From a virus, in IMG/VR virus record IMGVR_UViG_3300017735_000023, positions 1 to 42,150 of that record: a DNA stretch of 42,150 nt; one strand, 5' to 3'. Positions 1 through 42,150 of the stretch are shown here, piece after piece. The notes under the pieces are model-generated. The model was not told the origin of the DNA, did no database searches, and saw only the letters and a list, made by a program, of their open reading frames with translations. A program made the position numbers and the translations under genes. Position 1 is the first letter of the stretch, and every line of letters begins with the position of its first letter.

Positions 1-64
1 TAGCTTCTGCATCTGATGCTGTTGAGTATATTATATAATTAGCCATTTTAGTAATTAGATGAAA
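1..64. repeat. Terminal direct repeat, left copy
   Basis: These 64 bases are identical to 42087-42150. A short exact end repeat on a metagenome-style phage contig normally means that the assembly has closed a circular or terminally redundant molecule. Genes read straight through the junction: the gene ending at 48 is followed in the circle by the gene starting at 42132, which equals position 46. Whether 64 bp is a real terminal repeat of the virion DNA or only the assembler's overlap cannot be decided here. T7-type direct terminal repeats are usually longer. Confidence 0.9.
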
Positions 65-968
65 GGTCTGTATGTAGTGCTGACTGCTCAGATGTTGTTA
101 GCTCTTTATCAAAAGCCATCATTACACTTGTCTTAAAGACAGCACCATTACCTAAATAGAATCTATCGTTAGTCATAGTTGTGCTTAAAACATCATTTGT
201 AGTGTTTAAAATCTCAGTAGAGTTTTTAGTCATATCAATACCAGTTCTAACTATTCCACTAACTTGCTCGTTTCTGGTGATACCGCATACAGTATACATA
301 TCGCCACTATCACTCCATTGTGCTGTGTTACTGTACTCATCAACTCCACCATAACCATCAGTTTTCATAGACATACCTAAAAGTGGTGCGTAGGTGTTGT
401 TTCCAGTTACTAAATATCTGTGGTCTACATTAAAGTGGCTAGTGTATTGGTGACTCTCTTTTAGACCAAACAAAGTCCTTTTTGTATTGCCAAAGTTTTG
501 CTGTCCATTTGCTAATGACATCACTAAAGTAACGCTTGTAGTGTCATTATTTGAGTAAGCATTAGATACAGCTGTATTACCATCAGTAGCCATTTGCATA
601 CCATAATATTGAAAAACCCTAAGATCTAATGTATTGTCACTTGCATCGTAATATGGGGCTATCGAATAAGAAGAAACACCAAAGTCAGCACCACCTTTCT
701 GGTCGTATATCTTAGATACTTGTACTTGCCCACTTGCCCAGTTGGTGTAAGTTGAGCTAGTTAGCTCGCTATAAGTAAAATCTTTAGTAGTTGGCGATGA
801 GCTACTACAATAAAGCTCTACTATATTATTACCATTTCCGTACAAATCATATAAAGCCCAAGCGTTAGTAGCATCGTCCATTATAGTAGTTGCTGACGCA
901 ATTACACCGTCAACACGTTGTACCGCTGACCTTATAAGGGGTTGTACAGCTGACTGTATTAATGGCAT
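48..968 (-). CDS. Lectin-like surface/tail protein (AbfB-like fold suspected)
   Basis: A 306-residue protein rich in Ser, Thr, Asn and Tyr. After about 30 residues the pattern (ALYDLYGNGNNIVELY, then KIYDQKGGADF near residue 90) resembles the concanavalin-like sandwich of arabinofuranosidase B-type domains, where a YDQSG motif is typical. In phages such domains sit in tail or capsid surface proteins and bind glycans. It lies just downstream of the internal virion genes in the late arm and overlaps the preceding 95-residue gene by one base (ATG/stop). A receptor-binding or decoration role is inferred from position and fold type. No catalytic residues were identified. Confidence 0.6.
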   Translation of the reverse strand: MPLIQSAVQPLIRSAVQRVDGVIASATTIMDDATNAWALYDLYGNGNNIVELYCSSSSPTTKDFTYSELTSSTYTNWASGQVQVSKIYDQKGGADFGVSSYSIAPYYDASDNTLDLRVFQYYGMQMATDGNTAVSNAYSNNDTTSVTLVMSLANGQQNFGNTKRTLFGLKESHQYTSHFNVDHRYLVTGNNTYAPLLGMSMKTDGYGGVDEYSNTAQWSDSGDMYTVCGITRNEQVSGIVRTGIDMTKNSTEILNTTNDVLSTTMTNDRFYLGNGAVFKTSVMMAFDKELTTSEQSALHTDLSSNY

Positions 969-1255
969 TAAACTTTAACGAAGTTGATTTTAACGCCTGT
1001 AGCACCAACACTAGTTGCATCAAATTTAATAAAGCAATTAGGAGGTAATGTTATGGTAGCATTGTAGTCATCTGTTATTGACAGATCAATACCAACAGCT
1101 GTTGTAAGTGGCGAGTAGTTTGTGCCGTCAATACTAACCAATACTTTTATTGTGCCACTAGAAGCAATTGTTCCTTGGCTATCTAAAAAATACTGACCAC
1201 CACCATTGTCTCCAATCTCTACAATTTTGTCTTCTGAATTAATGAGTGTTATCAT
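968..1255 (-). CDS. Small beta-rich putative virion protein
   Basis: A 95-residue protein without charged clusters, membrane segments or Cys pairs. Alternating hydrophobic residues (TIKVLVSIDGTNYSPL, later GVKINFVKV at the end) suggest an all-beta sandwich. It sits between the giant ejection protein and the lectin-like protein in the late arm, so a minor structural or decoration role is likely. I do not recognise a family. Confidence 0.6.
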   Translation of the reverse strand: MITLINSEDKIVEIGDNGGGQYFLDSQGTIASSGTIKVLVSIDGTNYSPLTTAVGIDLSITDDYNATITLPPNCFIKFDATSVGATGVKINFVKV

Positions 1256-1270
1256 ATGTTCTTCTATATA

Positions 1271-4200
1271 TTATCTTTGTGAATCGTCAAGCAACCATTG
1301 CTCAAACTCGTTCAAATATTCTAAAATGTAGGTACCTGTCATCTGGTGGAACCACTGTGGAGGTCCATATACGTTCTCTCCTGTCAGATCCTGCACCTTC
1401 TTGTACGCTCCAGTAGCGTCACCTGTACCTACCTCATACATAAATCCTAGTATAGTTTGTGGTAGTGGTGACATCACTTCCGTTGGATCACCAAACCTTA
1501 GTGCTGAGATTGGTAACTCAAGTACACCAAGCAACCCTGATTGATTAATTAGTCTATTCCATTGGAACGAACTCATCCTTGCTATATTGATTGGCTCCTT
1601 ACCTTTAGCTAAGTCTTTTAATACAGTTGCCATGTATGCCATTGCTATACTACCAGCAACAAACGCCATAAAGTGTGCCATCTTATACATCATTACATCA
1701 TCAGTATTACGATCAGCACTAATACCGTTCTTCATTCTGTAGAATATGTTCTGTGTCATACCTAACATAAATGATTGGTACTGAGTTAGTATACGCATAG
1801 CTGAACCCATAGGAGTACCAGCCCTAAAGCCTAATGATGTTAACACTTGTGTACCTATGTCTGGTCTAAACACACCTTGTCGTATATACTTAGTAACAAA
1901 CCTATCAAACTTCTTTCTAGTCTTAGGTGACAGTGCATCAATATTCATTCTTGTTACACCATCAGGAGTTTGAGTTGTATAAGTTAACTCACTTATTTCT
2001 TTCGCAGTAAATCCAAAACGTTCAAGGTTCTGAACAAACACAGACCCTGGCTCATTAATAGCATCACTAATAAATCTAGTTAACACATCAACAAACATCT
2101 CTTCCGATGCAGTAGTCAATGCATTCAAACCGTTGATCTTAAAAACTAGTTGGTGTAGTTTGTTTAAGAAACCACCACCAGCAGTCGGACCGAGGTCTGT
2201 GATTCTAGATGCAACAGCGTTGTTAAGCACATCAAAGGCTGCACCTAACTTATAGTAATATGTTTGCATACCACGTTTGTTACCTGTAAATCTATTCTTA
2301 ACACCTTGAGCATATGAACGTAAAAATACATCATGGTACTTTTCAAACGGTATACCTAACACATCTAGTGTACTTATAGCATTTGGTATATCAGTAAGTG
2401 ATGATGCACCAGATCCAGATAAAAACATAATGTTTGAGAAACGCATAGCTTTGTTAGTAAACGAACCCATTGTTGCATCAACTGGGTTATCCAACAAACC
2501 AGTAAGTTTGTCTACAGTCTTAAGGTATAAATACTTCTGACTTGTTTTGGTAGTACCCTTACCACCTATGTCATCTACTAAAGACTTAAGCATAGTACCT
2601 GGTTTAGTACCTGCTGTCTCAGCTAGTGATGCTAAAGCTGCACGTCTCTGTATCTGTGAAAGCATCAGATGTCCAATAGATTCGTAACCACTAAATGTAG
2701 TAGCTGCTTCACTAGCAAACTCTCTCTTAACTACAATGTTTCTTGAACCAAAGGCTCTGTCTAAATCCATTAACATTATATTGTCAGCATCAGCTCTGTT
2801 TGGATCAAGAGACTCATACCACATTTCCATAAACTCATCAAATGTCCAAGGTTGTTCTTGCTTACCTTCCTTAATCAACACGCCACTCATGCGTTTCATA
2901 GTAGCTTGTTTATCTATAAACCTATTCATGTATTCATAGAACCTATCAAAGCCCATAGTGTAAATAATATCAGGATCCCATCTCTGAGACAAACCACCAA
3001 AGTCATCTAGTATATCTAACCTAAGACCAGCCCTGTTCATATCAAACAGAACCTTCATCTCAGTTGCTTGTATTATATTAAACAGTTCTTCTAGCCCTTC
3101 AATACCTTTCCAGTTTTCAGGTATTTCTCTATTAAGTAAACCTTCATGTAGTTGTTGGAAGAACACTCTACTTTGTTCTTTCCTTCTCTTACCAAACATC
3201 TTCCAAGAATCCTTAGACCCTACATTCTTAAATGTTTTAAAGAATGCTAGTCCTTGTTCTGGTAAGAATAAATCAATAAGGTTATGTTTAAGTAACACAT
3301 CCATTAATGGTACAATAGCTTGTTGTCCATCAGCTATCATGTTGTGTTCAATACCTGCTAATCCTGTACGAACAGATCTATCTCTTCCATCTAAGAGACT
3401 ACGAAGCCATGATAACTTTTGTTTGTCATTCTTCATTCCCTCTAGTTCAAGAAGTATCTTTCTTTTCTTAGAAGCGTTACGAAGTACATCAATAAGTCTA
3501 CCTTGGTAGTAACTAGCAAGCACAGCACTCTTAGCTTCACCATTATAAATTCTACGTCTAATGTCTGGGTTAGGTAAGCTACCTGTTGCCCCCACAGTCT
3601 CGTCTCTATAATAATCTTTGATTGTATTATACAACTCTTTTAACTCAGACTCAGCTAACACATGGACTGTGTTCCCTGTCTCCTCATCAAAAGTATAAAG
3701 GATTTCCTTAATAGTAGCCTTGTACTCACCATAAGATATTAACTCTGTAGCATCTGGATCCACATCCAAGTTACTTGAGTCTCGTCTTGTTAGCATAGCT
3801 AGTATAAGATTATCTAGTCTATCCCCTTCTATCTGCTCTGGTGGTAATAACTGAGCAAGGTCATCCTTTAGTCCTTGTACTCTAGCTTTTAAAATCTCTT
3901 GCTTAGCTGCGTCAACCGACATCTGATTGTCACGAATGTATGTACTGATAACATCATCACCAGTAGGACCAGCATAATCTTGCTGAGTAAGTCTCGCCAC
4001 ATTTGCTTTGTGTCTAGCAATAGTGTTTCCAACTGTTGGGTTGTTACCTAGTCTTACTTTAGATTCGTTAATAACATTTGCTATCTCTGAAGCTAACTGT
4101 CCTGGGTTTTTAGTTGTCAATAACTTTTCTGCTAGTATCTCAGTGTTAATATACTTTTGTCGTGGACCTTTTGCATATTTCTTTGTTACATCAGCTATTA

Positions 4201-6058
4201 CTTTAGCTATAGATAATCTTAGCTTATCATACAATTTAATGTTAGACTTCTTTAACTCAGCCCAAAACTCTGGAGTTGTTATTGCCCACTCCATTAATGC
4301 AGATGCTCTCTCTTGTGTAGTCTCAACACCAGCAAAATAACCACCTCTGGATGCAGTCATATCATCTAGTTGTTTTTCTAACAAAGGATGATTTTCAATT
4401 ATTTTATTTAGATCAGCATAACCTACTGGATCTATACGCTGTATAGCGTGCACAACTTCATGAAACACAACAGAGAATGGTGATATCTTTTCTCCAACTA
4501 AGAACTCCATTCTATTTAAGTGTACAGTCTGCGGATCTCCGTTAGGATCAAAGTAGCCATATGCTACACTACCTGTAGTTGTTTGTTTAAAAGTAAACTG
4601 AGTGCCAAAGATACTTTCAACAACTTGTGATGCTACAGCAATCTCATACGCATACGCTTTCTTGTACTGCTTTGCAAACCTTTTAATAAACTTATTTGCT
4701 TGTTGCCTAGTTAAAACATTTAACTCTACAAGTTTATCTACGCTAGTTGTGTTATGCTTACGCATAAGGTCTGACATAACTGAAGCATATTCATCAGACT
4801 TTAACTGTGCTTCTAAACTATGTGTAGGTATAATCTCTTCTACATCCTCTTCATTCTTCTGTACAAAATGTCCGTCTGTGTCACCTATAGTTTCTTTTGC
4901 TATCTTAAGTTCTTTATCTGTTAGACCTTTAAAGTTGCCACGACGAATAGCAGTAAGAACATTCATATACATATCTTGATAGTTCTTAGATTGCTGAGGT
5001 ATAGGTAAATTCTCAAGCTGTTTATCTTTCTCTTTATCCAACACCACTTGTCTAGTTAGTGCCGTGTTTAAAGATGTCTGCAATCCTTGCTCCATGTGAG
5101 ACTTAAGCATATCCTTAAGTAAACTAGTTTGGTCTGGTGACATGTCTTTGAATCTAATAATACCATCTGTATCAATAGCTTCTTGAACAAAGTCAGACAA
5201 TGCATCAGCTTTCTTAACAGCCGTTTGAAACTGAGGGCTGTGAGTATACGCAATAGAAGCAGCCTTACCAAACTCTCCTGTCTCAAAGAATGAGTATATT
5301 TCTTTAAAAGTCTGTCCTTTCTTAAGGTTTGCATCGGCAGCTTTGTAGTGCATAAAACCTGAAAGTGTACCAAAGGTAAGCTGCCCTATAGCAACGTTCA
5401 TACCGATACCATATATAGAAGTCAACGGATCTGTTTCATAACCTAAATCTCTAGCAGCGTGATCATAAAAACCCTGTGCAATAGGAGCTTCTGCAACAGC
5501 GTACTTAAGAAAATCTTTCTGACCATATAATACAGATTTAAATCTCTGACCCATATTGATTGCTGCTTGTGTGTCATTGATCCTATCTATTCTATCAGCA
5601 ACCTTCTTTGTTTTCCTAGCTACCTTTGCAGCTAAACCAAAAGGTATAAAGTTAAATACATCACCAGTCTCTGCTGGTAATCCAGCAACAAAGTTTGATA
5701 TTGTGTACTCATCATTAATACGAGAGTTAACCAAATCATTATGAACTCTTCGCTGATAACGCATGTCATACTCTAAGGCATACTCACCAGGTATTGGGTC
5801 AAGAAAAAAACCATATTGGTTAGCATACTCTTGAGCCATAAGGTCATCAGCTTTCTCCAACCCTTCAGCTATAGATGCTTGTCTTGCTTGGTACAAATCA
5901 TATTGAAACCTAACAGGGTTTCGTACTTGATTCCAAGCAGCCTTAAGAGCTTGACCTCCACTTTCAATTCTACCTGTAGGTGTATCAACTAGGTCACCTA
6001 TGTTACTAACACCAGTAACTGTACCTAATGCTTCATCTGGAACTATTGTTAAATCCAT
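1271..6058 (-). CDS. Giant internal virion/ejection protein (gp16-like) with HExxH motif
   Basis: A 1595-residue protein, the longest gene here, directly after a 929-residue and a 245-residue gene in the order T7 uses for gp14, gp15 and gp16. By analogy it would be the largest inner-core protein, ejected into the host envelope to form a DNA conduit. The N-terminus lacks the lysozyme-like Glu-Ser motif found in T7 gp16. Instead residues 533-537 read HEVVH, the HExxH zinc-binding signature, inside a region (about 490-600) that looks like a metallopeptidase. A hydrophobic stretch near residue 1510 could insert in a membrane. The role as ejection protein rests on order and size; peptidase activity is a hypothesis. 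Confidence 0.75.
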   Translation of the reverse strand: MDLTIVPDEALGTVTGVSNIGDLVDTPTGRIESGGQALKAAWNQVRNPVRFQYDLYQARQASIAEGLEKADDLMAQEYANQYGFFLDPIPGEYALEYDMRYQRRVHNDLVNSRINDEYTISNFVAGLPAETGDVFNFIPFGLAAKVARKTKKVADRIDRINDTQAAINMGQRFKSVLYGQKDFLKYAVAEAPIAQGFYDHAARDLGYETDPLTSIYGIGMNVAIGQLTFGTLSGFMHYKAADANLKKGQTFKEIYSFFETGEFGKAASIAYTHSPQFQTAVKKADALSDFVQEAIDTDGIIRFKDMSPDQTSLLKDMLKSHMEQGLQTSLNTALTRQVVLDKEKDKQLENLPIPQQSKNYQDMYMNVLTAIRRGNFKGLTDKELKIAKETIGDTDGHFVQKNEEDVEEIIPTHSLEAQLKSDEYASVMSDLMRKHNTTSVDKLVELNVLTRQQANKFIKRFAKQYKKAYAYEIAVASQVVESIFGTQFTFKQTTTGSVAYGYFDPNGDPQTVHLNRMEFLVGEKISPFSVVFHEVVHAIQRIDPVGYADLNKIIENHPLLEKQLDDMTASRGGYFAGVETTQERASALMEWAITTPEFWAELKKSNIKLYDKLRLSIAKVIADVTKKYAKGPRQKYINTEILAEKLLTTKNPGQLASEIANVINESKVRLGNNPTVGNTIARHKANVARLTQQDYAGPTGDDVISTYIRDNQMSVDAAKQEILKARVQGLKDDLAQLLPPEQIEGDRLDNLILAMLTRRDSSNLDVDPDATELISYGEYKATIKEILYTFDEETGNTVHVLAESELKELYNTIKDYYRDETVGATGSLPNPDIRRRIYNGEAKSAVLASYYQGRLIDVLRNASKKRKILLELEGMKNDKQKLSWLRSLLDGRDRSVRTGLAGIEHNMIADGQQAIVPLMDVLLKHNLIDLFLPEQGLAFFKTFKNVGSKDSWKMFGKRRKEQSRVFFQQLHEGLLNREIPENWKGIEGLEELFNIIQATEMKVLFDMNRAGLRLDILDDFGGLSQRWDPDIIYTMGFDRFYEYMNRFIDKQATMKRMSGVLIKEGKQEQPWTFDEFMEMWYESLDPNRADADNIMLMDLDRAFGSRNIVVKREFASEAATTFSGYESIGHLMLSQIQRRAALASLAETAGTKPGTMLKSLVDDIGGKGTTKTSQKYLYLKTVDKLTGLLDNPVDATMGSFTNKAMRFSNIMFLSGSGASSLTDIPNAISTLDVLGIPFEKYHDVFLRSYAQGVKNRFTGNKRGMQTYYYKLGAAFDVLNNAVASRITDLGPTAGGGFLNKLHQLVFKINGLNALTTASEEMFVDVLTRFISDAINEPGSVFVQNLERFGFTAKEISELTYTTQTPDGVTRMNIDALSPKTRKKFDRFVTKYIRQGVFRPDIGTQVLTSLGFRAGTPMGSAMRILTQYQSFMLGMTQNIFYRMKNGISADRNTDDVMMYKMAHFMAFVAGSIAMAYMATVLKDLAKGKEPINIARMSSFQWNRLINQSGLLGVLELPISALRFGDPTEVMSPLPQTILGFMYEVGTGDATGAYKKVQDLTGENVYGPPQWFHQMTGTYILEYLNEFEQWLLDDSQR

Positions 6059-6060
6059 TG

Positions 6061-8850
6061 TTAGTAATCTTGACCTTCATCTAGACGTTGCTGTCTCACG
6101 CTGTCAATCCCAGATTCAGACAGGGTTAAAGCATCTGGTTCTGTGTCAGCTGGTGCAGATATTGTTAGACCTTCTTCTCTTATTACAGCTCTTTGCTCAT
6201 CTTCTGTAATAATTAATTGGATCTTTCTTTCACCTACATAGTAATAAATTGGTTCGTAGTACCCTGTAGCTGGATTAAATATATGAGGAGCTGTTCCAGC
6301 TTTACCTCCGTGTGTTGATATCTTATCAAACCTAAACGCTGGTTTAGGTTCACCAGTAGTTGCTAGTGGTATTGTAGCAGATGATACCCAATCATATAAC
6401 TTATCAGGATTATCAAAATACTTATCTAACTTTTTAAAGAAATTATTTACCTCTTTCTTTAAGCTAGTGCTGTAAGCAGCGTTCGATGCCACACCCTCAG
6501 CTATCTTTTGTATACTAGGTGTCATAGCATCTCTTAAATTTAACTGTTCATTCTCAGCCATCACAGTCCAATTAACTTCCATTAATCTATTAGCAATAGC
6601 GTCAGCTGTATCTTTGTATGCTGTGCTTAAGAATGTATTAGCATAGTGATTCTGGGCAGCCTGGTAAGGTCTAGTACCAAACAAATAGTCACGAAGAAAT
6701 GGGTGAGCAGCATCCAACTCAGTTTCAACTGCCATGTTATATATATTAGGTGGTATGTAAACATGTGTATCAAAGTCAGGTGCTTTTCTTGTAGCACCCA
6801 TCACACTAAACAACTGTAAGTTAGCTGTATTAGCAACCGACTTTCTTATGTGTTTATCAATCTTATCAAACTTAAAGTTGTGAGCCTTCTCATCTTTATC
6901 TTTCTTTTCTAGTTTCTTTTGATACTCTTCTTTTAATTTAGTATCAGCTAGATCAAACCATGACGAAGCAATCAAACCACGTCTTAGTTCTCTATAGTAT
7001 GAATGTAAATCATTTCTTCCTTGGGCATCATAGTATGTTGCTAACTCCGCAAGGTGTGGTAGTGTATCTAAATTATCTGCTCTAGTTTTATAACCGTCTG
7101 GTAAACTCCCATAGTTTGCTGCATTCTCAAACACTCTGATGTAGTTGTTTACAAAGTTTGATACAGTCTGTTTATTCATGTCTGGTGCCATACCTACAGC
7201 CATATACAACTGACCTAGCATCTTGTCTTCTTTAGATGGATTTTCTTGGTTTATTAAATCAAACCCACGCTTTAACAGAACATCAGGGTTTGTTGTGTTT
7301 AACTCCTGAACATCGTTTATATGCAGAGCTACACTAGTGCGGTCTGCAAAGTTTACCTCTATGTTAGAAGGTATAAAAAAATCTCTTTCATCATAACCAA
7401 ACTCATCAACAAAAAGTCTTTTCATCTCTTCGTTTTGAAGTCTAGGATTATTTGCTAGGTGGGGAACCAAAGCTTTTAACACTCGTACATCTTTATTCTC
7501 TAACCCACTGTGTATGTAGTTAGCTAATCCATTTCTGTAGTTTGTGTACTTGGTTGCAGTCTCACCATACAAAGCAAGACCTTCTGGTAGTACGTTACTT
7601 ACTCTATAGTTAGGATCTTTAAGCTTCTTAACTTCATTAATAGCCTCCATTTGAATTGGAGAGTACGCATACTCAAACTCATTGGCATCTGGATCAGGTA
7701 TGAATCTAGTCAAGAACGCTTGCATCTCTACCATATTCTGCTCTTGGCTTGCATTAAGAATTTTATCACCATTAGGTTTTTCCTTATATTTATTAAACAA
7801 CTCAACACTACCTAAACGTGTTAACTCAAATGTAGGGTCTGGCACAGGGTCAGTCGGTGACAATGACATTATGTTCTTACCATACTCTATTATACTGTTT
7901 AAATTACGAAGCTCTCTTTCTTGAGTAATGTCAAAGATTTCATCAAACCCTGCTTCTATTTGTTCCTTGGCATAACTAGCAATCTCTTTGTTGTTCTCAG
8001 ATATATAATTATGTGCTGCATTGTATGTACCAAACTCTTCAACAATAGCGTTTACTTCATTTGCATCAAAAGCTGTATCAATCCTGTGTTTAAATAGCTT
8101 TATAGCTAATGCCTGTGCTTGTGTGTTAACAGTTCTAACATTGTTTTCGTTTAACTGTCTTGAGTATCTTGATTCAGCAAACGACTCAATAGAACCTAGT
8201 GCTGTATAAAAATCTTGTTGTGGTATTTCTGTAGTTGCGTATCTATTTATAGTTTTATCAACAGTTGTAGCAGCGTATATTTCATCATTTGATACTCTGT
8301 CAAGCAGTATCCTGTTATCTGTCGAATTACTGATTCTAACTGATGCTTTAATCCAGTCAGTATCTAAATTATTTCTTTGTTTAACTGCTAGAGTTGGATC
8401 GTGTAAGTCATCTGTTCGAAACTCTGCAGACCGAACAGACTGCCACTGTTCTCTTAGTGATGGACCTTCAACACCATCTTCACCGACTACTGGATCTTCA
8501 AACGTTCCACTCTTAATAGAACGCATAACCTCTGCTTCAAGAATCAATTGTCTATTAGTAGCTTCAGTAATCCTTGTATCAATTCGTAGTTGATCTGCTG
8601 CTTTCTGACGAGCTGCAATTTCTTCTTCAGCTTGCTTTCTTAGTTTAGCTGCTTCTTTAGCAGCAGCTTCTAACCTTTTTTCTTTCTGTATGTTTGACTG
8701 GTATATGTTAGAACCAACCTGAGCAACCTGTCCTAGTGCACTAGCTGCTGCCTCTAGTCCGATATTACGAGTATCTTTTCTAATACCAAATGATTCTGCT
8801 TGCAGTTGGTTCTGTCCTGATATGCTTGATGTCTGTACTCTGATTGCCAT
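6061..8850 (-). CDS. Internal virion protein (gp15-like)
   Basis: A 929-residue, mostly helical, charged protein. Residues 40-100 form an Ala/Lys/Glu-rich coiled coil (KRLEAAAKEAAKLRKQAEEE). It lies 2 bases before the giant gp16-like gene and 1 base after the gp14-like gene, matching the T7 core-protein order. In T7 gp15 forms part of the inner core and the periplasmic ejection tube. There is no signal peptide or membrane segment. Assignment is by position and general character, not by a recognised motif. Confidence 0.65.
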   Translation of the reverse strand: MAIRVQTSSISGQNQLQAESFGIRKDTRNIGLEAAASALGQVAQVGSNIYQSNIQKEKRLEAAAKEAAKLRKQAEEEIAARQKAADQLRIDTRITEATNRQLILEAEVMRSIKSGTFEDPVVGEDGVEGPSLREQWQSVRSAEFRTDDLHDPTLAVKQRNNLDTDWIKASVRISNSTDNRILLDRVSNDEIYAATTVDKTINRYATTEIPQQDFYTALGSIESFAESRYSRQLNENNVRTVNTQAQALAIKLFKHRIDTAFDANEVNAIVEEFGTYNAAHNYISENNKEIASYAKEQIEAGFDEIFDITQERELRNLNSIIEYGKNIMSLSPTDPVPDPTFELTRLGSVELFNKYKEKPNGDKILNASQEQNMVEMQAFLTRFIPDPDANEFEYAYSPIQMEAINEVKKLKDPNYRVSNVLPEGLALYGETATKYTNYRNGLANYIHSGLENKDVRVLKALVPHLANNPRLQNEEMKRLFVDEFGYDERDFFIPSNIEVNFADRTSVALHINDVQELNTTNPDVLLKRGFDLINQENPSKEDKMLGQLYMAVGMAPDMNKQTVSNFVNNYIRVFENAANYGSLPDGYKTRADNLDTLPHLAELATYYDAQGRNDLHSYYRELRRGLIASSWFDLADTKLKEEYQKKLEKKDKDEKAHNFKFDKIDKHIRKSVANTANLQLFSVMGATRKAPDFDTHVYIPPNIYNMAVETELDAAHPFLRDYLFGTRPYQAAQNHYANTFLSTAYKDTADAIANRLMEVNWTVMAENEQLNLRDAMTPSIQKIAEGVASNAAYSTSLKKEVNNFFKKLDKYFDNPDKLYDWVSSATIPLATTGEPKPAFRFDKISTHGGKAGTAPHIFNPATGYYEPIYYYVGERKIQLIITEDEQRAVIREEGLTISAPADTEPDALTLSESGIDSVRQQRLDEGQDY

Positions 8851-8851
8851 A

Positions 8852-9589
8852 TTAAGGTGTAAAACTAAAAGGTGATGGTGTCGGTGTTACTGGTTTCATA
8901 GTACCAAGATTAAAATTAGTTCCTAAGAAATTAAAATTAGGTGTAGTTGTTGCTGGTACACTAGGTGTTGTCGGTGCACCTAAGTTACTTAGTGTCATGA
9001 ATGATCCAGCTGCTGATGCAAACGAACCTAACATATTCATCTTACCAGCGTACTCAACTTGTTGTGCTTGTACCCTAAGTTGATTTGCTTGTGCTGCTCC
9101 ACTATGTCTAACCTGTGCTTGCTCTGCTTCAGAATATACATCTATTGCATACATCTGTCTGCTTAGTTCATCACCTTGCATACTAGCTTCTAAGTATTTA
9201 TCAGACTCCTCTAAGTATATTGCGTCTAGTTTATCCTGATAAACTTTCTCTTCAGCGTCCAGTATTGCAGAGAAAGTACCACCATAGCCATAACTGTTCT
9301 TAGTTTTAGCTAAGCTTTGTTCGATCTCACCAAGTCCAGTATCAATACCTTTTGCTGCCTTGTTGACAGCAACTTGAAGATTATAATCAATAACTGATTT
9401 ATCAAATGCAAGTTTCTGTTTCTCTCCTTGGTACTTACCTGCTATTGTAACAGCATTGTAATCAGCCATGTTAATAACACCATCAGCGTTCTGCTCCAAC
9501 CCTTGTGCTTGGCTCTTAGCACCCAAGTACCCCACAATACCTTGTGCGGCTTGGAATCCTGCTACGACATATGGTATTATTGCTTGCAT
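8852..9589 (-). CDS. Internal virion protein (gp14-like)
   Basis: A 245-residue protein starting MQAIIPYVVAGFQAAQG. The small hydrophobic N-terminus, Ala/Gln-rich helical body and Pro/Thr-rich disordered tail (TPSVPATTTPNF) are typical of the smallest core protein of T7-like phages, which inserts in the outer membrane during ejection. It overlaps the tail tubular protein B gene by one base and is followed directly by the gp15-like gene. Position and composition support the call. Confidence 0.7.
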   Translation of the reverse strand: MQAIIPYVVAGFQAAQGIVGYLGAKSQAQGLEQNADGVINMADYNAVTIAGKYQGEKQKLAFDKSVIDYNLQVAVNKAAKGIDTGLGEIEQSLAKTKNSYGYGGTFSAILDAEEKVYQDKLDAIYLEESDKYLEASMQGDELSRQMYAIDVYSEAEQAQVRHSGAAQANQLRVQAQQVEYAGKMNMLGSFASAAGSFMTLSNLGAPTTPSVPATTTPNFNFLGTNFNLGTMKPVTPTPSPFSFTP

Positions 9590-12549
9590 TATCCTGTTAA
9601 ATCTGTCTTGGTTACAATAGCTGTTAGCGTCATACTTGCAGGCTCATCTTGCTTTATCTCTGGTATTCTGTCAACTCCAAACGTAGAACCTACGACTGGT
9701 CTTTCTTTATCAAACCCTGTGTAGTTTGCAGACGGCAGTGTTATTGTTTCAAATGCACCACCTATACCTAATTTAAATTTGCTTGTTTTAATAACATGTA
9801 ACCTAGTAGATATAACTCTTATTTCATCTGCACCAAACGCAGGTTTACTTGCACCATCCCATGTAGGGTACATTGGTTGTACTGTACCTGTGTATTTTCT
9901 ACCGATTAAAAAAGTTACAGCACCAGTTGTTGGACCAGACCAACTTGCTATAGTTATTGTACCATTACCTGATGGCTTACTTAGTGAATGCTCTCCGTAG
10001 TAAACTCCATTAGCTACAACAGACAATGACTGTCCATTGCTGTAATTGTTTGTTGAACCTAATGTAATAGTTAACGTACCGTTTGATATAGTACTAGATA
10101 TATCTGTAACTGTATGTGTAAATGATCCGTCAAGGTATTCTGTTGGTTCTGCTGCTGAACCCTTAAGTGAGTACAATGTTTCAAATTGCAACGCTGTATT
10201 CTCTCTAGTTGCGATAACAACCTTGTCGTTACCAGATGCGTACCCTTCTCTTACACAAGTTATATCTTCTACAACAGTACCGTGATCTACCTTAGACCAA
10301 GCATAATACTCTTCCTGTCTCTGGTAACTTAGTATGTATAGTAAACCACCTTGAGTTAACACCCAGATTCTAGGTTGTGGATTCTCTTGAACAGTAATAC
10401 GTTTAATCTGATCCTCAATAAATATTGGGTATATAAACTTAGATAGGTCGTTAGCGTTTGATGATTGTATCTGTCCATCATACTTATACTCCATAAGTTT
10501 TGTGTCTGATTCATCAGGAAAGAATATAGATGTACCAATCATATGAGCTTCACCCTTACAGTTAACCTCATCAACTAACTCAATACGAATTGTCTTAGGA
10601 CTAATAGAGAACTCATACTGATTAGGTATAACTCTAAAGATACCACGGCTAGTTCCAATAACTAACTCTTTAGCTGCTAACATCCAACGAATAGATGAGT
10701 TAACATTACTCAGTGCGTATGATATACCGTTAGTATCTAACACTTGTTTGTCACCTTCTGTTGGTGCAAAATCTGTTTCGTCATCTACCTTACTAAGGAA
10801 TACAAAGTTAGGATTGGTTGGTGTGCCACCATATATCCTACGTCTTTCAAACTTAGCTACTTCTTTTGGGTAGTTATTGCTATACCAAGCTCCTTCACTA
10901 AATGATGTAGCAACACCAGCATTCTGAAACTCACCAGTTGTTGCGTTCCTTGGTACTTGTGTTCTTATCAACGCTTCTACGTTATTACCAAAACCACTCA
11001 CCACTTTACAATAGCACACACCATCTGGGTAATCTAATTTATAATACCTACCTACACCAGATTCTAAGAAGAATGTACTAGCGTTTGTCCCTGTAGCTGT
11101 AATTAATATGTTGTTTGCTATCTCAGTCACAGCTACATTAGCTCCTGTTGAGATAAGATTACCTGTGCCTGCTCCTGAGTCATAAGACTCAACAACAGCT
11201 GCACCAGTATCTATCTCATGCACAAGCATTGCAACACCTAAAGACAGATCACCAACAGAAGAGTTTGCATCTGTACCAGTCGGATTGTGAAATACACCAC
11301 CAGTCCAAGTAAAAGTTCGCTGACCACCTGTAGCTACATCAGCAGTAGAGTTGCTGTTAGTATCTCTAACCTGAACAGTCCCATTACCATATGATTTATA
11401 AACATTACCATACTGATAGAAATCTTGACCAGTAAACACGGTAGTGCCGTATATGAAATTTACAGGGTGTGTCTCTGTTCCTAAAAATCTTTTTACTTTT
11501 ACCCAACGTGTCGTTGTTCTAGTCGCACCAGCTACATCGAATTCAACTGCTCTGTCTGGGTCTACTCTTATATATGAACCATGTTGAGAACCATTAAAAA
11601 CAGTAGTATCTGATCTTAAATGTATATCACCATTAGGCACACCATCTTTTATATATCTAGCATCATTACCTGTGTTGTCAATTAACTGCAACAGTGCACT
11701 TGGATCTTTAATATCTGTAACAAAATCAAAAGCATCTACATACACAACATCATTTGTTGGTGGTTGTACCTCACTAGCGTATAAGCCTGTAGCAGATGCT
11801 ATAACTTTACCAGCTACTGTAACACCACCAATATCATACTCAACATACCAGTCTTGCGAAAACTGATTTGCAGTACCACCATCCCAATCTGATTTGATAA
11901 CAGTGAACGCACCTTGCTTTTCTAGTCTAACAATCTCTTGTCCCTTGGTAGCTGTTAACTGTATGTCAGATGTATCTTTTTCTAAGAAAGGTTCTATGTA
12001 TGTATCTATCTCTGCTAGTGTCCAGTCATCATCACCAGCCAAAGGTAGTTGTGCTCGTAGTTGATTACTACCGCTATCTCTTAGATTATCACCACCACTA
12101 TCTCTTAAATTAAAAAATTCAAAAGTAATATTAGCTGTTAGCTTTCTTGGTCGGTGTTGTTCGTGTGCTATGTACAACACATCAGTCTCAGAACTAAACC
12201 GTAAGTCAGCTAGTTGATTGGTTGTGTACGGTGTAGTGACTGTATCTTTTAGTACATTAGTCTCTGCATCATATATCTTCAAAAACAAATTACCAAACAC
12301 AGCACGATAGTTCTTAGCTGTTGCTAATGTAATTGTTGTTTGTCTAACATAGTTCTCAGATGCATACGCACTGTCAATTGTAGTAGTTTCAAACCCTTGC
12401 CTGTACTCTGCTGGTCCTTGTAGTGAAGGAAAGAAGTTCTCTAGCTTACGACAAGAGTTAGCAGTCCTTGGTAGATCAGTGCGACCTACAAGATTGTCGG
12501 TGATTAAACCACCAGAAAAATTAGTTGCTACATTAGTATACCGAGCCAT
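9589..12549 (-). CDS. Tail tubular protein B (gp12-like)
   Basis: A 986-residue beta-rich protein starting MARYTNVATNFSGGL with an early NSCRKLENFFPSLQGPAEYRQG-type segment (residues 31-53); this 'LeNfvp..qGp...R.G' pattern is characteristic of podovirus tail nozzle proteins. A WYSNNYPKEVAKFERRRIYGG segment near residue 550 is also typical (contact with the ring protein). It overlaps the tail tubular A gene by 17 bases. It is expected to form the hexameric nozzle below the gp11-like ring. Length is greater than the roughly 800 residues of T7 gp12. Confidence 0.85.
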   Translation of the reverse strand: MARYTNVATNFSGGLITDNLVGRTDLPRTANSCRKLENFFPSLQGPAEYRQGFETTTIDSAYASENYVRQTTITLATAKNYRAVFGNLFLKIYDAETNVLKDTVTTPYTTNQLADLRFSSETDVLYIAHEQHRPRKLTANITFEFFNLRDSGGDNLRDSGSNQLRAQLPLAGDDDWTLAEIDTYIEPFLEKDTSDIQLTATKGQEIVRLEKQGAFTVIKSDWDGGTANQFSQDWYVEYDIGGVTVAGKVIASATGLYASEVQPPTNDVVYVDAFDFVTDIKDPSALLQLIDNTGNDARYIKDGVPNGDIHLRSDTTVFNGSQHGSYIRVDPDRAVEFDVAGATRTTTRWVKVKRFLGTETHPVNFIYGTTVFTGQDFYQYGNVYKSYGNGTVQVRDTNSNSTADVATGGQRTFTWTGGVFHNPTGTDANSSVGDLSLGVAMLVHEIDTGAAVVESYDSGAGTGNLISTGANVAVTEIANNILITATGTNASTFFLESGVGRYYKLDYPDGVCYCKVVSGFGNNVEALIRTQVPRNATTGEFQNAGVATSFSEGAWYSNNYPKEVAKFERRRIYGGTPTNPNFVFLSKVDDETDFAPTEGDKQVLDTNGISYALSNVNSSIRWMLAAKELVIGTSRGIFRVIPNQYEFSISPKTIRIELVDEVNCKGEAHMIGTSIFFPDESDTKLMEYKYDGQIQSSNANDLSKFIYPIFIEDQIKRITVQENPQPRIWVLTQGGLLYILSYQRQEEYYAWSKVDHGTVVEDITCVREGYASGNDKVVIATRENTALQFETLYSLKGSAAEPTEYLDGSFTHTVTDISSTISNGTLTITLGSTNNYSNGQSLSVVANGVYYGEHSLSKPSGNGTITIASWSGPTTGAVTFLIGRKYTGTVQPMYPTWDGASKPAFGADEIRVISTRLHVIKTSKFKLGIGGAFETITLPSANYTGFDKERPVVGSTFGVDRIPEIKQDEPASMTLTAIVTKTDLTG

Positions 12550-13156
12550 AAGTGTTATGAGTCCCTATGATTCTAGAGTTGCCGTCGTGAATAAATGATT
12601 GTGCACTGCCTTGTCTTCCTTCAAGAGTTCTAGCTCTTCGTAATGCTTTTACATACTGAACATGAAGTATCTCATGTCTGTTCTCAGAACCAGACAACTC
12701 AATAGCAATTGCTTGTGCTATATGTAAAACCATTAACCTATTTAAAAATGCAGGAAGTCCTGTAGCATTTGTAGACAAGTCAGGTACGAAAGTGTAGTAC
12801 ATACATATCTCTTTTAAGTTTGTATGTAACTGATTATCATAGAATGTATAGTCAGTTACTACTGCTGTGTTGTCTTTATTAGTTAAGTATGTAAGTAAAT
12901 TATAATCACTCGGCAACGTATAGTAGTACTCATACTGCGTGTCTGTTGCTGGTGTTGAATTGACTGCGGTTAACGAAGCCTTCTTTGTGTTATAGTTAAA
13001 TATGTTTTCTGAAAATATTTCAAGTACTGCATCCAAATACGCTTGGTGTACAATCTGATATGTAGCACTAGTTGTATCAGTAGTGTCCAAATGATAACTC
13101 CCTACCTTCCGTAAGGCAGAGTTCATGATATTTAGTTTTGTTGGTGTTGTACTCAT
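12533..13156 (-). CDS. Tail tubular protein A (gp11-like adaptor)
   Basis: A 207-residue protein beginning MSTTPTKLNIMNSALRKVGS, the helical opening seen in podovirus adaptor proteins, followed by a central YYYTLPSDY beta element and a C-terminal helix with RRARTLEGRQG. It follows the capsid gene and a hairpin, and precedes tail tubular B, as in T7-like virion modules. It would form the dodecameric ring between portal and nozzle. Confidence 0.85.
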   Translation of the reverse strand: MSTTPTKLNIMNSALRKVGSYHLDTTDTTSATYQIVHQAYLDAVLEIFSENIFNYNTKKASLTAVNSTPATDTQYEYYYTLPSDYNLLTYLTNKDNTAVVTDYTFYDNQLHTNLKEICMYYTFVPDLSTNATGLPAFLNRLMVLHIAQAIAIELSGSENRHEILHVQYVKALRRARTLEGRQGSAQSFIHDGNSRIIGTHNTYGSVY

Positions 13157-13160
13157 TTTA

Positions 13161-13196
13161 AAAGGGAGTACCCCCTAGCATTTAGCTAGGAGGTAC
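13161..13196 (-). terminator. Hairpin terminator between capsid and tail genes
   Basis: On the minus strand a 12-bp stem with one mismatch (GTACC..CTAGC against GCTAG..GGTAC, arms 13168-13179 and 13185-13196, loop of 5) follows the capsid stop codon. It is followed by CTCCCTTTT. The T-tract is interrupted, so it may act as a partial (leaky) terminator that raises capsid transcript over tail transcript. Confidence 0.6.
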
Positions 13197-13209
13197 AACG
13201 TTAAGATTA

Positions 13210-14394
13210 TTACTCTACGCAACGAATCTCACCTGTAATCTCACCCCACATACGAGATGCGTCTGCACACAACTTGTAGTATAAGTATGGAATGTTCTTA
13301 CGAGATGGGTCACGCCACATGTCGCCTTTAAGTCCTTCACCGACTGACATCTTGAGTGACTTGCTACCTGCAACCAAGCAACGACGCTCATCTTGGAATG
13401 AAGTTCCACCAGTTAATGGTAGACGTTCAACAACGATGAAGTTGAAGCCCATGAATGATGTAACGTTACCGCTCTCTAAGCTCTTGCGAACTGCGAAGTC
13501 AGAACTTACAACTTCAGTAATACCTAATAGATCGTCGATCTGTTTAGATGTAACGAAGCAGTTAAGTGTTTCTTCTTGGTCGATTGCGTTAAGTTTCAAC
13601 ATTGCGATACGAGCTGCACGAAGCTTAGCAAGTGTAAGACCTGAAGCAGCAGCTGATCCTGAAGAAACATAGTTACCACCAATACAGAAACCTTCTGTGT
13701 CAGGAGTAGATGATTCTTTAGCATCAACAACGAACTTACCTGAACTAGTGATTAAGTTACCACCACCAACAGCTTGTCCTGCACCAGTAGTCAATGTACC
13801 AACAGTGATGCTAGAGTCACCTACAGGAACGATACCAGCAGGAGATTCAGAACCACCTGTAGTCACAGCAGCGTTACCACCACCAACGAACTTAATCTCA
13901 GTAGTTCCATTCTTACCTGTGAAGGCAGAACCATAGATTTTGTCGATGATGATATCATCAATCTTACGATTACCAGATGCAAGTAATGCTTGTGTATAAG
14001 CATTCATTGGATCAGTAGCTACACGTTTGAGATCTTTCTCATCAATGTATTTACCTAACTCGTAATCTTTAAGACCGATGCGACGTCTGTCGTGATCAAT
14101 ATCAGATGTTGGATTGTGGGCGTAACGCTCGTTTGCGTCTTGCATAGCCTCAGCAATACCGATGCGATCAAAATATTGATACTCGGTGTTTTGAGACTCC
14201 GTTTCGAAATACGATTGCAACTTTGATTCCGTTTGTTGGAAAGCTTGTTCAAAGCCTTCTCGGAAAGCGGCAACGTATGCTTTTTCAATGAAGTTATCCG
14301 CTGTACTTGGAGCACCTGTTAGGTTAATTCCAGCATGAGCGTTAGTGCTTCCTTCATATGAGTACCCTTGGGCACCTACGTTTGATAATGCCAT
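13210..14394 (-). CDS. Major capsid protein
   Basis: A 394-residue protein, the expected length for an HK97-fold podovirus capsid subunit. It begins MALSNVGAQGYSYEGSTN and has a long helical region (KAYVAAFREGFEQAFQQ) followed by an RIGLKDYELGKYIDEKDLKR segment near residue 105 and a Gly/Ser-rich middle. It sits between scaffold and tail adaptor. The gene has its own 5' region of about 110 bases and is bracketed by hairpin terminators, consistent with independent high expression. The start codon follows an A/T-rich stretch with no Shine-Dalgarno. I recognise the overall type (T7-like marine phage capsids), not a specific close relative. Confidence 0.9.
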   Translation of the reverse strand: MALSNVGAQGYSYEGSTNAHAGINLTGAPSTADNFIEKAYVAAFREGFEQAFQQTESKLQSYFETESQNTEYQYFDRIGIAEAMQDANERYAHNPTSDIDHDRRRIGLKDYELGKYIDEKDLKRVATDPMNAYTQALLASGNRKIDDIIIDKIYGSAFTGKNGTTEIKFVGGGNAAVTTGGSESPAGIVPVGDSSITVGTLTTGAGQAVGGGNLITSSGKFVVDAKESSTPDTEGFCIGGNYVSSGSAAASGLTLAKLRAARIAMLKLNAIDQEETLNCFVTSKQIDDLLGITEVVSSDFAVRKSLESGNVTSFMGFNFIVVERLPLTGGTSFQDERRCLVAGSKSLKMSVGEGLKGDMWRDPSRKNIPYLYYKLCADASRMWGEITGEIRCVE

Positions 14395-14510
14395 AATATT
14401 TTATTAGTTTATATAATTAGAATTTGAATGAATAGTTTTGCGTTGAGCTACCCTTTCGGACTCTTCTAGTTATAACGTCAACCAACGGCTTTCCAAAGCT
14501 GTTACTGGAC

Positions 14511-14548
14511 CAAAAAATAGGCTACCCAGTGTCTCCTAGATAGCCTAT
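14511..14548 (-). terminator. Rho-independent terminator after scaffold gene
   Basis: On the minus strand an 8-bp perfect stem (ATAGGCTA / TAGCCTAT, arms 14541-14548 and 14517-14524) is followed at once by six T residues. It lies 24 bases after the scaffold stop codon and about 120 bases before the capsid start, so the capsid gene probably has its own promoter in 14395-14510. I could not identify a convincing promoter sequence there. Confidence 0.8.
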
Positions 14549-14571
14549 AATGAACTATATGTCAAGCAATA

Positions 14572-15522
14572 TTAAGTCTTCTGCGGATACAATTGACTAT
14601 AAAGCTGTGCTCTTTTCTGCAGAACCTGCTCACGCTTCTGTCTATCACCTACTTTTAACTGTGATGGATTACTTAGAATCAAGTCATTGTAGTCCATATC
14701 AATTGCTTGTAGTTGTGATTGTATACCCTGTACAGTATTATTAAATGAACCAGGAATATTAGAACCACCTGCTGGTAATGTATCACCCATCATACTACCT
14801 AACTTGTTAAACAACTTAAGTACACCTGGGTGGTTTGCTAACCTAGCGTCTTGCATCAACTCATTTAACTCTGGTATCTCTTGTGAGACAGCACTAAATG
14901 ATTCTCTACTATTCTGGATATTCTTTTCAAAGTTATCACCCCAATCAGCCTCAAGCGATACTCTATAATTATTAAGTTGCTCTTTACTGTCTTGGTCTGT
15001 TAACTGTGAACCTTCAACACTCATCTGTGCCCATCGTGCATACAGCTGATCGAACTGTCTTTGTGTCAGCCCCATCTCTCCAGCAAAGTCTACTAACTCT
15101 TGTACAGTCTCGTCAGCAAACTCAGGTACTTGTGTCCCCTCAGGAAATTCAACAGGTAGCTTTACTTCTTCAGGGATTGCATACTCATCATTCTCTGGTC
15201 GTAACTTACCATAGAAGTCATTCCAGTTTTCATCTGTCCACTCTTCTGTTGGAGCTTCTAATCGTTTACGACCAATCGTCTTTTGTGCATTTATAAATTG
15301 ATCGGCTAATGAACTGAAATCTTTTGTCTGCAGTAACGCAGGGTTAGCCTTCATTTCATCAGGTAGCGTACTAAGAAATTGTCTATACGCTTCTTCTTGG
15401 TCACCTTGTTGTTGAGGTGGTTGTTCTTCTCTAGCCTCTGGCGTTGGTGGTGCTTCTGATTGTGGCTCTGCCACTATACCAGCACCCAAGCCATTAACTT
15501 CTTCTTGTGCTTCTTCACTCAT
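14572..15522 (-). CDS. Scaffolding protein
   Basis: A 316-residue acidic protein with a disordered Glu/Pro/Gln-rich N-terminus (about residues 1-45) and a helical remainder, directly upstream of the capsid gene. Composition, size and position match T7-like capsid assembly (scaffold) proteins, which template prohead assembly and leave before DNA packaging. The C-terminus is basic and helical (KVGDRQKREQVLQKRAQLY), as expected for a capsid-binding tail. It overlaps the preceding gene by 8 bases. Confidence 0.85.
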   Translation of the reverse strand: MSEEAQEEVNGLGAGIVAEPQSEAPPTPEAREEQPPQQQGDQEEAYRQFLSTLPDEMKANPALLQTKDFSSLADQFINAQKTIGRKRLEAPTEEWTDENWNDFYGKLRPENDEYAIPEEVKLPVEFPEGTQVPEFADETVQELVDFAGEMGLTQRQFDQLYARWAQMSVEGSQLTDQDSKEQLNNYRVSLEADWGDNFEKNIQNSRESFSAVSQEIPELNELMQDARLANHPGVLKLFNKLGSMMGDTLPAGGSNIPGSFNNTVQGIQSQLQAIDMDYNDLILSNPSQLKVGDRQKREQVLQKRAQLYSQLYPQKT

Positions 15523-15784
15523 TACTATTTTCTAATTCTAATTTGTTTATTAATTTCTGAGGATCATCCTCAGCTATTAAAGTCAAAAATGTCATGGCGA
15601 GTCTACGTCTACCTTCAGCTTCCCTAAGCCGTCTATCATCCTCATGAAAGACAGGTTTGGTAACGTGGCATTCACGAAGAAATACTTTGAAGAATCGTTT
15701 ACCTTCTTCAGTTTCTAATATAGAGAGTAAGTCATCTCGCAACTTAACCCTCTCCTTAAGTTGGTCAAGGTTTCTGAGTTTCAT
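15515..15784 (-). CDS. Bbp19-like phage protein
   Basis: An 89-residue helical protein. The layout 'L..ETEEGKRFFKVFLRECHV ... FHEDDRRLREAEGRRRLAMTFLTLI' resembles the Bbp19 family of podoviruses (named from Bordetella phage BPP-1), small virion-associated proteins coded between portal and capsid genes. It overlaps portal by one base and scaffold by 8. The exact function in the virion is unknown. Confidence 0.65.
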   Translation of the reverse strand: MKLRNLDQLKERVKLRDDLLSILETEEGKRFFKVFLRECHVTKPVFHEDDRRLREAEGRRRLAMTFLTLIAEDDPQKLINKLELENSNE

Positions 15785-17397
15785 TAAATGTTAAGTAACT
15801 GACCTACACCTTCTGGATCTGTAGCTCTTGCTTGTGCTATGTCTTTCATAGCACCAGATATCTGAGGTGCGGCTTGAGCCATCTGCATTTGCTGTTCTTG
15901 TTCAGCTTGGGCATTAGCTTCTTCGTCTAAAGTTTGTTGTGATTTAATTACAGTAGGTGATATATTTCTATACTTAGCGTAATCCTCAAACAACTCACGC
16001 TCATCAATTGCCTGCATAATCTCAGGCTTAACTTGAGCAAGCGGTGTGATGTCTCTAAGGAATGCACTTATGTCTGTAAGTCTTGATGCAAACTGTGATT
16101 GCGATGCAGGACTTGTGTATGAAATTTCTAGCTCAGCATTATCTAAAGAAGCTGGTGCTTCTGGTAGTTGATTGTTTCTTAATAACATTTCATATGTTAT
16201 CTCGATTGCTGGTCCGATATACTCAGTCTCCATTCTATTTAATAGTGGTGCTAACTGATTTAACATCTGCCCTCTTGTGTCTTGAATCTCTAACACAGAC
16301 TGACGCTCTTTCTTTTCTTGTCTAATAATCTGATCAACAAAGAATGAACGATTGATTGTCTCTCTGTGCATACGAATCATGTCCATCATAAACTGAGGTT
16401 GGTTACCTGCCATGATAGGAGCAGGAGGATTACTACCTGGCTCGTGGAACATAACTTGTCTAGATCCATACTTCATAGGAAGCATGATGCTATCTTCTTC
16501 TGCTGTAAGTGTAGGGAAGTTAAGATACTCTGATGAGATCAATACTTCTTTCACTAACTTATTTAAAACTCTAATTTGTGATAAGCATGTAAATGCTGGA
16601 CCACGTCCATATACTTCGTCAGCTAACTTAGACCAACGAGGTATTAGGAAAGGAAAGTAACTTATACCATCTTCTTGGATGGGTTCTTTTAATTGTGGAG
16701 ACCAATAGGTAACTGTATACGGACGCTCTGATCCAATACGCCCACCCTTCTTGGCGTGCTTGTCTGTGCTAGGACACACAGTATAAACCAATTCATATTT
16801 ATTATGTACTGATTTCTTTGCGTTAAATCCCTGCATGTTCTCAATGTCTGGGAACATTTGCATTAACTGTCTAGCAGTTTTGTAGCAACGATAATACGCT
16901 GTGTCTACTTTGCCGTGCATGTCAGTATCAAAGAACACATCTGCTAAAGGTCTAGCTCTAAAGTTTACTACACCATCCATATAAGATATCTGAACTGGTG
17001 ATGTACCGTACGCTCCGATATCTAAGAAACATTCATGCGATGCAGAATAGAATTGTGATTCTGGTAATGCGAACTCATGTAGTATTCTATCAGATACATT
17101 CTGTAGATAACCAAGCTCTTCTGGTTGTAAGTCCTTTGTCTGTCTGTCCTTCACACGAAGATACATCCAACGATCAGACTTAGGTATTAAGTTGGACGCA
17201 AGTCCATTAGCAAACATCTGATTACACCACACAGCTGTGTCGTCGTAAATCTCACGAGAGTCATCCTTTTTATTTGGAGAGTGACCGTGATCAAACTCAT
17301 TGGAGTTAGGACGCACAAACTTCTGTGAGTCCATAAGCATGGTATCAAGATTAGATCTTAATATCTTTAACTCTTCGTATCGTTGCTTAAAATGCAT
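15784..17397 (-). CDS. Portal protein (head-tail connector)
   Basis: A 537-residue protein with the T7-like connector pattern: an N-terminal helical segment (RYEELKILRSNLDTMLMDSQKFVRP), then EIYDDTAVWCNQMFANGLASNLIP near residue 50, and a Gln/Ala/Met-rich C-terminal tail. The length equals T7 gp8. It would form the dodecameric ring at the packaging vertex and dock the terminase. It starts one base into the stop of the poly-proline gene. Confidence 0.9.
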   Translation of the reverse strand: MHFKQRYEELKILRSNLDTMLMDSQKFVRPNSNEFDHGHSPNKKDDSREIYDDTAVWCNQMFANGLASNLIPKSDRWMYLRVKDRQTKDLQPEELGYLQNVSDRILHEFALPESQFYSASHECFLDIGAYGTSPVQISYMDGVVNFRARPLADVFFDTDMHGKVDTAYYRCYKTARQLMQMFPDIENMQGFNAKKSVHNKYELVYTVCPSTDKHAKKGGRIGSERPYTVTYWSPQLKEPIQEDGISYFPFLIPRWSKLADEVYGRGPAFTCLSQIRVLNKLVKEVLISSEYLNFPTLTAEEDSIMLPMKYGSRQVMFHEPGSNPPAPIMAGNQPQFMMDMIRMHRETINRSFFVDQIIRQEKKERQSVLEIQDTRGQMLNQLAPLLNRMETEYIGPAIEITYEMLLRNNQLPEAPASLDNAELEISYTSPASQSQFASRLTDISAFLRDITPLAQVKPEIMQAIDERELFEDYAKYRNISPTVIKSQQTLDEEANAQAEQEQQMQMAQAAPQISGAMKDIAQARATDPEGVGQLLNI

Positions 17398-17612
17398 TAC
17401 TTAATTTTAGATCCGTAACCCATAGATTTAGCTTTGACTTTAGTCCTAGCCCTAACTGCCTGAGACATCCCTGTTATCTTTGCAGGTGAAACTGTCGCAC
17501 TAGCCTGTGATGCTTGCTTCACTGCCTGCTTCGGAGCTGGTGCTGGAGGCGGAGGAGGTGGAGGAGGAGGTGGTGGTGGCGGTGGAGGAGGTGGCGGTTT
17601 TGGTGCTCTCAT
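17397..17612 (-). CDS. Poly-proline small protein upstream of portal
   Basis: A 71-residue protein starting at ATG 17612 (MRAPKP), followed by a run of about 18 prolines, then an Ala/Gln/Lys-rich linker and a basic end (RARTKVKAKSMGYGSKIK). A longer reading to 17696 is possible, but the Pro run starts right after the internal Met. The 5' half (17500-17612) overlaps the preceding gene in another frame. Short Pro-rich genes before the portal gene occur in some marine T7-like phages. Function is unknown; a flexible or DNA-binding virion component is a guess from composition. Confidence 0.65.
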   Translation of the reverse strand: MRAPKPPPPPPPPPPPPPPPPPPAPAPKQAVKQASQASATVSPAKITGMSQAVRARTKVKAKSMGYGSKIK

Positions 17613-17964
17613 ATAGTTTATCCCATTTGTAAAATTTATATATCTCTGGTTTATCTTTAGATATATGTCGATATCGTGAAAATGCAACTCTGTCAAGTTT
17701 ATATGGGGCTAAATCCATTAATAGCCTAATAGCACTGCGATCCCTAGATGCAGCGTAATTCACTAACCAGTACTTGCCTTGCTCATCTTCTTTGACCTCT
17801 CCTAGTAATAAATAGTTAGGACCACTAAAGATATAGCGTTCGTCTGGTGCTCTGTAGTTTAGGTGCTCGTCTAATAGATCTACGAACTTCCATCCCTTGG
17901 AATGGTATCGTACTACTGCTTCATCTACTAGTGACAACTCACCAGCTAACGGATGTAACGTCAT
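17500..17964 (-). CDS. Hypothetical protein with Ser/Thr-rich tail
   Basis: A 154-residue protein. Residues 1-115 look like a compact alpha/beta domain (YLLLGEVKEDEQGKYWLVNYAASRD, then RVAFSRYRH). Residues 116-154 are almost only Ser, Thr, Ala and Glu because the gene runs through the same G/C-rich microsatellite that the next gene reads as poly-proline. It overlaps the terminase gene by 26 bases. The folded part vaguely recalls small acyltransferase-like phage proteins, but I cannot assign a family. Confidence 0.7.
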   Translation of the reverse strand: MTLHPLAGELSLVDEAVVRYHSKGWKFVDLLDEHLNYRAPDERYIFSGPNYLLLGEVKEDEQGKYWLVNYAASRDRSAIRLLMDLAPYKLDRVAFSRYRHISKDKPEIYKFYKWDKLYESTKTATSSTATTTSSSTSSASSTSSEAGSEASITG

Positions 17965-19258
17965 ATGTGTTTCTTCTTTTGTTTTCTTTTTCTAACTTAG
18001 GTGTTCGTAATCCTACTGCCATAGTACGGAAAGCATCTGCTCCGTGTGAATTAGAATCATGAACAGGTGTTTTTCTAAATACTTGTTTGGTAGAATCCCA
18101 GTCCTTGTGGTATCCTTTAAGTGCTTCTATCCCTCTAGCACACCCTGACTTACTGAACCAACACCTCGGTAGTAGTGCTCTCACTGCGTCGATACCATCA
18201 ATGATTGGTAGTTTTTTAACTGTTGTAAATTTTAGCCCCATACTCCGTGCGATCTCTAACCGACTCTTACCTGTACCCAACTCTCTTACTTTAATATCAT
18301 GTGGGGCATAATGTTTACCATACATAGTATCAGTCACGACTGCGTACCTATTCAACTCTCTAGCATAGTGAGGTAGACCCTCCCCACTATTCTCATAATA
18401 GTGGACAAGGCGTATCTCATTATTATACAGTTGGAAGAACCATATAGTTGTGGCGTCATCCATACCAAGATCCCACGCTGTGTGCACTGGGAGTAATGGC
18501 TCAGGCGAGATAGTGTCTAGCATTCTCTTTTGTTTATATGCCTGTGATATGTATGAACCATAGTAGCTTCCTTCTACTGGTGTCTTAAACGAACACATGT
18601 ATTCAGACTGGAAGCGTGCCTCATTGTTCAGTTCATCTCTAGCTTTGCGAAGATCGTCAGGTGATATAGCTTTTGTATCCTTGACTGACAGGTGGCTACT
18701 ATACCACATCCCATCAGACTGAGCTTTTAATAATATCTTATAGAAGTGATTCTCACCACGAGGCGTACCATTAAACAATGCCCACCCTCCGTTCTCTGCT
18801 AAGATAGGATTGATCAACTGCCACGCAGATGGATCAGAAATACTATACTCAGAAAATACTACACCAACAGGATTAGCTCCCACCATTTTATCTGGGTCGT
18901 CAGAACCCATGAGTTGGATGACGCTACCATTCTTGAGATGTATCCGCATCTCTTGTTCGCTCTTCCGCTCGACTAACTCTTTAGGAAAGTAATCAATGAA
19001 CTTCTTACCTTCACCTGTCATACCATTCCAAACAATACGACGTGCCTGATTACCATACGGCAAGACGTACCAATATGTACCTACACGCTGTAGTGCTTTG
19101 ATGGCTACGATGTTCACACAAGTAAGATCCTTACCTGCACGACGATGCCATGCGACAACGGCTCTAAGTCCTTTCTTGTCTTGAGCCATGTACTTGAGGA
19201 GTGGTAGCTGATAGTCTCTAGGCTCCCATCCCTGTGCTGGAACTTGTACTTGTGTCAT
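17939..19258 (-). CDS. terL: Terminase large subunit
   Basis: A 439-residue packaging motor. The ATPase half has a deviant Walker A at residues 39-44 (RRAGKD, with K43) and a Walker B at 133-137 (VVFSE, with E137). An NGTPRGENHFY coupling motif lies near 163. The nuclease half has the first acidic residue at D263 (AWDLGMDDAT), a HD pair at 320-321 and D408 in the final GADAF motif, typical of RNase H-fold terminase nucleases. Length is normal for a podovirus TerL. It would cut concatemeric DNA and pump it through the portal. Confidence 0.95.
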   Translation of the reverse strand: MTQVQVPAQGWEPRDYQLPLLKYMAQDKKGLRAVVAWHRRAGKDLTCVNIVAIKALQRVGTYWYVLPYGNQARRIVWNGMTGEGKKFIDYFPKELVERKSEQEMRIHLKNGSVIQLMGSDDPDKMVGANPVGVVFSEYSISDPSAWQLINPILAENGGWALFNGTPRGENHFYKILLKAQSDGMWYSSHLSVKDTKAISPDDLRKARDELNNEARFQSEYMCSFKTPVEGSYYGSYISQAYKQKRMLDTISPEPLLPVHTAWDLGMDDATTIWFFQLYNNEIRLVHYYENSGEGLPHYARELNRYAVVTDTMYGKHYAPHDIKVRELGTGKSRLEIARSMGLKFTTVKKLPIIDGIDAVRALLPRCWFSKSGCARGIEALKGYHKDWDSTKQVFRKTPVHDSNSHGADAFRTMAVGLRTPKLEKENKRRNTYDVTSVSW

Positions 19259-19494
19259 TCTTCTTCTTCGTCTTCTACCTGCTCTGAATCCCAGATCACA
19301 TCGATCATGTCAGTCCTACCCTCCATGTCTTCATGTGTTTCTTTAATGAGCATTCTACCAACTCTGAAATTTGAATAGTCATAAAATAAATCGCCATCAT
19401 CGTCCATTACGATGAACATATAGTTACTGAAGTGCTCTCCGAGATTCCCTCGGACTCTATCGAACAGTTCGTCATGATCTTCAGTTATCGCCAT
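19255..19494 (-). CDS. Acidic hypothetical protein between terminase subunits
   Basis: A 79-residue, strongly acidic protein (DDDGDLFYDYSNFRVGRM; ending in a run of Glu). It overlaps TerS by 14 bases and TerL by 4 (ATGA), so translation is probably coupled to packaging genes. No family is recognised. A small alpha/beta fold and a role beside the terminase are inferred only from context. Confidence 0.7.
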   Translation of the reverse strand: MAITEDHDELFDRVRGNLGEHFSNYMFIVMDDDGDLFYDYSNFRVGRMLIKETHEDMEGRTDMIDVIWDSEQVEDEEEE

Positions 19495-19999
19495 CTTTTT
19501 CTTCTTCGCTTAAAAACTCGTCGTAGCTTTCTTCTACTATGACCTCTTCCACAGGTTTGGCAAGGTCAGACTTAGCGACTTTAGAAAAATCTACTGTCAT
19601 GATCTTCATCTCTGCTTGGAGTGTACCCTGTACATCGACACTCTTTAGCTTAGGTTGAGTGAAGCTGGCAAGCTCTTTCCATATACCAATCTTATCTTTC
19701 TTTGCTACATCTGGCTCTTCAGTATATGTCATTAGCTCCTCGATAGGATTGATCCCACGTTCGGCAAACATAGCCAGCAATGCTTTGCGTTGCTCTGCTG
19801 GCGTCGGTGCTTTCGCCATTGTTTCAAGGAACTGTTGCTTTACAGCAAGTTCGTTCTCCACTTTAACCAGATCCTTCTGGGCTTGTTTCATGTCTACCTC
19901 TGCTTTCATACGCTTACGATGACAGCGTGATCGTTTAGCTGCCTGTTGCTTCTGAACTTGTTTAGGGACACCTGCTGCGTTAGTTCTTTTATCTGCCAC
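19481..19999 (-). CDS. Terminase small subunit (putative)
   Basis: A 172-residue protein with a basic N-terminus (residues 8-40), a coiled coil (about 34-65), then an ERGINPIEELMTYTEEP segment and KIGIWKELASFTQPKLKSVDV, a pattern common in small terminase subunits, and an acidic tail. It is the first gene of the late arm and is two genes upstream of TerL. The start is GTG at 19999; the next in-frame ATG would remove the basic N-terminus. TerS recognises the packaging site on DNA. Confidence 0.75.
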   Translation of the reverse strand: MADKRTNAAGVPKQVQKQQAAKRSRCHRKRMKAEVDMKQAQKDLVKVENELAVKQQFLETMAKAPTPAEQRKALLAMFAERGINPIEELMTYTEEPDVAKKDKIGIWKELASFTQPKLKSVDVQGTLQAEMKIMTVDFSKVAKSDLAKPVEEVIVEESYDEFLSEEEKDGDN

Positions 20000-20044
20000 T
20001 GTGTAATCTATGTATTACTTGAGACACAATGTCAAGAAGAATCC

Positions 20045-20058
20045 TGACACTTGTGTCA
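20045..20058. promoter_or_regulatory. Perfect 14-bp palindrome, operator candidate
   Basis: TGACAC-TT-GTGTCA is a perfect inverted repeat 46 bases upstream of the TerS start. GTGTCA half-sites recur at 20191-20196 and 20266-20271 and TGTCAC at 20131-20136. Just beside it GACA-CAA-TGTC (20023-20033) overlaps the TTGACA hexamer. The cluster looks like a binding site for a dimeric regulator, of phage or host origin. No regulator gene is obvious in the phage. Confidence 0.45.
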
Positions 20059-20266
20059 CCACTATGTCGGCAGTTTTACTATGGGTGGCAGTTACTAATA
20101 TATATGAATATAAAGGGTTTACGAAGATCCTGTCACTTATGCCACTTATTTTACCCTATTGCAAAAAATATTTTAAAGTCTATGAAAAAAGTGTCATATC
20201 CGTCAGGATTGACGTAAGTCGTTGATAATCCTTAAAGTTAACAACTGCCACCTACCCCCAATAAAG

Positions 20267-20293
20267 TGTCAGGGTACTGTCAGGCTTGTCAGG
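20267..20293. repeat. Three direct TGTCAGG repeats
   Basis: TGTCAGG occurs at 20267-20273, 20278-20284 and 20287-20293, spaced 11 and 9 bases, about one helical turn. The same word in inverse orientation (CCTGACA) occurs at 20043-20049, and CGTCAGG at 20201-20207. Short phased repeats of this kind are typical of protein binding arrays (iterons, operators). Confidence 0.5.
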
Positions 20294-20448
20294 AATTGGC
20301 AAAAATTTACATGCTAGTAGGGACTGTGTTTCGAGTTCACGAGCCATTTCCCCCAGTAGACCCCCTGTTTCATGCTACTTGTGTGCCCTGCCCACGATTC
20401 TTGCTCGTAATATGCACGCACCTACTAATCCCAGCGATGCCAATGCCT

Positions 20449-20592
20449 ACGATACCTTGACCTAAGTTCCTGATGACCAACGCTTTGTCCACGGTTTGGT
20501 TCAGTGTTCCTTAGTTCACATGCACAGATGTACCCTATTGTGCTTTAACCTCTTGATTCTCTGGAACTTAGGTTCAGTATTATGCGTATCGT
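20449..20592. other. Long-range inverted repeat; possible structured RNA
   Basis: An 11-bp perfect arm ACCTAAGTTCC (20460-20470) pairs with GGAACTTAGGT (20563-20573). Outside it a second 7-bp arm ACGATAC (20449-20455) pairs with GTATCGT (20586-20592). Both arms nest, enclosing about 92 bases, within which GCACA (20522-20526) can pair with TGTGC (20539-20543). Nested, co-linear pairing over 140 bases suggests a folded RNA or a DNA structure such as an origin. Strand and function are unknown. Confidence 0.4.
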
Positions 20593-20890
20593 AAGTCAAT
20601 CCCCAAGTCGATATACAGATTGCTTGCTAGCAATGTTTAGATGAGATGCTATCGCATCCAGCGACGGTGGTGGCTGGTTCTTTTATATTAACACAATCAA
20701 CAAGGGGTATCCCTTCCGTCAACCAAATAAACATTCTTCCTAAAGGCAAGATTGGTACACGCAACGACTACATACATCGGAACAATGCATATTTGGAATA
20801 ACGGTCCGAGACCCTTTATAGATTGTGTTTAGGGGTCTATGTAAGCCACCTCTGGCGAGACAATCATTAACCAATTATATATTATATATT

Positions 20891-21100
20891 ATGAATCAAT
20901 TCAAACATGCTATTGCAAATCCTATTGAGCGTTATGTTTTCTGCTCAGTTCCTGGTCGTGAAGACCTTGTTCAAATCAAAGGCTATTGTGGAGGTCTTGA
21001 CCCTGCTGTTAGCTATTCATCAATTGAAGATGCTCGTCAGGAGTATCGTAAACTTATGGGTTGCGGTATGCAATTCAAAGTAACACCTTACACTAACTAA
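20891..21100 (+). CDS. Small hypothetical early protein
   Basis: A 69-residue protein, first gene of the rightward arm. ATG 20891 is chosen over an upstream in-frame start at 20825 because the added residues would run through the non-coding region. The start follows an AT repeat (TATATTATATATT) without Shine-Dalgarno. The protein has a beta-rich start (RYVFCSVPG), a short helix (SIEDARQEYRKLMGCG) and a beta end. As the first early gene it may be a host-takeover factor; no family is recognised. Confidence 0.7.
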   Translation: MNQFKHAIANPIERYVFCSVPGREDLVQIKGYCGGLDPAVSYSSIEDARQEYRKLMGCGMQFKVTPYTN

Positions 21101-21123
21101 CCATCAATAAGAGATAAATAAAT

Positions 21124-21285
21124 ATGAAACAAATCATCAACTTACTAACTTCATCACACTTCATCACTAGCATAGGAGTCTTCGGCTTTGTCGTAGCTTC
21201 TATGCTTTATCCACACTTAGTAATCATCTTACTATCTGTGTTCATCTACACATTCTTCAACTTACACAAACGAATAGAGAAATAA
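21124..21285 (+). CDS. Small membrane protein (two TM segments)
   Basis: A 53-residue protein, MKQIINLLTSSHFITSIGV..., with two hydrophobic helices (about 13-29 and 31-46) separated by a short PH turn, and a basic C-terminus (HKRIEK). It lies 23 bases after the previous gene and 5 before the next. The hydrophobic, positively ended design shows a real membrane protein. Function unknown; early phage membrane peptides often act on host envelope processes or superinfection. Confidence 0.7.
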   Translation: MKQIINLLTSSHFITSIGVFGFVVASMLYPHLVIILLSVFIYTFFNLHKRIEK

Positions 21286-21290
21286 TTATT

Positions 21291-21581
21291 ATGAATATTA
21301 TACTTAATCAACCTAATCACACATCAACTGCAACTGTACTTATTCTTGAGTCAGTTAAAGATCTCGAGGGCAACGACCCTTTGCAACCTTATGCACTAAG
21401 TAAAGTTATCACTCGAGACAAAGTCCAACACAAGTTCACTAACTTCGACAACCAACCACTTGGTAAAGCTGGCGAAGTTGTTGACATCGTCGTGACTACT
21501 AACAACAAGCCTAATGCTAACAGTCCTGATGAGTACTATGCGTCAGCATCTACTGTACCGTCAGACTTCTTCACCTCTTAA
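21291..21581 (+). CDS. Hypothetical early protein
   Basis: A 96-residue soluble protein with a beta-rich core (ATVLILESVKDLEG; EVVDIVVTTNNKPN) and Asn/Ser-rich C-terminus. It follows an ATTATT A/T-rich leader like its neighbours. The composition is natural, the family unknown. Confidence 0.7.
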   Translation: MNIILNQPNHTSTATVLILESVKDLEGNDPLQPYALSKVITRDKVQHKFTNFDNQPLGKAGEVVDIVVTTNNKPNANSPDEYYASASTVPSDFFTS

Positions 21582-21628
21582 CTTTATCTACCGACCTGAG
21601 TATGTCGTTAAACTACTCACTTTACATT

Positions 21629-22465
21629 ATGAATATACAATCTTTAGTTCACACTGCTCTCAATGCGGAGCGTTACTCACCTGAGTACAAACAAGCTTGG
21701 CGTTCACTGTTCAAGCAAGCCGAGTCTCTATGCAAACTCGTTACCAATCGTGACCTTGATCCTGCTACCTTAGTAGATGACTGGGTCGCACAGTATGATG
21801 ACACTATCAATCACTGTAATCCTGACGATGATGCAGTCGCAGGTGATATGTCCTGTATGCAGTCAATGCGTAACCAACAGCGTGAGTTCCTTAATGATAT
21901 CCGTGCTCAGTATATCACAAACTTACGCAAGTCCAACGACCGTAGTTACACAGTCAAAGTTCGTCGTGAGTATCTCAACATAGCCAAGCGTCTACGCAAG
22001 TTATGGAATGAAGAGAATGATACTAACATACAGTCAGTGCCCTTCGAAGTATACGAAGAGATGCCTAACTCTGTTGTATTCGAGACAGTAGATAACATCT
22101 CTGATACCGAACGGTATGTCAATCGTCAAGAGTCTCGCCTTACATTCTATCAAGAACCTGAGTGTGACCCTAATGACAGTCACTATGTTGGTAACACCAC
22201 TCGTCGTAACCGTCGCAAACCTCGTGGCAATATAGGTTTACTCAATGGTCTGTACGAAATGACTGACCCTGAACCTACCTATCAGACGCCTGAGATGCGT
22301 CGTTGTATGTTCCGTCAGTTGCGTAGCTCAGACAATCCACTAGATATCGAGATGCTATACTCTCTCACTCAACCTACTCGTCGCAATGAGACTGACGAGC
22401 AATGGGCTATCAAGGTAACCAAAAGGAGAAAGCTTCGTGATACACATATTTCTAGACTTAATTAA
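21629..22465 (+). CDS. Hypothetical early protein with basic patches
   Basis: A 278-residue protein from ATG 21629; an in-frame ATG at 21602 would add nine residues and cannot be excluded. The N-terminal 130 residues look helical (YSPEYKQAWRSLFKQAESL), followed by a strongly basic stretch near residue 195 (TTRRNRRKPRGN) and a charged C-terminus (KVTKRRKLRDTH). Basic patches suggest nucleic-acid contact. A Shine-Dalgarno for the next small gene lies inside its 3' end. No family is recognised. Confidence 0.7.
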   Translation: MNIQSLVHTALNAERYSPEYKQAWRSLFKQAESLCKLVTNRDLDPATLVDDWVAQYDDTINHCNPDDDAVAGDMSCMQSMRNQQREFLNDIRAQYITNLRKSNDRSYTVKVRREYLNIAKRLRKLWNEENDTNIQSVPFEVYEEMPNSVVFETVDNISDTERYVNRQESRLTFYQEPECDPNDSHYVGNTTRRNRRKPRGNIGLLNGLYEMTDPEPTYQTPEMRRCMFRQLRSSDNPLDIEMLYSLTQPTRRNETDEQWAIKVTKRRKLRDTHISRLN

Positions 22466-22550
22466 CATATTAATCCACATCGTAGGTATATCCTACGGTG
22501 TGTTACTCATCTATTCAATCGCTCATTTCATCTACCACTTTAAATCATAA
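22437..22550 (+). CDS. 37-residue single-TM peptide with strong RBS
   Basis: A GTG-started gene coding MIHIFLDLINILIHIVGIS..., one long hydrophobic helix with His residues at both ends and FKS at the C-terminus. AGGAG at 22424-22428 is 8 bases before the GTG, the best Shine-Dalgarno in this part, and overlaps the 3' end of the preceding gene. The strong RBS decides that this short frame is translated. It may be an envelope-acting early peptide; a holin-like role is possible but unsupported. Confidence 0.6.
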   Translation: MIHIFLDLINILIHIVGISYGVLLIYSIAHFIYHFKS

Positions 22551-22560
22551 TGTATACCAC

Positions 22561-22595
22561 GGCATTGGTAGCGTGCATCAGGACGCTACCGTGCC
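22561..22595 (+). other. Strong hairpin between small membrane genes
   Basis: GGTAGCGT (22567-22574) pairs perfectly with ACGCTACC (22583-22590), extended by GGCA/TGCC on the outside across a small bulge. No T-tract follows, so it is not a classic terminator; it may be a processing or mRNA-stability element. Confidence 0.5.
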
Positions 22596-22628
22596 AACCC
22601 TATTTAATATGAGAGAAATAATTTTTGT

Positions 22629-23033
22629 ATGGAAATACTATTCCTTAGTTTTATCTGTGCCCTATCGTATCTTATTATACTGTGCAAGATATTTACGCTC
22701 AAGTTTATATGTCGCACGCAAGTTCTTTGGGATGTACTGTTCACCTTTGGGTTACCTATGTTATTTGTTGGTACTTTCAGTGGTATGGCTACTGCTTTTA
22801 TTTCAGGCGTACTGTTTTCTGGAATTACTTTCTTTTTATCTATGCTAATGCAACCTAATATCTTAGCTCGCTTCTCATTTCCATATGGTAGCACGCAAGA
22901 TAAAGATAACAAAACAACTAGCGACAATACTAATCCCACTCGCTCTCGACCTTGCCCTGTGTGTAATCAATCGGTGCAGGTACAGAGTAACAAAGAAGAG
23001 AAACAAAGACAGGCGATAGATTGTCGTACATAA
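22629..23033 (+). CDS. Membrane protein with cytoplasmic CPVC tail
   Basis: A 134-residue protein with about three hydrophobic helices (residues 1-22, 33-55, 58-78), then a polar tail carrying a PCPVCNQSV motif (CxxC; possibly a half zinc site needing a partner) and a charged end. It is followed one base later by a rho-independent terminator, closing the first early unit. The family is unknown. A role in the host membrane is inferred from topology. Confidence 0.65.
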   Translation: MEILFLSFICALSYLIILCKIFTLKFICRTQVLWDVLFTFGLPMLFVGTFSGMATAFISGVLFSGITFFLSMLMQPNILARFSFPYGSTQDKDNKTTSDNTNPTRSRPCPVCNQSVQVQSNKEEKQRQAIDCRT

Positions 23034-23034
23034 C

Positions 23035-23077
23035 AATAGCTACCCCTGTATTCAGCAAGGGTAGCTATTTATTATTT
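23035..23077 (+). terminator. Rho-independent terminator before Ubl gene
   Basis: An 11-bp perfect stem (AATAGCTACCC, 23035-23045, with GGGTAGCTATT, 23059-23069) is followed by a T-rich tail (TTTATTATTT). It begins one base after the stop of the membrane protein gene and ends about 70 bases before the ubiquitin-like gene. Confidence 0.85.
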
Positions 23078-23148
23078 ATGAAACCATATACAACTTGAAC
23101 AATGAAAGAGAGAGTAATGAATATGACAAAGATGTCAACAAAAACTTT

Positions 23149-23379
23149 ATGGATAACACAACAATAACAATCAGATATGGTATGTCTAATTCAGTTAGTC
23201 GTACCTTCGATGAGAACTACACAGTTAGTTCTCTTCTCCGTGACACGTCCATCTTAGGTGCATTGTCTGCTCCTGAGGGGTGTGTTGCTGTCTCCAATGG
23301 TCAAACACTTAGCAACGAAAACTATGTCGCTGACTACACATCGATTACACTTGAGCGTCAAGCATCAAGCAAAGCTTAA
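23149..23379 (+). CDS. Ubiquitin-like (beta-grasp) modifier protein
   Basis: A 76-residue protein from ATG 23149, the length of ubiquitin. Predicted order fits the beta-grasp fold: strand (TTITIRYG, residues 4-11), strand (VSRTFDENY), helix (TVSSLLRDTSILGAL), then CVAVSNGQTLSN and ADYTSITLERQ, resembling the 'vNG...DGD.itl' end of MoaD/ThiS/ubiquitin-like proteins. A TTG at 23095 would add 18 charged residues. The chain ends RQASSKA, with no terminal Gly-Gly. It stands immediately upstream of E2-like, E1-like and JAB genes, which makes a protein-modifier role likely. It is isolated by terminators on both sides, suggesting separate, higher expression. The fold call is from pattern only. Confidence 0.75.
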   Translation: MDNTTITIRYGMSNSVSRTFDENYTVSSLLRDTSILGALSAPEGCVAVSNGQTLSNENYVADYTSITLERQASSKA

Positions 23380-23386
23380 CAATGCA

Positions 23387-23456
23387 ACCGATGGTATATG
23401 TGAAAACCTTATATGCAACTCGAAGATTGTAGGTATTATACCATCGGTACCTTTTT
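23387..23456 (+). terminator. Long-loop hairpin terminator between Ubl and E2-like genes
   Basis: A 12-bp perfect stem, ACCGATGGTATA (23387-23398) with TATACCATCGGT (23437-23448), followed by ACC and TTTTTATTATT. The 38-base loop can fold further (ACCT 23407-23410 with AGGT 23431-23434). It starts 8 bases after the Ubl stop and ends 7 bases before the E2-like start. It should terminate or attenuate transcription so that less mRNA covers the enzymes than the modifier. The large loop leaves room for regulation. Confidence 0.75.
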
Positions 23457-23462
23457 ATTATT

Positions 23463-24344
23463 ATGTCAACAACACTACCGCTTCGTCAGGAAATCATTCT
23501 CGGACCTGACGGCAAATTCATCAAGCGAGAAACGAGAGAATCTGTCATTGCTGACGCAGACACAGCTATCACTGCCTGTATGCGTGACGATACTCTTCGT
23601 ATGTCTAACATACCTGTATCAATACCTGTACTAAACAAGGAGTATCAATGTTACTATGCACACAACTCTGGTGTTAATCCAGAAAACTGTTATGCATTTG
23701 TTAATCTAGCTGACGGCTTTCCGTTACCTGGTGCAAAATTCAGACAAACAGATAATCAAGATCTATATGAACTGTATATACTAAGTGACTCAGAAAGACG
23801 AGGCGAACGATCTGAACCTGAGGATGTTGTTCAACCATCTGATATGGTTATGTACAACAACACTGACTACTCTATGTGGATGATGATTAGATTCAACTGT
23901 CGCTATCTCGGTAGTAAGACTGCCAAGCTACAAGCTAGTAGAGACTCAATGACTGCTTACCTATTTGGTATACACAAAGCGTCAAGAAACCTTGTCACCT
24001 TCAATCTACCTAACATCTATGACGACGGCAGACTATGCGGTGGTGGAGACTTCAGAGATCCACGCCTAATAGAAAGCACTATGCCTATTACTTACTTGCA
24101 AACAGCAGTAACTAATCTAATGGATACAATGTTCAAATCACCCTGTAATCGTGACTTGTATTATTCAGAACTAGTCAACGCTCATGCTTGGTGGTACAAA
24201 AGAGACAATGAGTTTGCTACTGTACCAACAAATGCAATGACAGACTTCGACGAAGACTACAAACCACACGGTCGTTTCTTCCAAGATATTACTAACTCTA
24301 ACCTTATAGATTTCGCATCATGTCTACAGTCTACAACAAACTAA
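23463..24344 (+). CDS. E2-like protein (PRTRC protein B-like)
   Basis: A 293-residue protein. The segment at 180-196 (FNLPNIYDDGRLCGGGD) resembles the conserved 'N.Y.dGrvClG' motif of PRTRC system protein B, a family predicted to adopt an E2 ubiquitin-conjugating-like fold. C192 is the candidate thioester-accepting cysteine. Upstream, FPLPGAKF (86-93) and YELYILSDSER (102-112) also fit that family's beta-sheet core. It is the first gene of a four-gene overlapping set with an unknown protein, E1-like and JAB genes, and would receive the modifier from the E1. The first 60 residues are not recognised. E2 assignment is family-pattern inference; catalysis is untested. Confidence 0.7.
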   Translation: MSTTLPLRQEIILGPDGKFIKRETRESVIADADTAITACMRDDTLRMSNIPVSIPVLNKEYQCYYAHNSGVNPENCYAFVNLADGFPLPGAKFRQTDNQDLYELYILSDSERRGERSEPEDVVQPSDMVMYNNTDYSMWMMIRFNCRYLGSKTAKLQASRDSMTAYLFGIHKASRNLVTFNLPNIYDDGRLCGGGDFRDPRLIESTMPITYLQTAVTNLMDTMFKSPCNRDLYYSELVNAHAWWYKRDNEFATVPTNAMTDFDEDYKPHGRFFQDITNSNLIDFASCLQSTTN

Positions 24345-24685
24345 TCAACAATCAGTGTAGTGCTACACCACTATACTATGCATTCAACTATGCTAACGAC
24401 AACCCAGACAACATGGTTACATCACACCATATGCAAAACATAGCTCAAGAACTAGAACAATCAAACAAAACCTATGCCGATACACACGAGATTGATCACG
24501 GTCTAGCTGACGATGAGATGCGTATCTTACACAAGATACTAGCTCGTGCTTATCCATCTGACACTGGTGTCGGTCGTAAGAGAGGTGCGATATTGAGGTA
24601 TATAAAACACTTCAAAGAAACACAACACAAACCAGCTCAAGTAACTGGTCAACAACTTCACAGATATCTAAAACGCAATGGCTAA
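24320..24685 (+). CDS. Unknown component between E2-like and E1-like genes
   Basis: A 121-residue helical protein (MSTVYNKLINNQCSATPLYY...), with His-rich segments (SHHMQN; HEIDHGLADDEMRILHKILARAY) and a basic end (QQLHRYLKRNG). It overlaps the E2-like gene by 25 bases and the E1-like gene by 8, so it is translated with them. I do not recognise a family. Position suggests an accessory, adaptor or substrate-selecting subunit of the conjugation system, but nothing in the sequence proves this. Confidence 0.8.
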   Translation: MSTVYNKLINNQCSATPLYYAFNYANDNPDNMVTSHHMQNIAQELEQSNKTYADTHEIDHGLADDEMRILHKILARAYPSDTGVGRKRGAILRYIKHFKETQHKPAQVTGQQLHRYLKRNG

Positions 24686-25403
24686 ACCAAAACTAAACGC
24701 ACTTATTGTAGGCTGTGGTGGTGTAACATCATACATGTTACCTGCCCTCAAGAACAGCTTTGACCTAGAGGTCACACTAGTTGACGGAGATACACTAGAG
24801 AAAAGAAACCTAGACCGTCAGCTATTCCGCAACAACCATGTCGGACTTAACAAAGCAGTCGCACTTGCCAAAGCATACACGCTCCGCAAGAACGAATGCA
24901 ATATAGTACAACAATACTTTGACAGCGAGATGCTAGACACTGAGTACAAGTACTGGTTCTCTCGTGCAGATATATTTATCTGTGCTGTTGACAACCACCC
25001 AGCCAGACGAGACCTGCTTCATGCATCAAAAGAAATGAACAAACCTTGTCTTATCATGGCTAATGAGTACTCGACTAGTCAAGCTATGATGTATGTGCCA
25101 CACTTGGAAGCACAGTATCCAATGATTAATCCTATGCTTCGTTACCCTGAGATACAAACTTCAAACACAGGTAGCCCTATCAGTTGCCAAGGAGATGCAC
25201 TCGAGAGTACGCCTCAACTAGCTATTGCGAACCAGGTTAGTGCGTCCCTTGGTAATCTCCTGCTTTGGAACTGGGCACCATACCTGTTTGACGAACAAGA
25301 GAGAGGCGATTGGTATCCTGTTGAGTACCAAACTACCTTCAGTAAACTAGAAACTATAACCCTTGCTGACCTAGCAAACATAACAGTACCATCCTATGCC
25401 TAA
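24678..25403 (+). CDS. E1-like adenylating enzyme (ThiF/MoeB/PRTRC-ThiF type)
   Basis: A 241-residue ThiF-fold protein. A Gly-rich nucleotide loop lies at residues 10-18 (IVGCGGVTS); VDGD at 35-38 gives the ribose-binding acidic residue; NLDRQLF (44-50) holds the conserved Arg-Gln, LNK (57-59) the Lys, and CAVDN (102-106) the ATP/Mg aspartate. C170 in SPISCQG is the best candidate for the thioester cysteine. Such enzymes adenylate the C-terminus of a ubiquitin-like protein and pass it on as a thioester. Length matches single-domain ThiF-like proteins of PRTRC cassettes. The gene overlaps its neighbours by 8 bases on each side. Confidence 0.9.
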   Translation: MAKPKLNALIVGCGGVTSYMLPALKNSFDLEVTLVDGDTLEKRNLDRQLFRNNHVGLNKAVALAKAYTLRKNECNIVQQYFDSEMLDTEYKYWFSRADIFICAVDNHPARRDLLHASKEMNKPCLIMANEYSTSQAMMYVPHLEAQYPMINPMLRYPEIQTSNTGSPISCQGDALESTPQLAIANQVSASLGNLLLWNWAPYLFDEQERGDWYPVEYQTTFSKLETITLADLANITVPSYA

Positions 25404-26526
25404 GAAATACTATGTTATATCCAAAAGTAAACTTCACGAGGAGGTTAAGAACAAAATGTTCACGACCTATAAACCAATTGAATTACCAGAATATGAAGAG
25501 CTTACGCCTGAATGGCACGGTAAGAAGATCCCTCTCACTATGTGGCGAGAGATCCTTGCCTTCATGAAGCTGAGCTATGATGAACTCAAGTCAGAGACTA
25601 TGTTGTTCTTGTACTATGATGATACAAAGAAACAACCTTGGTCTTATTGGATACCACCTCAGATCACAGCAGGTATGACTGTCAAGTCTAACCCTGAACA
25701 CTCAGAGTTCCAAGCACAGCGTGCTCAGTATCCAGACATTATGTTCGGTACTGTACACCACCACTGTAGTACATCTGCATTCCAATCTGGTACTGATGAA
25801 GCCGACGAGACTAACCGAGAAGGCTTTCACTTTACTGTTGGTAACCTCGACAAACCTGATGACATTGACATCCACTTTCGTTGGTGTCTAGACAATCAGT
25901 GTCACGAGCTAGACAATCTATCTATTGCTATCGGTGGTGCACAGTCACCATTCAAGAAAGACATAGAGCTTACTGATGATATGCTTGAACTACAAAGTGA
26001 GTATATGAATCAGCAGTTGGCTAAGCTACCTGACCTCAGCAAGTATGACTTCACTGAACAGATGAAGAACATAGACAAGCCAGCATACACACTGCCTGTT
26101 TACTCAAAAAAAAATACGGAGCCACTATCAGTCGTCCCTTCTATGGTAGAAGAACAACTTACAGTTGGTGACATCGTCGATGAAATTCTTTTCGCTATTA
26201 AATTTGATACTGACATTGAGTCTTGTATTGAAACCTATTACCAAACACATGAACCAGAACAAGCCAGCCAAAAAATCACAGACCTGTACTCAGGATTTGT
26301 CTGGGACACAGAATATGCAAGAGTTCTACACGGAATGCTCACAAATTCTGAGTACCACTTGTCAAGATCTTATGAAAGTTTTCTCAAAGCATTCAACAAA
26401 CATCTTGACATGTTTAAAGAACAAGGTTACATCTTATCGGACAATGACATCATCCAAGAACTGGAGTCATACCCAGATGAAGACCGAGAAACAATTCAAC
26501 CAATGGATAACCCACCAATTCTATGA
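25396..26526 (+). CDS. JAB/JAMM metallopeptidase with C-terminal extension
   Basis: A 376-residue protein. Residues 117-134 carry the complete JAMM zinc signature: HxH at H121 and H123, S131 and D134, with the spacing HxH-x7-S-x2-D; E67 is a plausible upstream catalytic Glu. JAB proteases in ubiquitin-like systems trim the modifier's C-terminus or remove it from targets. Residues 1-180 form the JAB domain; from about 235 on follows an acidic helical extension I do not recognise. A run of nine A residues (26106-26114) lies exactly at the linker. The gene overlaps the E1-like gene by 8 bases and the nuclease gene by 50. Confidence 0.88.
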   Translation: MPKKYYVISKSKLHEEVKNKMFTTYKPIELPEYEELTPEWHGKKIPLTMWREILAFMKLSYDELKSETMLFLYYDDTKKQPWSYWIPPQITAGMTVKSNPEHSEFQAQRAQYPDIMFGTVHHHCSTSAFQSGTDEADETNREGFHFTVGNLDKPDDIDIHFRWCLDNQCHELDNLSIAIGGAQSPFKKDIELTDDMLELQSEYMNQQLAKLPDLSKYDFTEQMKNIDKPAYTLPVYSKKNTEPLSVVPSMVEEQLTVGDIVDEILFAIKFDTDIESCIETYYQTHEPEQASQKITDLYSGFVWDTEYARVLHGMLTNSEYHLSRSYESFLKAFNKHLDMFKEQGYILSDNDIIQELESYPDEDRETIQPMDNPPIL

Positions 26527-26875
26527 AGAATATAATAAACACATTACGGTGCAACGCATCGAAACTACTACAGGCAACGGAGTCCCTGATCTCCTCATTC
26601 TCACGCAAGATAAGACTTACCTTATTGAAAGTAAGTTCGAAACTACTAGGCTCAGACCAGAACAACAAGCGTGGCAAATAAAAGCCAACAGCATACCAAC
26701 AGACACAGTAGTAGTTACACTCTGTGCCTACCCCAAGACCAAGCGTCTTGTTGTACAACAGTACAATAACATTAGTATTACTGACGACGGCATACATCCT
26801 GTTGTTGACACAGAGTTCACATTAGATAACGAAGGGTTCAAAGAATTTATAAACTATTTCCATAACGCAGCCTAG
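26477..26875 (+). CDS. VRR-NUC-type nuclease
   Basis: A 132-residue PD-(D/E)xK nuclease. Residues 29-63 show the VRR-NUC pattern: E29, GVPDLL with D38, LIESKFE with E51-x-K53, then RLRPEQQAW. ATG 26477 is chosen because the upstream open frame lies inside the JAB gene and has unnatural composition. Stand-alone VRR-NUC enzymes are common next to phage DNA polymerase and helicase genes and are thought to act as structure-specific nucleases in replication or recombination (a Holliday-junction resolvase role has been proposed). The 50-base overlap with JAB suggests coupled translation. Confidence 0.85.
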   Translation: MKTEKQFNQWITHQFYEEYNKHITVQRIETTTGNGVPDLLILTQDKTYLIESKFETTRLRPEQQAWQIKANSIPTDTVVVTLCAYPKTKRLVVQQYNNISITDDGIHPVVDTEFTLDNEGFKEFINYFHNAA

Positions 26876-27038
26876 CTGGTCTAACCACGAAGGTCCCGTT
26901 CCGAAACCTTGCGATGCCACACTGCAACGGACAAAATGTGTGGTCTGGACTTCTTAGTGACCGTTCCAAGGAACATGTATCAATGGAACTATCCAGATAA
27001 ACTGGGGAAACCCAGCCAATTTATTAACCCAACTACTT
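26876..27038 (+). other. Structured 163-base gap upstream of DNA polymerase unit
   Basis: No clear gene. Several self-complementary pieces are packed here: GTCC(C)GTT (26893-26900) with AACGGAC (26926-26932); CCACAC (26917-26922) with GTGTGG (26938-26943); GTTCC-AA-GGAAC (26963-26974); and CTGGG-GAAA-CCCAG (27002-27015), a stem closed by a GNRA tetraloop. No T-tract follows. It may be an untranslated leader with a folded RNA or an mRNA processing site. A 28-codon open frame at 26914 has no support. Confidence 0.55.
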
Positions 27039-27290
27039 ATGTTTGAAGAGACACCAAAAGAAAAATTAAGCAACCTGTTTAAGATGATGGAGTCCAAAGG
27101 ACCAGAGATTCTTAAGCAAGATCCATACTATGAATACTATAAAGCTGCACAACGAGCAAAGGAACAAGGACTAATCAGAAAGAAAACTCAAGAAGAGATA
27201 GATGAAGAATTAAAAAAGAAACCTTGGTTAAAAGTAAATAAGATAATAAGAAAGAACGAAGCAATACAAGATGCAGATACCACTCTTTGA
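27039..27290 (+). CDS. Small charged hypothetical protein
   Basis: An 83-residue, Lys/Glu-rich helical protein (ETPKEKLSNLFKMMESKGPEIL; QEEIDEELKKKPWLKV). It overlaps the DNA polymerase start by 20 bases and so is probably coupled to it. Composition suggests a small helical DNA- or protein-binding accessory factor. No family is recognised. Confidence 0.65.
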   Translation: MFEETPKEKLSNLFKMMESKGPEILKQDPYYEYYKAAQRAKEQGLIRKKTQEEIDEELKKKPWLKVNKIIRKNEAIQDADTTL

Positions 27291-29097
27291 ACCCAAGTCT
27301 ACTTGGTGTCCGCCTGCCATCCTGCCTGAGTTAAGTGGCACGATATCCCTTGACTTAGAAACTTATGACCCAGACATCAAGCGAGCTGGTCCAGGTTACA
27401 AGACAGGTAATGGTAAGGTGGTTGGTGTTGCACTAGCTGATGAGCATCAGACAGTGTACCTACCCTTTGACCACTTTGGTGGGGACAATCTTTGTAAAGA
27501 TATAGTCCTGCAATATGTGTGTGATGTAGTTACATCGTGTGATGAAATCATAATGGCTAATGCTACTTATGATCTCGGATGGCTTGCTCGTACAGGGGTT
27601 ACTACGAGTAAGCCTATCCGTGACATACAGGTAGCTGAAGCATTGATAGATGAAGAGAAGTATTCGTACTCGTTAGATTCAATAGCAAAAAAATATTTAA
27701 AGAAAGGAAAGAAAGAAGATGGATTACAACAAGCCGCAGATTCCTACGCAATCAATGCTAAGAGCGATATGTGGAAGCTCCCTGCCAGACACGTCGGCAA
27801 GTATGCTGAAGCTGATGCACGACTTACATATGATGCCTATCAAAAACAAATCCCAATCCTCAGAGAACAAGGACTCTGGCAAGTCTGGGAACTAGAGTGT
27901 GAACTGATACCAGTACTAGTGTACATGTCAATGCAGGGTGTACCTGTTGACCTAGATGCAGCAGAACAATTTAACAAAGACCTCAAGGTAAGAGAGGTAT
28001 CGTTGCTAAATGAGTTCAAGAACTTAGACATCTGGTCACCACAACAACTGGGCAAGTACATTGAGAACCTAGGGCTCAAGGTACCACGCACAGAGAAAGG
28101 TAACTACTCAGTTGCCAAAGACTTTCTTAATCATTGCGAACATCCTCAGGTCAAGAAGATCCAAGAGGCACGATCAATCAACCGTCTTCGTAAGGTGTTC
28201 ATCGAAGACATCATCCTTAATCAAAATTATAATGGCAGAATCCACGCAGACTTCCGACAAACAGCGTCTGATGAAGGCGGCACAAGATCTGGAAGATTGT
28301 CTTCAAGCAATCCTAATATGCAGCAAGTGCCAAAGCGTTCGGACATTGGAAAACGAATACGATCGTTATATATTGCAGAACCTGGTAGGCTTTGGTGCAA
28401 GGCTGATTACAGCAGTCAAGAACCAAGACTTCAAGTGCACTACGCTTTGCTCGGACAGTTCGGACGACCACTACCAGGAGCAGAAGACGCAAGACTAGCA
28501 TTCGAACAAGGAGAGAAACTATATACTTTCTTTGAGAAAGCTACTGGTCTACCCTATGACACATGCAAGATGCTGTGCTTAGGTATCAGCTACGGTATGG
28601 GTATGAAGAAGATGGCTAAGACTCTCGGTATATCAGAAGAGATGTGCCAGTCTACCATGCGTAAGTTTAATCAGGAAGCACCCTTCCTTAAGATACTCTT
28701 TGATAATGTAATGAACAAAGCTAACAAGAAAGGATACATCAAGACTATCCTTGGTCGTCGTGCACGCTTTGACTTCTGGACACACAGCTTTGAAGAGACA
28801 CCAGTCAAACACTATGGACATGCTAAGTCTAAGTGGGAAGACAAAGAAGTATTCCGTGCCTTTACATCCAAAGCATTGAACAGATTAATCCAAGGCTCTG
28901 CTGCTGACCAAGCTAAGGTTGCTATGGTCAACGCATACAAGGCTGGACTAGACCTACGCCTGCCAGTACACGATGAGATTAATGCTATGGTCAACAATGA
29001 GAAAGAGAGTAATATGTTGAAAGAAATTATGGAACAAGCAATCCCACTTAAAGTACCAGTCGTAGCAGACATAGACCTAGGAGGTACCTGGTGTTAA
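27271..29097 (+). CDS. DNA polymerase, family A, with 3'-5' exonuclease
   Basis: A 608-residue replicative polymerase. The N-terminal exonuclease has DLE at residues 28-30, ANATYDLGWL near 96 and a final YAEADARLTYD. Polymerase motifs follow: motif A with D379 (DYSSQEPRL in place of the usual DYSQIELR), motif B (KMLCLGISYGMG) and motif C VHDE with D568. There is no 5' nuclease domain; the size is close to T7 gp5. It would copy the phage genome with the helicases and primase downstream. Gln-Glu-Pro in motif A is a mild deviation. No thioredoxin-binding insert is obvious. Confidence 0.95.
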   Translation: MQIPLFEPKSTWCPPAILPELSGTISLDLETYDPDIKRAGPGYKTGNGKVVGVALADEHQTVYLPFDHFGGDNLCKDIVLQYVCDVVTSCDEIIMANATYDLGWLARTGVTTSKPIRDIQVAEALIDEEKYSYSLDSIAKKYLKKGKKEDGLQQAADSYAINAKSDMWKLPARHVGKYAEADARLTYDAYQKQIPILREQGLWQVWELECELIPVLVYMSMQGVPVDLDAAEQFNKDLKVREVSLLNEFKNLDIWSPQQLGKYIENLGLKVPRTEKGNYSVAKDFLNHCEHPQVKKIQEARSINRLRKVFIEDIILNQNYNGRIHADFRQTASDEGGTRSGRLSSSNPNMQQVPKRSDIGKRIRSLYIAEPGRLWCKADYSSQEPRLQVHYALLGQFGRPLPGAEDARLAFEQGEKLYTFFEKATGLPYDTCKMLCLGISYGMGMKKMAKTLGISEEMCQSTMRKFNQEAPFLKILFDNVMNKANKKGYIKTILGRRARFDFWTHSFEETPVKHYGHAKSKWEDKEVFRAFTSKALNRLIQGSAADQAKVAMVNAYKAGLDLRLPVHDEINAMVNNEKESNMLKEIMEQAIPLKVPVVADIDLGGTWC

Positions 29098-29237
29098 CAA
29101 CATTTACAGTAACAGAAACTTACGAAGTCACTGCTGCCACTGTTGATCAGGTACAGAAAGCAATTAGTGAGAATGATTTTAGTGAGGTCGAGACTGACCT
29201 TGACAAAAGAAAACTAACAATAGAACCTAACTTCTAA
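29091..29237 (+). CDS. 48-residue hypothetical protein with strong RBS
   Basis: A GTG-started gene (MLTTFTVTETYEVTA...) coding a small beta-rich acidic protein ending KLTIEPNF. A full AGGAGG (29079-29084) stands 6 bases before the GTG, inside the last codons of the polymerase gene. The stop TAA overlaps the ATG of the next gene (TAATG). RBS and tight spacing make it a real gene despite its size. Function unknown. Confidence 0.7.
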   Translation: MLTTFTVTETYEVTAATVDQVQKAISENDFSEVETDLDKRKLTIEPNF

Positions 29238-29515
29238 TGAGCAACTCAATATTAATAGAAGCCGCACGCCTCGTAGATGGTGAGAGGCAACAAGACTATG
29301 GTCATCCACAAGATGACTTCAAAAGAATAGCGACCATATGGTCTACATTATTAGAGAATAAACTTAATGTAGACTTGACACCTTCGGAAGTTGGTGCAAT
29401 GATGATCGCCCTAAAGTTATCTCGCACTGCATTTAAAAACAAGAGAGATAATTGGATAGACATAGCAGGATATGCACACTGTGCTGACCTGTGTACAAAC
29501 TATAAACAACAATGA
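29237..29515 (+). CDS. DUF6378-like phage protein
   Basis: A 92-residue protein matching the pattern of DUF6378 proteins: ILIEAARLVDGERQQDYGHP, then FKRIATIWSTLLE, a middle VGAMMIALKLSRTA and an end NWIDIAGYA. These small helical proteins are widespread in phage replication regions; their role is unknown, though some resemblance to helical nucleotide pyrophosphatase folds has made nucleotide metabolism a speculation. It overlaps the next gene by 4 bases (ATGA). Confidence 0.75.
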   Translation: MSNSILIEAARLVDGERQQDYGHPQDDFKRIATIWSTLLENKLNVDLTPSEVGAMMIALKLSRTAFKNKRDNWIDIAGYAHCADLCTNYKQQ

Positions 29516-30090
29516 ACGAACCAGATCCAATCCTAATTGACTCAGACTTCCAACTAACATCGGAGCCTGAAGAAACTAAACCACGAGACATACAAATGAG
29601 TGAGCTTACTGAGCTTGCTGATACTCTCGTTGAGCTAGACTCTGCTGTAATAGAAGCAGAAGCAGCACTATCAGAGCTTAAACAAAAGCGTAAAACTATT
29701 GCAGAAGAACACTTGCCACAACTAATGGAACAAGCTGGTATTGAAACACTCAAGCTATCTAGTGGTAAGAAAATTGCAGTACAAGACTTTGTAGACGCAC
29801 GAATCAAAGACCCAATCGTGGCATTTGATTGGTTGCGTGAAACTAACAATGAGTCTATTATTAAAAATCAAATTACTATTGCACTTGGTCGTAACGAAGA
29901 CGAACGAGCACAAGAGATAGTTAATAAGTTGAAGCGTGAGTACGACATTGATGCAGATCAACGAGTAACCGTGCACAACATGACTCTCAAATCTTTCTGT
30001 AAAGATGCACTGGATAATCCAGAGCTTGCAGAATCCTTACCTCGTGAAGCCTTTGGTATCTACCAAGGCAAACGTGCTAAGGTTAACTAA
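29512..30090 (+). CDS. Coiled-coil hypothetical protein of replication module
   Basis: A 192-residue protein: acidic disordered start, coiled coil at about 28-70 (LDSAVIEAEAALSELKQKRKT), a small beta element (LKLSSGKKIAVQDFV), and a helical C-terminal half ending in a basic GIYQGKRAKVN. Proteins of this layout occur next to ssDNA-binding protein genes in other T7-like phages, but I know no function. Start ATG 29512 overlaps the previous stop. Confidence 0.65.
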   Translation: MNEPDPILIDSDFQLTSEPEETKPRDIQMSELTELADTLVELDSAVIEAEAALSELKQKRKTIAEEHLPQLMEQAGIETLKLSSGKKIAVQDFVDARIKDPIVAFDWLRETNNESIIKNQITIALGRNEDERAQEIVNKLKREYDIDADQRVTVHNMTLKSFCKDALDNPELAESLPREAFGIYQGKRAKVN

Positions 30091-30108
30091 CAAAACAAGA
30101 AACAAGAA

Positions 30109-30849
30109 ATGGCGTTCGATATAACAAAAGTATCAGGTCAAGGTACAGAGAATCTGGACTCAGGTTCATCTCTACCTTTTATTAGAATCCTACAGGATCT
30201 GTCTCCTCAACTTAAGAAACAAAAAGATGAGTATATAGAAGGAGCAGAGGCTGGCGATTTATTCTTTGCTAAGAATAAGTCAGTGGTTTCTCAACCAACA
30301 AGGATCATTCCCACATATACAGCATCTGTATATACTGAATGGGTTCCTCGTTCACAAGGTGGTGGCTATGTAGCTACTCATCCTTTAAGTATTGTATCTC
30401 ACAAGGACTATGAGAAAGGTCGTGACAGACAGTACGATGAATGGCTAGGACAAAACGAGCTACGCTTTACAACCTATTGGTTTGTGATGGTAGAGATAGA
30501 TGGAACATATGAACAAGCAATCATACCGTTTACATCATCACAGCTTCGTGTATCTAGGAAACTAACTTCAGATATTAATAGATTCAAATATGATGGCGAA
30601 CACTCCACAATCGTACCACCACTCTACGCCCAAAGTTGGGAGATTAGTACAGTGTTGGAAACAAGTAAGAACGGTGACGATTACTATAACTTCTCGTTTA
30701 GTAACGCTACTGCTCTCGACTTTGAAGCTGACGAAGCACTGCTTACTCAAGCTTCTGAAACTTACTCTTCTGCTGCAGATACTCCTCTGCTCCAGACTGA
30801 GGAAACTCCTCGACTGGTATCTTCCTCTACTACGGAAGCTCCTTTCTAG
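30109..30849 (+). CDS. Candidate single-stranded DNA-binding protein
   Basis: A 246-residue protein with a Gly/Ser-rich start (GQGTENLDSGSSLPFIRILQD), a beta-rich core with many aromatics (ASVYTEWVPR; FTTYWFVMVEIDG; YYNFSF) and a long acidic Ser/Thr-rich tail ending in a C-terminal Phe (TTEAPF). A disordered acidic tail ending in Phe is the hallmark of SSB proteins, including T7 gp2.5, where it contacts polymerase and helicase. Position between polymerase and primase genes agrees. The gene is followed by a strong terminator, so it may be transcribed in excess. There is no direct OB-fold motif, so this is a candidate only. Confidence 0.55.
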   Translation: MAFDITKVSGQGTENLDSGSSLPFIRILQDLSPQLKKQKDEYIEGAEAGDLFFAKNKSVVSQPTRIIPTYTASVYTEWVPRSQGGGYVATHPLSIVSHKDYEKGRDRQYDEWLGQNELRFTTYWFVMVEIDGTYEQAIIPFTSSQLRVSRKLTSDINRFKYDGEHSTIVPPLYAQSWEISTVLETSKNGDDYYNFSFSNATALDFEADEALLTQASETYSSAADTPLLQTEETPRLVSSSTTEAPF

Positions 30850-30879
30850 GGTAAATTAATGTAGTTAATATATATGTTT

Positions 30880-30909
30880 CCCTGGGGGCTACTAGCCCCT
30901 GGGGTTTTT
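30880..30909 (+). terminator. Strong GC-rich terminator after SSB-like gene
   Basis: CCCTGGGGGCT (30880-30890) pairs with AGCCCCTGGGG (30894-30904) through 11 pairs including two G-T wobbles, a 3-base loop, then TTTTT. It lies 31 bases after the preceding stop and 3 bases before the primase ATG at 30913. An upstream in-frame ATG (30874) would place the hairpin inside the coding region, which supports the later start. Confidence 0.88.
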
Positions 30910-30912
30910 ACT

Positions 30913-32445
30913 ATGATACCACTAACAGAACTCGCCACCAAATTTCATTCTTTATTTCAAGCTAATCCCAATGTGTACGGTCAGACTACACTGACTGGTA
31001 AAGTAAGAGACAGAGACGGCAAGCAAGATTCCAAATCATTTCTTGTCAAGAACCCACTCACTGTTGAGATATGGGAAGACCACCTCAAAGGTAACAGACT
31101 CATTGGCTGTACACCCATACTAGATAACGACCGTGTTGTGTGGGGTGCACTAGACATTGATGTGTACCAGAACAGTAACACTATCGAAGAACTAAACAAA
31201 CAGATAGCAGAACATAAGCTACCATTTATTGTATTTAGATCTAAGTCAGGTGGTGCACATGTCTATGTATTCTTATCCGAACCTATTGCTGCTAAGACAG
31301 TGATAGATAAACTCAAAGCATTCTCTGCTTTCTTTGGTCAAGGTGTGTGTGAGATATATCCTAAGCAACCTAAGATTGGTAACCGCAAGGACGACAGCAA
31401 GTATGGTAACTGGATTAACATGCCGTACTCTGGTAATCCTACACTACAGTATGCAATCAAACCTGATGGTACAGGGTACAACCCTGAAGAATTTTTACAA
31501 GTAGCTAAAGCTACTAGACTTACAGAAGCACAGTTCAAAGAACTAAAAGTACCAGAGGTAGAATCAGAACTACTACCTGAAGGACCTCCGTGTCTTAATT
31601 ATATATTTGAAAACAGAACTCAAGAATCAGAGAACAGAAACATAACACTATCCAATGTAGCAGTGTACCTAAAGAAAGCTGAGCCTTCCGAATGGAAGAG
31701 CCAGCTTCATAGGTTTAATAAAAAATTTTCTGATCCGTTGCCTGACCGTGAGGTAGATGCAATCGTCAAGTCATACGAGAAGAAAGACTACAAGTACCAA
31801 TGTGCACAGGAACCACTGTGTAGATTCTGTGATGCTAAGTTGTGTGGTCAACGTAGACATGGCATAGGACAAGAAGAGTTCTTACCTAACAATCGTTCAT
31901 TGATACAGCTCAAGTCAGATCCACCGCTGTGGTTCCTGACTCTAGACCACGAAGAGATACAACTAACTACTGCAGAGTTTGACAACTTCAATATGTTTAA
32001 TCAGAGAGTTATGGAAAGATTGTTGTTTAAGTATCCACCTATTAAACAAGAAGACTGGATTAAACAACAGAACCTACTACTAAAGAACTGTGTTCGTATT
32101 GATGTACCATTTGAGATGACACCTATCGGTCAGTTCGTAGAGTATCTATCTACATTCTGTTCTGCTGCTAGTGAGGACATGACTCACATTAAGAACGGAC
32201 CAGTCAGACAAAACAATTACTATGTATTTAGAATGGTAGACCTCAAAGATTATTTGAATCAACAAAGATTCTCTGAGCTACCTGATAATAAGTTACTGTC
32301 TGTCCTTAAGCGTACGCTCAAAGCAGACACAACAAGAGTATGTATTAGTAATATAAGTCTAAGATGCTGGCGTGTACACAGTGACAACCTGCATATGGAC
32401 CCTTCACAACCTATGCCCAACTTACAAGATGACGATTCCTATTAA
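30913..32445 (+). CDS. Archaeo-eukaryotic-type primase (TOTE-primase-like)
   Basis: A 510-residue protein from ATG 30913. The catalytic DxD pair is D81/D83 (GALDIDVYQ), followed by FRSKSGGAHVYVF with H116, matching the DhD...sxH pattern of AEP primases, most like the primase domain described in TOTE conflict systems and related phage genes. A zinc-knuckle-like set C297-x5-C303-x2-C306-x4-C311 lies in the middle, reminiscent of PriCT/PriL-type zinc regions. The C-terminal third resembles a DNA-binding helical domain. It would start DNA synthesis for the family A polymerase. The start is just behind a terminator. Confidence 0.85.
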   Translation: MIPLTELATKFHSLFQANPNVYGQTTLTGKVRDRDGKQDSKSFLVKNPLTVEIWEDHLKGNRLIGCTPILDNDRVVWGALDIDVYQNSNTIEELNKQIAEHKLPFIVFRSKSGGAHVYVFLSEPIAAKTVIDKLKAFSAFFGQGVCEIYPKQPKIGNRKDDSKYGNWINMPYSGNPTLQYAIKPDGTGYNPEEFLQVAKATRLTEAQFKELKVPEVESELLPEGPPCLNYIFENRTQESENRNITLSNVAVYLKKAEPSEWKSQLHRFNKKFSDPLPDREVDAIVKSYEKKDYKYQCAQEPLCRFCDAKLCGQRRHGIGQEEFLPNNRSLIQLKSDPPLWFLTLDHEEIQLTTAEFDNFNMFNQRVMERLLFKYPPIKQEDWIKQQNLLLKNCVRIDVPFEMTPIGQFVEYLSTFCSAASEDMTHIKNGPVRQNNYYVFRMVDLKDYLNQQRFSELPDNKLLSVLKRTLKADTTRVCISNISLRCWRVHSDNLHMDPSQPMPNLQDDDSY

Positions 32446-32791
32446 ATATATAATGCTTATTGCAGTTATTGAATCTAACCAAGACCCACTTGCTATTGGC
32501 AGTCAAGGTGAACTCGGCATACTACAGATGACACCAGCTTATGTACAAGATGCAGCAGAGTATGCCAACGAAGACTGGGTACACGCAGATGCTGTCGATG
32601 AAATAACAGCTGTTAAAATTTTCCGTGCCTACATGGCACGCTATGCTACTGAAGAACGACTAGGTCGTCCAGTTACCCTGGAAGATGTAGCTCGTATACA
32701 CAACGGTGGTCCTAATGGATACAAAAAGAAATCAACAATACCCTACTGGAACAGATTAAAATGCCTAATGACAAAACAACAATATATGTAG
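32429..32791 (+). CDS. Lytic transglycosylase (SLT-like endolysin)
   Basis: A 120-residue SLT-type domain from ATG 32429. IESNQDP with catalytic E15, followed by GELGILQMTP (27-36), and a late ARIHNGGPNGY motif are standard for goose-type/SLT lytic transglycosylases. There is no signal peptide. It overlaps the primase by 17 bases and the helicase by 31, inside the replication operon, not with the holin candidates. It could be the endolysin, as no other lysin is visible. The T7 lysozyme gene also lies in the replication region, so the placement has precedent. A catalytic-domain-only enzyme. Confidence 0.85.
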   Translation: MTIPIKYIMLIAVIESNQDPLAIGSQGELGILQMTPAYVQDAAEYANEDWVHADAVDEITAVKIFRAYMARYATEERLGRPVTLEDVARIHNGGPNGYKKKSTIPYWNRLKCLMTKQQYM

Positions 32792-34281
32792 CCAGTGCTG
32801 GTACTGGTAAGACAACAACCCTTATGGATCTGTTGTCCAAGTGCCTCGAGACTACAGCTCCTAATCAAATTTGCTTTACTACATTTACTAAAGCTGGTGC
32901 TACCGAAGCTATTGAGCGAGCACTGGCTCGTAATCCTAAGCTAAACGAAAAAGACTTTACTGCTTTTAGTACTCTACATGCTCTGTGTTTCAGACGCATC
33001 GAGCGTAAACAGATGCTGAATCTCCAAGACTACAAACTATTAGGCGAGTTAAGTGGTTATACTATGACAGGTGTGTCCTCCTTGTATGATAAACAAGACA
33101 CAACATCCATGCATACATGCAAGGGGGATCGCTTGTTACAGTATAACAGTCTAATGCGTAACATGCAGCAGTCAGCAGCAGACACACTGGTGCACCAGAT
33201 CAATACAAAGTTTAGTCCTGATGAGCTAGAAAGATTCAATGAACTATACAAACAATTCAAACAAGAAAAAAACAAGTACGATTTCACAGACCAGTTAGAA
33301 GTTTTTCTAGATAGAAAAATTAAACTGGGTGTAAAATTTTTATTTATAGATGAAGCACAAGATTTATCTCCGCTGCAATGGGAGATTGTTAATCACATTA
33401 GTAACGAAGTAGAACAAGTATACATAGCTGGTGATGACAAACAATCTATCTACAAATTTTCTGGTGGTGACCCATCGTCCTTGATTAACAAGAAAGGTAA
33501 CCGAATTGTTTTAGATACATCGTATCGTCTACCTACACCAGTGCTAGATTATGCCGAGAAGATATGCGACAAGATAACTGAGAAGCAACCCTATGAGGTA
33601 CATAGTAAACAGAGTGATGGAGCTGTACATAAGATAAGAACTTTAGATGATTTAGATTTTACTAGTGGTACCTGGTTTTTGTTAGCAAGAAACAAAGCAC
33701 TGCTCCCACTGTTTGAACAATACCTAGTTAACAAAAGAATACTATTTGTATCTGGTGGGTCAACATCATTGTTCAAAGAAAAACAAATTCACTTTATAAA
33801 ACTGTGGGAAAAACTACGGCTAGGCTACAAGTTCAAAGCATCTGAACTAAAAGAACTGTACCGTGAGTATCTACCCTGTGGTCTTGTACTTAAGAAAGGA
33901 TCTAAGAATCTAATAGAGTCTATGCCTGACAATGAGATGTATGACAAGGATGACCTTGTTAATAACTTTGGTTTAAAAACTCTTGCCAAATGGAATGAAG
34001 TATTTAAGCTATCAGATCTTACTAAGTCAGTACTACTACAAGCAGAAGCTGACAACAAACTAGATGATGCAACCAATATAGAAGTCAACACAATACACTC
34101 CTCCAAAGGTAGAGAAGCAGAGAATGTAGTTGTGTTACCAGATATGACAAGCACTAGTTTCTATAGCTACAACAAAGACCCTGACAATGAACACCGTGTG
34201 TTCTATGTAGCTTGCACCAGAGCCAAAAAGAATTTATATTTACACACTCCTTTAACTCAAAGATTCTATCCACTACCATGA
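32761..34281 (+). CDS. UvrD/Rep-like SF1 helicase
   Basis: A 506-residue superfamily 1 helicase. Motif I ASAGTGKT (11-18, K17), motif II DEAQD (D197, E198), motif III YIAGDDKQSIYKFSGGDP, motif IV TSYRLP, motif V VNTIHSSKGREAENVV and motif VI VACTRAKKNLY are all present and in order. It is shorter than UvrD (about 720 residues), with reduced 1B/2B domains, as in phage Dda-like enzymes. It may unwind the fork with the primase next door, as no DnaB-type helicase is seen. It ends in an ATGA overlap with the next helicase. Confidence 0.93.
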   Translation: MPNDKTTIYVASAGTGKTTTLMDLLSKCLETTAPNQICFTTFTKAGATEAIERALARNPKLNEKDFTAFSTLHALCFRRIERKQMLNLQDYKLLGELSGYTMTGVSSLYDKQDTTSMHTCKGDRLLQYNSLMRNMQQSAADTLVHQINTKFSPDELERFNELYKQFKQEKNKYDFTDQLEVFLDRKIKLGVKFLFIDEAQDLSPLQWEIVNHISNEVEQVYIAGDDKQSIYKFSGGDPSSLINKKGNRIVLDTSYRLPTPVLDYAEKICDKITEKQPYEVHSKQSDGAVHKIRTLDDLDFTSGTWFLLARNKALLPLFEQYLVNKRILFVSGGSTSLFKEKQIHFIKLWEKLRLGYKFKASELKELYREYLPCGLVLKKGSKNLIESMPDNEMYDKDDLVNNFGLKTLAKWNEVFKLSDLTKSVLLQAEADNKLDDATNIEVNTIHSSKGREAENVVVLPDMTSTSFYSYNKDPDNEHRVFYVACTRAKKNLYLHTPLTQRFYPLP

Positions 34282-35678
34282 TATATAAAACCAAACCACT
34301 TAAACATCAAGAACAAGCAACAGAACGATTTGTTAACGAACCATACGGAGCACTGTTCTGTGAGATGGGTACTGGCAAGTCAAAGATTATACTAGATATA
34401 ATACAGAACTCTAAGTCTCCTGTGTCCATACTAATTGTAGCACCCAATGGTCTGCACCATAACTGGGCACGCAATGAGATACCAAAGCATGTTGAGTCTG
34501 CTGATGTATACTGTTGGAACGGTCCACCATCTAGCAAAAAAAAGCAACAAGAGTTAAATAGATTCTATAATCTAGAATCGTACAATAAATTTTTTCTTAT
34601 TAATGTAGAAGCATTGCGTACTAAGTCAGGTTTTGACTTTGCACTTGCATTCTTAGTAGGATCACATGGTACTGAGCGTCACTTTATTGTAGATGAATCT
34701 ACTTGTATTAAGAATCCTAAAGCACAGCAAACAAAAGCTGTAATGAAATTAGCTAAACAATCAGAGCGTAGATGGGTACTCAATGGTACACCTATAACAC
34801 AGGGTCCTCTGGATCTATACAGTCAATGTAAGTTCTTAGATGCTAACAGCATACCAGAAAAAACAATGACTACATTCAAACATGCCTATGCTGTTGAGCG
34901 TACCATGACTATGGGTAACAGATCGTTCAATAAAGTTGTAGGCTATCAGAATCTAGACAAGTTAACTAAGAACATAGAACCATTTAGTCTGCGTCTAGAA
35001 AAGAAAGACTGTCTAGACCTACCAGAAAAAACTTTTACACCTATGTATGTAGAGCTAACACCAGAACAAGATCGTGTCTACAAAAGTATTAAAGAAGATT
35101 CTATTGCTATGCTACAAGGAGAGTTAGTTACCACTACTATGGCACTGACTCGTATTATTAAGCTGCACCAGATACTAACTGGCTTTGTTATTACAGATGA
35201 TGATGTTACTGTTAACCTTAAGAACAATCGTATCACTCTACTACAACAGATAGCTGAGACTACTAGACCATTGGTTATATTCTGTGCATACAAACACAAC
35301 GTACAACAGATTAAAGCTGCACTGTCAGACTACAAAGTTGTAACATACACTGGTAATGACAGCACAGCACAGAAGAATGACGCTGTCCTTGCATTTCAAG
35401 AAGGAGATGCTGACATATTTGTAGGTACAAGTGCTGCAGCAAAAGGCTTGACACTGACCAGGGCGTCCACTATGGTCTATTACAGTAACAACTATAGCCT
35501 TGAGAACAGGTTACAATCACAAGATAGAATACATCGTATTGGACAAGACAACAAATGTACATACATAGACTTAGTTGTACCTAATAGTATTGATGAAGCA
35601 ATTTTAAGAAGACTAAAAGAAAAGAAAGAACTTTCTAGCGAGGTTCTTGATGACCTAATAGACATAATTAAATCATGA
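34278..35678 (+). CDS. SNF2-like SF2 helicase/translocase
   Basis: A 466-residue protein from ATG 34278 (ATGA overlap with the preceding stop). Motif I EMGTGKSK (K34), motif II DEST (D139, E140), motif III VLNGTPI, and the C-terminal YYSNNYSLENRLQSQDRIHRIGQ-type motif V-VI (D416) are diagnostic of SWI2/SNF2 ATPases. It is a minimal version without accessory domains. Phage SNF2-like enzymes are proposed to remodel protein-DNA complexes or branch-migrate DNA during replication and recombination. Overlaps the next gene by 4 bases. Confidence 0.92.
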   Translation: MIYKTKPLKHQEQATERFVNEPYGALFCEMGTGKSKIILDIIQNSKSPVSILIVAPNGLHHNWARNEIPKHVESADVYCWNGPPSSKKKQQELNRFYNLESYNKFFLINVEALRTKSGFDFALAFLVGSHGTERHFIVDESTCIKNPKAQQTKAVMKLAKQSERRWVLNGTPITQGPLDLYSQCKFLDANSIPEKTMTTFKHAYAVERTMTMGNRSFNKVVGYQNLDKLTKNIEPFSLRLEKKDCLDLPEKTFTPMYVELTPEQDRVYKSIKEDSIAMLQGELVTTTMALTRIIKLHQILTGFVITDDDVTVNLKNNRITLLQQIAETTRPLVIFCAYKHNVQQIKAALSDYKVVTYTGNDSTAQKNDAVLAFQEGDADIFVGTSAAAKGLTLTRASTMVYYSNNYSLENRLQSQDRIHRIGQDNKCTYIDLVVPNSIDEAILRRLKEKKELSSEVLDDLIDIIKS

Positions 35679-36646
35679 CAAAAACAGAGAGAATAAAAAA
35701 ATACTTGCATAAGTACCCTGAGCACGGCAACCGAACTCTTGCTCAAGTAATTGTTAAAGAACACCCTAATCTATTCCCTACATTAGAAGCAGCACGTTCT
35801 TGTGTACGACGTATACGAGGTAACCTTAGCAATGGTCAAAGAAAGTATGCAGACCCAGAACTTAAAAGACCCAACGGTAAAGCTGGAGAGTACAAACTAC
35901 CTAAGTCACTCAACAAAAAGAAATCAGTCGTTAAGATACCTGATGGAGTTACTCTTATCTTGTCTGATGTGCATGTTCCTTATCACGATGTGGATGCTGT
36001 GGAGTGTGCTCTTAGTCATATTGAAAATCCTACAAACATTGTGCTCAATGGTGATGCGGTAGATTTTTTTGCTGTTAGTAGATGGGACAAGGATCCAGAT
36101 GCAAGAGACTTAGCTGGTGAGTTACAAGCTAGTCGTCAGTTTCTTATGCATCTAAGAGAGAGATTCCCTAAGACAAATATATTTTTTAAGATAGGTAACC
36201 ACGAAGAAAGATGGGAAACTTATTTATGGAGAAAGGCACCAGAGATATGTGGTGTACCTGACTTCAAATTATCCAAGCTACTAAGATTCAAAGAACTAGG
36301 GATCGAAGAAATAGGGGGACGCCAGCTTGCTAAAGCTGGTAGTCTTTGGATACTGCATGGACACGAGTTTCCTGGTGCGTTTGATCCTGTTAACTTTGCT
36401 CGTACTTTACAGGTGAAGACAGGATGTTGTACCATCGCTGGTCACAAGCATAAAACCAGCCAACACTCCGTCAGGAGGATGAATAATGATACTGTCAGTT
36501 GCTGGTCTATCGGCTGTCTCTGTGACCTCGACCCTGACTATATGCCTGTGAATCAATGGAACCTTGGATTCGCTGTCGTCACACACAGCGGTAAGAAATT
36601 CAGCGTGGACAATTACAGGATTGTTGATGGAGAAGCCCACCGTTAA
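35675..36646 (+). CDS. Calcineurin-like metallophosphoesterase with N-terminal HTH-like domain
   Basis: A 323-residue protein. Residues 1-50 look like a helix-turn-helix (IKKYLHKYPEHGNRTLAQVIV). The phosphoesterase starts near 90: DVH (D98, H100), GD (D127), GNHE (N175, H176), HGHE (H228, H230) and GHKHK (H257, H259), all metal ligands of the calcineurin/Mre11 fold. Phage members with an N-terminal DNA-binding segment may be nucleases or phosphatases for DNA ends. It is the last gene of the rightward arm and its stop overlaps the stop of the convergent late gene by 4 bases. Confidence 0.9.
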   Translation: MTKTERIKKYLHKYPEHGNRTLAQVIVKEHPNLFPTLEAARSCVRRIRGNLSNGQRKYADPELKRPNGKAGEYKLPKSLNKKKSVVKIPDGVTLILSDVHVPYHDVDAVECALSHIENPTNIVLNGDAVDFFAVSRWDKDPDARDLAGELQASRQFLMHLRERFPKTNIFFKIGNHEERWETYLWRKAPEICGVPDFKLSKLLRFKELGIEEIGGRQLAKAGSLWILHGHEFPGAFDPVNFARTLQVKTGCCTIAGHKHKTSQHSVRRMNNDTVSCWSIGCLCDLDPDYMPVNQWNLGFAVVTHSGKKFSVDNYRIVDGEAHR

Positions 36647-37329
36647 ATTCCGTCGTAGCTAGTTTCAGATTTAGTTTCGTTACTAGGAACTTCTCCAACC
36701 ACTACAATATCTTTGATGTGAAATGTACCTGTAGTGGATAACACAGAACCAGCGTCACCAAACTCTGCTTCGTTAGGTACACCGTTACTATCTTTTATAC
36801 ATATAAAAGTTGTACCACCTCTTGTATCTCGACCACCCCCATGTTTTCTACCAAATTTAAAAGTAGCAGTTGTCCAAGCATTACCTACAATTTGTACAGG
36901 GTCTGCAGTATAATCTCTTTCTGAATGACCAGCGTGCCACCATTTACCTATAGCTGCGTGACCAGTTGGAAAAAAGTATTTAAATGTTACAGTACCTGAT
37001 ATACATTTTTGCCATTCAAACCCAGGAGAATTAGTTATACCAGGATAATCTTTTATACCAAACTGATGTGATGCACCATCACCAGTAACAACTATACTAA
37101 TAACCTCAGTTTCTCCTTCAACAGTAACACCGACATTTTCTTCAATGTCCATATCATTATCATTGTTATACTTAGCAAAATGTGGGTATGTGTTCCAAGG
37201 AGCTGAACCACCACCATCTCTACCATTAGGAGATCCGTTAGCGATAAAATCAGCAATGTCTGCTGCTGATGTATAAACTACTTGTTCATCTCTACTTGTT
37301 AAAGAAGATTTTGTAAGTGGTTTATGCAT
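36643..37329 (-). CDS. Putative surface/fibre protein, last gene of late arm
   Basis: A 228-residue beta-rich protein (Gly, Thr and aromatic residues; GRKHGGGRDTRGGTTFICIKD) that follows the fibre paralogs. The middle (residues 70-210) resembles a jelly-roll or carbohydrate-binding domain (WQKCISGTVTFKYFFPTG; FHIKDIVVVGEV). Its N-terminal 35 residues differ from the fibre paralogs. A role at the tail tip or capsid surface is inferred from context. It starts in a one-base overlap with the small gene upstream. Confidence 0.65.
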   Translation of the reverse strand: MHKPLTKSSLTSRDEQVVYTSAADIADFIANGSPNGRDGGGSAPWNTYPHFAKYNNDNDMDIEENVGVTVEGETEVISIVVTGDGASHQFGIKDYPGITNSPGFEWQKCISGTVTFKYFFPTGHAAIGKWWHAGHSERDYTADPVQIVGNAWTTATFKFGRKHGGGRDTRGGTTFICIKDSNGVPNEAEFGDAGSVLSTTGTFHIKDIVVVGEVPSNETKSETSYDGI

Positions 37330-37424
37330 TAGTATCCTGATCCACTAGTAGATGATGATGTTTCTTTTACTGGTGCTCCGTTAGAAGCTGATGATGTAGT
37401 AACTGATGTTGTTTCTTTTGCCAT
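37329..37424 (-). CDS. 31-residue Ser/Thr-rich peptide
   Basis: MAKETTSVTTSSASNG... ending SSSTSGSGY, almost only small polar residues. The stop codon overlaps the start of the next gene (TAATG type). It may be a disordered linker peptide or the remnant of a fibre gene. No Shine-Dalgarno. Coding status is uncertain. Confidence 0.4.
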   Translation of the reverse strand: MAKETTSVTTSSASNGAPVKETSSSTSGSGY

Positions 37425-37462
37425 ACTTTTGTTATAGTTTAAATTTTTATTATGTCAACTTA

Positions 37463-38095
37463 TTAATAATCTGTTAGTTTAATTATCATAAGACTTAATG
37501 AACCAGATCCACTACCTGTGAAACCACCAGTATTTCTACCGACTCTAACAAAAATAGTTCCTGAATTTTTTATTTGTATAAAACTACCAGCATCATTAGT
37601 CATCTGTCCTATTTGACCATAAGTACCACCATTTGGTGTAAACCCTATTTTAACTGAAAAATTAGATCCACTTGCAATAGATAATGCTATTTGATAATGA
37701 CCAGTAGGCATATAAAAACCACCGCCACTAGTATTTTCTGATATATTAATAGCATTATCTTTATAAACATCCCAATTAGTTAATGCAACCTCACTTGTTA
37801 CACCACTAAAATTTTTATAAGCTGCTAACCAAAGTGCGTTTGGTCTGTGGTTTGAAATAGCAGTTGAAACAGCTGCACTAGTTGCTAGTGTAGTATTGTT
37901 TGTGCCAGAACTTATATTAGTTTTAACTAAAGAACTGTCAAGATTGTTAAAACCTATGCCATTAACTGCAGCATGAACAGCATCACTAGTAATCATATTG
38001 GTGCTGCCGTCAGTTGGTGTAGTATCAGCATTATGAACCTTGTTCAATGCTGAATTAACCTGTGTTCCTGTTAAACTAAGATTATAATTACTCAT
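37463..38095 (-). CDS. Fibre-like protein, paralog 3
   Basis: A 210-residue protein. Its first 85 residues (MSNYNLSLTGTQVNSALNKVHNAD..., then SSGTNNTTLATSAAVS) are homologous to the N-termini of the two genes upstream, while the C-terminal 120 residues are different: a beta-rich domain (GGGFYMPTGHYQIALSIASGS) ending SLSLMIIKLTDY. A conserved anchor plus variable C1q/TNF-like head is the usual design for receptor-binding or decoration proteins. This copy is the most diverged of the three. The start overlaps the next gene's stop by 4 bases. Confidence 0.75.
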   Translation of the reverse strand: MSNYNLSLTGTQVNSALNKVHNADTTPTDGSTNMITSDAVHAAVNGIGFNNLDSSLVKTNISSGTNNTTLATSAAVSTAISNHRPNALWLAAYKNFSGVTSEVALTNWDVYKDNAINISENTSGGGFYMPTGHYQIALSIASGSNFSVKIGFTPNGGTYGQIGQMTNDAGSFIQIKNSGTIFVRVGRNTGGFTGSGSGSLSLMIIKLTDY

Positions 38096-38787
38096 GCTTG
38101 AAAATGTCTAATTACTGTTATTGTGCATTCTTTATATGTAGCTTGTCCGTGGTAAGCTTTGTCTAGATACATCGATGCATACATAGTTCTATTTTTAAAA
38201 ACACTATTAAAACCACTAGAATATGATATCCTCTTACAATCTGTATCGTTAAAAGGATAATTATTTGTAGATGGTAGTCCAAAGGCTGAATGTGAAGTAA
38301 AGTAGTTGTTGTCATAAAGCCTCATATCCACACTCCATGCATTATTACTAGAACTTCTTACAAACCTACCAGAAAAAATTACAGTGCAAATACAATTCTG
38401 ATTAATACCTATTGTAGTACCATCAGTAGAACAAAAATTTCCAGGATCAGATGTTTCAGTAAAACCAGAAATAGATCCATCACTAGTTCTTGAACCATCA
38501 GAAGCAGTAAAGTATGCAACATTAGTATTCTGAGCAGCAGCATTGTCAACATAAGACTTAATTGCTGCACTAGATGCTAGTGTAGTATTGTTTGTGCCAG
38601 AACTTAAATCAGTTTTAACTAAACTATTATTTAGATTAGCAAACTGTATATCATTAACAGCATCAAACACACCATCACTAGTAATCATATTCTGACTACC
38701 ATTGACAGGTGTAGCATCAGGATTGTGCACCTTGTTCAAAGCTGCATTAATCTGTGTTCCTGTTAGACTTAAATCAAAATTACTCAT
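38092..38787 (-). CDS. Fibre-like protein, paralog 2
   Basis: A 231-residue protein sharing its N-terminal 90 residues (SLTGTQINAALNKVHNPD; AVNDIQFANLNNSLVKTDLS) with paralog 1 almost without change, including 88 bases of identical DNA. The C-terminal 140 residues form a separate beta-rich head (TSDGSISGFTETSDPGNFC...) with a CTVIFSGRFVRSS strand and end TITVIRHFQA. Architecture suggests trimeric or oligomeric tail-fibre heads on a shared anchor. Overlaps neighbours by 1 and 4 bases. Confidence 0.75.
   Translation of the reverse strand: MSNFDLSLTGTQINAALNKVHNPDATPVNGSQNMITSDGVFDAVNDIQFANLNNSLVKTDLSSGTNNTTLASSAAIKSYVDNAAAQNTNVAYFTASDGSRTSDGSISGFTETSDPGNFCSTDGTTIGINQNCICTVIFSGRFVRSSSNNAWSVDMRLYDNNYFTSHSAFGLPSTNNYPFNDTDCKRISYSSGFNSVFKNRTMYASMYLDKAYHGQATYKECTITVIRHFQA
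38597..38684 (-). repeat. 88-bp exact repeat in fibre genes, copy A
   Basis: This stretch in the anchor-coding part of paralog 2 is base-for-base identical to 39256-39343 in paralog 1. Even synonymous positions are unchanged, while flanking sequence has diverged, which points to recent duplication or gene conversion. Confidence 0.9.
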
Positions 38788-39446
38788 TATATTAGTTTTG
38801 TTATTTTAATTCTACAGTTTCTCCAATATGATGTACCACTAGTTGAGTTATTGTAAACTGTAATAGTAAATGAATTGCCCTCAGAACCTCTTTGAGTTCC
38901 TCCATAAAACTGTGCGTATCCTCCGTTAAGAGGTCCTGATGCAGTTCCCATACTTGTACCGTTTACTTGAAAATCTAAAAGAGCTCCGTTCATACCACCA
39001 GTAGCTTGTCTTGTATCATAATGTTCGCACTCCCAAGTAATAACATAATAACCACTAGAAACAGTAATACTTGTAGCGTCTGTAAGTGCTATACTATCAG
39101 GATCACTAGTCTCACTACAACCAGAAATATTTCCGTCGTTATTTTTGTTGCCATCAGCAAAAGTATAAAGAGCACTTGATAACCCTGCACTTGCAACGGT
39201 GGTGTCAACATAAGATTTAACTGCTCCACTAGATGCTAGTGTGGTATTGTTTGTACCAGAACTTAAATCAGTTTTAACTAAACTATTATTTAGATTAGCA
39301 AACTGTATATCATTAACAGCATCAAACACACCATCACTAGTAACTACGTTAACACTACCATTTGTTGGTTGTGTATCAGCGTTGTGTACCTTATTAAGTG
39401 CAGCATCTATCTGTGCACCAGTTAAACTTAAATCATAATCAGACAT
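38787..39446 (-). CDS. Fibre-like protein, paralog 1
   Basis: A 219-residue protein, first of the three tandem paralogs. The N-terminal anchor matches paralog 2; the head (from about residue 95) shares a short ISGCSETSDPDSI segment with paralog 2's ISGFTETSDPGNF before diverging, and ends KITKLI. The shared strand then different head supports duplication followed by head divergence or exchange. The start is 1 base after the stop of the basic 79-residue gene. Confidence 0.75.
   Translation of the reverse strand: MSDYDLSLTGAQIDAALNKVHNADTQPTNGSVNVVTSDGVFDAVNDIQFANLNNSLVKTDLSSGTNNTTLASSGAVKSYVDTTVASAGLSSALYTFADGNKNNDGNISGCSETSDPDSIALTDATSITVSSGYYVITWECEHYDTRQATGGMNGALLDFQVNGTSMGTASGPLNGGYAQFYGGTQRGSEGNSFTITVYNNSTSGTSYWRNCRIKITKLI
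39256..39343 (-). repeat. 88-bp exact repeat in fibre genes, copy B
   Basis: Second copy of the repeat, in the anchor-coding part of paralog 1. Two identical blocks 659 bases apart give a substrate for homologous recombination that would swap heads or delete one gene. Confidence 0.9.
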
Positions 39447-39686
39447 TTAGCATTTCCATTTCCTAAGTGCAAGTGCTTTACGAGTTGGTCTACCCTTCTC
39501 GTCTTTCATTGGTCCCTTAGCACCAGACATCCTTGCACAAAAAGATTTACGACGCTTTGCTGCCTTAGAACCACGCTTGACTTTACCTGTAACAGGAGCT
39601 TTAAGGTTAGCACCTTCCTTAGCTTTGAAGTATCTACGACCTGCAGCTGTTAAGCCACCAGTTTTACTCTTGTGTTCTTTCCTCAT
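39447..39686 (-). CDS. Basic small virion-type protein (DUF6321-like)
   Basis: A 79-residue, very basic protein with LTAAGRRYFKAKEGANLKAP, KRGSKAAKRRKSFCARMSG and an end RKALALRKWKC. This pattern is known from short proteins of cyanophages and other marine phages (DUF6321-like). The high Lys/Arg content suggests binding to packaged DNA or to a capsid surface. It overlaps the preceding gene by 4 bases. Confidence 0.75.
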   Translation of the reverse strand: MRKEHKSKTGGLTAAGRRYFKAKEGANLKAPVTGKVKRGSKAAKRRKSFCARMSGAKGPMKDEKGRPTRKALALRKWKC

Positions 39687-39958
39687 TTTTTTCTACGATT
39701 AGCTTTTACCCTTCTCGGCTTCCCTGCTGGTTGTCCGAGTCTCTTCTTTTCTGAAATTCGTGCTCGTTTCTTTGATGGGGAGAGTTCCCCAGCAGTCACA
39801 GGGGTTTTCTTGCTGACACGCTTTGATGGTCTGCAATATGGCGTTCCTCGCTTTTCTCCCTGTCGTCGTCCACAAGGCTTTCCAGAGCGGACATCTACCC
39901 ACTTTTCCTTGAACCATCTCTTCAGAGCTAGTCCCTTCTCTGTCTTGCGTACTGCCAT
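39683..39958 (-). CDS. Basic Cys-containing small protein (DUF5872-like)
   Basis: A 91-residue, Arg/Lys-rich protein starting MAVRKTEKGLALKRWFKEKW and containing GKPCGRR and GTPYCRPSKR, a layout seen in DUF5872 proteins of marine phages and some large algal viruses. The end is a basic tail (KPRRVKANRRKK). The two Cys could bind metal or form a disulfide. Packaged DNA binding is plausible from charge but unproven. Confidence 0.75.
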   Translation of the reverse strand: MAVRKTEKGLALKRWFKEKWVDVRSGKPCGRRQGEKRGTPYCRPSKRVSKKTPVTAGELSPSKKRARISEKKRLGQPAGKPRRVKANRRKK

Positions 39959-40084
39959 CTACTTCTTGTTGCCCCAACTCTTGGCTCCTTTCTTTCTACA
40001 TTTGGCTATAGCCCCAGAAGCATAGGCACTAGGAAACACCTTGTACCTTGACTTGACCTTACGATAGCATGCGTCCTTAGCCAT
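39959..40084 (-). CDS. 41-residue basic phage protein
   Basis: MAKDACYRKVKSRYKVFPSA... with ASGAIAKCRKKGAKSWG, a pattern I recognise from short conserved proteins of marine T4-like and T7-like phages. The start at 40084 overlaps the preceding stop by 8 bases and the stop abuts the next ATG. Two Cys and many Lys are conserved features of the type. Virion association is suspected; function unknown. Confidence 0.75.
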   Translation of the reverse strand: MAKDACYRKVKSRYKVFPSAYASGAIAKCRKKGAKSWGNKK

Positions 40085-40181
40085 TGTATTTCATCTTCTT
40101 ACCTTTTTTCTTTGCAGCTGCTTTCGCTTGTGCAATTCCTTTAGGTGTGTATGCGAATTTTTTTCCGTTAACTTTAGGCAT
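40077..40181 (-). CDS. 34-residue basic phage protein
   Basis: MPKVNGKKFAYTPKGIAQAK..., ending KKKGKKMKYNG. The opening 'MPKVNGK.YAYTPKG' is a pattern found in marine phage genomes next to the other small basic genes. The ATG at 40181 overlaps the stop of the upstream gene (TAATG). Nearly a third of residues are Lys. Function unknown; nucleic-acid binding likely from charge. Confidence 0.75.
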   Translation of the reverse strand: MPKVNGKKFAYTPKGIAQAKAAAKKKGKKMKYNG

Positions 40182-40588
40182 TATTTACTTACTGCTGCAC
40201 TACCAAAGTAAAATGATATAATACTTATAATAGCTGTTTTGATTTCTGGTAGGATAATATATCCATGTAAAGTTTCGTAAGTTACGCCTTTAGAAAAGCC
40301 GAACCACTTACTATATTCAGTAGCAACAGTAACACCTTCGTCACTGTGTGCTAAAATAAACGGTGCAATAATTACACCAAACAAGACTGTAAAAACAATT
40401 ATACGTCTAGTCCAAGCACCAAAGGCATCTACCCTAGCTGCTGCTGCATCTGCACTTTCGTCTGATGCTTTCTGTTTCTTAATCAAGCCCTCAGTAACTG
40501 CTGCTTGATTCTGCACCAATGTACCAATAAGCTTAAAGATGAAGCCAGAAGCCCCACCGCCTAACATTGCTAATAATTCTGTACTCAT
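40181..40588 (-). CDS. Membrane protein, holin candidate
   Basis: A 135-residue protein with an N-terminal hydrophobic helix (MLGGGASGFIFKLIGTLV, residues 8-25), a polar helical region (QKASDESADAAAARVDAF), a strong helix (RRIIVFTVLFGVIIAPFILA, 62-81) and a C-terminal one (AIISIISFYFGSAAV). The layout resembles three-helix membrane proteins found beside lysis genes in many phages (3TM holin types). Position in the membrane-protein cluster agrees. Holin function is an inference. Confidence 0.6.
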   Translation of the reverse strand: MSTELLAMLGGGASGFIFKLIGTLVQNQAAVTEGLIKKQKASDESADAAAARVDAFGAWTRRIIVFTVLFGVIIAPFILAHSDEGVTVATEYSKWFGFSKGVTYETLHGYIILPEIKTAIISIISFYFGSAAVSK

Positions 40589-40845
40589 TTTTTTATATTT
40601 CTATAAACTATAACTGCTAAAAAGGCAAGCCCCATTAAGAGCCCTGTGGCTGCAGGTTCAGGAACTGCAGGGTAATCGACACCAAACCTGTAATCAAGTT
40701 CGTCCCAACCATACTGTGTATTCTCATACTGTACACCATCCCACTCTTGTCTGTCTAGTAAAGGTACAAAGTAATACCACTCCCAATCTTGGTTAATGTT
40801 AATCCAAGATATAGTCTCATACTCTTCTTCTTCTACTATACTCAT
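40585..40845 (-). CDS. Small protein with PEP-CTERM-like C-terminus
   Basis: An 86-residue protein. Residues 1-58 are acidic and Trp/Tyr-rich (YETISWININQDWEWYYFVP). The C-terminus has VPEP (about 61-64), a hydrophobic helix (AATGLLMGLAFLAVIVY) and a basic end (RNIKK): the three parts of a PEP-CTERM sorting signal, which host exosortases recognise. There is no N-terminal signal peptide, which true PEP-CTERM proteins have. It sits between two membrane-protein genes with ATGA overlaps. It might be an inner-membrane lysis factor with a chance resemblance. Confidence 0.65.
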   Translation of the reverse strand: MSIVEEEEYETISWININQDWEWYYFVPLLDRQEWDGVQYENTQYGWDELDYRFGVDYPAVPEPAATGLLMGLAFLAVIVYRNIKK

Positions 40846-41000
40846 TTTTTAAATACGGATGCTATCTCCTTAATAATCTTAGAGATAATATTATTCTTTG
40901 GTAGGAACATGGCTATGATAGACAAAATACCAACATAGGCAAGCCCCATTGCCCATAAATCATCTTTGTATGTACTAAATATGTGTTTAAAAAATTCCAT
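40842..41000 (-). CDS. 52-residue single-TM protein
   Basis: MEFFKHIFSTYKDDLWAMGL... with one hydrophobic helix (about 15-34) and an amphipathic basic C-terminus (IISKIIKEIASVFKK). Its stop overlaps the next ATG (ATGA) and its start lies within the upstream stop. Small single-helix proteins with basic tails near holin candidates are often antiholins or pinholins, but this cannot be decided here. Confidence 0.7.
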   Translation of the reverse strand: MEFFKHIFSTYKDDLWAMGLAYVGILSIIAMFLPKNNIISKIIKEIASVFKK

Positions 41001-41722
41001 TAGTTTGTTGGTGATACTTGTCTATGGGGTGTGATATCGTCTTCCATAGGGTCAATTGGTGTTTCTACAATAGGTATTTCTTGTTTGACTTCTTTCTTTG
41101 GTTCCTCTTTACTTTCTTCCAATGACTCTTCTTGCTTTGTTTCTTCCTTTGGCTCTTCTTGTGGCTTTGATTCTGTTTCTTCGTTATTCTTAGATGGTTG
41201 TTTCGATTCTTCAGACTTTTCCTGAGCTTGTTCTTTACTTGGCTCTTGTGTTGGTGTCGGCTCTACACTATTCGGCTGCTTTGTATCAACAGCGTTATCG
41301 GTATCGACGTCAACGGATGACCCTGTGGGATCCTCAATCGCAGCAACTCGTTCAGAAATCATTTCCTGCCCCCAAGAATGCAAGTCGTCAAAGTCGACAA
41401 AAGACTCAAAGAAAGCAGGAGGTTCAATAATTCCTTCGTACACATCTTCTGCTACTTGTGCTACAACTAACTCTGTGTAAGTAACAGCTAACTCTGTTTG
41501 TGCTACAGCTGCAGTACTTACAGCCATTGTCCCAGCGGTCCCAAGGGATGATATCTTTTCTACTACTGGGAACTCTTTTAATCTACCTATTAGTGTTTTA
41601 GCACTTTGCTTTGCTGCTTTAGCTTGCTCTTGTGCTTCTTCTTTTAAGCCATCATCATCTAATACTTTTTCTAGTGACTCCTTAAGGTCTTGTAAATTCT
41701 TCTTTGCCTCTTTATTGTCCAT
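41000..41722 (-). CDS. Coiled-coil protein with acidic disordered repeat tail
   Basis: A 240-residue protein. Residues 1-50 form a charged coiled coil (KKNLQDLKESLEKVL), 57-90 a moderately hydrophobic Ala/Val/Thr segment that may span or touch a membrane, and 145-240 a Glu/Lys/Pro/Ser-rich disordered tail of repeated EEPKEE-like units. It lies in the lysis/membrane cluster. A spanin-like or scaffold role is conceivable by topology, but there is no signal peptide or lipobox. Family unknown. Confidence 0.7.
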   Translation of the reverse strand: MDNKEAKKNLQDLKESLEKVLDDDGLKEEAQEQAKAAKQSAKTLIGRLKEFPVVEKISSLGTAGTMAVSTAAVAQTELAVTYTELVVAQVAEDVYEGIIEPPAFFESFVDFDDLHSWGQEMISERVAAIEDPTGSSVDVDTDNAVDTKQPNSVEPTPTQEPSKEQAQEKSEESKQPSKNNEETESKPQEEPKEETKQEESLEESKEEPKKEVKQEIPIVETPIDPMEDDITPHRQVSPTN

Positions 41723-41915
41723 TCTTTAACTCCCTTACTATCTTTATAATCGACAAGACCATAAATGTAAGAGTCGCTAAACCGACAAATAAACTAATAA
41801 CTTGATCTACGCCCTGTAACCAAATACTGGCAATAAACCCTGATACTCCTACTGATGACCTATAAATTATTTCTTCCATGTTTGTAAATAGCGTGTCAAT
41901 TAAAGATGGGTGCAT
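41712..41915 (-). CDS. Small membrane protein, second holin candidate
   Basis: A 67-residue protein from ATG 41915; ATG 41879 (MEEIIYRSS) would give 55 residues and reduce the overlap with the upstream gene. One or two hydrophobic helices (GVSGFIASIWLQG and VISLFVGLATLTFMVLSII) and a short charged end (KIVRELKNGQ) match small phage holins. It overlaps the next gene by 11 bases. Holin function is inferred. Confidence 0.6.
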   Translation of the reverse strand: MHPSLIDTLFTNMEEIIYRSSVGVSGFIASIWLQGVDQVISLFVGLATLTFMVLSIIKIVRELKNGQ

Positions 41916-42132
41916 TAACCTCTGTAACCATTGTGGCTTGTTCTTCTTCAGTAAGAGTCGTGTAGTCAGTAACCTCTAAAGCAAACTCATCGTCATATGT
42001 TATAAAAGGTAAGGTAGCAAATTTTATTGTACTACTTGAATCCGAAAAGAAAGGTAAGCCTATTGCTTCACCCTCTTGCATTGCCTTAGCTTCTGCATCT
42101 GATGCTGTTGAGTATATTATATAATTAGCCAT
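41896..42132 (-). CDS. Small hypothetical late protein
   Basis: A 78-residue protein starting MANYIIYSTASDAEAKAMQEG; the start lies in the terminal repeat (equal to position 46). Alternating strands and an acidic end (TDYTTLTEEEQATMVTEV) suggest a small alpha/beta fold. It follows the lectin-like gene directly in the circular genome and may be a fibre chaperone or minor virion protein, based on place only. Confidence 0.65.
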   Translation of the reverse strand: MANYIIYSTASDAEAKAMQEGEAIGLPFFSDSSSTIKFATLPFITYDDEFALEVTDYTTLTEEEQATMVTEVNAPIFN

Positions 42133-42150
42133 TTTAGTAATTAGATGAAA
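42087..42150. repeat. Terminal direct repeat, right copy
   Basis: Identical to 1-64. Removing one copy gives a closed genome of 42,086 bp with no gene interrupted. Confidence 0.9.

Follow-up and report, generated by a model that had tools for sequence, protein, structure and literature searches.

How a ubiquitin-like protein that lacks a C-terminal glycine might be put to use is the question raised by a small gene in a viral DNA of 42,150 nucleotides (IMG/VR record IMGVR_UViG_3300017735_000023, positions 1 to 42,150; the whole of this stretch is called the window below). According to the textbook rule, ubiquitin-like modifiers are activated at a terminal glycine. The ubiquitin-like protein (Ubl) encoded in the window ends in alanine instead, and the initial annotation, made from the sequence alone, offered three ways out: trimming by the neighbouring JAB protein exposes another residue, the E1 accepts an end other than glycine, or the protein is not conjugated through its C-terminus. 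Matches to PHROGs families in the window include a head-tail adaptor, a major head protein, terminase, a tail protein, DNA polymerase, primase and helicases, and we infer a short-tailed, T7-like layout.

A predicted ubiquitin fold with an alanine end

The 3' end of the Ubl gene (23340-23379) translates as ...S-I-T-L-E-R-Q-A-S-S-K-A-stop. The original reading is thereby confirmed: the protein ends in LERQASSKA and glycine is absent from its last ten residues (TLERQASSKA). The open reading frame as listed begins with a TTG codon at 23095, and an alternative ATG at 23149 yields a protein of 76 amino acids (Table 1). Since Met1 is invariant in the alignments and the sequence upstream of it differs between relatives, the ATG, which encodes the conserved methionine, is the likelier start; initiation at the TTG codon is thought unlikely.

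Table 1. Features of the Ubl cassette and adjoining gene in the window
Feature	Position	Strand	Supporting observations
Ubl (ubiquitin-like, beta-grasp), 76 aa, Ala end	23149..23379	+	AlphaFold2 model; PDB matches to ubiquitin, NEDD8, ISG15; tail conservation
Conserved C-terminal tail Q-A-S-S-K-A (last six codons)	23359..23376	+	
E2-like protein, 293 aa	23463..24344	+	N184, G189, C192, G194 (PNxxxxGxxCxG stretch) invariant in 25/25 aligned phage members
Small conserved protein	24320..24685	+	Present in 32/42 loci, those with the whole set
ThiF-type E1, 241 aa	24678..25403	+	PF00899 4.3e-20; TIGR03736 PRTRC_ThiF 4.6e-12, below cut-off
JAB/JAMM metalloprotease	25396..26526	+	Complete E...HxH(x7)SxxD motif: E67, H121, H123, S131, D134
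VRR_NUC nuclease gene, overlapping the end of the JAB gene	26165..26875	+	PF08774 1.1e-6

An AlphaFold2 model of the Ubl, computed with 34 aligned sequences, has a beta-grasp fold with a mean pLDDT of 90.7, the tail being predicted with less confidence (61 over residues 71-76). As modelled, the Ubl is a ubiquitin fold with a free, flexible tail and falls among the beta-grasp proteins. Foldseek and VIA-align both place ubiquitin, designed ubiquitins, NEDD8, ISG15 and other Ubls nearest to it among solved structures. The best Foldseek E value was 9.5e-5, and each of the 24 matches that reached 0.001 is ubiquitin, an engineered variant of it or some other Ubl, alone or in complex; Z scores in VIA-align ranged from 9.6 to 8.6 among the best 50 matches listed.

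The terminal alanine is conserved in near relatives

Scanning viral contigs with the Ubl protein gave 12 loci, and scanning with its alignment gave 42, two of which (L059 and L063) are cut off at the 3' end and were dropped. QASSKA terminates the Ubl in all 40 intact loci. A scan based on the E1 contributed 60 new loci, of which 40 contain a near-clade Ubl, 6 a distant Ubl and 14 none; in these 14 the E1 match begins no more than 1,401 bases from the start of the locus. Each of the 41 distinct near-clade proteins, the one in the window included, ends in alanine (QASSKA in 40, QASCKA in 1), and the C-terminal glycine (Gly-Gly) of classic conjugated Ubls is thus absent from the near clade. The 42nd row of the near-clade tail table, L180 (RSSSKA), is counted with the distant relatives instead. 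The initial annotation had proposed an alignment of related phage Ubls as a way of finding the conserved C-terminal residue; in the near clade that residue is alanine.

The final alanine codon is GCT in 20, GCA in 10, GCG in 5 and GCC in 2 of the 37 distinct nucleotide sequences among the 41, and the stop codon that follows it is TAA in 30 and TAG in 7. With all four alanine codons in use and either stop codon following, the constraint must act on the protein, and it does so up to the last residue. The last six positions are nearly fixed, and the seventh from the end is variable (R, K, Q or P). A frameshift or sequencing error that hides a glycine, which the initial annotation had mentioned as a possible artefact, can be rejected as the same end recurs on many separate contigs; judged from these sequences, such an origin of the alanine is very unlikely. 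The companion possibility, that homologs end in Gly-Gly and the window Ubl is an outlier, is contradicted by the tails of the phage Ubls: none of 57 (41 near, 16 distant) has Gly-Gly, and the window protein is typical of its clade.

Partner genes

The order Ubl-E2-small-E1-JAB (Table 1) was found in 32/32 loci that contain all four partner genes, out of 42 examined; the remaining 10 loci stop short of the full set. In the 32 whole-set loci the small protein sits between the E2-like and E1 genes, and its relatives have the stretch GRKRGAILRYI in common. The VRR_NUC gene is kept with the cassette in 28 of these 32 loci. Upstream of the Ubl gene, the window encodes proteins of 134 (22629-23033) and 287 (21602-22465) amino acids, relatives of which precede the Ubl in many related loci.

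The residues presumed to be catalytic are retained. An alignment of 10 phage and plasmid proteins shows that the E1 keeps GxGG, D36, N44, R47, Q48, K59, D105 and C170, and GxGG, D36, N44, R47, K59, D105 and the conserved Cys170 are retained in the near clade too. All five residues of the JAMM motif (E67, H121, H123, S131 and D134) are invariant in 9 aligned proteins. In E2 enzymes the active-site stretch is HPN...GxxC, which the PNxxxxGxxCxG stretch of the 293-residue protein appears to resemble. The assignment follows from this short motif, and the protein is termed E2-like with no claim of an E2 fold. It matched no NCBIfam or Pfam family. Its structural model (pLDDT 81.4) gave no Foldseek match at an E value of 0.001 or better; in a second structure search the best row was the UEV domain of TSG101 (Z 4.2, rmsd 4.9 over 109 residues).

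These neighbours bear on the idea that the Ubl is not a protein modifier but a sulfur carrier, on which the E1 makes an alanine thiocarboxylate for a biosynthetic step. In ThiS and MoaD the thiocarboxylate is formed on glycine. The best NCBIfam matches of the E1 are ThiF proteins, and the weak sequence matches of the Ubl point towards ThiS within the fold, with one of 14 diverse members matching Pfam ThiS (7.8e-4); individual members of the same set hit unrelated families as well, at 0.004 to 0.01. Arguing against a biosynthetic role, the E2-like gene with its invariant cysteine and the JAMM gene lie alongside in 32/32 complete loci, and no rhodanese, thiamin or molybdopterin gene occurs among the family matches of the scanned neighbours. 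We therefore regard a sulfur carrier as unlikely.

Alanine and glycine alternate in distant relatives

Deeper scans with the E1 reached loci whose E1 is 30-37% identical to that of the window (L180-L185), and further loci were used in which the E1 is 26-44% identical to that of L181. In a search of 18 loci, distant Ubls were read in 16 (L185 duplicates L184, and L190 is close to L188) and none was recognised in L193 (one row, E 4.2) or L256 (no row). The residue after the conserved lysine is alanine in 10 of the 16 (L180, L182, L183, L188, L190, L191, L192, L198, L200 and L252), glycine in 5 (L181, L184, L196, L251 and L255) and glutamine in 1. The last is the relative in L244 (L244:3644-3874), which ends K-Q-N. 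From 1 to 15 residues follow K-A or K-G in 9 of the 16 (L182, L183, L184, L191, L192, L196, L198, L200 and L251). Five of these nine (L182, L183, L191, L192 and L200) end literally in alanine or glycine, so in these the functional end may lie elsewhere than at K-A. Counted by literal last residue, the 16 distant Ubls comprise 8 with alanine, 3 with glycine and 5 with another residue. One gene (L182:4254-4697) specifies a head-to-tail pair of Ubl domains, both ending in QEKA, in the manner of a polyubiquitin precursor.

On a tree of 47 E1 proteins, for which no root was inferred, the smallest number of changes between alanine and glycine is 4 (L244 left out); it is also 4 on a tree of 37 proteins, and the well-supported branches alone force 3. 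L255 and L196 are on long branches, which makes their placement unsure. A change in the GxGGxx motif of the E1, viewed by eye as a possible switch for alanine, was dropped as an explanation because L182 and L183 are of the alanine type yet keep the glycine form of the motif.

The extended tails raise the possibility that the JAMM protein trims the Ubl (for example to Ser or Gln-Ala) and that the newly exposed residue is the one activated. In some relatives the residues after K-A or K-G might be removed in this way, and excerpts of a report on the Bil system describe BilC trimming BilA to expose a reactive glycine (PMC11354881). A discarded peptide would, however, be expected to drift, whereas conservation in the near clade reaches the last residue, and in the distant relatives drift starts only after K-A or K-G. 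Activation at a residue uncovered by trimming is thus distinctly improbable for the Ubl studied here, in which nothing follows the conserved alanine; in relatives with 1-15 residues after K-A or K-G, trimming is possible, though the literal alanine or glycine ends of five of those nine speak against a simple version of it.

The same tails can be set against a purely non-covalent use, in which the Ubl binds partners and selection keeps its tail as a docking peptide. Covalent use cannot be read from sequence, and six residues of the tail hardly vary in the near clade, perhaps a stronger constraint than the chemistry calls for. Yet the presumed catalytic residues are retained in the E1, the E2-like and the JAMM proteins, and alanine or glycine follows the lysine in 15/16 distant relatives while the residues downstream vary. 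We give docking without conjugation only a slim chance.

Relation to PRTRC operons

The phage cassette resembles PRTRC operons in clustering a stand-alone small Ubl, an E2-like protein with a conserved cysteine, a ThiF-type E1 and a JAB protein, and in the tail pattern xxK-[G/A]. We take PRTRC to be the later name of the set described as operon type 6d, an identity that fits the PRTRC names in plasmid annotations. In the survey by Iyer, Burroughs and Aravind (2006, PMC1779556), operon type 6d comprises an E1, a JAB protein, an E2-like protein that has a cysteine, a largely helical protein and a small Ubl whose C-terminal glycine is highly conserved. The cassette in the window differs in being phage-borne, in having alanine where that text states a highly conserved glycine, and in the placement of the E1 gene before the JAB gene, the order being reversed in plasmid PRTRC operons.

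PRTRC_C-type proteins were gathered from plasmid records, GTDB contigs, further genomes and one viral contig, giving 53 loci with 50 ORFs that match a purpose-built profile, 40 of them distinct. At the xxK-G place 39 of the 40 have glycine and 1 has alanine; the phage tail S-S-K-A thus shares the pattern of the G-T-K-G of PRTRC_C. The glycine stands at the true end in 28 of the 39 and is followed by 3-78 residues in 11. The single alanine belongs to PRTRC_C of Pelobacter propionicus plasmid pPRO1, which ends in TKA (L065:2819-3022), an instance of an alanine end in a bacterial PRTRC operon. An extension of 76-78 amino acids follows GTKG in mostly betaproteobacterial PRTRC_C proteins (L093, L089, L081, L095, L086, L083, L088 and L091) and might be removed by the JAB protein. 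Visual inspection of three cyanobacterial homologs showed K-G or N-G with a long extension after it.

Comparison of the individual proteins gave a graded picture. The E1 aligned with PRTRC ThiF in hhalign (probability 99.1%, E 4e-19) and matched TIGR03736 with 45.8 bits (4.6e-12), under the curated cut-off of 144.75. The JAB protein, with all JAMM residues present, matched TIGR03735 (PRTRC_A) at 8e-5 and 22.3 bits, under the cut-off of 101.8. Around its cysteine, the E2-like protein aligned with PRTRC_B (39%, E 3.1e-4) and with the cyanobacterial PRTRC-like homologs (86%, E 4.9e-6) in hhalign. Homology of the Ubl to PRTRC_C was sought by sequence and set aside as not significant: TIGR03738 matched nothing in the window at E 10, and two hhalign attempts gave a probability of 0.2% (E 0.34 and 0.36). 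The equivalence of the phage alanine and the PRTRC glycine is therefore drawn from the pattern of the tail, the fold and the gene context. An NCBIfam scan of nine neighbouring proteins gave no match to PRTRC ParB, D, E or F. As the E1 is related to PRTRC ThiF and the Ubl does not match PRTRC_C in sequence, the phage cassette with its fixed alanine end is a PRTRC-like variant and not a member of the set.

Relation to CBASS and Bil

Type II CBASS (cGAS/Cap2/Cap3) similarly combines E1 and E2 activities and a deconjugating enzyme with a donor that ends in glycine or alanine; in excerpts of the report describing it, an alignment of 1,583 cGAS C-termini has glycine or alanine at the end (PMC10097602). 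The same excerpts state that, in the E. coli system, replacing the glycine by alanine lowers but retains conjugation and raises the Cap2-bound thioester, and that serine, valine, arginine or tryptophan abolishes both conjugation and the Cap2 thioester; that an E. cloacae system with an alanine-ended cGAS is active, with cGAS conjugated; and that the P. aeruginosa system required glycine (PMC10097602). The CBASS donor is, however, the cGAS enzyme, devoid of a beta-grasp fold, and its E1 and E2 form one protein, whereas the phage has a small Ubl and separate genes. The E1 of the window matches PADLOC E1-E2 models (best 3.6e-10) over the ThiF part only, the E1 (241 amino acids) and the E2-like protein (293 amino acids) being separate ORFs, which places the cassette outside type II CBASS. 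The PADLOC cGAS models had no match among eight proteins scanned.

In the Bil system (BilABCD), too, a bacterial Ubl is accompanied by E1, E2 and JAMM genes. BilA, as portrayed in the excerpts of PMC11354881, carries two Ubl domains and has its reactive glycine exposed by trimming, whereas the window Ubl is a single protein of 76 amino acids with an alanine end. From the BilA-D models, only BilD was seen, on the E1 (6.6e-4, among the best 25 of 29 E1 matches).

A proposed model for activation at alanine

Taken together, these observations make it likely that the phage encodes a conjugation system of the ubiquitin kind in which the Ubl is the modifier, with the encoded alanine as its mature, activated C-terminus. 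Among the three options of the initial annotation, acceptance by the E1 of an end other than glycine has the strongest support: conservation of the end extends to its final residue, its pattern is that of PRTRC-type K-G tails, and glycine and alanine alternate on the E1 tree. Trimming, the first option, is unlikely for the window Ubl. An alanine end throughout the near clade with nothing after it, and alanine or glycine in 15/16 distant loci, are expected if this residue carries the activated carboxylate. By analogy with CBASS, where alanine has a precedent, and given the pattern of conserved ends, we propose activation at Ala76.

The ThiF-type E1 would adenylate the carboxylate of Ala76 and capture it as a thioester, probably on Cys170. 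The invariant Cys192 of the E2-like protein would then take the Ubl and hand it to a target, from which the JAMM protein would remove it again. The window Ubl would need no trimming; where a relative has residues beyond K-A or K-G, its precursor may first be cut by the JAMM protein. Glycine would not be required, because the E1 presumably tolerates the methyl group, as the interchange of alanine and glycine at this position across the family suggests. Of this scheme, the predicted fold, the conserved end, the gene order and the presence of the catalytic residues are directly supported, and we infer adenylation, thioester formation, transfer, removal and targets.

A broader reading, to which we give even odds, is that the phages harbor a diverse branch of such systems in which alanine is the usual activated residue and a K-A (or K-G) tail replaces Gly-Gly, some members being precursors with additional tail residues and one a tandem pair that recalls polyubiquitin. 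Alanine would in that case tune the chemistry, for instance by slowing transfer or by yielding conjugates that only the phage's own JAMM protein removes.

Occurrence in other phages and significance

Searches of annotated phage records produced no match to the Ubl and four weak matches to the E1. Two of the four, in Acinetobacter records, are annotated moeB and were discarded; the one examined sits among metabolic genes. Genes for E2-like, JAB and ThiF proteins occur in phages Arash and KLEB27-3 (L075 and L076); no Ubl was identified beside them in the few ORFs read. In Salmonella phage Arash they are gp248 (E2-like), gp247 (JAB) and gp246 (E1), the record labelling gp248 and gp246 as 'structural protein' and gp247 as hypothetical. 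Excerpts of a study of Arash particles report 116 proteins by mass spectrometry, many of them enzymes, and gp246 is named once in that study (PMC10585845). For the role of the cassette in the phage, these labels and the particle enzymes are a lead only. A literature search at the level of titles and the beginnings of abstracts, in a collection with few subscription journals and no preprints, found no report of phage-encoded ubiquitin-like conjugation.

Far from resembling an error, the alanine seems to be the end by which the tag works. If this is true, these phages provide small beta-grasp modifiers that naturally rely on alanine. The cassette also puts a full complement of E1, E2-like, JAMM and Ubl genes in phages. 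With modifiers that evolved without glycine at hand, the role of the glycine itself would become testable, be it room in the E1, speed of transfer or access for proteases.
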